DNA of 44,870 nucleotides from Beijerinckiaceae bacterium (GTDB lineage: Bacteria; Pseudomonadota; Alphaproteobacteria; Rhizobiales; Beijerinckiaceae). Position 1 is the first letter of the stretch, and each line of letters starts with the position of its first letter. The notes under the pieces were generated by a model. The model searched no databases. It was not told where the DNA came from and saw only the letters and a program-made list of their open reading frames with translations. Shown here piece after piece: positions 1-44,870 of the stretch. Both the position numbers and the translations under genes were made by a program. Where the stretch lies: contig CANJWR010000013.1 of NCBI GenBank assembly GCA_947478455.1, positions 1-44,870 on the forward strand, written 5' to 3'.

Positions 1-1197
1 CTTATCGCTCTTGCGCAGCACACCAGTGAATCTGGGCGCATGACACGCATCTATGGCTCGCTGGAACACCGGGCCGCAATGCAGTCGGTGTCGGGCTGGA
101 TGCGCGAAGCAGGCATGGACGCGCATGTGGACGCGGCCTGCAATGTGGTCGGTCGATACGAGGCTGCGGGCGAGGGCGCAAAAACCCTGATCATTGGTTC
201 GCATATCGATACTGTGAAGAACGCCGGTATTTACGACGGCAATCTGGGTGTGGTCGTCGGCATCGCGCTTGTGGCTGAACTGTCACGACGAAAGATGCGG
301 ATGCCGTTTGCAGTCGAGGTGATTGCGTTTGGCGACGAGGAGGGTGTTCGGTTTGCCACGACGTTGAGTGGATCGCGCGCTGTGGCTGGTCAGTTTATCT
401 CTTCCTGTCTCGATGAGCGCGACGCTGGCGGTCAGTCGCGGCGGGAGATGTTGCAGAGCTTTGGTTGTAATCCCGACGCCATTTCGCAAGTTGCGCGCAA
501 TCGGGAAGACATTCTCGGCTATGTCGAGGTGCATATCGAGCAGGGTCCGGTGCTGGAGGCGAGGAATTTGCCGCTGGGCATTGTGACTGCGATCAATGGC
601 GTGTCGCGCGGAGAAGTGCGTGTGCGGGGAATGGCGGGCCATGCGGGCACGCTGCCGATGGATATGCGTCATGATGCGCTGACGGCAGCGGCCGAAATGC
701 TTCTGGCCGTTGAGGCGCGTGGACGCGCCGAGCCGGGACTCGTGGCGACGGTGGGCGTCCTCAGCATGCCCTTCGGGGCGATCAATGTTGTTCCGGGCGA
801 AGTAAAGTTCACACTGGATATTCGCAGCGCCAGCGACGCCAATCGGCTTGTGGCGGTCGAAGATATCAAACGGGCGATCGTCCGCATTGCCGCCGCACGC
901 GGCGTAAGTTGTGAAATCGATATGCGTTATGAAGCGCTGGCTGCGCCGTGCGACGCCGGCTTCATGGCGGGATTGTCGCGCTCCGTTGCGGGCGTCGGCG
1001 TCGAGCCGTTTGAACTGCCTTCGGGCGCGGGCCACGATGCGATGGCGTTTCGCGGCATCTGGCCGATTGCGATGTTGTTTGTTCGCTGCCGTGGCGGCGT
1101 CAGCCACAATCCAAAAGAATACGCCTCTCCTGCCGATATCGGACAGGCCGCAAGGGCCCTGTTTGATTTCGTGACTGATCTCGGAGTCAAATCATGA
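1..1197 (+). CDS. M20-family amidohydrolase (allantoate amidohydrolase / N-carbamoyl amino acid hydrolase type), 5' partial
   Basis: The reading frame is open to the first base of the window, and the residues before the first Met (LIALAQHTSESGR) fit the family, so the gene starts upstream. Counting from the Met at base 40, the metal-site signature is complete: GSHIDTV with His55, YDGNLG with Asp66, the DEEG pair at 99-102, HIEQGP with His165, and a late VSHNPKEYA His. Families with this pattern use two metal ions to hydrolyse the amide of N-carbamoyl compounds such as allantoate or N-carbamoyl amino acids, in the cytoplasm. The stop overlaps the start of the ammonia-lyase gene (ATGA), which indicates translational coupling. 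The exact substrate is not readable from the sequence. The class is certain; allantoate is only one option, since no other ureide gene is present. Confidence 0.9.
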   Translation, partial: LIALAQHTSESGRMTRIYGSLEHRAAMQSVSGWMREAGMDAHVDAACNVVGRYEAAGEGAKTLIIGSHIDTVKNAGIYDGNLGVVVGIALVAELSRRKMRMPFAVEVIAFGDEEGVRFATTLSGSRAVAGQFISSCLDERDAGGQSRREMLQSFGCNPDAISQVARNREDILGYVEVHIEQGPVLEARNLPLGIVTAINGVSRGEVRVRGMAGHAGTLPMDMRHDALTAAAEMLLAVEARGRAEPGLVATVGVLSMPFGAINVVPGEVKFTLDIRSASDANRLVAVEDIKRAIVRIAAARGVSCEIDMRYEALAAPCDAGFMAGLSRSVAGVGVEPFELPSGAGHDAMAFRGIWPIAMLFVRCRGGVSHNPKEYASPADIGQAARALFDFVTDLGVKS

Positions 1198-2825
1198 CAG
1201 TAACAATTGATGGTCGCAAACTGACGGCTGCTCGCGTTGCGCGCGTGGCGCGCCCTAATGCGACGGGGCGCTACGAAAAGGCGAAACTCGATGCGCAGTC
1301 GCGCGAGCGCATTGTGGCGACGCGAAAATATCTCGATACGAATTTCATGAATGACCAAGCGCCACTCATGTATTCGTTCAACACCGGCGTCGGGCTTTTC
1401 AAGGACCAGCGCGTGTTGATGCGCGACATGGTCGAATATCAACGCAAGAGCGTTTACGCCCATGCGACTGGCGTCGGCGAGCCTTTCGATGAGGACGTGA
1501 CACGCGCGACCATGTTGTTGCGCGCCAATGCCTTTGCGTCGAACTATTCTGGTCCGCGCATTGAGCTGGTTGATCGTCTGATCGAATGTTTGAACGCGGG
1601 CCTGCATCCGGTCATTCCGCAAAAGGGCTCAGTCGGCGCATCAGGCGATCTTGCGCCGTTGGCGCATATGTCAGGCGCCGTTTGCGGCTTTGCAGAAGCC
1701 GAGATGATCTACAAGGGCAAGCGCATGCCGGCGCGCGACGCCTTGCGCAAGGCGGGCCTGTCGGAGACGTTCGATCTCGGCGCGAAGGACGCCTCATGTC
1801 TCATTAACGGCTCGACTGTTTCGCTGGCGCTGGGCGTTCTGGCGCTTGAGGATTCGAAAAAGCTACTGAAGCATGCCGACATTGCACTGGCGCTGACGCT
1901 CGAATGTCTGCGCGGCGAACTGGCGGCCTTCGATCCGCGCGTTCATGCGGCGCGGCCGCATCCGGGGCAGGCCGCAAGTGCGCGCAATCTGTTGCGCATT
2001 GCGGGTGACTCGCGTCGCTGCTCGGAAGATGCGCGCATGACGGTCTTTCCCGAAGAAACCCGCGCCGCAGGCGTGAAGCCGCCGCCCCGTGTGCAGGACG
2101 TTTATTCCCTGCGTTGCGGGCCTCAGGTGCATGGCCCGGTTCGGGAGTCTCTTGCCTATATCGACCGCATCATCGGGACGGAAATCAATTCTGCGACCGA
2201 TAATCCGCTGGTTTTCGACAATGGCAAGGGCGGGCTGGAGATCATCTCTGGCGGGCACTTCCACGGTCAATATGTGGCGCAGACGATGGATCTGCTGGCC
2301 ATGTCGATCACCGATCTGGGATCGATCAGCGAACGGCGCTTGGCGCGTCTGATCGATCCCACCATGAGCTATGGATTGCCACGCAATCTGCTGGCCGGAA
2401 AGAAGGGGCTGAATACGGGCTTTGCGACCGTGCAATGTTCCATGTCGGCTCTGGTGATGGAGAACCGCACGCTCTCCATGCCGGGTTCTGTGGATTCCAT
2501 TCCGGGCAAATCGAACGCCGAGGATCATGTGTCGAACTCCACATGGTGCGGTCGCAAGGCGCGGACCATCGTGGCGAACGCCGAACAGGTCGTCGCCTGC
2601 GAAATCCTTATGGCTGCGCAGGCCCTGTCGCTGGTGGCGGATGTCGCGAAGGATCATCCGATAGGCTCGGGCAGCCGCGCAGCACTGGAGGCCGTGCGCA
2701 AGATCATCCCCCCCGCACTCGACGGCGACCGCTGGTACGGGATCGAAATGCAGCAGGCGCTCGATCTCGTGCGCTCGGGCGCAATCGTCGAAGCGGTTGA
2801 AGCGGCTGTCGGAGCTCTTGAGTGA
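1194..2825 (+). CDS. MIO-dependent aromatic amino acid ammonia-lyase (HAL/PAL/TAL family)
   Basis: A 543-residue protein of normal family length. The MIO cofactor triad Ala149-Ser150-Gly151 lies in GSVGASGDLAPLAHMSG. The catalytic Tyr60 (YSFNTGVG) and His90 (YAHATGVGEP) are present, as are YSLRCGPQVHG and NAEDHVSNST, which carry the conserved Arg and Glu. The family removes ammonia from His, Tyr or Phe to give the alpha,beta-unsaturated acid. His90 fits histidine or tyrosine lyases better than phenylalanine lyases. No hutU, hutI or hutG is beside it, and it is coupled instead to an amidohydrolase and a glycerate kinase, so it is probably not the housekeeping HutH. It overlaps both neighbours by four bases (ATGA upstream, GTGA downstream). 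Confidence 0.9.
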   Translation: MTVTIDGRKLTAARVARVARPNATGRYEKAKLDAQSRERIVATRKYLDTNFMNDQAPLMYSFNTGVGLFKDQRVLMRDMVEYQRKSVYAHATGVGEPFDEDVTRATMLLRANAFASNYSGPRIELVDRLIECLNAGLHPVIPQKGSVGASGDLAPLAHMSGAVCGFAEAEMIYKGKRMPARDALRKAGLSETFDLGAKDASCLINGSTVSLALGVLALEDSKKLLKHADIALALTLECLRGELAAFDPRVHAARPHPGQAASARNLLRIAGDSRRCSEDARMTVFPEETRAAGVKPPPRVQDVYSLRCGPQVHGPVRESLAYIDRIIGTEINSATDNPLVFDNGKGGLEIISGGHFHGQYVAQTMDLLAMSITDLGSISERRLARLIDPTMSYGLPRNLLAGKKGLNTGFATVQCSMSALVMENRTLSMPGSVDSIPGKSNAEDHVSNSTWCGRKARTIVANAEQVVACEILMAAQALSLVADVAKDHPIGSGSRAALEAVRKIIPPALDGDRWYGIEMQQALDLVRSGAIVEAVEAAVGALE

Positions 2826-4084
2826 TCTCGTCGCAGCGCGCTCTTCTGGAGCGTCTGTTTCGCGCCGCCATAACGGCGGCGGACCCGATGATCTGCGTGC
2901 CGCCACACCTGCCGAAAAGCCCGAAAGGCCGGACGATTGTGGTGGGGGCCGGCAAGGCGGCAGCCAGCATGGCGCGGGCCGTGGAGGCGAACTGGCCCGG
3001 CGTATTGAGTGGCCTCGTGGTCACTCGCAATGGCCATTCGGTTGCCTGCGAGCGTATCGAGGTTGTCGAGGCCTCGCATCCTGTGCCGGACGCGGCGGGG
3101 CTTGAGGCGGCGCGTCGCATTCTTGAAACGGTGCGCGGATTGTCCGCTGATGATCTGGTTATTTGCCTGATTTCGGGCGGCGGCTCTGCGCTGCTCGCGC
3201 TGCCGGCCTTCGGCTTGTCGCTTGCGGACAAACAGTTGGTGAATGCGGCTTTGCTGAAAAGCGGCGCAACCATCACGGAGATGAATTGCGTTCGCAAGCA
3301 TTTGTCGGCCATCAAGGGCGGCCGGCTGGCTCTGGCTTGCTGGCCTGCGCGCGTCGTGACGCTGATCATTTCCGATGTGCCGGGCGACGATCCATCGGTC
3401 ATCGCTTCGGGGCCGACGGTTGTCGACGCCACTAGCTTTGCGGACGCGCGCGATATTCTGCGTCGTTATGACATAGACGCACCTGCATCTGTGATCGCGC
3501 ATCTCGAAGCTGCGCAGGATGAAACTCCGAAGCCCGGCGATCCGCGGCTGGTCCATTGCGAAACGCGCCTTGTGGCGACGGCGCTCGGGTCGCTAGATGC
3601 GGCTGCGGCTGTGGCGCGTGCGGCGGGATATGCGCCTTTGATCCTTGGCGATTCCATCGAGGGTAAGGCGCGCGACGTGGCGCTGGTTCACGCGGGCATC
3701 GCGCGGCATGTGGCTTTGCGCGGCGAGCCTGTCGGCAGGCCCTGTGTGATCCTGTCGGGCGGCGAGACGACCGTCACGGTGCGCCACAAGGGCAGAGGCG
3801 GGCGCAACGCCGAATTCTTACTGGCGCTGGCCAAGGCTCTCGGCGGGCAGCCTGGCATCCATGCATTCGCGGGCGATACGGACGGAATCGACGGCACGGA
3901 GAACAATGCCGGTTGTTTTGCCTCGCCCGACACGCTCGGACGGGCCGCGGCGCTCGGTTTGAAAGCCGACGATCATCTCGCCCGCAACGACGCCTGGAGC
4001 TTCTTCGACGCGCTCGGCGATCTGCTGGTCACGGGTCCGACCCTGACCAATGTGAACGATTTTCGGGCGATCATAGTCGAATAG
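2822..4084 (+). CDS. Glycerate 2-kinase (MOFRL/DUF4147 family)
   Basis: The gene starts at a GTG overlapping the previous stop (GTGA) and encodes 420 residues, normal for this family. Conserved blocks in order are VVGAGKAAASMA, CLISGGGSALL, NCVRKHLSAIKGGRLA, SDVPGDDPSVIASGPT, the MOFRL-region ILSGGETTV with GRGGRNAEF, and AGDTDGIDG near the end. The enzyme phosphorylates D-glycerate to 2-phosphoglycerate, feeding carbon into lower glycolysis. Tight coupling to an amidohydrolase and an ammonia-lyase suggests that one breakdown route yields a C3 acid, but the pathway is inferred, not known. Confidence 0.92.
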   Translation: MISSQRALLERLFRAAITAADPMICVPPHLPKSPKGRTIVVGAGKAAASMARAVEANWPGVLSGLVVTRNGHSVACERIEVVEASHPVPDAAGLEAARRILETVRGLSADDLVICLISGGGSALLALPAFGLSLADKQLVNAALLKSGATITEMNCVRKHLSAIKGGRLALACWPARVVTLIISDVPGDDPSVIASGPTVVDATSFADARDILRRYDIDAPASVIAHLEAAQDETPKPGDPRLVHCETRLVATALGSLDAAAAVARAAGYAPLILGDSIEGKARDVALVHAGIARHVALRGEPVGRPCVILSGGETTVTVRHKGRGGRNAEFLLALAKALGGQPGIHAFAGDTDGIDGTENNAGCFASPDTLGRAAALGLKADDHLARNDAWSFFDALGDLLVTGPTLTNVNDFRAIIVE

Positions 4085-4166
4085 ATGCGGCGGGGCTGGC
4101 GGCCGCTTGCCATACCGGCGTCGAGGGCGTAGGGCGAATTTAGTTGCCTCTTGTCCGGGAAGCCCG

Positions 4167-4724
4167 ATGAACGCCCCGCCCGTAACAGTTTCCCTCGTCC
4201 AGATTTTCCTGACCTTCTGCGGCATAGGCGCTGGCAGTTTCGGCGGCGGCATTTCGGGGTTGATCCATCGGGAGATCGTTCACAAGAAGAAGTGGCTGAG
4301 CGATCACGAGATGCTGGCCGGTATCGCCCTGTCGCAGATCGTGCCCGGCGCGAACGTCACCAACACATGTGTGTTTGTCGGGCAGCGGTTGCGTGGCGTT
4401 CCGGGAGCCACGATGGCGTTGGGCGGCCTGTTGTCGGTGCCGTTTGTGGCGACCGTGCTGGTCTATCTGGCGTGGGACTGGATTTCCTCGGTGCCGCTGA
4501 TGCCTTCTGTGGTGGACGGGGTGGCTGCAGCGGCTGTCGGGCTCAATTTGCGTCTCGGGGTGGTGGGAGCCCAGAGGTCGTTTCCGAAGATTGTGCCGAT
4601 CCTTGTGACGATTGTGACCTTCGTGGCCGTGGGCGTCCTGAACTGGCCGATTATTCCGGTGATGGCCGTGATGGCGCCCCTGAGCATTGCGGCCGCCTGG
4701 CCAAGGAAATCCGCCCATGCGTGA
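4167..4724 (+). CDS. Chromate transporter family protein, first half of a pair
   Basis: A 185-residue membrane protein with the ChrA half-domain signature: FCGIGAGSFGGGISGLIHREIV, then SQIVPGANVTNTCVFVGQRLRG, then hydrophobic segments. Long ChrA proteins carry two such halves in one chain; here they are separate genes, this one overlapping the next by eight bases, so the two probably form a heterodimer. The ATG at 4167 is preferred because conserved sequence begins directly after it; an in-frame start at 4107 would add 20 basic residues unlike the family. It lies 82 bases after the glycerate kinase and may be on the same transcript. The substrate could be chromate, sulfate or an unknown anion. 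Confidence 0.88.
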   Translation: MNAPPVTVSLVQIFLTFCGIGAGSFGGGISGLIHREIVHKKKWLSDHEMLAGIALSQIVPGANVTNTCVFVGQRLRGVPGATMALGGLLSVPFVATVLVYLAWDWISSVPLMPSVVDGVAAAAVGLNLRLGVVGAQRSFPKIVPILVTIVTFVAVGVLNWPIIPVMAVMAPLSIAAAWPRKSAHA

Positions 4725-5259
4725 CAATATCTATTTCGCACTTTTCGCGGTGATTGCACCGTTTTCGCTGGTCGCGATCGGGGGGGCGCCGAGCATCTTC
4801 GCGCCGCTTCAGCACGAAACCGTCGATGTCCATCAATGGCTGACGGGTCGCGAGTTTGTGGAAATGTTCGCCGTCGCCAAGTTCGCGCCTGGGCCGGGCG
4901 CGATGGTCTCGACGCTGATCGGTTACAAGGTCGCCGGCTGGCTCGGGGCGGCGGTGGCGACGCTGGCGCTATTCCTGCCTTCGTCCATTCTGTGCATGGC
5001 GGTTTCGCGCGTGTGGGACCAGCATCGCGGCAAGCCGTGGCACAAGGCGGTCGAGGAAGGGCTCGCGCCGGTGGCTGCGGGCCTTGTGTTTGCAGGCATT
5101 CTGGCGATTTTCCGCATGGCGGAAGCCGGGCCACTGTCCTGGGCGGTGGCGGTTCTGGTCGCGGCGATTCTGACCTGGCGGTCGAAGGTTCATCCCTTCC
5201 TGTTGTTGGGCGTCGGGACGGTCATATTTGTCGCGGCGGCCCTTGTGCGTATGATCTAG
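4717..5259 (+). CDS. Chromate transporter family protein, second half of a pair
   Basis: A 180-residue membrane protein homologous to the other ChrA half, with FSLVAIGGAPSIFAPLQHE, the AKFAPGPGAMVSTLIGYKVAGWLGA block and several hydrophobic helices. The chosen ATG at 4717 overlaps the end of the upstream half (ATGCGTGA) and is preceded by AAGGA, arguing for coupled translation and a heteromeric transporter. An alternative in-frame start at 4687 lies deeper in the previous gene. Family membership is clear; transport of chromate itself is not proven and physiological substrates vary. Confidence 0.88.
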   Translation: MRDNIYFALFAVIAPFSLVAIGGAPSIFAPLQHETVDVHQWLTGREFVEMFAVAKFAPGPGAMVSTLIGYKVAGWLGAAVATLALFLPSSILCMAVSRVWDQHRGKPWHKAVEEGLAPVAAGLVFAGILAIFRMAEAGPLSWAVAVLVAAILTWRSKVHPFLLLGVGTVIFVAAALVRMI

Positions 5260-5337
5260 GGGCGAGCTTCCGTCCCGGTGCTGTTTCGGTTAAGCAGTCA
5301 GCGAATTGTCGGTGGTCCGGTCGCAAGCGAGTTTCCC

Positions 5338-5664
5338 ATGAACCCTATCGTCGAAGATGTCTCCCTCGCGGATCTCAAAAAGGGCCTTGAAAACGGCTCG
5401 ATCTTGCTTGTCGACGTGCGCGAGGCGAATGAATGGGCGGACGGGCGCATTCCGGGCGCTGTTTTCAATCCATTGTCGGCCTTCGACGTTGCGGCCCTAC
5501 CTAAAGCGGCCGGCAAACGGGTGGTGCTGCAATGCCGTTCGGGTCGCCGTTCGGTGACGGCGCTCGATATGGCCCAGACGGGCGGGCGCCCGGACGTCAG
5601 GGCTCATTTCGGCGGCGGGATGCTGGAATGGCAGGCCGCCGGAGAGCCGGTCGAAAAGGGCTGA
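5338..5664 (+). CDS. Single-domain rhodanese-like sulfurtransferase
   Basis: A 108-residue cytoplasmic rhodanese domain. It contains VDVREANEWADGRIPGAV typical of the fold, and an active-site loop with Cys66 in LQCRSGRRS, the residue that would carry the persulfide. The long frame begins at 5278, but the conserved domain starts just after the ATG at 5338, which is therefore preferred; no strong ribosome-binding site is seen for either. It lies between the chromate transporter pair and the cytochromes. The sulfur donor and acceptor are unknown. Confidence 0.85.
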   Translation: MNPIVEDVSLADLKKGLENGSILLVDVREANEWADGRIPGAVFNPLSAFDVAALPKAAGKRVVLQCRSGRRSVTALDMAQTGGRPDVRAHFGGGMLEWQAAGEPVEKG

Positions 5665-5829
5665 GGCGTCTCCGGCGCCGGTACTCACGGCATTTGATCT
5701 CAGGCCAATCGTCTCACGTTACGCTCACGCAATTTTGACCGTAGGCGGGGCCATTGTGTTGCACTGCCGCCAGAATCTCGTGGCATTGAGACATCGGATG
5801 GCGCGGAGCCATTTTCCGGAGGACGTGGA

Positions 5830-6270
5830 ATGATTCGTAAGATTTTTGTCGCTGGTCTGTTGATCGCCGGCGTCAGCACCGCATTTGCCCAGAACGATCC
5901 GATTGCTCAGCGTCAGGCGACCATGAAGGGTGTTGGCCAGCTTTGGTATGGCGATATCGGCAAGATGATGAAGGGCGAAATCCCATACAATCATGCAACC
6001 GTCACGTCGGCTATCGAGAAAATGGCGGCCGCCGGCAAGGCGATGCCGGCGCTTTTCCCGGACAATTCGAAGACCGGTGGCGAGACCAAGGCGCTTCCTG
6101 CCGTCTGGGAAAAGAAGGCGGATTTCGATGCGCGCTGGGCCCGTATGAGCACCGAGGCCACTGCGGCCATGGCGGCCGTGAAGGACGAAGCCAGCTTCAA
6201 GGTAGCGCAGCCGAACCTGAACAAGAACTGTCAGGAATGCCACACGACCTATCGCGTCCGTAACAACTGA
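5830..6270 (+). CDS. Exported class II cytochrome c (cytochrome c'/c-556 type)
   Basis: The protein is 146 residues. A Sec signal peptide (MIRKIFVAGLLIAGVSTAFAQ, 21 residues as written from Met to Gln) precedes a mature part predicted to be four helices. The single haem motif CQECH lies near the C-terminus, the arrangement that defines class II c cytochromes. RQATMKGVG near the mature N-terminus supplies a Met that could be the sixth ligand, favouring the six-coordinate c-556 type over five-coordinate c'. It acts in the periplasm in electron transfer or gas binding. The ATG has a good GGAGG at 5818-5822. A strong terminator follows at 6294, so it is probably monocistronic. Confidence 0.9.
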   Translation: MIRKIFVAGLLIAGVSTAFAQNDPIAQRQATMKGVGQLWYGDIGKMMKGEIPYNHATVTSAIEKMAAAGKAMPALFPDNSKTGGETKALPAVWEKKADFDARWARMSTEATAAMAAVKDEASFKVAQPNLNKNCQECHTTYRVRNN

Positions 6271-6293
6271 TACGCGCGCATATTTGAATTCAG

Positions 6294-6317
6294 GGGGCGG
6301 CTTCGGCCGCCCCTTTT
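6294..6317 (+). terminator. Rho-independent terminator with UUCG tetraloop
   Basis: A perfect 8-bp stem GGGGCGGC / GCCGCCCC closes a TTCG loop and is followed by TTTTGTTT. The C(UUCG)G arrangement is one of the most stable RNA tetraloops. It sits 23 bases after the class II cytochrome stop and separates that gene from the dihaem cytochrome. Confidence 0.92.
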
Positions 6318-6372
6318 GTTTGGCGGATGCTGTAGTGCTAGTTTCGCCGGATAAAGCTTGGGAAGATTCGGA

Positions 6373-7281
6373 ATGCGCAAGATTTTAATCGGACTGGCGA
6401 CTTTGGCGGTTCTGGGCCTCGGGGCGGCCTGGTGGATTACAGAGCCGAAAACCGATCATATCGCCCGTGTCTTTGCCATCGGCGACGCCAAGCGCGGCGA
6501 GCTGGTGTTCAACGCAGGCGGCTGCGCATCCTGCCATACATCGCCAGGTCAGGATAACAGGCTCTGGCTGGGCGGCGGAATGAAATTCGCCACGGAATTC
6601 GGTACGTTCTTCGCTCCGAACATCTCCCCCCATGTGCGCGACGGCATCGGCGGCTGGAGCTACGAGATGTTCACCAATGCGCTGCAGGCGGGCGTTTCGC
6701 CTGACGGTTCACATTACTATCCGGCATTCCCCTACACGACTTATGTGCACATGCGTCCGCAGGATGTTTCGGATCTCTTCGCCTTTATGCGGACGCTCCC
6801 GCCGGCCGAGGGCCGTGCGCCGCCAAATCAGGTCAAGTTTCCATTCGATCAGCGCCGCGCGCTCGGCTTCTGGAAGTTCCTCTATCTCGACACAAAACAG
6901 ATTGCCAATGATCCGGCCAAGTCGGCCGAATGGAATCGCGGGCGCTATCTGGTCGAGGGGCTGGGCCATTGTGCGGAATGCCATTCGGCGCGCACCGCTC
7001 TGGGGGGGATCGACGAGGCCTACCGCATGGCAGGTGGACCCAATCCAGACGGCAAGGGCACGACTCCCAACCTGACTCCCGGCTCGCAGGCTTTCGCCAA
7101 ATGGTCCAAGGCTGACATTGTAGAATTGCTCACAACCGGCATGACGCCAGATCCGGACGAAGTTGCGGGCTCCATGGCCGAGGTGGTGAAGAACATGTCG
7201 TTGTTGCCCAAGAGCGACCGCGAGGCCATGGCGGAGTACATCAAGTCGCTACCGGCGAAGGCGAGCCCGCCGAAAAAGTGA
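6373..7281 (+). CDS. Exported dihaem cytochrome c
   Basis: A 302-residue protein with an N-terminal hydrophobic segment (about residues 4-22, LIGLATLAVLGLGAAWW) that is a signal peptide or membrane anchor. Two class I haem domains follow, with CASCH at 51-55 and CAECH at 200-204. The first domain resembles the cytochrome subunits that accept electrons from periplasmic dehydrogenases, such as those of alcohol or gluconate oxidation (NISPHVRDGIGGWS, then a Met-containing segment). It probably passes electrons towards a terminal oxidase. No dehydrogenase subunit is adjacent, so the partner is unknown. The ATG at 6373 has GGGAAG upstream; a GTG-like earlier start would add only five residues. Confidence 0.9.
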   Translation: MRKILIGLATLAVLGLGAAWWITEPKTDHIARVFAIGDAKRGELVFNAGGCASCHTSPGQDNRLWLGGGMKFATEFGTFFAPNISPHVRDGIGGWSYEMFTNALQAGVSPDGSHYYPAFPYTTYVHMRPQDVSDLFAFMRTLPPAEGRAPPNQVKFPFDQRRALGFWKFLYLDTKQIANDPAKSAEWNRGRYLVEGLGHCAECHSARTALGGIDEAYRMAGGPNPDGKGTTPNLTPGSQAFAKWSKADIVELLTTGMTPDPDEVAGSMAEVVKNMSLLPKSDREAMAEYIKSLPAKASPPKK

Positions 7282-7346
7282 TGCGGCGTTTGCAAACACC
7301 GTGAATCATCGGACATTAGGTTTCCGATTCGGTGCGCGGAGCCGCC

Positions 7347-7946
7347 ATGCCATCCCTGCGCCCCCCACAGGGGCTTGAAGACGTAGATTACGAAACCATC
7401 GAGGCCGCCGTCATGGAGACGGCGCGCGGTCGATGGTTTTTGCTTGAGCACGCGCGACGGACCCGCGAAGCCGAGACGTCTCGCATGATTGATGCGCTCG
7501 GGCAGATCGAGTCCATGATTCGGCAGCAGGCTGCGGCGCAGGAGGCTTTGCCCGATCAAAACCGTATCGCCGAAATATCGAGAGTCTTTGAAGAGCGGTT
7601 GCTGGATTTGTCCTGGTCGCTTCGGGCGAAGGGCGTCGATCCCTCAATTTGCGATATGATCGACCGCGAAGTTTCCGGTCCGGGCTTTCAGGCCGCGGCT
7701 CCGCAAACGTTAGACCCGCCGCAAATTCCCTCATGGCCAACCGCCACGGAAGAAATTGCGCCCCGGCTGCAGCCCGACCTTTCCGCCCACAGCGAAAACC
7801 CGATCGTGACGGCGGCCGCGATGGCTGCGGTAGCGCCAGAAATTGTTGTGCCGGAGCCGGAACCTATTGCGGTTCCGATCCGCCGTGAGGCGCTGGTCTG
7901 GCTGGACGACATGCCTGCGCGGGAGCGGATGCGGATCTTCGCCTGA
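7347..7946 (+). CDS. Conserved hypothetical protein with N-terminal helical domain
   Basis: A 199-residue soluble protein with no signal peptide. The first part (about residues 10-110) is a charged helical region that includes DYETIEAAVMETARGRWFL and EHARRTREAETSRMIDAL, which I recognise as a pattern repeated in unnamed alphaproteobacterial proteins. The remainder is Pro/Glu-rich, ends in PVRREALVWLDDM-like residues and looks disordered. No catalytic motif is visible. It lies between the dihaem cytochrome and the SDR gene in the same orientation. Start: the ATG at 7347 follows GGAG about ten bases upstream; one at 7332 is also in frame. The function is unknown. Confidence 0.75.
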   Translation: MPSLRPPQGLEDVDYETIEAAVMETARGRWFLLEHARRTREAETSRMIDALGQIESMIRQQAAAQEALPDQNRIAEISRVFEERLLDLSWSLRAKGVDPSICDMIDREVSGPGFQAAAPQTLDPPQIPSWPTATEEIAPRLQPDLSAHSENPIVTAAAMAAVAPEIVVPEPEPIAVPIRREALVWLDDMPARERMRIFA

Positions 7947-8034
7947 TGCCGGCCCTGCGCCGCTTGTCGGTCGCTCTCGCCCTCCTGTAAGACCATCCTG
8001 TTTGTCATTCAGCGCATCGACGGAGAGTTCGTTC

Positions 8035-8814
8035 ATGGATCTGGGCATCAAGGGCCGCAAGGCCATCGTGTGCGCCTCCAGTCGCGGTCTGGGGCGCGGC
8101 TGTGCTGTGGCTCTGGCGCAGGCAGGCTGCACGGTTGTGATCAATGGACGCGACGCCAAAACCCTGGGCGCAACAGCCGATGAAATTTCACGCCTCACCG
8201 GCTCCGAGATCATTCCGGTCGTTGCAGATGTGGGCACGCCGCAGGGCCGCGATCTTCTGCTTGCCGCGTGTCCGTCTCCCGACATTCTGGTCAACAACAA
8301 TGCGGGACCGCCGCCGAAGGATTTCCGTCAATTGTCGCACGCCGACATGATCGCCGGCGTTGAGGCGAACATGATTACCCCGATCGCGCTGATCCAGCGG
8401 GTGATCGACGGGATGGTGGAGCGCCGCTTCGGGCGCATCATCGACATCACGTCGGGTTCGGTGAAAATGCCTCTGCCGATGCTGGATCTTTCATCGGGTG
8501 CACGCGCTGGCCTGACGGCGTTTCTGGCCGGCGTCGCGCGTCAGGTGGCAGGCTCCAATGTGACCATCAATCACATTCTGCCGGGCGCTTTTGCGACGGA
8601 CCGCCTGAATTCGATCATGCAAAAGACGGCGAAGGACAATGGCGTCGATATCGAGAAGGTTGCTGGGGACCGAATGAAAACCATTCCGGCAAAGCGTTTC
8701 GGCACGCCAGAAGAGTTTGGAAATCTTTGCGCCTTTCTGGCGAGCCAGCACGCAGGCTACATCACAGGACAGAACTTGCTGATCGACGGCGGCGCATTCC
8801 CCAGTGCCTTCTAG
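8035..8814 (+). CDS. Short-chain dehydrogenase/reductase fold protein with altered catalytic residues
   Basis: A 259-residue SDR. The Rossmann glycine motif is SSRGLGRG at 15-22, with NNNAG at 87-91 and the ITSGS serine block at 138-142. The segment that should be YxxxK reads LSSGARAGL, so by alignment Tyr is replaced by Ser153 and Lys by Arg157. The C-terminal GTPEEFGNLCAFLAS and GQNLLIDGG are typical. The fold and nucleotide binding are well supported, but classical Tyr/Lys chemistry cannot work as usual. It may belong to a divergent enzyme subgroup or have another role. The last bases overlap the GTG start of the transporter gene, so the two are co-expressed. A longer in-frame start at 7843 is rejected because it runs into the upstream gene. 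Confidence 0.85.
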   Translation: MDLGIKGRKAIVCASSRGLGRGCAVALAQAGCTVVINGRDAKTLGATADEISRLTGSEIIPVVADVGTPQGRDLLLAACPSPDILVNNNAGPPPKDFRQLSHADMIAGVEANMITPIALIQRVIDGMVERRFGRIIDITSGSVKMPLPMLDLSSGARAGLTAFLAGVARQVAGSNVTINHILPGAFATDRLNSIMQKTAKDNGVDIEKVAGDRMKTIPAKRFGTPEEFGNLCAFLASQHAGYITGQNLLIDGGAFPSAF

Positions 8815-9766
8815 GACGCTTCGGGGCATTGGGCTGAAGGTTCTGTCGACGCTTCTGTTTTCCGGCATGCTGGCGCTTGTGAAAGGCTTCAGCGAATATC
8901 CGGTCAGTCAACTGGTGTTGATGCGCTCGTTGGCGGCTCTGGTCATTCTGGTGATCTGGCTGGGCGCGAATGGCGAGTTTCCGCAGGCGCTGCATACGAA
9001 GCGGCTTGGCGGCCAGCTTGCGCGCTCGGTGCTGGGCATGATCACCATGTTTCTCAATTTCGCTGCCTTCGGGCTGTTGCCGTTTGCGGATGTGACGGCC
9101 ATCAATTTTGCGTCGGTGCCGATTATCCTCATCGTTTCGGGCATGCTTGGCATAGAGCCGATGCGCGGCTTGCGGTGGGTTGCGGTCGCGGGCGGGTTTG
9201 GCGGCGTCATGCTGATGCTGTGGGAGCATTTCGATTTTGCCCGAAGCGGTGCCGCCGAGCATGGCGCGCTTGGCTCCATGCTGGCGATTTCAAATGCGGT
9301 GATTGTGGCATTCGTGATGATTCAGATGCGCTCTCTGGCGCGCACCGAACATGCCGGCGCGGTCGTGTTCTATTTTCAGGGCCTGTCGACGCTGGCGGCG
9401 GCGGTTGTGCTGCTGGTCGTGGCCGTCTGGCCGCCAGACTGGCCGGCGGCCGAACTGTTGCGGACACAGGCGTGGATCTGGCCGAAGTCCGCCGACTGGT
9501 TCGGGCTGATCATGATCGGCGTTCTCGGCGGCGTCGCGCAGATCATCATGACCAAGGCCTATCATCATGCCGAAGCCTCCGTGTTGGCCTGTTTCGACTA
9601 TGCGGCGATGATCTGGGCGCTCGTCATCGGGCTCTTCATCTTTGGCGAAGTTCCCTCCAGCCTTGTGCTGCTCGGAGCGGCGGTGGTGATCGCCTCGGGG
9701 CTTCTGGTTGTCTGGCGTGAAGGGCAGGTGGGCGAGCGGCTGCGGGCGACGTTTCGCAGCGCCTGA
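8804..9766 (+). CDS. DMT-superfamily (EamA) transporter
   Basis: A 320-residue inner-membrane protein made of two EamA repeats of about five helices each. Typical features are GMLALVKGFSEYPVSQLVLMRS-like helix 1-2 residues, INFASVPIILIVSGML in repeat one, and AYHHAEASVLACFDYAAMIW with IFGEVPSSLVLLGAAVVIASG at the end of repeat two. The likely start is the GTG at 8804, overlapping the SDR stop by eleven bases. Members export amino acids or other small metabolites; the substrate is not readable. Overlap with the SDR gene suggests the two deal with the same metabolite. Confidence 0.87.
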   Translation: MPSRTLRGIGLKVLSTLLFSGMLALVKGFSEYPVSQLVLMRSLAALVILVIWLGANGEFPQALHTKRLGGQLARSVLGMITMFLNFAAFGLLPFADVTAINFASVPIILIVSGMLGIEPMRGLRWVAVAGGFGGVMLMLWEHFDFARSGAAEHGALGSMLAISNAVIVAFVMIQMRSLARTEHAGAVVFYFQGLSTLAAAVVLLVVAVWPPDWPAAELLRTQAWIWPKSADWFGLIMIGVLGGVAQIIMTKAYHHAEASVLACFDYAAMIWALVIGLFIFGEVPSSLVLLGAAVVIASGLLVVWREGQVGERLRATFRSA

Positions 9767-9819
9767 CCGAATGTGCGGCGCAATTCGCCCACAGCATTTG
9801 CTGGGCTCAACAAGTTTTG

Positions 9820-9857
9820 TTCGTTATTCCAAACGAAATCGTTTATTATCCAAAACG
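9820..9857. promoter_or_regulatory. Tandem operator-like dyads upstream of the XRE-cupin regulator
   Basis: Two similar dyads lie in an AT-rich stretch. Site 1 (9820-9837) is TTCGTT-ATTCCA-AACGAA, a perfect 6-bp inverted repeat with a 6-bp spacer. Site 2 (9840-9857) is CGTTTA-TTATCC-AAAACG, with five of six arm bases paired and the same spacer length. Their centres are exactly 20 bp apart, two helical turns, which fits co-operative binding of two dimers on one DNA face. They are probably where the downstream regulator binds its own promoter. Confidence 0.6.
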
Positions 9858-9880
9858 GTCTGAGCCGGAGTGGGACGCCG

Positions 9881-10498
9881 TTGGGAGTCGAGGGACGCGA
9901 TAAGGTCAAAGCGCTGGAAGCGGGCGCGCAAGCTTTGTCCGGCCAGCTCGGCAAGACGGTGCAACGTCTGCGCAAGGCCTATAATCTTTCGCTGTCCGAA
10001 CTTTCCGAACAGTCGGGCGTGGCGAAATCCATCATCAGCCAGATCGAGCGCAACGAAACCAATCCGACTCTCGCCACCATCTGGCGGCTGGCGCAGGCGC
10101 TGGACGTGTCCATCGAGCGTGTGCTGCAGGGCGCGCAGGACGAGCCATTTCTGGAAAAATCCACAAAGGGCGAGACGCCGATTCTGGTGTCCGACGACGG
10201 CAAATGCCGGCTGGCGATCATCGGCTGGATCAAGACGGTCGAATGGCTGCAATGGTACAGTTTTCAGGCCGATCCCGGCGGACAGCTGGAATCGGACGCG
10301 CATCAGCGCGGCTCGGTCGAATGTCTGTCGGTGCTCGAAGGCGTGCTTGAGGTCGAGGTCGCAGGTGTGATCGAAACGGCGCAGGCGGGCGATACGCTTC
10401 GGTATCGTTCGGACCGCCCGCATGTCATTCGCAACCAGTCGAAGAAGCCTGCCCACGCGATCATGGTCAACATCCTCAAAGCCGCCGTGATGGAATAG
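9881..10498 (+). CDS. XRE-family regulator with C-terminal cupin sensor
   Basis: About 205 residues. An N-terminal helix-turn-helix of the XRE type (LGKTVQRLRKAYNLSLSEL, then SGVAKSIISQIERNETNPT and TIWRLAQALDVSIE) is followed by a small cupin barrel (QADPGGQLESDAHQRGSVE, GVLEVEVAG, GDTLRYRSDRPHVIRN). The cupin would bind a small metabolite. Start choice: a frame opens at GTG 9773, but it would run through the two operator-like dyads; the TTG at 9881 with GGAG at 9867 lies after them and matches the usual N-terminus. Six bases separate it from the MFS gene, so it likely controls that permease and itself, and perhaps the upstream SDR-exporter pair. Confidence 0.87.
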   Translation: MGVEGRDKVKALEAGAQALSGQLGKTVQRLRKAYNLSLSELSEQSGVAKSIISQIERNETNPTLATIWRLAQALDVSIERVLQGAQDEPFLEKSTKGETPILVSDDGKCRLAIIGWIKTVEWLQWYSFQADPGGQLESDAHQRGSVECLSVLEGVLEVEVAGVIETAQAGDTLRYRSDRPHVIRNQSKKPAHAIMVNILKAAVME

Positions 10499-10504
10499 GG
10501 TTTT

Positions 10505-11731
10505 GTGCGCATCGGGCATTCGATGATGGACTCCGGGCCCCCGCAAATTTCGCCTTCTCCGCAAAGCATTTCGCGGCTGCATTTGTCCGTTCTGTTCGGC
10601 TCGACGATGGCCTATGTGGGCATCGCGCTGCCGTTCTTTCCGGTCTTCCTTGCCGGAAAAGGCCTGTCGGACAGCGAAATTTCGCTGGTGATCGCGGTCT
10701 CGCTAGTGGCGCGCCTTCTGGCCAATCCGGTGGTGACGGCCATAGCGGATCTGCGAGCCGGAAGCGCCTGCACGCTGGCGATCTGCACCATCGTGGCGGC
10801 GCTGTTGAGCGCCATGCTGATGGTCGTGTCGGGCTTCTGGCAGGTTATTGTTCTGGTCGGATTTCTGTCGGTGGCGCAAGGCTCGATGATGCCGCTGGTG
10901 GACGCCATCACGCTAGGCGAGATCAGACGGCGAACGGAGGCGCATGAGCCGCCGCTCGACTACGGGCGGCTGCGCGTCTGGGGATCCGGAACGGTTTTCG
11001 CCATGATGCTGGCGGGCGGCGCGCTGGTCAGTGTGCTGCCGGGCGACGGGATTGCCTTGCTGCTGGCTCTGGCGGCGCTGGCGCCGGTTCTGCCCGCTCT
11101 GGCGCTGGCGCGCCGTTCGTTGCCGGAACGGGCCCAGAAACAGGAACATCAGGATGCGGGCGGGCTGGCGTCCGGCATGGGGCTGCTGGCTCTGCTGATC
11201 CTCTCGTCCGGCCTCGTTCAGGCAAGCCATGCGATGTACTATTCTTTTTCGTCATTGCACTGGAAGGCGCAGGGGCTTTCGCCCGCCTTTACAGGCAGCG
11301 CCTGGGCGCTGGGCGTCGCCTGCGAGATCGTGTTTTTTATCGTTGCGGGTCGCATGTTCGGCGGCGCAAGCAGCGCTGTGCGGTTCCTGATGATCGGGGC
11401 GCTCGGGTCTGTCGTTCGCTGGGCGGCCATGTCGGTCGATCCGTCGCCATTGGTCCTGCTGGGGCTGCAATCGCTTCATGCGCTGACGTTCGCCGCGACC
11501 CATCTGGGCAGCGTTTACCTGCTGTCGTCCATGGCCGGGCCGGGGCGTCGCGCGCAGGTGCAGGGCTGGCTTTCGGCGACCACGAGTTGCGGGCTGGCTT
11601 TGGCCACAACCGGGGTCGGGCAGTTTTATGCGGAGACCGGCGAACAGGCCTATTGGGCCATGGCGGCCATGGCGGGCGCTGGTCTGGCGGGATTTACCAT
11701 TCTGGCAGTCGCTGCAAGGCCCAATCGGTAA
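10505..11731 (+). CDS. MFS transporter (MFS_1-like / phenylpropionate permease-like)
   Basis: A 408-residue (or 402) inner-membrane protein with about 12 helices. The N-terminal block MAYVGIALPFFPVFLAGKGLS and the helix 4-5 motif AQGSMMPLVDAITLGEIRRR, with DYGRLRVWGSGTVFA, are typical of the MFS_1-like group that includes HcaT-type permeases. The start is GTG 10505 (AGGG just upstream) or ATG 10523. It follows the XRE-cupin gene by six bases and is probably under its control. Uptake of an organic acid or nucleoside-like compound is possible; the substrate is unknown. Confidence 0.85.
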   Translation: MRIGHSMMDSGPPQISPSPQSISRLHLSVLFGSTMAYVGIALPFFPVFLAGKGLSDSEISLVIAVSLVARLLANPVVTAIADLRAGSACTLAICTIVAALLSAMLMVVSGFWQVIVLVGFLSVAQGSMMPLVDAITLGEIRRRTEAHEPPLDYGRLRVWGSGTVFAMMLAGGALVSVLPGDGIALLLALAALAPVLPALALARRSLPERAQKQEHQDAGGLASGMGLLALLILSSGLVQASHAMYYSFSSLHWKAQGLSPAFTGSAWALGVACEIVFFIVAGRMFGGASSAVRFLMIGALGSVVRWAAMSVDPSPLVLLGLQSLHALTFAATHLGSVYLLSSMAGPGRRAQVQGWLSATTSCGLALATTGVGQFYAETGEQAYWAMAAMAGAGLAGFTILAVAARPNR

Positions 11732-11821
11732 CCTTGACGCAAAGCCGGCCTCTATATCGCCAGATTGCGTGATAAAAGTGAGGCTTCCTGTTGCGGAGTC
11801 GCCCCGGTGGAAGAATCACCG

Positions 11822-12217
11822 ATGCTGGAATACCGGATCGTTGAAAACGGTTCGGCCTTTACCGAGACCTATCTGCTCGATGGCGAATTGCATCGGGACG
11901 ACGGGCCGGCTGCGATCATGCGGCGCACCTGCGACGGGCAGGTGGCGTGGGAGACATGGTATCGCCACGGCGTCCTGCATCGCGAAGATGGCCCGGCTGC
12001 GCTTTACTACAATCTCGAAACCGGGCGCGTTGAGGAAATCTACTTTTTCCGCGACGGCAAGATGGCGCGCGACGACAATGGCCCCGAAAGTATCGAGTTC
12101 GATCCCCGGACAGGGCAAATCCTCGACGCTGCGTGGTGGCGCGATGACGAACCGCAGCCGCTGACGCTGAGCCGCTGGCTCTGGCTGACGCGCGCCAGAG
12201 GCGAAGGCTCGGCCTGA
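11822..12217 (+). CDS. Small protein with three HR[DE]DGPA repeats
   Basis: A 131-residue cytoplasmic protein built of short beta-rich repeats. The motif GELHRDDGPAAI lies at 21-32, GVLHREDGPAAL at 50-61 and GKMARDDNGPESI at 79-91. The first two copies are 29 residues apart and the third follows at the same interval. Between them are aromatic strands (WETWYRHG, EEIYFFRDG). Such repeats occur in many bacterial and phage proteins of unknown role and resemble the strand-turn pattern of MORN and YwqK proteins. ATG 11822 has GGTGGAAG upstream; a frame open to 11765 is less likely. The function is unknown. Confidence 0.75.
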   Translation: MLEYRIVENGSAFTETYLLDGELHRDDGPAAIMRRTCDGQVAWETWYRHGVLHREDGPAALYYNLETGRVEEIYFFRDGKMARDDNGPESIEFDPRTGQILDAAWWRDDEPQPLTLSRWLWLTRARGEGSA

Positions 12218-12302
12218 GATTTGACGGACGGTCCTGTGCGGAGCGGCACAGACGTGCCGTGTGCGCCGGTTGATGTATGCTGATCACTTCGGGGGATCGG
12301 CC

Positions 12303-12890
12303 ATGCGGGTATGTCTTGCTATCGGGCTTTTCTGCAGCGCCATCGGGTTCGCCCACGCGCAGACGTCGCAAAGCGCTTACACGAAAACCGGCGGAAGCGA
12401 TTGCAAGGTGCGGCCTGTCCGGCAGGACGGGATTGATCTTGGCGCAACCATAATCTGCAAGGGCTTCGCGGGCATTGCGGTGACGCAATTCGAGGATGAC
12501 AGCAGGGTGGCGGTTTCCTACGGGCGCAAACCTTCCGACGAGCCGGCGGCGGGCGTCTTCTTCGGGCCGCTCAACACAATCGGCGACATGCTGGAATGGC
12601 GCTACGTGCAGGACGGCAAGGCGCGCAAGCCCTATGCGACGATCCTGCGCTGGCGGTTAAGTCCCGTCGACCAGAACGATCAGATCAAGAAACTCGATAT
12701 TCTGGTGGTGACCCGCCTTGCGCCGGGGCCTGTCTGCCATGTCGCCTATGTGGATGCAGAGGCCAACAAGGACGCCAACGATCTCGCCCGACGCGAGGCC
12801 GATGAAAAGGCGAAATCCTTCCGGTGTGGAACCGACAAGCCGGCTTTGATCGGCAATCCCGGCAGGGCTGCGGCTTACGTCGACCGATGA
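12303..12890 (+). CDS. Exported hypothetical protein
   Basis: A 195-residue protein with a clear Sec signal peptide (MRVCLAIGLFCSAIGFAHAQ), cleaved after AHA. The mature part has cysteines that could form two disulfides (SDCKVRPV, IICKGFAG, GPVCHVAY, SFRCGTDK) and no hydrophobic segment, so it should be periplasmic. No family is recognised. The ATG at 12303 is chosen because it begins the signal peptide; the frame is open to 12261. It lies 112 bases before the Mla operon in the same direction, but nothing ties it to lipid transport. Confidence 0.72.
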   Translation: MRVCLAIGLFCSAIGFAHAQTSQSAYTKTGGSDCKVRPVRQDGIDLGATIICKGFAGIAVTQFEDDSRVAVSYGRKPSDEPAAGVFFGPLNTIGDMLEWRYVQDGKARKPYATILRWRLSPVDQNDQIKKLDILVVTRLAPGPVCHVAYVDAEANKDANDLARREADEKAKSFRCGTDKPALIGNPGRAAAYVDR

Positions 12891-13001
12891 GGGGCTGCCG
12901 CCAGGCTTGGATGCGAGCAAACAGTTTCCTTCGACCGCGCGGCTGCGTTAAGACTCTTTTGACCGCATTGACCGGTCGACGGTTGCATCCATCGCGGGAT
13001 C

Positions 13002-14135
13002 ATGGCGGACGAACCTCAATTCACCAGCAAGCGCCTCGGCGAAAGTGTCCGCATCCAGCTTGGCGGGAACTGGAATGTGAGCAACGGCCGTGTCCTCGAA
13101 CGGTTGGCGCTCGAAATGCCCGCCGGCGTCGGAGATGCGAAGGAAGTTGTTTTCGACCTTGCGCAGATTGTGTCGCTCGACACAGCAGGCGCGTGGATGA
13201 TTGGGCGCATCTGCAAGGAAATCTCTGACAAGGGCGCCACGACAGCAATCGAGCAGGCGACCCCGTCGCAGGACATCCTGCTGAAGGAAGCCGCCTACCG
13301 CGAGTTTGCGCATGAGCCTGTGCGCAAGGGCTATTTTATAGTCGATATGCTGGTCGACATCGGCAAGACCGTGGCCGGCGCGGTTCATGATCTCGTCGGC
13401 GGCGTGGCGTTTTTCGGCGAAGTTGTCGCGTCGCTGTTTCGCATCATCCGGCGCCCGGCGCGGTTTCGTTTCACATCCGTGGTTTTCCATCTGGAGAATT
13501 TCGGCTTCCGTAGTTTGCCGATTATTGCGCTGATCAATTTTCTTGTCGGCGGCATTGTGGCCCAGCAGGGAATCTTTCAGCTGAGCCGCTTTGGCGCCTC
13601 TACCTTCACGGTAGATCTGATCGGCATTCTGGTGCTGCGCGAACTGGCGGTGTTGCTCACCTCGATCATGGTGGCGGGCCGGACCGGGTCAGCAATCACC
13701 GCAGAACTCGGCTCCATGAAGATGCGCGAGGAAATCGACGCCCTGAGAGTCATGGGGCTCGATCCGATCGACGTGCTGGTGATCCCGCGTCTGCTGGCTC
13801 TGCTGATAGCGCTGCCGTTGATGACGTTTCTGGCCGATCTTTCGGCCATATTCGGAGGTCTGCTGGTGGCCTGGTACTATGGCGGGATCAGTCCCGACGT
13901 TTTCATGGGTCGCCTGCAAAGCGCCATTGCGATGAACACGTTTCTGGTCGGCCTCATCAAAGCCCCGGTGATGGCGCTGATTATCGGAATGGTTGCCGCA
14001 ATCGAAGGTTTTCGGGTCAAGGGCTCCGCGGAATCGCTCGGTCAGCAGGTGACGGCCTCGGTGGTGAAGTCCATTTTCATGGTGATTGTGATCGACGGAA
14101 TTTTCGCCATGTTCTTTGCCGCGATCGATTATTGA
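13002..14135 (+). CDS. mlaE: MlaE-family ABC transporter permease with N-terminal STAS-like domain
   Basis: A 377-residue protein. Residues 1-105 form a STAS-like domain (ESVRIQLGGNWNVSNG, EVVFDLAQIVSLDTAGAWM). The rest is the MlaE permease, with FRSLPIIALINFLVGGIVAQQG, the coupling-helix region MVAGRTGSAITAELGSMKMREEIDALRVMGLDPI and further membrane helices. The complex moves phospholipids or other hydrophobic compounds between inner and outer membrane. The N-terminal STAS fusion is common in alphaproteobacteria; in Escherichia coli the STAS protein MlaB is separate. Seven bases separate it from the ATPase gene. It heads a four-gene operon ending at the terminator at 17008. Confidence 0.93.
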   Translation: MADEPQFTSKRLGESVRIQLGGNWNVSNGRVLERLALEMPAGVGDAKEVVFDLAQIVSLDTAGAWMIGRICKEISDKGATTAIEQATPSQDILLKEAAYREFAHEPVRKGYFIVDMLVDIGKTVAGAVHDLVGGVAFFGEVVASLFRIIRRPARFRFTSVVFHLENFGFRSLPIIALINFLVGGIVAQQGIFQLSRFGASTFTVDLIGILVLRELAVLLTSIMVAGRTGSAITAELGSMKMREEIDALRVMGLDPIDVLVIPRLLALLIALPLMTFLADLSAIFGGLLVAWYYGGISPDVFMGRLQSAIAMNTFLVGLIKAPVMALIIGMVAAIEGFRVKGSAESLGQQVTASVVKSIFMVIVIDGIFAMFFAAIDY

Positions 14136-14142
14136 GCCGCCG

Positions 14143-15009
14143 ATGGATCAGGAAAATCAGGCCGAGCAAATTCCGGTTCCACGCGAGGTTGCGGTCGCCC
14201 CCCCGACCCCAAAGCCCGCCAGCGAACGCGAGGTGGCGATCCGGGTGCGCGGCCTGACGGTGGGGTTCGGCACAAAGGTTATTTTGAAAGACCTTGATCT
14301 CGATGTGTATCGCGGCGAAGTGCTGGGTTTCGTCGGTGGATCGGGCACAGGCAAGTCGGTTCTGACCCGGACGATTCTGCGTCTGGTGGACAAGCAGGCC
14401 GGAACCATCGAGGTGTTCGGCAAGAACCGCGATACAATCTCGACGAAAGATAACCGGTTGCTGGAGCAGCGGTTCGGGGTGTTGTTTCAGCAGGGGGCTC
14501 TGTTTTCAGGCCTCACCGTCAAGCAGAACATCCAGATTCCCATGCGGGAATATCTCAAACTGTCGCAAAAGCTTATGGACGAGCTTGCCCTGCTCAAGAT
14601 CGAGATGGTCGGATTGGCGGCCGATGCGGCGGACAAGTTTCCATCAGAATTGTCAGGCGGCATGATCAAGCGCGCTGCGCTGGCGCGCGCGTTGTCGCTT
14701 GATCCAGATATTCTTTTTCTCGACGAGCCGACCTCCGGCCTCGATCCCATCGGGGCGGCGGAATTCGACGAACTGATCGCCACACTGCAAAAGACCCTCG
14801 GCCTCACTGTCTTCATGGTGACGCATGATCTCGATAGCCTCTATTCCATCTGCGACCGTGTGGCGGCGCTGGCGGAGAAAAAGATCATCGCCGCCGGGAC
14901 GATCGAAGAAATGCTGGCCTGCGAACATCCATGGGTGCGTTCCTATTTCCACGGGAAACGCGCACGGCAGCTGATTCCTGCTGGGGATGGACATGGCCCG
15001 GCGTCTTGA
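14143..15009 (+). CDS. mlaF: MlaF-family ABC transporter ATP-binding protein
   Basis: A 288-residue ATPase with Walker A GGSGTGKS at 65-72, Q-loop FQQGALFSGL near 115-124, signature LSGGMIKR at 170-177, Walker B ILFLDE at 190-195 and switch His in VTHDLDSL. The signature with GGM rather than GGQ is usual for MlaF proteins. An N-terminal Pro-rich extension of about 28 residues precedes the domain. It powers the MlaE permease from the cytoplasmic side. The start is ATG 14143, seven bases after the permease stop. Confidence 0.94.
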   Translation: MDQENQAEQIPVPREVAVAPPTPKPASEREVAIRVRGLTVGFGTKVILKDLDLDVYRGEVLGFVGGSGTGKSVLTRTILRLVDKQAGTIEVFGKNRDTISTKDNRLLEQRFGVLFQQGALFSGLTVKQNIQIPMREYLKLSQKLMDELALLKIEMVGLAADAADKFPSELSGGMIKRAALARALSLDPDILFLDEPTSGLDPIGAAEFDELIATLQKTLGLTVFMVTHDLDSLYSICDRVAALAEKKIIAAGTIEEMLACEHPWVRSYFHGKRARQLIPAGDGHGPAS

Positions 15010-15070
15010 AAGCGCCCCGAAAGGCTGCGAAAGTTGAACAGGCGACAAGGTCGCCGCCGAAAGTGAATTT

Positions 15071-16135
15071 ATGGAAACCCGCGCCAATTACGCCCTGATT
15101 GGATTTTTCACCTTGACCGTGATGGCGGCTGCGGTGGCGTTCGTCATGTGGTTTTCGGGCGCGGACAAGCGCGGCACGCGGGTGGTCTACAAGGTGGTCT
15201 TCACCACTTCGGTTTCCGGGCTTTCGCGCGGTTCGCAGGTGCTTTTCAACGGATTGAAGGTCGGCGAAGTCACCAGAATCGACCTCATGGACAATCCCGG
15301 TCAGGTCTACGCGATGATCGAACTGGACCGCCGAACTCCGGTCAAGGTCGATACGCGCGCACGCCTGGAATATCAGGGCCTCACGGGTGTCGCTTCTATT
15401 GCGCTCAGCGGCGGTACGGCGGAATCCCAGACGCTGCAGGCGGATGCGGAGGAGTTTCCGATCATTCTGGCAGACCGCTCGGAATTTCAGAACATTCTCG
15501 AAACCGTCCAGAGACTCTCCGGCAAGACAGAGGCGGTGCTGGGCAATCTTGACCAGCTTATTACGGCCAATTCGTCCAATGTGACCCAGACGCTTGGCAA
15601 TTTGCGGACGTTCTCGGATGCGCTGGCGGCCAATTCCAACGGCGTAAAGGATCTGATGGCCGGGCTGGCCGATCTCGGCCGCTCGGTGAAGCCGGTCGCT
15701 GAAAACCTCGAAAAGCTGACAAAAAACCTCGATGACCGGGTGGCAGCCGTCGACCCGAAAGCGGTGTCGTCCATCGTGGCGAATTTCGATCAGCTTTCCG
15801 CCAAGTTGAATTCTTCCGCGGACAAGATTGATGGTGTGCTGGCGGGCCTCAACGGCTTCCTGTCTGGCAACGACGGCAAGGGCGTGATGGGCGATGTGGG
15901 CGAAGCGGCGAAATCCATCCGCAAACTGGCTGACAATCTCGACCAGCGGACGAAGGATCTGACGGCTGGCATCAACCGCTTCACTGGCGCCGGGCTGCGA
16001 CAATACGAGGCGCTGGCGGCGGACGGGCGGCGTACTCTTGACGAGATCAACCGCACCTTGCGGTCGCTGGAGAAGAATCCGCAGCAGCTGATCTTCGGGT
16101 CGAAGCCAAAAATTCCCGAATATACGGGGCGTTAG
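15071..16135 (+). CDS. mlaD: MCE-domain substrate-binding protein (MlaD family)
   Basis: A 354-residue protein with a single N-terminal membrane helix (about 7-27, YALIGFFTLTVMAAAVAFVM) and an MCE domain at about 38-118 (VFTTSVSGLSRGSQVLFNGLKVGEVTRI, then LEYQGLTGVASIALSGG). A long helical C-terminal part (130-340) follows, rich in Leu/Asp spacing (LADLGRSVKPVAENLEKL) and likely to form a hydrophobic channel or coiled bundle. MCE proteins form hexameric rings that receive lipid from the permease. It is longer than E. coli MlaD (about 183 residues), resembling the long-MCE type. It lies 61 bases after the ATPase gene. Confidence 0.92.
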   Translation: METRANYALIGFFTLTVMAAAVAFVMWFSGADKRGTRVVYKVVFTTSVSGLSRGSQVLFNGLKVGEVTRIDLMDNPGQVYAMIELDRRTPVKVDTRARLEYQGLTGVASIALSGGTAESQTLQADAEEFPIILADRSEFQNILETVQRLSGKTEAVLGNLDQLITANSSNVTQTLGNLRTFSDALAANSNGVKDLMAGLADLGRSVKPVAENLEKLTKNLDDRVAAVDPKAVSSIVANFDQLSAKLNSSADKIDGVLAGLNGFLSGNDGKGVMGDVGEAAKSIRKLADNLDQRTKDLTAGINRFTGAGLRQYEALAADGRRTLDEINRTLRSLEKNPQQLIFGSKPKIPEYTGR

Positions 16136-16366
16136 TTTTCTGCATTTTACCCGGATGCGTGGCCAGCCTCAGCTGTCACAATTTGCGCAGACTACCCGCC
16201 GACGCAATTTATCCTGTTATTGAAGGAACCTCGCCCGCATAACCGGCTTGCCATCTTGTGCGCGCTGTTGTTTCCATATGGTGAGCCATAAATCGGGATG
16301 TTGAATTATTTGAGCCGGTTGGCGATGTCGCCGGCGTGGAGTCAGAGTTTGGAAGCGTCCGGTCGT

Positions 16367-16975
16367 ATGCCGCGCTCACCTTCCGGAGGCGCGAAAGTTG
16401 CGCGCATGTTCCGCGGGTTTACGCTGGCTTTCGTGCTCGGCGGACTCGCAGGCTGTGGCGGCTCGCCGCCAGCCACTTTCGATCTGACAGCTCCAGTGGC
16501 CGGTATCGGTGGGCGCGCAGCGCGCGGCCAGATTGTCGTGACCGAACCCAATGCGACATCGCCGGTGGACGGAGACCGGATTGTGGTGCGAACCGGGCCG
16601 GAGGCGGTTGCCTTTCTGTCTGGCGCACAATGGGCCGAACGACTGCCGAGGCTCGTACAAACCCGATTGATCCAGACGTTCGAAAACGGACGCTCGCTTC
16701 GGTCCGTTGGCAGGCCGGGCGACAAGATGGTCGCCGATTCAAGCCTCAATTCGGAAATTCGCCGGTTCGAAATCAATGTGACGACCGGGCTGGCGGAAGT
16801 TGAGGTTTCTGCCAAGCTTGTCGGCGAACGCAGCGGCCGGATCATCGCCGCCAAAATCTTTTCGGCCCAGTCGCCCGGTTCTGCGTCCGATGGCGCCGCA
16901 GCAGCAAGCGCGCTCGACGCCGCCCTGTCGCAAGTGCTGCGGCAGATCGTGGTCTGGACCACATCGCAGACCTGA
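16367..16975 (+). CDS. ABC-type transport auxiliary lipoprotein (PqiC/DUF330 family)
   Basis: About 202 residues. A lipobox LAGC (Cys codon near 16454) follows a hydrophobic segment FTLAFVLGGLAGC, so the protein is lipidated. The mature start SPPATFDLTAPV and the later RIVVRTGPEAVAFLSGAQWAERLPRLVQ match the auxiliary component that accompanies MlaEFD/PqiAB-type systems and probably reaches the outer membrane. Start codon: ATG 16367 or 16406 both give a signal peptide; 16406 would give a 17-residue one, 16367 a 30-residue one. It is the last gene of the Mla operon, 231 bases after the MCE gene, and is followed by the terminator at 17008. Confidence 0.85.
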   Translation: MPRSPSGGAKVARMFRGFTLAFVLGGLAGCGGSPPATFDLTAPVAGIGGRAARGQIVVTEPNATSPVDGDRIVVRTGPEAVAFLSGAQWAERLPRLVQTRLIQTFENGRSLRSVGRPGDKMVADSSLNSEIRRFEINVTTGLAEVEVSAKLVGERSGRIIAAKIFSAQSPGSASDGAAAASALDAALSQVLRQIVVWTTSQT

Positions 16976-17007
16976 TCGTGCTTCAATTTATGATTTGTTC
17001 CGAAACA

Positions 17008-17035
17008 AAAAAGGCGACCCGAGGGTCGCCTTTTT
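17008..17035. terminator. Bidirectional Rho-independent terminator
   Basis: A 7-bp GC stem GGCGACC / GGTCGCC with a CGAG loop is flanked by AAAAA on the left and TTTTT on the right, so the stem extends to 12 bp and each strand reads a hairpin followed by a T-run. It lies between the convergent lipoprotein gene (+, ends 16975) and the giant repeat protein gene (-, ends 17057) and can stop transcription from both sides. Confidence 0.95.
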
Positions 17036-17056
17036 GCATTGCCTGATGGTCTCGAC

Positions 17057-20000
17057 TTACTCGAAACGACCCGCCGCATGGGCGAGCATCGTGTAGACCT
17101 TGCCTGTGTCGGAAGTCAGGTACGAGTGAACAAGGCCGCCGTCGCGGTCATCGCGACCGACTTCCGTCAGCAGACGTTCGAATTCGCGCGTGTAGCGATT
17201 CACGGTTTCGCGGAAATCGGCGTCCGCCCGGTAACGGCGACGGATTTCGTCGAAGGTCTGCTGGCCCTGCAGGGTGTAGAGCCGGCGCGAGAAGACATTC
17301 CGTTCGCCGCGATTGTAGCGCTCCCAAACGTCAACGACCGTGTCGTGATCGACCATGCGGGCAATATCGAGCGAGATCGAATCCAGCGTATCGGCTGCTT
17401 TCGGGGCGGGCGGCGGCGGGGCTGCTTCATCGCGAGATGCGCGAGCAAGCAGGTCCGAAATCCAGCCCGGACCGCGATCGGACGGCGGACGGGCAGGCGT
17501 AGCCGGCGCCGGGCGGCGGATATCTTCACGCGGCGGCGTAATTGCCGGTTGCGTTATGCGCGGCTCGGGGGCCCGGAAAGGCTCCGGTGTGCGATAGGAT
17601 TCTGGCTCAGGCGCACGGAATGTCGGCGCGGGTTCCGGTGCGCGCGGGGGAGGCGCGCGGAATACCGCAGGCTCAGGCTGGCGCGGAGCCTCGACGATGC
17701 GCTTGGGCTCGGGCGAACGATTCACAAGCGCCTCGACCGAGCGTGGCGATTCAGCGTTGCGGGCGACCGCAACAGGTTCGACCACATCGTAGGCGCGGCC
17801 CGAGCGGGCGACGAGATCGGTGAGTTCGCCGAGCGCCTTGATCTGATCATTGACCACACGACGCAGCGCGGCGGCCTGTTCGGCGGTTTCGCGCGGCAGA
17901 TCGGCCGTTCCGCGACGAACCTCCTGGCGGGTCGCTTCCAGTTCCTTCTGGATCTGACCCGACACGTCGCGCAATTCAGCGGCGGACGCCTGGAAGCGCT
18001 GCGTGGCCTGCGCGAACATCTCGGACATTTCTGTATTGGCCTGATCGTAGGCGGCGCGCAAAGCAGCGGCGGTGCGCTCGCGTTCCTTGCCGCCTGCGGT
18101 CCGTATTTCCTCGAATTGCGAGCCGATCATGCCCGCAACTCCCTGCGTGGTTTCCGACAGGAAAGTGCCGATGTCGCGCGCGCGCGCTTCCGCTTTTGCG
18201 AAGGATTCGTCCATGATCGACTGGAACGAGCGCAGCACATTGTCGAAGTCGCCGGTCCGGGAGCTGACTTCCGACAGGAGTTCCTGAAGCGAGCGGTGCC
18301 GCTGGTCGACGATGCGGTCGATGTCATGCTGCGAGCGCGCGAATTCCGAAGCGCTCTGTTCGAGGTTCTGCTGCTCTTCCTGCAGGCGTGAAGCAAGTGC
18401 GCCAGCATTTTCGAGCGTCGAGGACGCCGTCTGGTTGAGCGTGATGACCTGCGAGGAGATGGCTCCCAGAGAGTTCTGGAAGTCCTTCACGCGGCTGCCG
18501 AGCGCGCCCTCGATTGCGGTGAGGTTCGTACCCGCGTCGCCGATGATGGTCTGCAGCGCATGGTTGGTCGAGCCAAGCCGGTCGAGCACGCTCACCATTT
18601 CGCTCTTGAGCTTGTCATTTGCGGCGAGGAGCGAAGCGACGGAATTGCTGGCGCTCGTTTCGAGCGCATGACGCAGGCCGGTGGTCGAGTGATCGACCGC
18701 GGCTGAAAGCTCCATGCGGGTCTTGCCAAGTTGCTGGACAATCGACGAACCGCGCTGCTCGATCGTATTGGCGACGAGCTCGCCGACGCTTGCCACTTCC
18801 TGGGCAATTTCGCTGCCGCGCGAAGACAGCATTTCCACAAGCATCGGCCCCTTGAGGTCGAACAGGTTGTGCAATTCCGACGAGCGGTTGGTGAGCGTGT
18901 CGTGCAGCTGTGTGGCGCGGCTCGACAGGGTCTGCTCGATTTCGCCGATGCGGCGGCCGATTGCGTCCTCAAGCGTTTGCGGATTGAGAACTTTCGCCAC
19001 GCGCTCGACGCCGTCGCCCAGAACGCGGGCGATTTCGAGCGCATTGTTGGCGAGCGTATCACGCACATCGGCGCCACGCGCTTCGAGTCCCGAGTGAATC
19101 TTCTCGGTGATCAGTTCTATGGCGGCGGCGACCTCGGAGGTGCGCGTAGCAGCTGTATGCTCGAAGTCGGTGAGGCGAGCGTCCATCGCCTGCGTGAGTT
19201 CGCTCGCGCGTGTCGCCGTCGTTTGGTCAAAGGCCTCCAGCTGATGGCCGATTGCGCCGGCAATCTCTGCCGTGCGGGTTGTGGCGATTCTGTCGAATGT
19301 GTCGATGAGGCGACCAAGCGTCGACGCGATGTTCTGTGTCCGCAAGGCCGTGGCGCTGTCGAGAGTCTCGAGTTGCTGGCCAAGCGTTGCGGCGACTTCC
19401 GACGTCTTTGTCGAAGCGGCCTGTTCGAATGTCGCAATATGCGAGGCCAGCGTTTCGGCGATACTGGTGGCCTGAGTGGCGGCAATATGGTCGAAGGAGG
19501 TGAGTTGTCCGGCAACGGCGGCGGTCACTTCGCTCGCGCGCGTCGCGGTCGTGCGGTCAAAGAACTCGATTTGATCGCTGATGGCGTTCAACACTTCGTT
19601 CGTACGGGTCGAAGCAGTCTCGTCGAACAGGCGTAGCTGTGCCTCGACGGTCTGTGCGGCGTCGGCCGAGCGTTTGACCGCCTGTTCGTTGAACGTGCGG
19701 ATATAACCGTCGAGCGCACGGGCGATGGCGAAAGTCTTTTCGTTGGCGGCTTCCTGGAAGCGCCCGATGTGACCGTCGAAGGTCGCCGCGACTTCGATGG
19801 TCTTGAACTCTGCGGTCTCGTTGAAGTTGCGGACTTTCGCTTCAAGCAGAGTCGCAGCTTCGTGGGTGCGCTGGGCGAGACGATCCGTGAAGGCTTCAGC
19901 GTGGGTGGTGAAGGCCGCCTCGACGGATTTGAGCTTCTCGTTCACCTCGTTGGTGAAACCATCGGTGTGCGAGGCAATTTGCGCCGTCAGCGCGCTGCCA

Positions 20001-22645
20001 TGCGCCAGAACGGCTTCCTCGAAGCCTTGCAGGCGGTCGATGATCGTTTCGTTGATGCGGTCGCCGTGCATGCCGACGGCTGCAATCGCTTCGCCTGCCG
20101 AGGCCGCAAAGCGGTCGTGCAGTCCGGTTGCATGGGCGTCGAGCTGCGCCCGCACCAGCGACTGTTGTTCTTCCAGACGCTCTGCGAATTCGTTTCCGGA
20201 CAACAGGAATTGCTGGCGAGCGGAATCCGTCTGGGCCGCAATGCTGGCGGCCAGATGGTCGGCGGACGCCGCCAGATCGTCCTGAAGCTGACGGCCCTGT
20301 ACCTGGACGGTTTCCTGCAGGCGGTCCGCGGTTTCGGCGACGCGAATCGCAAGTTCGTTGCCTTCGCCCGATATGAGCGAAGCAATGCGAGCGCTTGTGG
20401 CGTCGAGGCGACCGGCGATGTTGTCGCTTTGCAGCGATACTGTCTCGACGAAATTCGTCGCGCTGGCGGCCACAAGACCCGCGAGGGTATGCCCGTGCTG
20501 GTTGATCGTATCGGCGAAGTTTGTGGCGTCGCCGGTAAGCCTGCTGGCGACCGCATCGCCCTGACGGGTGAATGTATCGGCGATTTCGCTCGACGCTATC
20601 GTGATGCTGTCGGTCAGCGTCGCGTTGTGCGCGGCGAGAGTCTCGGCCAGATGCAGGGCGGCGGCGGCGATGCGATCACCCAGAGAATCGCTGTGCGTCG
20701 TCAGCGTTTCGGAAAGGTAGCCCGTGGTGTGTTGCAAATTGGCGGCAATGGATTCCGAGCCCGACGACATGATCGAAGCGATCTGGGTCGTCGCTGAATC
20801 CACACCGGCGGTAATCGTGCTGGTGTGTGTGGAGAGGGTTTCGGCAATCTTTCCGGTGACGGATTCGATGCCGGTGGTCAGGGACTCTGCATGCTCGGCG
20901 AGCGTCCGCGCCAGCAGCGACGTGGAGGCGTCCACCTTGCCGGTCAGATTTTCACCGTGCGACGACAGTGTAACGGCAAGCTTGTCGGTAGAGGCATCGA
21001 GTTTGCCGGTCAGATTTTCGCTGTGCGACGTCAGCGTTTCAGCCAGCTTGCCGGTTGAGGCGTCGACCTTGTCGGCGAGCGACTCACTGTGCGACGTCAG
21101 TGTTTCCGCCAGCTTGCCCGCAGATGCGTCGACCTTGCCGGTGAGAATCGCGCTATGAAGGGCGAGCGTATCGCCGAACTCGCTGGAGGAACGCTCCAGT
21201 TGCGACGAAAGGGCCGCAGCGCCGGAAGCGAAATTCTCAGCGAGCTTCGAACTGGCCTCGTCGAGGCGCGAGGTTAGCGAGTCGCCGCGCGTCGAGATGG
21301 TTTCGGCGATGAGAGATGCGGTTTCGCTCAGGCGCGCGGACAGGTTGTCGCCGCGCGATGAAATCGTATCGGCAATGCGCCCGCCGGTCTCATCGAGACG
21401 AGTTGCTACTTCCGCGCCCCGCAGGCCCAGATCGGCCACAAGAGCTTCGCCAGTCGTCTTGAGGCGATGGTCCAGCGAACCCACCTGTTCGGCGAGTTTT
21501 CCGGACACGGTTTCGGAAGCTTCCAACAATTTGCGAGCGACGTCTTCGCCGGTGCCGGACAGACGCGTGACAATATCAGCGCCATGGTCGCCGATTTGCT
21601 GCACGAGCGTTTCGCCGGTGCGGGCCAGCGTGAGGCTGATCTCTTCGCCCTTCGAGCCCAGCGAAGTCGTGACGCGCGCGCCGGCGTCGCTGACGCGGTC
21701 GGCAATCTGGCGGCTTGCCTGTTCGAGTTCTTTGGAAAGGTGTTCGTGTGCGCCGGTGATCGCCAGCTTCACGCGGTCGGCATTGGAGGAAATCGCCTCG
21801 CGCTCGGAGGACAGTTCATCGACAAGAGCCCGCATGCGGCGTTCGTTGTCGGAATAGGAGCGTTCGAGATTGGAAACCTCCGAACGCACCACTGTTTCGA
21901 GTTCGCTTGCGCGGGCGAGCGCACGCTCGATCCCGTCGCCCATGGAGGCGACTTCGCGTCGAATGGCTTGCGAGAGGGTCACGACCTTTTCGGTCGCCAT
22001 GGATTCAGGCTCCGCGAGACGGATTGCGACTTCTGTCATGGAGCGAGCGGTGAGGCGCATTTCCTGCGTACGGCGGATCATGGTTCCGGCGACAAGGAAG
22101 AAGATCGCGGGGCCGATGGCGGCAAATCCCAGGAGTGCGAGATTATGCTGCGGCATCGAAAGAAGTTCGCCAGTGCGCCACAAACTGAATGCATAAAAGG
22201 CGGAAAGGCCAAGCCAACCTGCGGCGAGCAGAAAACCGATCACCACGGGGGCGCGCGAAGGACGCACCTGCAGAGCCTGAAGAATCTGCCCGACGGAGCG
22301 CTGATCGTCATTGGCCGCAACGGCTGTCGGGCGCGGTGGCTGCAGCGGGGTTGCGGAGCGCTCGGCGAGCGGCTCGTTGATGCGCAGTTTCGGCAGATCT
22401 CCGTCGTTGATCTCGGGCAACCGCGACGTTGATTTCACCGCCGGTATTTCGGCGCCGAATGTTTCGTCGATCTTGGGCAATTTCGGATCGGGCGCAGGCC
22501 GGTCGAATGCGGGGTCGGGATCCGCCGGAATTTTGAGATCGGAGGTCGTCCCGGCGTCATTCGCCGTGGGCGTCAGGTTCAAAGCCTCCTCGATGGCCGA
22601 AAGCGCCGCCGCAGTCGGATCGAGAGGTTTGGGTTGGGTCGCCAT
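17057..22645 (-). CDS. Giant membrane-anchored protein with about 47 tandem 22-residue helical repeats
   Basis: An 1,862-residue protein, the largest in the window. Residues 1-120 are Pro/Asp-rich and cytoplasmic in character. Two hydrophobic segments follow at about 132-154 and 168-189, then a charged helical stalk to about 300. From 301 to about 1334 the chain reads as consecutive 22-residue units with no register break. Early units share the core DASTGKLAETLTSHS; later units share FD-TAATR-SEVAAAI. A coiled region and a Pro-rich stretch (about 1650-1750, many APEP motifs) precede a conserved C-terminal domain of about 110 residues (IARMVDHDTVVDVWERYNRG to the end). The repeats resemble apolipoprotein-type 11/22-mers, which is the likely reason homologues are labelled apolipoprotein- or kinesin-like. 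No enzymatic motif is seen. The start has GAGG upstream and faces an Hpt gene across a region with CtrA and DnaA motifs. A structural role at the envelope is inferred. Confidence 0.9.
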   Translation of the reverse strand: MATQPKPLDPTAAALSAIEEALNLTPTANDAGTTSDLKIPADPDPAFDRPAPDPKLPKIDETFGAEIPAVKSTSRLPEINDGDLPKLRINEPLAERSATPLQPPRPTAVAANDDQRSVGQILQALQVRPSRAPVVIGFLLAAGWLGLSAFYAFSLWRTGELLSMPQHNLALLGFAAIGPAIFFLVAGTMIRRTQEMRLTARSMTEVAIRLAEPESMATEKVVTLSQAIRREVASMGDGIERALARASELETVVRSEVSNLERSYSDNERRMRALVDELSSEREAISSNADRVKLAITGAHEHLSKELEQASRQIADRVSDAGARVTTSLGSKGEEISLTLARTGETLVQQIGDHGADIVTRLSGTGEDVARKLLEASETVSGKLAEQVGSLDHRLKTTGEALVADLGLRGAEVATRLDETGGRIADTISSRGDNLSARLSETASLIAETISTRGDSLTSRLDEASSKLAENFASGAAALSSQLERSSSEFGDTLALHSAILTGKVDASAGKLAETLTSHSESLADKVDASTGKLAETLTSHSENLTGKLDASTDKLAVTLSSHGENLTGKVDASTSLLARTLAEHAESLTTGIESVTGKIAETLSTHTSTITAGVDSATTQIASIMSSGSESIAANLQHTTGYLSETLTTHSDSLGDRIAAAALHLAETLAAHNATLTDSITIASSEIADTFTRQGDAVASRLTGDATNFADTINQHGHTLAGLVAASATNFVETVSLQSDNIAGRLDATSARIASLISGEGNELAIRVAETADRLQETVQVQGRQLQDDLAASADHLAASIAAQTDSARQQFLLSGNEFAERLEEQQSLVRAQLDAHATGLHDRFAASAGEAIAAVGMHGDRINETIIDRLQGFEEAVLAHGSALTAQIASHTDGFTNEVNEKLKSVEAAFTTHAEAFTDRLAQRTHEAATLLEAKVRNFNETAEFKTIEVAATFDGHIGRFQEAANEKTFAIARALDGYIRTFNEQAVKRSADAAQTVEAQLRLFDETASTRTNEVLNAISDQIEFFDRTTATRASEVTAAVAGQLTSFDHIAATQATSIAETLASHIATFEQAASTKTSEVAATLGQQLETLDSATALRTQNIASTLGRLIDTFDRIATTRTAEIAGAIGHQLEAFDQTTATRASELTQAMDARLTDFEHTAATRTSEVAAAIELITEKIHSGLEARGADVRDTLANNALEIARVLGDGVERVAKVLNPQTLEDAIGRRIGEIEQTLSSRATQLHDTLTNRSSELHNLFDLKGPMLVEMLSSRGSEIAQEVASVGELVANTIEQRGSSIVQQLGKTRMELSAAVDHSTTGLRHALETSASNSVASLLAANDKLKSEMVSVLDRLGSTNHALQTIIGDAGTNLTAIEGALGSRVKDFQNSLGAISSQVITLNQTASSTLENAGALASRLQEEQQNLEQSASEFARSQHDIDRIVDQRHRSLQELLSEVSSRTGDFDNVLRSFQSIMDESFAKAEARARDIGTFLSETTQGVAGMIGSQFEEIRTAGGKERERTAAALRAAYDQANTEMSEMFAQATQRFQASAAELRDVSGQIQKELEATRQEVRRGTADLPRETAEQAAALRRVVNDQIKALGELTDLVARSGRAYDVVEPVAVARNAESPRSVEALVNRSPEPKRIVEAPRQPEPAVFRAPPPRAPEPAPTFRAPEPESYRTPEPFRAPEPRITQPAITPPREDIRRPAPATPARPPSDRGPGWISDLLARASRDEAAPPPPAPKAADTLDSISLDIARMVDHDTVVDVWERYNRGERNVFSRRLYTLQGQQTFDEIRRRYRADADFRETVNRYTREFERLLTEVGRDDRDGGLVHSYLTSDTGKVYTMLAHAAGRFE
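20937..21134. repeat. Tandem 66-bp DNA repeats inside the giant gene
   Basis: Three neighbouring 66-bp units are still clearly similar at DNA level, each containing a version of GTGCGACGTCAGTGTTTC and ending near GCGTCGACCTTG. They encode successive 22-residue units of the early repeat class. Nucleotide similarity is strongest here, suggesting that these units arose by the most recent duplications in the gene. Confidence 0.8.
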
Positions 22646-22693
22646 GATTACGCCTCGCGCTACGCCTCAAACTACACTAGCGACGAAAACCTA

Positions 22694-22720
22694 CCTGACC
22701 CACAGTGGCCATGGGTCAGG
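22694..22720. promoter_or_regulatory. Inverted repeat with 9-bp perfect arms
   Basis: Arms CCTGACCCA (22694-22702) and TGGGTCAGG (22712-22720) are exactly complementary across a 9-bp spacer. It lies 49-75 bases upstream of the giant gene's start on the minus strand. It could be an operator or an mRNA hairpin in the leader. Confidence 0.6.
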
Positions 22721-22732
22721 AACTTCCCATCG

Positions 22733-22747
22733 TTAACCAAACGTTAA
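22733..22747. promoter_or_regulatory. CtrA-binding box, perfect TTAA-N7-TTAA
   Basis: TTAA-CCAAACG-TTAA matches the full consensus of the alphaproteobacterial cell-cycle regulator CtrA. A similar element TTAA-CGGGTAA-TTTA, one base off, occurs at 22805-22819. I found no other full match in the intergenic regions of this window. Confidence 0.75.
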
Positions 22748-22861
22748 TGTACAGCGAACAGCCCGGGATTGAAACTGGGCCGCCTCCACCAATGCAAAAC
22801 GTCGTTAACGGGTAATTTAGCTTATTTTTGAAACCTTTGTTTACCCTGCGCATCGATGAGT

Positions 22862-22870
22862 TGTGGATAA
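22862..22870 (-). promoter_or_regulatory. DnaA box
   Basis: TGTGGATAA is the exact complement of the consensus DnaA box TTATCCACA. It lies 90 bases upstream of the Hpt gene start. A single box cannot make an origin, but DnaA also acts as a transcription factor in alphaproteobacteria. Confidence 0.6.
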
Positions 22871-22959
22871 GGGTGCCGGTTCATCTGCCGTTTGGACTGC
22901 ATCCTGCAAAATCGATACTGGCGCGCAACCTAAGTTCCGCGCGCCGAACGGAGATTTCC

Positions 22960-23373
22960 ATGTCCACGCAGGCCGTGCGTCAATTTGGTTCGCGCCAGTC
23001 CTTCCAGCTCCCGGCCTCGCCGGCGGCGGACCGGCCCATCGACCTTGTTCATTTGTCCCGCCAGACCCTGGGAGACCGGGAGTTGGAAATAGAACTGCTC
23101 TCGCTGTTCGAGCGGCAGGCCGCTCAGGTGATGGAGCGCCTTCTACAGCCTAACGGCAACGGCGAGCGCCGCTGGCGGCACGATCTGGCCCATACGCTTA
23201 AAGGTTCGGCGCGGGCGATCGGAGCCGGGCGCGTGGCGGCCTGCGCACAGGTTTTCGAGGAAGCCTTGTTCTCCGCCGCGACCGATGCCGAGATTGCCGC
23301 CATTCTGGCCGAGCTTGGGCAGGCGGTAGAGGAGTCTCGGGTTGCGGCGCTGGATTTCCTGTCGGAAGGCTAG
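22960..23373 (+). CDS. Hpt-domain phosphotransfer protein
   Basis: A 137-residue protein with a disordered N-terminus and one histidine phosphotransfer domain at about residues 27-135. The phosphorylatable His78 lies in DLAHTLKGSARAIGA, the canonical Hpt signature with Lys and Gly-Ser after it. Such proteins pass phosphate between a hybrid kinase and response regulators. No kinase or regulator is encoded nearby, so partners are elsewhere. The start is ATG 22960 with ACGGAG upstream; a frame open to 22828 would include the DnaA box. Divergence from the giant repeat protein and shared CtrA/DnaA motifs suggest cell-cycle-linked expression. Confidence 0.88.
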   Translation: MSTQAVRQFGSRQSFQLPASPAADRPIDLVHLSRQTLGDRELEIELLSLFERQAAQVMERLLQPNGNGERRWRHDLAHTLKGSARAIGAGRVAACAQVFEEALFSAATDAEIAAILAELGQAVEESRVAALDFLSEG

Positions 23374-23508
23374 GAAGAGCCACCTTCCGGGCAGATTCTG
23401 CAAGCAGCCGCAAAATGCGACGCTGCAGCCTCTCGCCAAAGCTGCGCTTATTGGATAAGGGAGTGCGCGACAATATCCGCCTCCCAAACCACCCGAGAGC
23501 AGTTCCCG

Positions 23509-23829
23509 ATGGCGAAGATCACTTTTATCGATAATGAAGGCGCGAGCCGGACCGTTGACGCCGAGGACGGCGCGACCGTGATGGAAACCGCTCTGCGCAA
23601 CGACGTTCCGGGCATCGAGGCTGAATGCGGCGGCGCCTGCGCCTGCGCGACCTGCCATGTCTATGTAGAAGAGTCCTGGTTCGCCAAACTGCCCAAGGCC
23701 GAGCAGATGGAAGAAGACATGCTGGATTTCGCCAGTGATGTCCGCCCGACCTCGCGCCTCTCGTGCCAGATTCGCGTCAGCGCCGCTACCGACGGTCTGG
23801 TTGTCACGACCCCGGAAACGCAGGGCTGA
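23509..23829 (+). CDS. Adrenodoxin-type 2Fe-2S ferredoxin
   Basis: A 106-residue ferredoxin with cluster ligands Cys40, Cys46, Cys49 and Cys86 ([11 protein letters not shown], and RLSCQIRV), the C-x5-C-x2-C...C spacing of adrenodoxin/putidaredoxin types. An extra Cys44 lies between the first two ligands. These proteins deliver single electrons to cytochromes P450, to Fe-S assembly or to other oxygenases. A ferredoxin reductase gene follows 118 bases downstream in the same direction, the probable electron source. Confidence 0.94.
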
Positions 23830-23855
23830 TCGGTTATTTACATTTTAGATTTGGA

Positions 23856-24985
<1,130 letters not shown>

Positions 24986-24990
24986 GGGGT

Positions 24991-25083
24991 TCAGCGCCCG
25001 CGCCCGCCCCGGAACCAGCCGCCACGGTAGCCGTGGCGGTGGCGACCGAAGATCCATGAAAAAAGCCAGCCGAAGAAATTCAT
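24991..25083 (-). CDS. Putative 30-residue membrane/Arg-Gly microprotein
   Basis: A 30-codon frame on the minus strand. ATG at 25083-25081 is preceded by GGAGG at five bases' spacing, an ideal ribosome-binding site, and ends at TGA 24993-24991. Residues 2-13 (NFFGWLFSWIFG) are strongly hydrophobic with two Trp; residues 14-30 are Arg/Gly/His-rich (HRHGYRGGWF, then RGGRGR). This amphiphilic pattern resembles small membrane-active or membrane-anchored proteins. It lies tail-to-tail with the ferredoxin reductase gene, five bases from its stop, and an AT-rich upstream region could hold a promoter. No family is recognised. Confidence 0.5.
   Translation of the reverse strand: MNFFGWLFSWIFGRHRHGYRGGWFRGGRGR
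25019..25039. repeat. Perfect 9-bp inverted repeat
   Basis: CCGCCACGG-TAG-CCGTGGCGG forms a stable hairpin on either strand. It lies inside the 30-codon frame, encoding part of its HRHGYRGG segment, and 34 bases after the ferredoxin reductase stop. It lacks a T-run, so it is a weak candidate terminator; it may only reflect the repetitive Arg/Gly coding. Confidence 0.55.
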
Positions 25084-25265
25084 TTGAGCCTCCAGGTCAA
25101 TCCTTAACATTCGTATGTTCTAATATTAATTGATCTGCCGCAACTTCGGTTGAGGCGACGGCGTCCTGCGATGGCGCGCGGCGATTTCCGACTGTGTAGT
25201 TCCTTCAGATTTCGCGGATAACGTCCTGAAATACGCTGCGCAGGACTGTATGTCTGCCGCTTTTC

Positions 25266-25706
25266 ATGGGCGTTTCCATGCTGGAATTCTTGTTGTCGAT
25301 CTTTGAAGCCGCCTTCCCGGTTTATCTCTTAGTGGTCGGCGTAGTGATGACTCTGGGCGGCCTTGCGATGGTGCGGCGACGACTTGTGACGCTGCTGTTT
25401 GGCGTTCGGGTCAGAGGTCAAATCATTCGCTGGGAGCGCCAGCGTGACTCCGACAATCCGCAAACCTTTTTCTATTTTCCACATATCGGCTATCGGGATC
25501 TGGATGGCGTTGCGCATGAGATGCGGATTGACGCCGGGAGCTCGCGGGAAAAATACCCAATCGGACATCCTTATGACGTTCGATATAACCGGACAAATCC
25601 GGCCCGCGCCTATGCGGCGAACCCATTCACGATGTTGTTGGGGCCAGTGCTGGTGTTCGCCATGGGGCTCTTCTGCTTCTGGATCGTGTTGTTCGAAATG
25701 CGGTGA
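25266..25706 (+). CDS. DUF3592-like membrane protein
   Basis: A 146-residue protein with a membrane helix at each end (about 17-37, FPVYLLVVGVVMTLGGLAMV, and about 120-143, MLLGPVLVFAMGLFCFWIVL). The middle domain reads VRVRGQIIRWERQRD, PHIGYRDLDGVAHEM and YPIGHPYDVRYNRTNPARA, the pattern of the DUF3592 family of unknown function. Starts at 25266 and 25278 are both possible, neither with a strong ribosome-binding site. It appears monocistronic. Confidence 0.75.
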   Translation: MGVSMLEFLLSIFEAAFPVYLLVVGVVMTLGGLAMVRRRLVTLLFGVRVRGQIIRWERQRDSDNPQTFFYFPHIGYRDLDGVAHEMRIDAGSSREKYPIGHPYDVRYNRTNPARAYAANPFTMLLGPVLVFAMGLFCFWIVLFEMR

Positions 25707-25861
25707 CTTGGCGGGACGGCGTTTTTGGACCGAACGCTGGATTTTCGCTCAAAGCCAGAAGTTTTCATTCAATTAAGCGGGAACTGTCGACCGGATTCTC
25801 TCTATCTTAATGCGATTATGACAATTTGACCTCGTCAGACTGTTTTTAGAGGTCGCTCATA

Positions 25862-26257
25862 ATGAACCGTTTCGTTCTTTCTTTCGGGATTGCTGCCTGT
25901 ATCTCTGCCCCGGCTATGGCTGGCGACGTTCTGAGCGCGAGCGAGAAGGCTGGCCTTCAGGCCGCCATGGTCCAGCATATCGACAGGACGCTGGTGAAGG
26001 GCGCCTATCTGCATGTCGACTTCAAGGATGGCGTCGTCAAGCAACTTGCGCCTGCCAAGGCGCATCCGATGATCATGAGTATGGGGGACAATTTCGTCCT
26101 CTGCACCGAATTCCGCGCGCCAGGCGGCGCCGATGTGAACATGGATTTCTATGTGGCGCGCCGCGACAAGGGCTTCGTGGTGTTTCACACCGAAGTCGAC
26201 AATCGCAAGCCACTCGAAGCTCTCATCAATTCAGGCAAGGTGAAGCCGGTTTCCTGA
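25862..26257 (+). CDS. Exported hypothetical protein
   Basis: A 131-residue protein with a Sec signal peptide (MNRFVLSFGIAACISAPAMA, cleavage after AMA). The mature 110 residues show alternating strands (GAYLHVDFKDGVVKQLAPAKAHP, then NFVLCTEFRAPGG) and a single cysteine. No family is recognised. AGAGG lies eight bases before the ATG. It is followed 36 bases later by a chemoreceptor gene; a shared function such as ligand binding for that receptor is possible but unsupported. Confidence 0.72.
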   Translation: MNRFVLSFGIAACISAPAMAGDVLSASEKAGLQAAMVQHIDRTLVKGAYLHVDFKDGVVKQLAPAKAHPMIMSMGDNFVLCTEFRAPGGADVNMDFYVARRDKGFVVFHTEVDNRKPLEALINSGKVKPVS

Positions 26258-26293
26258 TCAGCGCAGGACATGCCCGTGTTCGGGTAAGTCGCG

Positions 26294-27853
26294 ATGTTGA
26301 GCGGATCAGCCGGAAAGCTGTTTCTCAAGTTTCTTGCCTATATGGCGCCGGTCTTCCTGATCCTGACCGTTTTCGGTTTGCAGGGCGTGACCCGTTTTGC
26401 CCTGCGGAACGAGAGCGAGCTTCTGGCTGTGCAGGTCGGCAATCATGCCGGTCGGGTCGCAGGCTCGCTGGAACGGCTGGATCCGGAACATCTGAAGGAG
26501 TTCGGCTTTGAGATCCTGGGAGGACTGCTGGCCCAGCCGGCTGTCGCCTGCGCCGAATTTCGGCTAAAGCCGGATGGCGCTCCTGCGCTTGTTGCGCCCC
26601 GTCTTGTGGGTTGCGCCGGTCAGCCGGTCGATCTGCAGAGGCTCGACATTCCTGGTAGCGACCCGGGCGCGAGTCTTGTGGTGTATTTCTCCGACAAGTC
26701 GGTTCAGGACGTTCGCCGCAACTACACGCTCTACGGAATGCTTGTGGCGATGATCGGCTTGTTGAGCGCTGTCGTGGCTGGCGGCATCGGGTTTCGCCAA
26801 ACGATCGGAATTCCGCTCGGAAGCCTTCGTGAGGCGATCAGGATGCGCGCGCTGACGGGTTCATCGCCGCACGTTCCAAACAAGCGCCGCGACGAGCTTG
26901 GCGACGTGATCAACGCCTACAATGCCTTGCAGACGGCCTCCGACGAAGCGGCGCGCCGGCTCGAAATCGAAACGGAATTGCGGGCGCGACAGGAACTCAA
27001 GTCCGAGCAGAGCCAGATACTGGAAGAAGCTATCGGGCGTTTCCGGACGGCTATCGTATCCATCGTGCAGGGCCTCTCGGCCTGCGTGGACAAGGTTGCG
27101 GTCGCGTCGGCAAAGCTTGATACGGATGCGGCCAGTCTGGTTGTAAACGTCCGGACGGTTGAGAAGGAAGGTCAACACAATGCCGGCACAGCCGCGCAGG
27201 TGGATGACGCCTCACAGCATCTTTCGTCAAAATCGCGCTCCATCGTCCAGCAGGCGCAGCGACTTCTGGAAGCTGGCGGTGCTGTCCACGAAGTCGGCAC
27301 AGTGGTGAGTTCGCGCGTATCGGAGCTTGCAGCAGCGACTGCGCGCATCAACGAAATGTCGGGCCTCATCTCGCGCATTACAACGCAAACCAATCTGCTG
27401 GCGCTGAACGCGACTATTGAGGCGGCGCGCGCCGGCACTGCCGGGAGGGGCTTCGCGGTGGTGGCCGCAGAGGTCAAGAATCTCGGGGTGACGACCGCCG
27501 GAGCTGCGGCGGAGATTTCCAAGTTCGTGCAGGAGATCGAAGCCGGCATCCGGGCCAGCATCGCGGCTGCCGACCAGTTGAGCAATGTCAGCGCCTCCAT
27601 CGGTGAAGCCTCCAGCAATATCGTCCACGTGTTGAACGAGCAGGATCTGTCGATCCAGAAAATCGGCCATGCGGCGGTGGACTCAACCACATCGGCCCAT
27701 CGGGTCGCCCAAAGCCTGAAACAGATGATCCATGTGGTCAGCCATACCGAGGCGACCGCTTCGGACGTGGGCGTTGCGGCGCAGGACATTGAGGCCGTCA
27801 GCGCGGCCCTGAAGGGCGCTATCGATGCATTTCTGGCCGAAATCGCCGCCTGA
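26294..27853 (+). CDS. Methyl-accepting chemotaxis protein
   Basis: A 519-residue transducer. Membrane helix 1 is at about 11-31, a small periplasmic sensor domain at 32-147 (three Cys/Gly-containing strands, [19 protein letters not shown]), helix 2 at about 147-168, and a HAMP-like linker at 169-225. The signalling domain contains the hairpin tip signature [17 protein letters not shown], then [14 protein letters not shown]. No CheA, CheW or CheR gene is nearby, so it works with a chemotaxis system encoded elsewhere. The ligand is unknown; the short periplasmic domain does not look like the usual four-helix or Cache types. Confidence 0.9.
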
Positions 27854-27940
27854 TCCTCTCGCCAGCTGCCTTGCGCTCAACTCCCTTGCATGAATGCGCC
27901 GCCGGACTATGGTGCGCGCACTTTCATTGAGGGAAACGAG

Positions 27941-28861
27941 TTGACCGGCGCTGGAACAGACAAGACGCGGCCGACAATCGCAGGCGGCCCCGCCATTATT
28001 CTGGTGCGCCCACAACTGGCGGTGAACATCGGCATGTGCGCCCGCGCCATGGCGAATTTCGGCCTCACGGATCTGCGTCTGGTCAATCCGCGTGAAGGCT
28101 GGCCGCGCACAGGGGCGCTCCGCAAGGGGGCTTATGCGGCGGCGGCGGGGGCCGTGCATCTGCTCGAAGGCGCGAAGCTCTACGACAGCATCGAGGAGGC
28201 CGTGGCCGACCTCAACTACCTCTGGGCCACGACGGCGCGCGAGCGCGGTCAGGGCAAACGGGTCGAGCCGCCGGGCGTCGCCATGGCGGAGAGTTTTGCG
28301 CATTTCGGGGCCGGGCAGAAGCACGGCGTACTGTTCGGGCCGGAACGCACCGGACTCGATAACGACGAGGTGGCGCTGGCCGACGGCATCATCACGTTCC
28401 CGGTCAATCCAGCCTATGCGTCGCTCAATCTCGCGCAGGCCGTGCTGTTGACCGGCTACGAATGGTTCCGGGCCTCGCAGGGCGAGGCGCTGCCGTTCGC
28501 GGCTCCCGCGCGGTCCTTTCCGGCGCAACGCGAGATGACGATTGCGTTCTTCGAATTTCTGGAAGGGCATCTGGAAAAGGCAGGCTTTTTCCGCCCTGTC
28601 GGCAAGCGCCCGGTGATGCAGCGCAATCTGCGCAACATGTTCCACCGCATGCAACTGACCCAGCAGGATGTGCGCACGCTGTGGGGCGCCATCGTGCGTC
28701 TGGTCGAAGGTCCGCGCAAAGACGTGCAGACCCGCAAGCGCATTCGCCAGCCAAAAAAGGCTGCGGCCGATGTAGCGGAAGGCGTCGAGGCTGCGCCGAC
28801 CAAAGTCGTCAAAACCTGGAGACTTAAAAAACCGCAGCCTCCAGGCGATATTCCGGAATGA
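27941..28861 (+). CDS. trmJ: tRNA (cytidine/uridine-2'-O-)-methyltransferase TrmJ
   Basis: A SPOUT-class methyltransferase of about 306 residues with the TrmH-family motifs IILVRPQLAVNIGMCARAMANFGL (motif 1), GVLFGPERTGLDNDE (motif 2) and PVNPAYASLNLAQAVLL (knot motif 3). TrmJ proteins 2'-O-methylate position 32 of tRNA anticodon loops using S-adenosylmethionine. A lysine/arginine-rich C-terminal tail follows. TTG 27941 is preferred over ATG 27890 because GAGGGAAACGAG sits directly upstream and conserved sequence begins soon after; 27890 lacks a ribosome-binding site. Confidence 0.9.
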   Translation: MTGAGTDKTRPTIAGGPAIILVRPQLAVNIGMCARAMANFGLTDLRLVNPREGWPRTGALRKGAYAAAAGAVHLLEGAKLYDSIEEAVADLNYLWATTARERGQGKRVEPPGVAMAESFAHFGAGQKHGVLFGPERTGLDNDEVALADGIITFPVNPAYASLNLAQAVLLTGYEWFRASQGEALPFAAPARSFPAQREMTIAFFEFLEGHLEKAGFFRPVGKRPVMQRNLRNMFHRMQLTQQDVRTLWGAIVRLVEGPRKDVQTRKRIRQPKKAAADVAEGVEAAPTKVVKTWRLKKPQPPGDIPE

Positions 28862-29065
28862 GTTTAAATGCGGCGCATTGCCTCAGCGGCGAGCGCTGAC
28901 CGCACAAACCGAAGTCGCAGCAAAAAGTTCCAGCAAAACGGGCCTTCGGCAGTCACGTATTTGTTACGCCCTGCGTCTGCGGCGAGTTGCGTTCTGCATA
29001 ATTTCGCCATTTCGGCGCTGTCAGATGCGTCTATACTGACAATAGATTCACAGGCGCGAAATCCC

Positions 29066-30385
29066 ATGACGAGATCGATTTCCCGGCGCGCACTGATCGG
29101 CGGGGCCTCTGCGGCTCTCGCCTTGCCGTATGCCTTGCGGGCGCAAACGGCGGCGTTCGATTTCGATGTGGCGATTGTCGGAGCCGGTTCTGCAGGCATT
29201 GCGGCGGCCCGCGAATTGCAGAAAATCGGCAGGACTTTCGTGATCCTTGAATCGCGGGATCGTGTCGGTGGCCGCACGTTTACGGATACGAGTCTCGGCG
29301 CTCCATTCGATGCAGGCGCCTATTACATTCATTGGGCGGAGCGAAATCCGTGGCGCGAGATCGCCGAGGATTTGCGTGTGCCGGTGATCGACAGTTCGAC
29401 GCTGAACACCGGTTCGCGATTCTTCGACAATGGTGCCGCGACAGAACGTGGCGGCAGGCGCGGAGGATTCCAGAACGTCATGCGCCTGTTCGATACGGAC
29501 GAAGGCGATGTGCCGGACGTGTCGTTTGTCGAGCGTATTGCGGGTCTGGGCGACGGCGCCGGCGGCGCATCCGCGATTGCCCGGATGGCGCTGGGCGAGG
29601 AGCCGGAAAACGTTTCGGCGCTCGATTATGCGCGGCTCTGGTCGGGCGACGATCTGATCGTGCCGAGCGGCTACGGGGCGCTGGTGACGCGCTATGCGGA
29701 CGGCCTTGATGTGAAACTCTCCACCCCCGTCACGGCCATCGACACCAGTGGCGCAGGCGTTTTGCTCGACACGCCCAAGGGGCGCATACGGGCGCGTGCG
29801 GCGATTGTCACCATTCCGGTGGGTGTGCTCAAGGCTGGTGGCGTTCGGTTCACTCCGGCGCTGCCCGAAGCCACACAGGCGGGCCTCGACGGGCTCGGCA
29901 TGGGGGCGTTGACGAAGATCGGCCTCAAGTTCGACGGCAATCGCTTCGGCCTCAAGCCGGGCACGGATTTGTGGGAGCGGCTGGGGCCGCGCGCGTCGAT
30001 CAATTTCGAATGCTGGGGCTTCGACCGCGACATTGTCATCGCCTATTTCGGCGGCGATCATGCGCGCGATATCGTCGGTCACGGCGAGCGCGATGCGATT
30101 GCGCTCGTGTTCGAGGAGTTCGTGAAGCTGGTCGGGGAGGACGCCCGCAAATCATTTCAGCGTGGCGTCATGCACGGCTGGAGCGCCGATCCGCATTCGC
30201 TCGGTTGCTATTCCCATGCGCTTCCGGGCCATGCGGATGCGCGCGCAAAACTCGCACAGCCCGTGGCGGAGCGCCTGTTCTTTGCCGGCGAGGCGACCGG
30301 CGGCGAAGGTTTCGGCGGCGCGATGACTGCCGGCGGCGCAGCGCTCGCCGGCCGTGAGGCCGCGCGGGCTGCGGCGCGCACCTGA
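29066..30385 (+). CDS. Tat-exported FAD-dependent amine oxidase
   Basis: A 439-residue flavoprotein. The N-terminus SISRRALIGGASAALALP is a twin-arginine signal, so the folded enzyme would be exported by Tat. The dinucleotide-binding motif VGAGSAGIAAAREL is followed by LESRDRVGGRTFT, the flavin-containing amine oxidase signature, and the C-terminal FAGEATGGEGFGGAMTAGGAALAG completes the FAD site. It oxidises a primary or secondary amine with oxygen or a quinone; the substrate is unknown. ATG 29066 is chosen because it starts the Tat signal; the frame is open to 28868 but those residues look non-coding. A 204-bp gap upstream may contain the promoter. Confidence 0.88.
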   Translation: MTRSISRRALIGGASAALALPYALRAQTAAFDFDVAIVGAGSAGIAAARELQKIGRTFVILESRDRVGGRTFTDTSLGAPFDAGAYYIHWAERNPWREIAEDLRVPVIDSSTLNTGSRFFDNGAATERGGRRGGFQNVMRLFDTDEGDVPDVSFVERIAGLGDGAGGASAIARMALGEEPENVSALDYARLWSGDDLIVPSGYGALVTRYADGLDVKLSTPVTAIDTSGAGVLLDTPKGRIRARAAIVTIPVGVLKAGGVRFTPALPEATQAGLDGLGMGALTKIGLKFDGNRFGLKPGTDLWERLGPRASINFECWGFDRDIVIAYFGGDHARDIVGHGERDAIALVFEEFVKLVGEDARKSFQRGVMHGWSADPHSLGCYSHALPGHADARAKLAQPVAERLFFAGEATGGEGFGGAMTAGGAALAGREAARAAART

Positions 30386-30464
30386 TCGTTTGGCAAGTCG
30401 TCACGCATCCATTGCGCGACTCTGCGCCTTCCTCCACGATTGCCGGATCATCGGGGGAAGCTGA

Positions 30465-31217
30465 ATGACGATTGTTCTCGTGCATGGAGCCTGGAGCGGC
30501 GGCTGGTCGTGGCGGGATGCTGCGCGGCATTTGCGGCACAAGGGTTACGAGATCTATGCGCCGACCCTCACGGGCCTTTCCGAACGCGCCCATGTGCGAC
30601 CGCAAAACGTCAACCTGACTAGCCATGTCGAAGATGTGGCGGGGTTGTTGCGCTACGAAGACCTCAACGATGTTCTGCTGGTCGGACATTCCTACGGCGG
30701 CATGGTCATCACCGGAGCCGCCGACCGCGAGCGGGAGCGGCTGGCGGGAATGGTTTATGTCGACGCCTTTCTGCCCGAGAGTGGGCAGGCGCTATGGGAC
30801 ATCGTGACGCCGGATTCGAAAGCCGTGCAGCAGAAGATGGCGGACGAATTCGATGGCGGTCTTTCGGTGCCGCGCCCGCCCCATGCGCCGCCGCCGAAGG
30901 CCATCGCCCGCAACTGGCCGCCAGCGTTTTCGCCGCAGCCCGTGGGCACAACCGCAGAACCCTATGTGTCCGTGCGCGGCGCCTCCACGATGGATGCGGA
31001 CAGGTGGCCGCCCCGGCATTATGCGCTTTGCACAGCCTACAAGGGCAGCATCTTCCATTCGCTCGCCGCGACGGTTCAGGGCCAGCCCGGCTGGTCGTAT
31101 AGCGAGTTCGACGCGCAGCACGATGTGGTGCGCACCCATCCGGCGCTGGTTGCGGAGAGGATCGCCGGGATCGCCGAACGTCTGGGCATCCGGAAACCCT
31201 ATGCTATGACGCCCTGA
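30465..31217 (+). CDS. Alpha/beta-hydrolase fold esterase
   Basis: A 250-residue hydrolase. HGAWSGGWSWRD near the N-terminus forms the oxyanion region, nucleophile Ser76 sits in LLVGHSYGGMV, the acid is probably Asp in YVDAFLPE or later, and a His is near the end (QHDVVRTHPALVAE). The sequence resembles the plant methyl-esterase/hydroxynitrile-lyase-like group common in soil bacteria. A GGGGGAAG ribosome-binding site precedes the ATG. Its stop overlaps the start of murI by one base (TGATG), so the two genes are translationally coupled. The substrate is unknown. Confidence 0.88.
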   Translation: MTIVLVHGAWSGGWSWRDAARHLRHKGYEIYAPTLTGLSERAHVRPQNVNLTSHVEDVAGLLRYEDLNDVLLVGHSYGGMVITGAADRERERLAGMVYVDAFLPESGQALWDIVTPDSKAVQQKMADEFDGGLSVPRPPHAPPPKAIARNWPPAFSPQPVGTTAEPYVSVRGASTMDADRWPPRHYALCTAYKGSIFHSLAATVQGQPGWSYSEFDAQHDVVRTHPALVAERIAGIAERLGIRKPYAMTP

Positions 31218-32044
31218 TGGCGAAGCCGACGATTCTCGTTTTCGATTCCGGGCTGGGTGGGCTGACGGTCCATGCCGAGATCGTCGCCCTGCGCCCGCGC
31301 GCCAACTACATCTATCTGGCCGACGACGCCGTGTTTCCCTACGGGGCGCTTGATGCCGATGTGCTGATTGCGCGCGTCTGCAGGTTGCTGGATGCGTGGA
31401 TCGCGCGTTGCTCACCGGACATTGTGGTGATCGCCTGCAACACGGCTTCCACGCTCGTTCTGCCGCATCTGCGCGCCGCATGGCCGGAATTGCCGTTCGT
31501 CGGCACGGTGCCGGCCGTTAAGCCTGCGGCCATTCATTCGGTCTCGAAACTGATTTCGGTTCTGGCGACGCCCGCCACTGTGGCGCGGGACTATACGCAC
31601 GAACTGATCCGCCAATACGCCTCCCATTGCGAGGTGACGCTGGTGGGGGCGTCGCGGCTCGCCAGTCTCGCGGAGGTCGCCATGAAGGGCGAGACTGTTT
31701 CCGACGGCGACATCAAGGCCGAGATAGCGCCGTGTTTTGTCGAGAAGGACGGGCGGCGCACCGACCATGTGGTTCTGGCCTGTACGCATTATCCGCTGCT
31801 TATTGATGCGTTCCGGCGGATCGAGCCCTGGCCGGTGACATGGGTCGATCCCGCCCATGCGATTGCGCGGAGGGTCGATCATGTGCTGGCGGAGGCTGGT
31901 TTCACATCCGAGCCGCATGACGGGACTGCCCCAGAAAAGGTGGGCGTCGCGATTTTCACCGCCAACCAGCCGCCCGGCTCTGAGCTGGCCGGCGCGCTGG
32001 CGGCTCGCGGACTTGTCTGGCGACCCTTGCCGGAGGATTCCTGA
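31217..32044 (+). CDS. murI: Glutamate racemase
   Basis: A 275-residue racemase. Asp10 lies in FDSGLGGLTV. The two catalytic cysteines are Cys74 in IACNTAST and Cys189 in LACTHYPLL, with the LADDAVFPYG substrate segment at about 34-43. The enzyme interconverts L- and D-glutamate and supplies D-Glu for peptidoglycan, so it is probably essential. It is coupled by a TGATG overlap to an esterase gene, an uncommon neighbour for murI. Confidence 0.95.
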   Translation: MAKPTILVFDSGLGGLTVHAEIVALRPRANYIYLADDAVFPYGALDADVLIARVCRLLDAWIARCSPDIVVIACNTASTLVLPHLRAAWPELPFVGTVPAVKPAAIHSVSKLISVLATPATVARDYTHELIRQYASHCEVTLVGASRLASLAEVAMKGETVSDGDIKAEIAPCFVEKDGRRTDHVVLACTHYPLLIDAFRRIEPWPVTWVDPAHAIARRVDHVLAEAGFTSEPHDGTAPEKVGVAIFTANQPPGSELAGALAARGLVWRPLPEDS

Positions 32045-32106
32045 AACCTCCGGGTTTCGCCGGCCGGGATGGTCGGCTAGAGTTTTCGCGAATCCAAGAG
32101 CACCGA

Positions 32107-32343
32107 ATGGCTATTCCAGATCCCGACCGTCCGAACGACCACACCGATTATGACCAGCGGCGGCGCGTGAACATCGCTGTTGCGGTGGGGTTGGCAGCCT
32201 TGCTGGCGCTTCTTGTCTGGTCGGTGCAGGCGATTGAGGAAAACGAGCGGCTGCAACGCTGCATTTCCGCCGGACGGCGTGACTGTGTACCGCTCAAGAT
32301 TCCACCGCGCGAAGGCCCGCTGGAAGTCGCCCCGCGCCGTTGA
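32107..32343 (+). CDS. Small single-span membrane protein
   Basis: A 78-residue protein with an N-terminal charged stretch, one membrane helix at about 23-42 (NIAVAVGLAALLALLVWSV) and a basic C-terminal tail containing two cysteines (RCISAGRRDCVPLK). The Arg cluster before the helix predicts the N-terminus in the cytoplasm. Codon use matches its neighbours. No family is recognised. It lies 62 bases after murI and 71 bases before a solute-binding protein gene. Confidence 0.65.
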   Translation: MAIPDPDRPNDHTDYDQRRRVNIAVAVGLAALLALLVWSVQAIEENERLQRCISAGRRDCVPLKIPPREGPLEVAPRR

Positions 32344-32414
32344 CCTGAGAGGCGTGGCGCGCCAGACTCCCGGCAAGGAGCGGCTTTGGCCGAACTCCAT
32401 GTCTGGGAGGGACT

Positions 32415-33443
32415 ATGAATTTTCGATCCGGTTTGCCGATGGCTGCAGGTCTGTTCTGCGTGCTGTCGACTTCGTTCGCGCAGGCTGCAGATGCGGCGTT
32501 GATCGAGGCGGCGAAGAAGGACGGCAGCGTCACCTGGTACACGACGCAGATCGTCAACCAGATTGCTGCTCCCATCGCGGACGCCTTCGAGAAGAAGTAC
32601 GGCGTGAAGGTGAACTATGTGCGCGCCGACAATAACGAAGTCATCCTGCGGCTGAATTCGGAGGCCAAGGCCGGCAAGGTGCAGGGCGACGTGTTCGACG
32701 GGACAGTCGCGACCTCGCTGATCCGGGACGGACTTGTGCTTCAATGGCAGCCGGATTCGGTGAAGGCCATGCCGAAGGACTATCAGGATCCGCAGGGTTA
32801 CTGGGTCGCCACAAATCTCTATGTGCATACGCCCGGAATCAATACAGCGCTGGTGCCGAAAGGGCAGGAGCCCAAGACGCATCAGGATTTTCTTGATCCG
32901 AAATGGAAGGGAAAGATGGTGTGGGCGGCGCGTCAGGCGTCTTCAGCAGCACCCGGTTTTATCGGTTCCGTGTTTGCCGATATGGGCGAGGAAAAGGGCA
33001 AGGCGTTTCTACGCGAACTCGCCAAGCAAAATGTAGCGGCGCTCGGCGTGTCGGCCCGTCAGGTGCTCGATCAGGTGATTGCGGGCGAATATTCGATCGC
33101 GCTGAACATCTTCAACAACCACGCGACCATCAGCGCCGAACAGGGTGCGCCCTCAGCATGGCTGCCGATCAATCCGGGGCTGGCGGTGTTCTCGATTGCG
33201 GCGATCACCAAGAACGGTCCGCATCAGAACGCAGCGAAACTGCTGCTCGATTATCTGGTGTCCGAAGAAGGCCAGAAGATTTACAGCGCCGCAAACTACA
33301 TTTCGGTTCACCCGAACGTGCCGCCGAAAGATCCGTCTCTGCGTCCCGACGGCGCAAAATTCAAGGCGATATTCGTGCAGCCCGACGAAGTCGAGGCAAA
33401 GGTCGCCGAATGGTGGAAGGTCTATCAGGAGATCTTTCGCTGA
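32415..33443 (+). CDS. ABC transporter solute-binding protein (iron/Fe3+-type family 1), orphan
   Basis: A 342-residue periplasmic protein with a Sec signal (FCVLSTSFAQAADAAL). The mature fold matches family-1 binding proteins: GSVTWYTTQIVNQIAAPIAD, FEKKYGVKVNYVRADNNEVI, a GDVFDGTV hinge and late NAAKLLLDYLVSEEGQKI. A GGGAGGGACT ribosome-binding site precedes the ATG. No permease or ATPase gene is in the window, so it is either served by a transporter elsewhere or acts as a sensor. The ligand may be ferric iron or a polyamine-like compound; the sequence does not decide. Confidence 0.87.
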   Translation: MNFRSGLPMAAGLFCVLSTSFAQAADAALIEAAKKDGSVTWYTTQIVNQIAAPIADAFEKKYGVKVNYVRADNNEVILRLNSEAKAGKVQGDVFDGTVATSLIRDGLVLQWQPDSVKAMPKDYQDPQGYWVATNLYVHTPGINTALVPKGQEPKTHQDFLDPKWKGKMVWAARQASSAAPGFIGSVFADMGEEKGKAFLRELAKQNVAALGVSARQVLDQVIAGEYSIALNIFNNHATISAEQGAPSAWLPINPGLAVFSIAAITKNGPHQNAAKLLLDYLVSEEGQKIYSAANYISVHPNVPPKDPSLRPDGAKFKAIFVQPDEVEAKVAEWWKVYQEIFR

Positions 33444-33493
33444 TTTGAGGACTGTGCGCCCTCGCACATCGGGCATGCCAAGAAGGATGCAGA

Positions 33494-33509
33494 AAGAATG
33501 CGCATTCTT
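33494..33509. promoter_or_regulatory. Perfect 16-bp palindrome before an exported protein gene
   Basis: AAGAATGCGCATTCTT is perfectly self-complementary over all 16 bases. It ends 12 bases before the chosen ATG at 33522. Its position and symmetry suggest an operator for a dimeric regulator. The core is reminiscent of NsrR-type half-sites, but the match is not close enough to name it. Confidence 0.6.
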
Positions 33510-33521
33510 ATGGAGAGAGCC

Positions 33522-34160
33522 ATGCTGCATTCGATCAAAATCACCGCAATGGCTGCGCTGGGCCTGCTTGGCGCGATTAGTGTCGCTGCGGCGGAGCCAG
33601 CCAGGATCGACGATCTGTCGGGGCGAATTTTCGGCGCTCAATCGAGCGCGAGAAAGCAGAGCGCCTGTTTCGTGCGGACCTACGATTCCGCGCATCTGGC
33701 GGCGCATCCCAAGCAGAAGGTGCGGCAGATGATGCTCCTCGTCGGTCGTGAGGCTGACGAGGATACAGATGCGGCGGAAGGCAGTTCGCATTTTTCGTTC
33801 AGTGTCGGCTTCCGCATGCGCGGTGAGTCCGGGCGTCTCGAAAGCTCGGGTTCGTGCAGTCGCGCCAAAGCGGCTGAGACCGGCGAGAACATGGCGCGCA
33901 TCAATTGTGGCGTCGATTGCGACGGCGGCGGGTTGGCGTTGCAAATCAGCGATGACAACAAGTCGCTTCGCGTCGAGATGGATGAAATCCGCGTCGAAGT
34001 CGCCGGCGCCAAGCCGAAAGATGACGATGAGCCGGATGGCCATCGCCTCAGCGGCGGCGCGGACGATCGTGTGTTTCGGCTGGATCGTGCTAATCTGCGC
34101 GAGTGCCTGCCGCTGGTGACCGACAAGGCCGAGATTGCCGCCATCAAGCGCGGCAAATGA
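33522..34160 (+). CDS. Exported hypothetical protein
   Basis: A 212-residue protein with a Sec signal peptide (LHSIKITAMAALGLLGAISVAAA). The mature part contains a FHFSFSVGFRMRGESGRLESSG-like beta pattern, several cysteines (KQSACFVRTYD, SGSCSRAK, INCGVDCDGGG, NLRECLPLV) that could make two or three disulfides, and an acidic stretch. No family is recognised. GGAGAG lies before the ATG at 33522, which follows a perfect palindrome; an upstream ATG at 33498 lies inside that palindrome and is less likely. It precedes a DsrE-like gene by 13 bases, so the two are probably co-transcribed. Confidence 0.72.
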   Translation: MLHSIKITAMAALGLLGAISVAAAEPARIDDLSGRIFGAQSSARKQSACFVRTYDSAHLAAHPKQKVRQMMLLVGREADEDTDAAEGSSHFSFSVGFRMRGESGRLESSGSCSRAKAAETGENMARINCGVDCDGGGLALQISDDNKSLRVEMDEIRVEVAGAKPKDDDEPDGHRLSGGADDRVFRLDRANLRECLPLVTDKAEIAAIKRGK

Positions 34161-34173
34161 CGGGGAGAACGCA

Positions 34174-34620
34174 ATGGATCGGCGCAATATTTTTCGCGGC
34201 CTGTTTGCGGCTGCAGCAGGCGTCACGGCAGTTTCTGCCGCGAAGGCCGCCACGTCGGGCAATCCGGACGCGGCGCGCGTCGCCTATCATGTCGACGAAT
34301 TCGAGCGCGTCGGCTTTGCGCTCGGCAATATCGGCAATCACTATGAGGGCATGGGTGGTCCAGCCCATGTGCGCATCGACCTTGTGATACTGGGGCCTGC
34401 GATGAAGGCCGTTGTGGCGGCCTCTGCAGACGAGAAACTGGCCAAACGACTGGCCGGCATGCAGCAGAACGGTCTCGAATTATGGGCCTGCGTGAATACG
34501 CTGCGCGGCATGAAGCTGACGATCGACGACCTGCTGCCGGGCTTCAAGCTTGCCGACAAGGGTGGCGTAGTGAAGCTGGCCGAGTTGCAATCGCAGGGCT
34601 GGTGCTATCTGCGGCCCTGA
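34174..34620 (+). CDS. Tat-exported DsrE-like protein
   Basis: A 148-residue protein. The N-terminus MDRRNIFRGLFAAAAGVTAV has twin arginines followed by a hydrophobic run, a Tat-type signal. The mature domain (YHVDEFERVGFALGNIGNHY, VRIDLVILGPAMKAV, ELWACVNTLRG) is of the DsrE/DsrF/YchN fold. Cys106 is at the usual position for sulfur handling and Cys144 lies near the end. Exported DsrE-like proteins are common but poorly understood; roles in sulfur or redox chemistry of the periplasm are inferred. It overlaps nothing and follows the exported protein gene by 13 bases; the cupredoxin gene converges on it with 6 bases between stops. Confidence 0.78.
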   Translation: MDRRNIFRGLFAAAAGVTAVSAAKAATSGNPDAARVAYHVDEFERVGFALGNIGNHYEGMGGPAHVRIDLVILGPAMKAVVAASADEKLAKRLAGMQQNGLELWACVNTLRGMKLTIDDLLPGFKLADKGGVVKLAELQSQGWCYLRP

Positions 34621-34626
34621 GACGTT

Positions 34627-35079
34627 CTAGCCGCCAGCCTGTTTCAGCAGTGCTTCGAGTTTGGCGCGCTCGACAGGCGGCGCAAGCGCGGCTGCTTCTT
34701 TCGCAGCCGGCATGTTCGAGAGGTCGTCTCCGACCACAATCAGGCCCGACATGCCGAAACTGTGGATGTGCACGAAACATTCGTAGCCGTAGATTCCGGG
34801 TGTCGCGAACGTCACCGTCAAATCCTTGCTGCGTTCGCTCTTGAACGGCTGCGCGCCCGCGGGGATCATGCCGCGCACTGTGCCGACCGTATGATTGGCG
34901 TCGACTGCCTTGAAGGTCACCTTGTCGCCGGGCGCTATCTTCAAGAATGTAGGCTCGAACACAAACGCGCCCGAGGTGCCGCGATTCAGCGCTTTCACTT
35001 CAAAGTCGGCGGCGCAGGCTTGCGCGCAACCCGCCAACAAAAGAGCCCCCAGGCACGTTGCACGAACGAAATTCGTCAT
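34627..35079 (-). CDS. Exported cupredoxin (pseudoazurin-like) with altered copper loop
   Basis: A 150-residue blue-copper-type protein. The signal ends in LLLAGCAQACAADF, where LAGC could also be a lipobox (Cys18), so the protein may be lipid-anchored. Likely copper ligands are His63 (ANHTVGTV), Cys101 and His104 (YECFVHIHSFGMSG) and Met110. In pseudoazurin and plastocyanin the Met is eight residues after the Cys; here it is nine, with an extra His106 in the loop. GGGAGAAAAGTC precedes the ATG. It is 19 bases after the P460-type cytochrome gene on the same strand, so the two form an operon and are likely redox partners. Confidence 0.85.
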   Translation of the reverse strand: MTNFVRATCLGALLLAGCAQACAADFEVKALNRGTSGAFVFEPTFLKIAPGDKVTFKAVDANHTVGTVRGMIPAGAQPFKSERSKDLTVTFATPGIYGYECFVHIHSFGMSGLIVVGDDLSNMPAAKEAAALAPPVERAKLEALLKQAGG

Positions 35080-35098
35080 GACTTTTCTCCCGTGCGGT

Positions 35099-35632
35099 TC
35101 AGCGCTTGTTCTTTGCGACTTCGGCAAGCTCGGCGCGCGTATAAATGAAATCCATGTTGAGGCCGTTGAGCGTTCCGTGACATTCGAAACAGCCGGTCGT
35201 GGGGTTCTGGCTTTTCACGCCCTGCGGATTGAAAGAAGCATATTCCCATTCGCCGTTGCGTAGCGTCTCGGGATATTCCGTCCCCCAGCCTTTGCGCTTT
35301 TCCATCACGTTGACGGCGCGCAGCTGGTCTTTCACCATGCGGCCTGCAGGGTCGAAAATCGGCTGGTTGGCGGCGTCCAGTTTTGCGCTGAAGACCGCCA
35401 TGGCGACGATGGCGCCGCTGGCCAGATCGGCCTCAGCCTTGCCGCTCTCGAGCGCGACGGCGTTGACGTAAACGTCCGCGATGGCGTTGCCGCCCAGATG
35501 GCTGTCGCGCGTCGCAATCTTGGTGAATTTGGACAGATAGTCAGCGGGGTTGTCGACCTTTTCGGGGCCGGCGGTCGCCGCACAGGTGAAGACCAGCAGT
35601 CCGAAAGCCGCCCGCAATCCCTTGCCCAGCAT
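35099..35632 (-). CDS. Exported cytochrome P460-family protein
   Basis: A 177-residue protein with a signal peptide (AAFGLLVFTCAATAGPEKV). The haem motif CFECH is at 148-152, near the C-terminus, followed by GTLNGLNMDFIYTRAEL, and the middle domain (GRMVKDQLRAVNVMEKRKGWG) fits the P460 fold. Members oxidise hydroxylamine or bind nitric oxide and c'-beta proteins belong here too. I cannot assign the haem-crosslinking Lys that true P460 needs. It precedes a cupredoxin gene by 19 bases, which suggests electrons leave the haem through copper. A link to nitrogen oxide or hydroxylamine detoxification is inferred. Confidence 0.82.
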   Translation of the reverse strand: MLGKGLRAAFGLLVFTCAATAGPEKVDNPADYLSKFTKIATRDSHLGGNAIADVYVNAVALESGKAEADLASGAIVAMAVFSAKLDAANQPIFDPAGRMVKDQLRAVNVMEKRKGWGTEYPETLRNGEWEYASFNPQGVKSQNPTTGCFECHGTLNGLNMDFIYTRAELAEVAKNKR

Positions 35633-35796
35633 GTCATCCTCCCGTGGTACGCCCGCGTTCAGGGTCGCCTGTGGCGGCCCAGTTTTTCTCGCGGGCTTTC
35701 TTTGACGATAACAGAGCGGCAGCGGATAAGAAGATCCGCACGGAAATGTTATTGTGTGGCCTGGGGGCCCTGCCGGTCAGCCATCGCGCCCGGCCG

Positions 35797-35825
35797 TTGA
35801 CATCCGGGCCGCCTCCGTCTATCCA
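35797..35825 (+). promoter_or_regulatory. Sigma-70-like promoter for rpsD
   Basis: TTGACA (35797-35802) is a perfect -35 box, 17 bases before TATCCA (35820-35825), a modest -10 box. Transcription from here would leave about 235 bases of untranslated leader before the rpsD start. Confidence 0.5.
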
Positions 35826-35836
35826 CCATCCGTCTT

Positions 35837-35977
35837 GCGCGTCCTTCCGGGCGCGCTTGTCATTTCCGGCGGCTTGCCGCCGGTGCGCACCCGTGACGGC
35901 TCCCTGAGGGTGAGTTGTCTGTCGGTCCGGACATCCGGACAGAGGAGGGCGCGTTCCACCGCCCGGAGCGATGCTCC
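35837..35977 (+). promoter_or_regulatory. Structured leader of rpsD with five successive hairpins
   Basis: Five inverted repeats follow each other: GCGCG/CGCGC (35837-35841 with 35852-35856); CCGGCGGC/GCCGCCGG with a 2-base loop (35866-35883); GTCCGG/CCGGAC around ACAT (35925-35940); GGGCG/CGCCC (35947-35964); and GGAGC/GCTCC around GAT (35965-35977). The run of stems before a ribosomal protein gene suggests an RNA control element, perhaps bound by S4 itself. I do not recognise it as a known class. Confidence 0.45.
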
Positions 35978-36067
35978 ATTTTGCCGGCGGGGGGATCGCG
36001 GTTTGCGACGCGCGCGAGCGTGATCGTTTCGCTGTCCCGTCTCCGGCGTCGAGATCAGAGGACCGCG

Positions 36068-36685
36068 ATGACCAAGCGCGCAGAGTCGAAGTATAAAATT
36101 GACCGTCGTATGGGCCAGAACATCTGGGGCCGCCCGAAGAGCCCGGTGAACCGCCGCGAATACGGCCCCGGCCAGCACGGCCAGCGGCGCAAGGGCAAGA
36201 TGTCCGACTTCGGCACCCAGCTGAAGGCGAAGCAGAAGCTCAAGGGTTATTACGGCAACATCTCCGAGAAGCAGTTCCGCAAGTATTACGCCGAAGCCAT
36301 CCGGATGAAGGGCGACTCGGGCGACAATCTGGTGGGTCTGCTCGAGCGTCGTCTCGACGCGGTCGTGTACCGCTCCAAGTTCGTCGCGACCGTTTTCGCG
36401 GCCCGTCAGTTCGTCAACCACGGTCACGTCAAGGTCAACGGCCGCAAGGTCAACATCGCCTCCTATCAGGTGAAGGTCGGCGACGTGATCGAGGTGAAGG
36501 AAACCTCGAAGCAGCTGACCTTCGTGCTTGAAGCCGCCCAGTTGGCCGAACGCGACGTGCCGGACTATTACGAAGTCGACGGCAACAAGATGGTCGCCAA
36601 GATGACCCGCATACCGCTGCCAAGCGACGTTCCCTATCCGGTCGTGATGGAACCGAACCTCGTCATCGAATTCTATTCGCGTTAA
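36068..36685 (+). CDS. rpsD: 30S ribosomal protein S4
   Basis: A 205-residue S4. [20 protein letters not shown] at the start and the S4 RNA-binding domain ([34 protein letters not shown]) are typical of alphaproteobacteria, which lack the zinc-binding cysteines of some bacteria; none are seen here. S4 nucleates assembly of the 30S body and in E. coli represses its own operon. Here rpsD stands alone with its own promoter, long leader and terminator, as is usual in this class. A frame open to 35915 upstream is leader RNA. Confidence 0.98.
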
Positions 36686-36714
36686 TCGCTGCCGTTCTTG
36701 GGCAGACAGAAATC

Positions 36715-36746
36715 GGGGCGGCTGCAGACATGCAGCCGCCCCTTTT
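36715..36746 (+). terminator. Rho-independent terminator of rpsD
   Basis: A perfect 12-bp stem (GGGGCGGCTGCA with TGCAGCCGCCCC) around a GACA loop is followed by TTTTGTTT. It lies 30 bases after the rpsD stop. Confidence 0.95.
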
Positions 36747-36881
36747 GTTTGCTGCCGACAATCGTCCGGCGCGGTTGTTTACAACTGGACAATGATGCCC
36801 GCCTGCCGCATCATTGCTCATTATTCGGGCATTCGGTTGGGCCGCTGGCTTTTGGCTTTCATGCAATCACGGGTTTTGCAA

Positions 36882-37322
36882 ATGTTGAAGCGTCTGCTTG
36901 TGGCAGGCGTATTCTTGCTCGCGTTTGTGGTCGCCAATTCCGCGATGGCGCATAACGGGCGCGTCCATCATCATGCGGACGCGACGATGCAGGCCGCTCA
37001 CGATTTCGTACAGCTGGAAAACCAGATCAGGTCGGATCTGGCCTCTGGCGACGTATCGACGGGCGTCACCGCAAGGGTCATTCAGCCTGCGACTTTCGCC
37101 GTATCCATGCAGCAACCCGGCCTAACCGGCGATAATTGCCCGTGCGCCCAGTCCTGTTGTTCGGGGCCTTCAGGCTGTTGCGGAAGCGCCTGTGTTGCAG
37201 TCCCGACGTCCTGGCTGAATGCTCCGCCGGCGGCGTCTGCAAAAATAGAAGCGGCGCGCGGCGCGTCCATCGACGGCGTTTGGCCTCCGGGAATCAATAG
37301 ACCACCCATTTCTCGCGGCTGA
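36882..37322 (+). CDS. Exported cysteine-rich hypothetical protein
   Basis: A 146-residue protein with a signal peptide (LLVAGVFLLAFVVANSAMA, cleavage after AMA) followed by HNGRVHHHAD, a His-rich start. The middle holds a dense cysteine cluster, CPCAQSCCSGPSGCCGSAC, eight cysteines within 19 residues. The pattern suggests metal binding in the periplasm, like small proteins found beside heavy-metal exporters, but no exporter gene is adjacent. The start is ATG 36882 (or 36861 in frame); neither has a strong ribosome-binding site. A longer frame from 36792 is open. Function inferred only. Confidence 0.65.
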   Translation: MLKRLLVAGVFLLAFVVANSAMAHNGRVHHHADATMQAAHDFVQLENQIRSDLASGDVSTGVTARVIQPATFAVSMQQPGLTGDNCPCAQSCCSGPSGCCGSACVAVPTSWLNAPPAASAKIEAARGASIDGVWPPGINRPPISRG

Positions 37323-37548
37323 CTTCAGCCGCCGGGGTCGGGCTCCGCAGCGGGCCTGCGCCTCGAATGGGGTTTATCGAATTCGGACATTTTCATGCTT
37401 TTGCTCCCTGCCGACTGCAAGGCGGTAGCGACGCGCGCATTTTGCCGTCGCGCCATGGCTTTTCTGCCTGTTTCATCTGGTTGCGCTTCGGCGTCGGCTC
37501 ATTCGAACGGCGTCCTGAGCGGGCCTGCACACAACACGGAGGCCTACC

Positions 37549-37809
37549 GTGTTTTTTCCTGAGGCCCTGTCGGACGCCTGTTCGCGGAATTTTATGTGCA
37601 GCTTCGGCATTACGGCGCTGGAAGTGTTGGCGCTTGGAATCATAGCGCTGTTGTTCTGGCCTTCCCGAAAGGCTCCGCCGCATTATCAGCTGCAAACGAA
37701 AGGTATTCCGGGCGCACCGGGACCTGGCGATGGATTCAAGAGGCGACTCGCGCTCGGCCTGAGCGTTGTGTTCTGGGTCGGCCTTGCGGTCTGGTGGTTC
37801 TGGGGGTGA
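37549..37809 (+). CDS. Small two-span membrane protein
   Basis: An 86-residue protein starting at GTG with GGAGG six bases upstream. It has two hydrophobic segments (about 20-41, FGITALEVLALGIIALLFW, and about 68-84, ALGLSVVFWVGLAVWWF) joined by a Pro/Gly-rich loop (GIPGAPGPGDGF). Both ends are likely on the same side. No family is recognised. It lies 226 bases after the cysteine-rich protein gene; the gap shows nothing I can assign. Confidence 0.65.
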   Translation: MFFPEALSDACSRNFMCSFGITALEVLALGIIALLFWPSRKAPPHYQLQTKGIPGAPGPGDGFKRRLALGLSVVFWVGLAVWWFWG

Positions 37810-37829
37810 TCCGAAACCCGGCAGCGTTC

Positions 37830-39566
37830 CTAACGCGGCTTTAGTAGCCCCGCATCGATCAATCTGCGATGGAAGCCGGGGATTTCGTCGCGCAGCGGGC
37901 AATCGTAATATTTTCCGCCGCAGACGTTCATCAGCCGCAGTCGTTCCGTGTAGGAATCCGGCAGCGGCAGTTGGGCCGACCGAAGAAGCAACGCGCCCAG
38001 ATAGGCCACGTCGACCGTGTGGCCTTGCGGCAGGGCGGGCGGCGCATAGTTGACGCCATCGACCGCCATATAGGTGACGAGTCCCGGCGAGTCCGGCGGC
38101 AGGATGACGTCCTCGGCTTCGGCCTCTTCCGGAAATCCCAGCAACATGCGGGTCGCCATCGGATGGTGGTCGCCGTAGTGGATGATCAGGAATTGTTCTT
38201 CGGGGAAGCGGGTCGCCAGCTGTCGCTTCATGTCGTCGTAGTCGACCTTGGCGAGCCAGAGACGGCGCAGAAACTCGTTGAGTTCTGCGCCCGGTCCACC
38301 GCCCGGAACGTCTTCTTCGGCGAAGTGTTTGACGTCATAGGGCCAGTGCGTGCCCATGGTTTCGATGAAGGTGAAGATCGGGGCTTTCGACTTTGCGAAA
38401 TGGCGCTCCATTTCGTTCAGCGCATTGCCGAAATAGAAGCGATCCCGTTCCCAGGCTGTCGGGGCGTTCTGGTCCTTCGCGTCGAAAATCTCCCTGATGC
38501 CGATTGAGCTGTAAAACGGCGCCGTTGAGATGAAGGTCTTCAGCATCGGATAGAAAAGCACGTTGCGATAGCCGCAGCGTTCCAGCGCCTGCGGCAGCGT
38601 ATCGCCGAGTCGATTGACCATGTAGGTCTGCAGGAAGCCTTTCATGCCGCCGAAGGATTGCGCCGACAGGCCGGTCATGATCGAGAATTCGGTGAGCCAC
38701 GAGCCGCCGCCGTAAGTTTCCACCCGCAAGGGCAAATGCGAACCGCCCGGCGGCGAAAAAAAAGCATCGAGCCGCTTGTCGTACTGAACCTGCGGGAGGC
38801 TCGAAGGCTCGAACACCGATTCCTCGTGGATCAGAATGATGTTCGGCGGCTTTGTGGTCGGTGCGCAGGTTGCGTTGGCTATGATGGGCCGACGTTGCGA
38901 CGGCGGCGTGGCGTCGATCATGCCGCCCCACCAGACGCCGACCGCTTCCGCCCAGGATGAATAGAACGAGTTGATGTAAAGATCGTCCCAGAAGAACTGT
39001 GTGTGGCGACGCTCCATCTTGTTTTCAGCAGCGAAAATGCTTCCGCCGATGCAAAGCGCGCAAACAATGCCCGCATAGATGCGCCGGATGCGCGGACGCT
39101 CGGCCTTCCATGCGAGCGTGGCGAGAAGGCCGGTCGCCAGCAAGCCCGACATGATTGCGAATGTGAAGGCGCGATGATCCTGCCATGGGGTCTTAAAAAC
39201 GCCCGGACCGTAGAAGTAGAAATCGTAGGCGTGCAGGACCATCAGCTCGAACGAGCGCTTGTAGGTCGAAACCGCATCGATCATTGCGATCATGCTCGCA
39301 ACGAGCAGGGTGGAAAACAGGATGCGCCGCGACAGTGTCACGGCCAGCGTCAGCAGCGAAAGCGTAACGGCGATCGTAAAGATCTGGTTGGGCAGATTGC
39401 CTTCGTAACGTCGGAAATATTCGCCGACGCCCGACGCGATAACTAGCGAGACCAGCAGAGCCAGCCAGATGTTGAAGCGCGACGCGCGCAGACGCGCCAG
39501 CACGCCCGGTGGTGAGCCAGCATTCGCCGGTCGATCCGGCGCGGGGCTGGCCTGCATGTCGATCAT
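37830..39566 (-). CDS. LTA-synthase-like membrane phosphatase/sulfatase superfamily protein
   Basis: About 578 residues. Four or five N-terminal membrane helices (from WLALLVSLVIASGVGEYF to IVCALCIGGSIFAAE) precede a periplasmic alkaline-phosphatase-superfamily domain. NIILIHEESVFEPSSL carries the first metal ligands, GGGSWLTEFSIMTGLSA the nucleophile region (Ser or Thr in GSWLTEF), and IIHYGDHHPM the later metal ligands. Such enzymes move phosphoglycerol or phosphoethanolamine groups onto glycans or lipids, or hydrolyse sulfate esters. ATG 39566 is preferred (GGGATAAG directly upstream); TTG 39587 and ATG 39557 are alternatives. It follows the dioxygenase beta gene by 22 bases on the same strand, so it may be on that transcript. 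Confidence 0.83.
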   Translation of the reverse strand: MIDMQASPAPDRPANAGSPPGVLARLRASRFNIWLALLVSLVIASGVGEYFRRYEGNLPNQIFTIAVTLSLLTLAVTLSRRILFSTLLVASMIAMIDAVSTYKRSFELMVLHAYDFYFYGPGVFKTPWQDHRAFTFAIMSGLLATGLLATLAWKAERPRIRRIYAGIVCALCIGGSIFAAENKMERRHTQFFWDDLYINSFYSSWAEAVGVWWGGMIDATPPSQRRPIIANATCAPTTKPPNIILIHEESVFEPSSLPQVQYDKRLDAFFSPPGGSHLPLRVETYGGGSWLTEFSIMTGLSAQSFGGMKGFLQTYMVNRLGDTLPQALERCGYRNVLFYPMLKTFISTAPFYSSIGIREIFDAKDQNAPTAWERDRFYFGNALNEMERHFAKSKAPIFTFIETMGTHWPYDVKHFAEEDVPGGGPGAELNEFLRRLWLAKVDYDDMKRQLATRFPEEQFLIIHYGDHHPMATRMLLGFPEEAEAEDVILPPDSPGLVTYMAVDGVNYAPPALPQGHTVDVAYLGALLLRSAQLPLPDSYTERLRLMNVCGGKYYDCPLRDEIPGFHRRLIDAGLLKPR

Positions 39567-39588
39567 CTTATCCCGACGTGTCTGCAAA

Positions 39589-40092
39589 CTAGAGGATGAA
39601 GCTGACGGAGCCCAGCGTGCCGAGTTCGTGCGACTTCAGAAACACGCGGCGTTCCTTGATTTTGAAACTGTCGCCATCGAGCTTCAGCAGAAAACGATAG
39701 TGCCCGACATATTCGCCGACGCGTTCGTTTCGGCGATAGCGATGGCAGACAAAGTTCGCCCAGACAGTGAGGATGTCGCCATTCTGCTCGACGATGCGCA
39801 CGTTACCGACGATGCGGCTAAGGCGCGAACGCGGATGTTCCGCATGGCAATTGGGATCGAGCACGCGGATGACGCGCTGACGAATGCGCTCGCGGTCGTC
39901 GGCGATGATGAACAGCGTGTTGCGGTGGCTGCTCTCAAGCTCGTCGTTTGGGGGGATATAGTAGCAGGCGTCTTCGGTGAGAAGCTCTTGCCACTCGTTG
40001 AGCTTCCAGTTGTCGAGCAGATCGGCTTCGTGAAACAGGAAGTCCTCGACCTGCGCGCGCGTGACCGGGAATGTCTTGGTCTGGATGGTCAT
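39589..40092 (-). CDS. Aromatic-ring-hydroxylating dioxygenase beta subunit
   Basis: A 167-residue protein of the NTF2/SnoaL-like beta-subunit family: VEDFLFHEADLLDNWKLNEW, then DACYYIPPNDE and the pattern RSRLSRIVGNVRIVEQNGD. It has no cofactor and stabilises the alpha3beta3 hexamer. Its ATG overlaps the alpha stop (ATGA), which indicates coupled translation. Confidence 0.92.
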   Translation of the reverse strand: MTIQTKTFPVTRAQVEDFLFHEADLLDNWKLNEWQELLTEDACYYIPPNDELESSHRNTLFIIADDRERIRQRVIRVLDPNCHAEHPRSRLSRIVGNVRIVEQNGDILTVWANFVCHRYRRNERVGEYVGHYRFLLKLDGDSFKIKERRVFLKSHELGTLGSVSFIL

Positions 40093-41375
40093 TTTGCGGC
40101 TCCGGTCATCATGGCGTTCCACTTGCGCCAGAAGATGCGCAGATGGTGCTCGTCGCTGTTGAGCTGTTCCCCTTCGCGGCCCATGCCGCGCGACATTTCC
40201 GACCAGCGATCGTCCTGCCAGTTGGCGAGGCCCTGCTGGACCATTTCGAGCGCTTCCACGTCGTCGGGCGTGGCGAAGCCGCCGGGGCCGTAGAAGGTCA
40301 GGAAGGCGTCGAGGCGCCGCGCTCGGGCGTTTTCGGTTTCCTCCACCGGGCCGAGCGCCCAGGCTGTGACGTGCATCTTGGCCGGGCCTTCGGGATAGAA
40401 GGTGCGGATCGTCACCGAAGATCCGTCATTGATGACGAGGTTGGGGAATATCACCAGATTGCGGTTGGTGTCGGCCACGCGGGTGGCGCGCTCCTCGCCC
40501 AGACGGGCCACGAGTTCGGCGCGGATTTCGGCAATCTCGCCTTCGGCCTCGGGGCCGTAGAGCGGAATCCATTTGGCCACAGGGCGGCCGCGGAAGTTCA
40601 CGTTATCGGTGGTGAAATGGCCATTGCCGAGTTCGATGGCCCAGCCGCGCGTCGGCAGCACCTGATCCTTGGCTTTCGGGGGCTCCACCTTGACGCCAGA
40701 ATTGGCCATGAAGTTCAGCCAGGTCGAATGGGTCGAGGGCAGGTGGTAATCGTCGACGCTGTTCTCGACCATCAGTTTCCAGTTGGCAGAAACGTCATAT
40801 TCCTGCGTTCCGGGCAGAACTTCCATTTTGCCCGAAGGAGACTGGTCGATGATGAGGTCGATATAGTCAGTCGCCTTGCCGAGATAGTCCTTCAGTGCGG
40901 GCGCGTCGGGGTTGAGGGTCATGAACCAGAAGTCGCGGTATTCCTCGAACTTCGCCGGGCCTTTCAGCCCAAGCGATTTCTGGTCGAAGGCTGGCGTATA
41001 GGCCTCGTCGCCCGGCACGCGCTGCAGGGTTCCGTCGTTGCCGTAAATCCAGCCGTGATAGACGCAGTTGAAACGGCGGACATTGCCGCTGCGGTCGTTG
41101 CACACGATGGCACCGCGATGGCGACAGGTGTTGAAGTGGCAGCGCACCTGCCCGGTCTGGTCACGCACGAAGATGATCGGGCGGCCGGCGACGCGGCGGG
41201 TCTGGAAATCGCCGTTCTTTTTCAGTTCGGAACCATGGCCGACGTAGATCCAGCATTTGGCGAAGACGTTTCGAACTTCGTCGCGCAGGACTTCTTCGGA
41301 AACGAGCGCCTCGCGATCGAGCAGGAAAACGCCCTTCTCGGTGTCGTCGACCACGAATGAACGCGCTTCGGGCAT
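40089..41375 (-). CDS. Rieske-type ring-hydroxylating dioxygenase alpha subunit
   Basis: A 428-residue catalytic subunit. The Rieske ligands are Cys84, His86, Cys104 and His107 (CRH and CVYH, 17 residues apart). The mononuclear iron site is VDDYHLPSTH, with the two His four residues apart and a bridging Asp before them. The enzyme adds dioxygen to an aromatic or related ring. ATG 41375 has GAGG upstream; a longer frame to 41483 runs through the divergent control region and overlaps the Rieske ferredoxin gene. With the beta subunit and the divergent ferredoxin it forms most of a three-component dioxygenase. The substrate is unknown. Confidence 0.93.
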   Translation of the reverse strand: MPEARSFVVDDTEKGVFLLDREALVSEEVLRDEVRNVFAKCWIYVGHGSELKKNGDFQTRRVAGRPIIFVRDQTGQVRCHFNTCRHRGAIVCNDRSGNVRRFNCVYHGWIYGNDGTLQRVPGDEAYTPAFDQKSLGLKGPAKFEEYRDFWFMTLNPDAPALKDYLGKATDYIDLIIDQSPSGKMEVLPGTQEYDVSANWKLMVENSVDDYHLPSTHSTWLNFMANSGVKVEPPKAKDQVLPTRGWAIELGNGHFTTDNVNFRGRPVAKWIPLYGPEAEGEIAEIRAELVARLGEERATRVADTNRNLVIFPNLVINDGSSVTIRTFYPEGPAKMHVTAWALGPVEETENARARRLDAFLTFYGPGGFATPDDVEALEMVQQGLANWQDDRWSEMSRGMGREGEQLNSDEHHLRIFWRKWNAMMTGAAK

Positions 41376-41398
41376 TCTGAACCTCATAAATAGCGTGC

Positions 41399-41443
41399 TC
41401 GGCTTGCGGGTCCCGCTCTTGTTCTCTAAACGAGGCAAGCCGA
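41399..41443. promoter_or_regulatory. Inverted repeat between divergent dioxygenase genes
   Basis: Arms TCGGCTTGC (41399-41407) and GCAAGCCGA (41435-41443) are perfectly complementary across a 27-bp spacer, and GCGGG-T-CCCGC (41406-41416) is a second small palindrome. They lie in the 95-bp gap between the alpha-subunit start (41375, -) and the Rieske ferredoxin start (41471, +), where a single regulator could control both directions. Confidence 0.6.
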
Positions 41444-41470
41444 TTTCGGGCCGGAAAATAGCCGCTGGAG

Positions 41471-41791
41471 ATGCTTGTGTCATCCGACAACCGGGTTTTT
41501 GTTTGTTCTGTTTCCGAACTTGCTCCGGGATCGATGAAGCTCGTCGAGCGCGAGGAGGGCAACCTCACGGTCTATAACGTGGACGGAGCCTTTTTCGTCA
41601 CGGAAGATCGCTGCAGCCACGGCCTCGCCAGCCTCTCGCAGGGCGAGATCATCGGCGACGAGATCGAGTGTCCGATGCACTTCGGCAGTTTCCGCATCGC
41701 CACCGGCGAGCCTGTGGCGGCGCCATGCAGCGTGGCGATCCGGACCTACAAGGTGGCGATGGACGGCGATCAGGTTTTTGCGCTGGTCTAA
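41471..41791 (+). CDS. Rieske 2Fe-2S ferredoxin of a ring-hydroxylating dioxygenase
   Basis: A 106-residue Rieske ferredoxin. Ligands are Cys48 and His50 (EDRCSHGLASLSQG) and Cys67 and His70 (IECPMHFGSF), followed by ATGEPVAAPCSVAIRTYKV, all typical of the bedB/biphenyl ferredoxin class. It carries electrons to the oxygenase alpha subunit. It is divergent from the alpha/beta genes. No reductase of the usual ferredoxin-NADH type is in this cluster. Confidence 0.92.
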   Translation: MLVSSDNRVFVCSVSELAPGSMKLVEREEGNLTVYNVDGAFFVTEDRCSHGLASLSQGEIIGDEIECPMHFGSFRIATGEPVAAPCSVAIRTYKVAMDGDQVFALV

Positions 41792-42339
41792 ATCTTCGCC
41801 AGAAACCCGCCGAAGCTCATCAGGCCTTCGGGCCAGGGGCCGTGGCCTGACTCGGCGTTGATGTGCCCGGCTTCGCCTGCATCGACAATCACGGATCCCC
41901 ACGCCCAGGCGAGGTCTTCGGTCTGCCGGTACTCGGCAAAGGGATCGTTGCGGCTGGCGACGAGCAGGGACGGAAACGACAGCGGCGCCGTCGGGATGGG
42001 CAGGAAGGCCCGGTCGATATCGGCAATCTCTCCCAGCCGGTCGGCCGAGGGCGGCGTGACCAGAAAGGCGCCGCGCACCTTGCCGGGCTCCAACAGCGGA
42101 ACCGCATGCGCCACCGCATGGACGCCGAGCGAATGGCCGACAATCAGCACCGGCCGGGTGGCCTCGCGCACCGCAGCAGCGATGTTTTCAATCCATTGGG
42201 CCAGCACCGGACGGTCCCAGTCGGCCTGTTCGATACGGCGCGCGGTGGAGAGCTTGCTCTCCCAGCGGCTCTGCCAATGGTCGGGGCCGGACCCGTTGAG
42301 GCCCGGCACGATGAGGATGTCTGCTTCGGAGGTGCGCAT
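41788..42339 (-). CDS. RBBP9/YdeN-type serine hydrolase
   Basis: A 183-residue alpha/beta hydrolase. ILIVPGLNGSGPDHWQSRWE at the N-terminus, nucleophile Ser70 in IVGHSLGVHAVAH, an Asp in ASRNDPFAEY and His in DAGEAGHINAESGHG are the family's catalytic residues. It converges on the Rieske ferredoxin gene with a four-base overlap at the stops. Members have poorly defined esterase activity. ATG 42339 lacks a clear ribosome-binding site; a TTG at 42366 is in frame. Confidence 0.87.
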   Translation of the reverse strand: MRTSEADILIVPGLNGSGPDHWQSRWESKLSTARRIEQADWDRPVLAQWIENIAAAVREATRPVLIVGHSLGVHAVAHAVPLLEPGKVRGAFLVTPPSADRLGEIADIDRAFLPIPTAPLSFPSLLVASRNDPFAEYRQTEDLAWAWGSVIVDAGEAGHINAESGHGPWPEGLMSFGGFLAKI

Positions 42340-42384
42340 GGACTGAAAATAGTCAGCGCCCCCCAATGTTGCAATGCGGTACGA

Positions 42385-43221
42385 CTATTCCACGTCGGGG
42401 CGCTTGTACTCGACGTTCGGGCCGCCCTTCTGGGATTTCAGATAGCCTTCCACGTCGCCCAGCGGGTCCATGGCGCGGCGCAGGCGCTGTCCGACGAGCT
42501 GGTCGACCTGAATGGCCTGACCGATGCCGAGGTCGCGGCCAAGCTGCACGGTGATCTTGTGGTGCTCCAGCGGTGCCAGATGGCGCGAACCAATCTCCTT
42601 GGCGATGCCGATGGTGAAGCTCTCAAGCTCCGCAGCCGGAACCGCCTGAGAAATCACGCCGAGCTGATCGGCTTCCTTGCCGGTGAAGTTTTTGCCGACG
42701 AGCGCGATATGGGCGAGCTTCTTCACCGGAACGCCGCCGTGCAGTAGCGTCGAGGTGACAAGCTGACCGAACGAGCCGCGCAGGATTTCCGGCATGCCGA
42801 GCAAGGCGTCGTCGGCTGCATAGACGAGGTCGTGGCAATTCATGATGCCGAGCGCTCCGCCGAGGCAATAGCCGTGCACCTGCGCGATCATGATGCGCGG
42901 AAAATTGCGTATGGCGTCGGCGAGCTGGATGGTCGGGGTCGGGCGATCCCAGTCGAGCAGGCCGCCGTTGGAAACGTCGCGCAGGAACGTGAGGTCGAGC
43001 CCGGAGGAAAACACCTTGCCGGCGCCGCGGGTGATGCAGCACTTGAGCGACTTGTCGGCCCGGATGATGGCGAGCGACTCGAAAAAGGCCGCGCACATTT
43101 CGGCGTTCCAGCAATTGCGCTTGTCGGGCCGGTTGAGGGTGATGCGGGCGACGCCTGCGTCTTCGAGCTTTTCGAGAATGAGTTCCGGCCATTCCCGGAT
43201 GATCGTCCACACGTCGGCCAT
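42385..43221 (-). CDS. Enoyl-CoA hydratase/isomerase
   Basis: A 278-residue crotonase-family protein. Oxyanion-hole segments are FSSGLDL at 71-77 and YCLGGALGIMN at 118-128, with a catalytic Glu145 in MPEILRGSFG. It adds water to, or rearranges, a 2-enoyl-CoA. GGGAGGAACTTTG precedes the ATG at 43221. It is 45 bases upstream of the serine hydrolase gene on the same strand, so an aromatic or fatty acid degradation route with the dioxygenase is possible but not shown. Confidence 0.92.
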   Translation of the reverse strand: MADVWTIIREWPELILEKLEDAGVARITLNRPDKRNCWNAEMCAAFFESLAIIRADKSLKCCITRGAGKVFSSGLDLTFLRDVSNGGLLDWDRPTPTIQLADAIRNFPRIMIAQVHGYCLGGALGIMNCHDLVYAADDALLGMPEILRGSFGQLVTSTLLHGGVPVKKLAHIALVGKNFTGKEADQLGVISQAVPAAELESFTIGIAKEIGSRHLAPLEHHKITVQLGRDLGIGQAIQVDQLVGQRLRRAMDPLGDVEGYLKSQKGGPNVEYKRPDVE

Positions 43222-43386
43222 CAAAGTTCCTCCCAAAATTGGCGATTGTGATGGCCCTTGATGGGGCTTGAACAGGGCGCTCGTCAATGGGCCGAAACCG
43301 CGCGGCATGGCGCCCGGAGGCGGACGAGGCTGGCGCAAGCTCGCGGGCGCAGTTTTGCCGCGTAGCCGATTCCACCGGGAGAATTC

Positions 43387-43731
43387 ATGTCACAGGAAAT
43401 TCTGATTGCGTTGCAGAACGTGCACGACCGCATGAGGGAGCGGATGCAGCGTCACCCCGAATATTGCGCCATGCTGGCGCTGGAAAAATCCATCGCGTCG
43501 ATCTCCGAAATCCTGTCGCCGCTTGAGCCCCTGATGGAACCGGAAACGGATCAGGAAATCGAAACCGCCATCGCCGAGACGATCGCCACAAAAGTCGCAC
43601 CGATTTCGGCCCACGGGACTCCGGCTGCTCCCGCTCCGCCGCCAGCGCCGGGCCCGCAGCGCCCGTCGGCGGCGCCGTTCTTCCCGCCGCATCGCGTGGT
43701 GGGCGGGCAGGCCATGGCGGGGATGAGGTAG
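43387..43731 (+). CDS. Conserved hypothetical protein
   Basis: A 114-residue cytoplasmic protein. Residues 1-75 are predicted helical (MSQEILIALQNVHDRMRERM, then EKSIASISEILSPL), and the rest is Pro/Ala-rich and probably disordered. GGGAGAATTC lies just before the ATG. No family is recognised. Codon use matches the neighbours. Confidence 0.65.
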   Translation: MSQEILIALQNVHDRMRERMQRHPEYCAMLALEKSIASISEILSPLEPLMEPETDQEIETAIAETIATKVAPISAHGTPAAPAPPPAPGPQRPSAAPFFPPHRVVGGQAMAGMR

Positions 43732-43740
43732 GCGCCGTGT

Positions 43741-43774
43741 GATCCCGGGATTCGCCTGCGGCGGTTCCGGGATC
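43741..43774. terminator. Hairpin between convergent genes
   Basis: Outer arms GATCCCGG (43741-43748) and CCGGGATC (43767-43774) enclose an inner CGCC-TGC-GGCG stem. It lies between the hypothetical protein gene (+) and purB (-). It has no T-run, so it is a candidate terminator or barrier rather than a clear one. Confidence 0.45.
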
Positions 43775-43788
43775 TCAGCCCACTGGCA

Positions 43789-44870
43789 TTACCCCTCCCC
43801 GAACACCCGACGAAAAATCGTATCCACATGTTTCAGATGATAGCCGAGGTCGAACAGTTCCTCGATCTCGGTATTGCTCAACGCTTTTGAAACATCAGGA
43901 TCTTTCTTCAGCAGAGTGAGAAAATCGCCTTCGCCGCGCCAGACCGGCATGGCGTTGCGCTGGACGTAGGAATAGGAATCCTCGCGCGACACGCCCTTTT
44001 GGGTCAGCGCGAGCAGCACGCGCTGCGAATGGATGAGGCCGCCGAGTCGGTCGAGGTTTTTCTGCATGTTGGCCGGATAGACCAGCAGCTTGTCGATAAC
44101 GCCGGTGAGGCGAGCCAGGGCGAAATCGAGAGTCACGGTGGCGTCTGGGCCGATCATGCGTTCGACCGAGGAATGCGAGATGTCGCGTTCGTGCCAGAGA
44201 GCTACGTTTTCCAGCGCCGGGGTCACCATGCCGCGCACGAGGCGGGCGAGGCCGGTGAGGTTTTCGGTCAGCACCGGGTTGCGCTTGTGCGGCATGGCGG
44301 AGGAGCCTTTCTGGCCCTCGGAGAAGAATTCTTCCGCTTCCAGAACTTCGGTGCGCTGCAGATGGCGGATTTCGATGGCGACGCGCTCGATGGAGGAGGC
44401 CACGACGCCCAGAGTGGCGAAGAACATGGCGTGCCGGTCGCGCGGGATAACCTGGGTGGAAACCGGTTCGACCGCGAGGCCCATCTTCGCCGCCACATGT
44501 TCCTCGACGCGCGGATCGATGTTCGCGAAGGTGCCGACTGCGCCCGAGATCGCGCAGGTGGCGACTTCCTTGCGGGCATTCACAAGCCGCTCGCGGCAGC
44601 GGGTGAACTCCGCATAGGCTTCGGCCATCTTGAGGCCGAATGTCACCGGCTCGGCGTGGATGCCGTGCGAGCGCCCGATGGTCGGCGTCATCCTGTGCTC
44701 GAAGGCGCGGCGCTTCAGCGCCTCGAGCAGGGCGTCCACGTCCGCGATCAGGATATCGGCGGCACGCACGAGCTGCACGTTGAGGCAGGTGTCGAGCACG
44801 TCGGACGAGGTCATGCCCTGGTGCACGAAGCGGGCGTCGGGCCCGACGATCTCGGCCAGATGCGTGAGGA
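43789..44870 (-). CDS. purB: Adenylosuccinate lyase, 5' partial
   Basis: The frame is open through the window edge (LTHLAEIVGPDARFVHQGM continues into the ORF), so the start is outside. Motifs are QGMTSSDVLDT, the catalytic TIGRSHGIHAEPVTFG, and the fumarase-superfamily signature GSSAMPHKRNP, with ALWHERDISHSSVERM nearby. It acts in purine synthesis, cleaving SAICAR and adenylosuccinate to release fumarate. About 361 residues are visible of a usual 430-460. Confidence 0.96.
   Translation of the reverse strand, partial: LTHLAEIVGPDARFVHQGMTSSDVLDTCLNVQLVRAADILIADVDALLEALKRRAFEHRMTPTIGRSHGIHAEPVTFGLKMAEAYAEFTRCRERLVNARKEVATCAISGAVGTFANIDPRVEEHVAAKMGLAVEPVSTQVIPRDRHAMFFATLGVVASSIERVAIEIRHLQRTEVLEAEEFFSEGQKGSSAMPHKRNPVLTENLTGLARLVRGMVTPALENVALWHERDISHSSVERMIGPDATVTLDFALARLTGVIDKLLVYPANMQKNLDRLGGLIHSQRVLLALTQKGVSREDSYSYVQRNAMPVWRGEGDFLTLLKKDPDVSKALSNTEIEELFDLGYHLKHVDTIFRRVFGEG

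Follow-up and report, generated by a model that had tools for sequence, protein, structure and literature searches.

A giant GPR/RgsE-family protein with a 22-residue repeat array and a divergently encoded Hpt neighbour in a Beijerinckiaceae bacterium

Genomic organization of the locus

The window, by which we mean the whole stretch of 44,870 nucleotides analysed here from the genome of a Beijerinckiaceae bacterium, contains a gene of the GPR/RgsE family that encodes a protein of 1862 aa (17057..22645, minus strand). The gene is an open frame with its stop codon within these coordinates, while the plus frame at 17057-22645 is broken by stops. One full copy of this gene was found in the genome. 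Hydropathy analysis placed two membrane helices in the N-terminal part, at residues 134-152 (22190..22246, minus strand) and 169-187 (22085..22141, minus strand), both of which also appear as helices in a low-confidence model. The central part of the protein is built from units of 22 residues, and all of the following segments lie on the minus strand. Units that keep the hydrophobic register with a weak class match (residues 301-410; 21416..21745) are followed by 18 units of a first class (residues 411-806; 20228..21415), by units of mixed sequence in hydrophobic register (residues 807-938; 19832..20227), and by 11 units of a second class (residues 939-1180; 19106..19831). A register slip with a heptad-like stretch is located at residues 1203-1269 (18839..19039). 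Towards the C terminus, a proline-rich linker with 28% Pro (residues 1641-1750; 17396..17725, minus strand) leads into a conserved all-helical domain (residues 1743-1862; 17060..17419, minus strand).

Divergently from this gene, the window encodes an Hpt-domain protein of 137 aa with an HTLKG motif (22960..23373, plus strand; Pfam Hpt, E = 2.1e-8), and the next gene encodes a 2Fe-2S ferredoxin (23509..23829, plus strand; Pfam Fer2, E = 6.6e-13). Mla-type genes, namely those for MlaE, an ABC ATPase, MlaD and an auxiliary lipoprotein, are located directly downstream of the GPR gene and convergent with it (13002-16975, plus strand). An aromatic amino acid lyase family gene was additionally found at 1194-2822 (plus strand).

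The repeat array

Self-comparison of residues 301-1334 gave an identity of 27.1% at lag 22 (z = 22.7 versus 300 shuffles) with harmonics at lags 44 and 66, and z values of 4.7, 3.8, -0.2 and -1.5 at lags 7, 11, 14 and 21, respectively. The periodicity of ILMFV residues, scanned over periods of 3-30, was highest at 3.67, with a power of 83.7 at 11/3 versus 0.4 at 3.5; a second ILMFV peak occurred at 22/10 (power 85.0). The period inside the array is thus one of 22 residues (2 x 11) and not a heptad, as stated in a preliminary description of this DNA, and a heptad-like signal appears after the array.

The two unit classes named in that description were recovered as separate consensus sequences, ..LA.RLDASA..LAETLSSHG for class 1 and.TFDETAATRTSEVAAAL..QI for class 2. 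With leave-one-out profiles all 18 class 1 units (411-806) and all 11 class 2 units (939-1180) scored best in register. ILMFV residues occupy positions 2, 6, 13 and 17 of the class 1 unit and positions 2, 13, 17 and 21 of the class 2 unit almost invariably. The units of residues 301-410 and 807-938 keep the hydrophobic phase, with a weak or absent match to the class profiles. At the DNA level, a 66-bp tandem array within class 1 (20925..21145, minus strand; 3.3 copies, 78% matches) is the only part of the repeats that is still recognisable, indicating that the other units have diverged.

The 11/3 phase, followed in windows of 66 residues, is steady (1.91-2.30) from residue 280 to 1225 and in strict register up to about residue 1202. 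The residues 1204-1269 have a period of 3.51, the next two windows have phases of 0.64 and 0.26, and the phase shift past the heptad-like stretch amounts to approximately 1.6-2 residues. Beyond residue 1203 the leave-one-out search found zero units in register, and the better placements there had shifted offsets and were weak. The array had been described as about 47 units running without a slip from 301 to 1334; the 22-residue array itself stands, its unslipped extent does not, and the strict array comprises about 41 units in residues 301-1202.

Relationship to GPR and RgsE

The family to which the protein belongs was traced via a Sinorhizobium meliloti replicon of the plasmid collection, on which the matching gene is annotated as kinesin and encodes 2089 aa. 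The protein of the window aligns with this S. meliloti protein with 47% identity over residues 1696-1861, 32% over 1446-1625 and 30% over 98-759. The S. meliloti Ak57 protein matches the Pfam family Apolipoprotein (PF01442) in 12 stretches (E = 7.6e-77), and the gene order of a divergent Hpt gene followed by a 2Fe-2S gene is common to both loci. Published RgsE of S. meliloti (SMc00190) has 2,089 aa and 42% identity to GPR (PMC7327166); the tie to RgsE depends on this S. meliloti protein, which was recognised from its length, architecture and species rather than from an accession. The RgsE-like S. meliloti protein has both ends, the repeat type and the divergent Hpt and 2Fe-2S neighbours in common with the window, and differs in its best repeat lag of 44 and hydrophobic period of 3.654, compared to 22 and 3.67 in the window. 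GPR of Agrobacterium tumefaciens (Atu1348), which was compared by its description, is likewise reported to have two N-terminal transmembrane domains, an approximately 75% PF01442-like helical region, a 110-aa proline-rich region and a C terminus required for function (PMC8262873), but is longer (2115 aa versus 1862 aa). TipN of Caulobacter crescentus, known here from its description, is stated to resemble GPR (PMC8546619) and has a reported length of 882 aa (PMC13170164). PF01442 had no match in Caulobacter vibrioides, a genome of our control set.

The distribution of the family was followed with the C-terminal domain. Of 150 genomes from the order, that of the window included, 146 had a single match each and four had none. 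The profile search suggested by the preliminary description thus yielded a conserved domain, and its proposal of a membrane-anchored protein with two N-terminal membrane helices and a conserved C-terminal domain is borne out by this count together with hydropathy. At the class level the domain was found in 78 of 193 genomes, a set that includes the window's own and two others of the same family. Residues 1743-1862, searched by themselves, gave no match in Pfam at E <= 1 or in NCBIfam at E <= 0.01. Their predicted structure contains seven helices (pLDDT 79.6, pTM 0.76, 40 sequences), for which comparison with the PDB gave no convincing match. The S. meliloti counterpart had two weak Pfam matches below cut-off, the best being DUF6178 (E = 0.031; 13.2 versus 25.5 bits). 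In one genus mate (G001), in addition to its main copy, frames of 943, 634 and 1439 aa on contigs C16, C28 and C30 match the N-terminal or the repeat part of the protein.

When the C-terminal domain was searched against the plasmid collection in protein mode, six records were returned, four from Sinorhizobium and one each from Shinella and Sphingomonas. The Sphingomonas record (774 aa, 36% identity over the C-terminal domain) is outside the published list of RgsE homologs beyond the Rhizobiales, which names Emcibacterales and Rhodospirillales (PMC7327166).

Because of the N-terminal helices, the PF01442-like repeats, the proline-rich linker, the C-terminal identity and the common neighbours, we consider it highly probable that the protein is a GPR/RgsE ortholog, i.e. 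an inner-membrane-anchored cytoplasmic scaffold with a long self-packing rod that marks the growth pole. In this explanation orthology, architecture, repeat geometry and neighbours come from our own analysis, and the ring at the pole, the rod shape and the contacts from papers on relatives. The protein is a further member of an already studied family whose function is known in relatives. The preliminary description could name no function, which does not hold, as localisation, depletion and interaction data have been published for GPR/RgsE (PMC8262873, PMC7327166).

Repeat length among relatives

We surveyed the repeat length in 91 family proteins of at least 1100 aa, four of which are cut at the locus end, by testing lags of 15-59; shorter proteins were outside this count. 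The top lag reached z >= 6 in 87 of the 91, many of which are close kin, so that the trials are not independent. The top lags were 29 (n = 34), 22 (n = 25), 44 (n = 10), 33 and 58 (n = 4 each), and more rarely 40 and 36 (n = 3 each), 25 (n = 2), 55 and 51 (n = 1 each). All 87 top lags can be written as 7a+11b, a set that comprises 26 of the 45 lags tested and also contains 324 of the 326 protein-lag cells reaching z >= 6. The hydrophobic period of these long proteins varied between 3.566 and 3.670 (median 3.648), and family proteins of 600-1099 aa (n = 29) had periods of 3.546-3.652.

Since the lags are confined to this set, it is apparently the continuous helix that is under selection and not a fixed unit of 22 residues. 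In our reading, selection keeps one hydrophobic stripe along a continuous helix and leaves the repeat length free within that limit. Such a constraint speaks for a rod packed against other helices, although a helix lying on the membrane would face a similar limit. That repeat length varies in the relatives tested is a point that a specialist might not expect.

Helix packing or lipid contact

Exchangeable apolipoproteins are secreted, carry proline between their units and have no membrane anchor. They are similar to the protein of the window in having 22-residue helical units with a hydrophobic stripe, and it might be that the repeats are true lipid-contact helices, which would make the protein a membrane-tethered, apolipoprotein-like factor that sorts or sequesters lipids at the pole while retaining its GPR/RgsE identity. 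Such a view of the GPR repeats was raised in PMC8262873, where deletion of the apoA-IV-like stretches from GPR is reported to have harmed cell shape. Besides the 22-residue units, the Pfam match to PF01442 (E = 3.9e-67, 9 stretches) and a phmmer match to apoA-IV (E = 3.3e-7) point in the same direction, but a WD-40 protein was matched in the same phmmer run at E = 6.1e-7, showing that the repeats inflate such E-values. The Mla-type phospholipid transporter genes directly downstream would also fit lipid contact; the S. meliloti gene, however, is without adjoining Mla genes and has different genes at that position.

For a closer comparison we used a 160-residue stretch of apoA-IV, the part covered by the alignment. 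It contains 4.4 Pro per 100 residues, whereas the window protein has none in residues 301-1202 and two in 301-1334. It is also more basic: Lys+Arg account for 16.9% of the apoA-IV stretch versus 6-8% in residues 411-1180 and 11.8% in 301-410. The mean hydrophobic moment is 0.28-0.32 in 411-1180, lower than the 0.42 of apoA-IV, which is matched by residues 301-410 (0.44). The arc holding 80% of ILMFVWY residues measures 47 degrees in 411-806, 177 in 807-938, 98 in 939-1180 and 125 in 301-410, compared to 97 in apoA-IV. As medians of 44-residue windows the arcs are 76, 157, 120 and 113 degrees in the same order, so that the class 1 stripe is close to that of apoA-IV (86) and the remaining parts are wider. 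Neither the width of the stripe nor the hydrophobic moment clearly separates the repeats from apoA-IV. A low-confidence model of residues 97-501 contains helices of 122 and 157 residues (pLDDT 66, one sequence).

The nearly proline-free array, its low content of basic residues and the repeat lengths of 25, 29, 33, 36 and 40 in relatives argue against lipid contact, which we regard as unlikely, though as the most serious of the alternatives. The apolipoprotein label, which the preliminary description had attached to the 22-residue period as a hallmark, fits loosely: the period is there, and the conclusion drawn from it that the repeats touch lipid is weak, given the near lack of proline and the other repeat lengths of relatives. 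We infer that the main job of the repeats is helix packing.

Two further explanations concern the identity of the protein itself. Similarity driven by repeats is easily obtained: many long helical proteins would be matched by the repeat region on its own, and matches of PF01442 below cut-off occurred in 7 of the 14 control genomes. A long coiled-coil protein of a generic kind, without kinship to GPR, could appear alike through repeat composition only. It is nonetheless very improbable that this is the case here, because three features agree with the S. meliloti protein: the C-terminal domain, which is not repetitive, the membrane region at the N terminus and the order of the neighbouring genes. 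Least credible of all is a ZorA-like protein of the kind that serves Zorya anti-phage systems as a motor stator and has a long helix in the cytoplasm, since the NCBIfam ZorA_1 matches of the window protein (E = 3e-7, 29.1 bits) and the S. meliloti protein (E = 1.5e-19, 70 bits) stay far below the cut-off of 190 bits with their best stretches in the helical repeats, and since a gene present once per genome throughout the order does not look like one for defence.

The divergent Hpt gene

The Hpt gene beside the GPR-family gene was followed through 124 loci with a profile, counting opposite-strand genes within 2.5 kb upstream of the family gene. A divergent Hpt gene was found next to the family gene at 71 of the 124 loci, a count that is not an independent detection rate, since the profile was trained on these very neighbours and may miss other Hpt types. 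By set, 17 of the 21 loci from the order of the window (which is itself one of them) have it, as do both Rhizobiaceae records of the plasmid collection, 9 of 21 loci from the rest of the class and 43 of the 80 named loci; among loci having at least 1500 upstream bases it was found in 61 of 97. Accordingly, four of 21 loci in the order and 12 of 21 elsewhere in the class are without it. Twenty named loci lack it despite enough sequence, 16 of them titled Brucella, Ochrobactrum, Falsochrobactrum or Pseudochrobactrum; one of the twenty, L147, has a family frame of just 533 aa. The 1.73 Mb searched contained two further matches to the Hpt profile. One, in L123, is on the same strand and 3.1 kb off; the other belongs to a hybrid kinase with HisKA, HATPase, REC and a terminal Hpt domain, encoded directly upstream of the family gene in a class-level genome (L109:278-2944, plus strand). 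With Pfam, the Hpt domain is above cut-off in the window and in S. meliloti and reaches 16.6 bits versus a cut-off of 24.6 in Sphingomonas; the window's own genome contains four Hpt domains.

Alignment of 73 Hpt sequences, made up of the 71 neighbours and the two other matches, showed that 65 retain the phospho-acceptor His. It is replaced by K or R in four Phyllobacterium loci and by L, M or W in four Sphingomonas-type loci (L063:5616-5909, L092, L093 and L094). Due to this loss in 8 of 73 sequences, phosphotransfer is excluded as a role common to all lineages. Elsewhere, the adjacency and the retained His suggest, at the level of sequence, that the growth pole is linked to a phosphorelay.

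As far as the literature was searched, the location of an Hpt gene beside a GPR-family gene looks new. The Hpt neighbour may be the partner that orphan hybrid kinases lack; one such kinase is RdsA, which controls shape in Rhizobium etli and is reported to have no Hpt gene nearby (PMC9022086). RdsA would then be one candidate upstream partner of the Hpt protein. GPR expression is reported to be normal upon RdsA depletion, which speaks against a transcriptional link (PMC9022086). Tentatively, and as a possibility that we would not yet prefer, GPR/RgsE could be one half of an old polar signalling module, with the divergent Hpt protein (in one genome the hybrid kinase) as a dedicated partner that sets both the timing and the site of growth at the new pole. 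The pairing of Hpt protein and scaffold may be older than polar growth in Rhizobiales, because both the C-terminal domain and a neighbour resembling Hpt occur as far away as Sphingomonas. With a neighbour in 71 of 124 loci, which a specialist might likewise not expect, regulation of the growth pole becomes testable.

Implications for polar growth

MreBCD is reported to be absent in Rhizobiales (PMC8546619). In the window's own genome, a 92% complete draft, and 12 genus mates, MreB matches were at most 58 bits. Weak matches above the Pfam cut-off of 27 bits occurred in 20 of 21 genomes, the window's own included, and are presumed to be Hsp70-type proteins, judging from their long frames. One of the 21 genomes had a strong MreB match (G013:C9:282-1265, 426 bits). 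The family protein of that genome is short, with a frame of 934 aa.

In relatives, GPR is arranged at the growth pole as six foci in a 200-nm ring; its loss leads to round cells with misplaced wall synthesis, and its excess to extra growth poles (PMC8262873). The gpr deletion mutant of Agrobacterium is described as spherical and viable in minimal medium (PMC9239152). RgsE contacts TolQ, RgsA and RgsS, and its loss slows growth without stopping it (PMC7327166). Localisation at the new pole has been reported for the Brucella abortus homolog as well (PMC9938171).

By analogy with GPR/RgsE, the protein of the window would have the same role, combining a tether, a self-packing rod, a spacer and a docking domain. 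The two N-terminal helices would tether the scaffold to the inner membrane. The very long and nearly proline-free helix with its continuous 11/3 hydrophobic stripe would form a rod, either extended or folded back on itself, that is packed together with other copies, and the proline-rich linker would be the spacer bearing the compact helical C-terminal domain, which might dock partners or regulate function. Many copies of the scaffold would label the new pole for unipolar wall growth and retain growth factors there, and the adjacent Hpt protein might provide a phosphorelay input. For GPR/RgsE, the organiser of unipolar growth in Rhizobiales, the variation in repeat length and the Hpt neighbour sharpen the questions of what the repeats do and how the scaffold is controlled.
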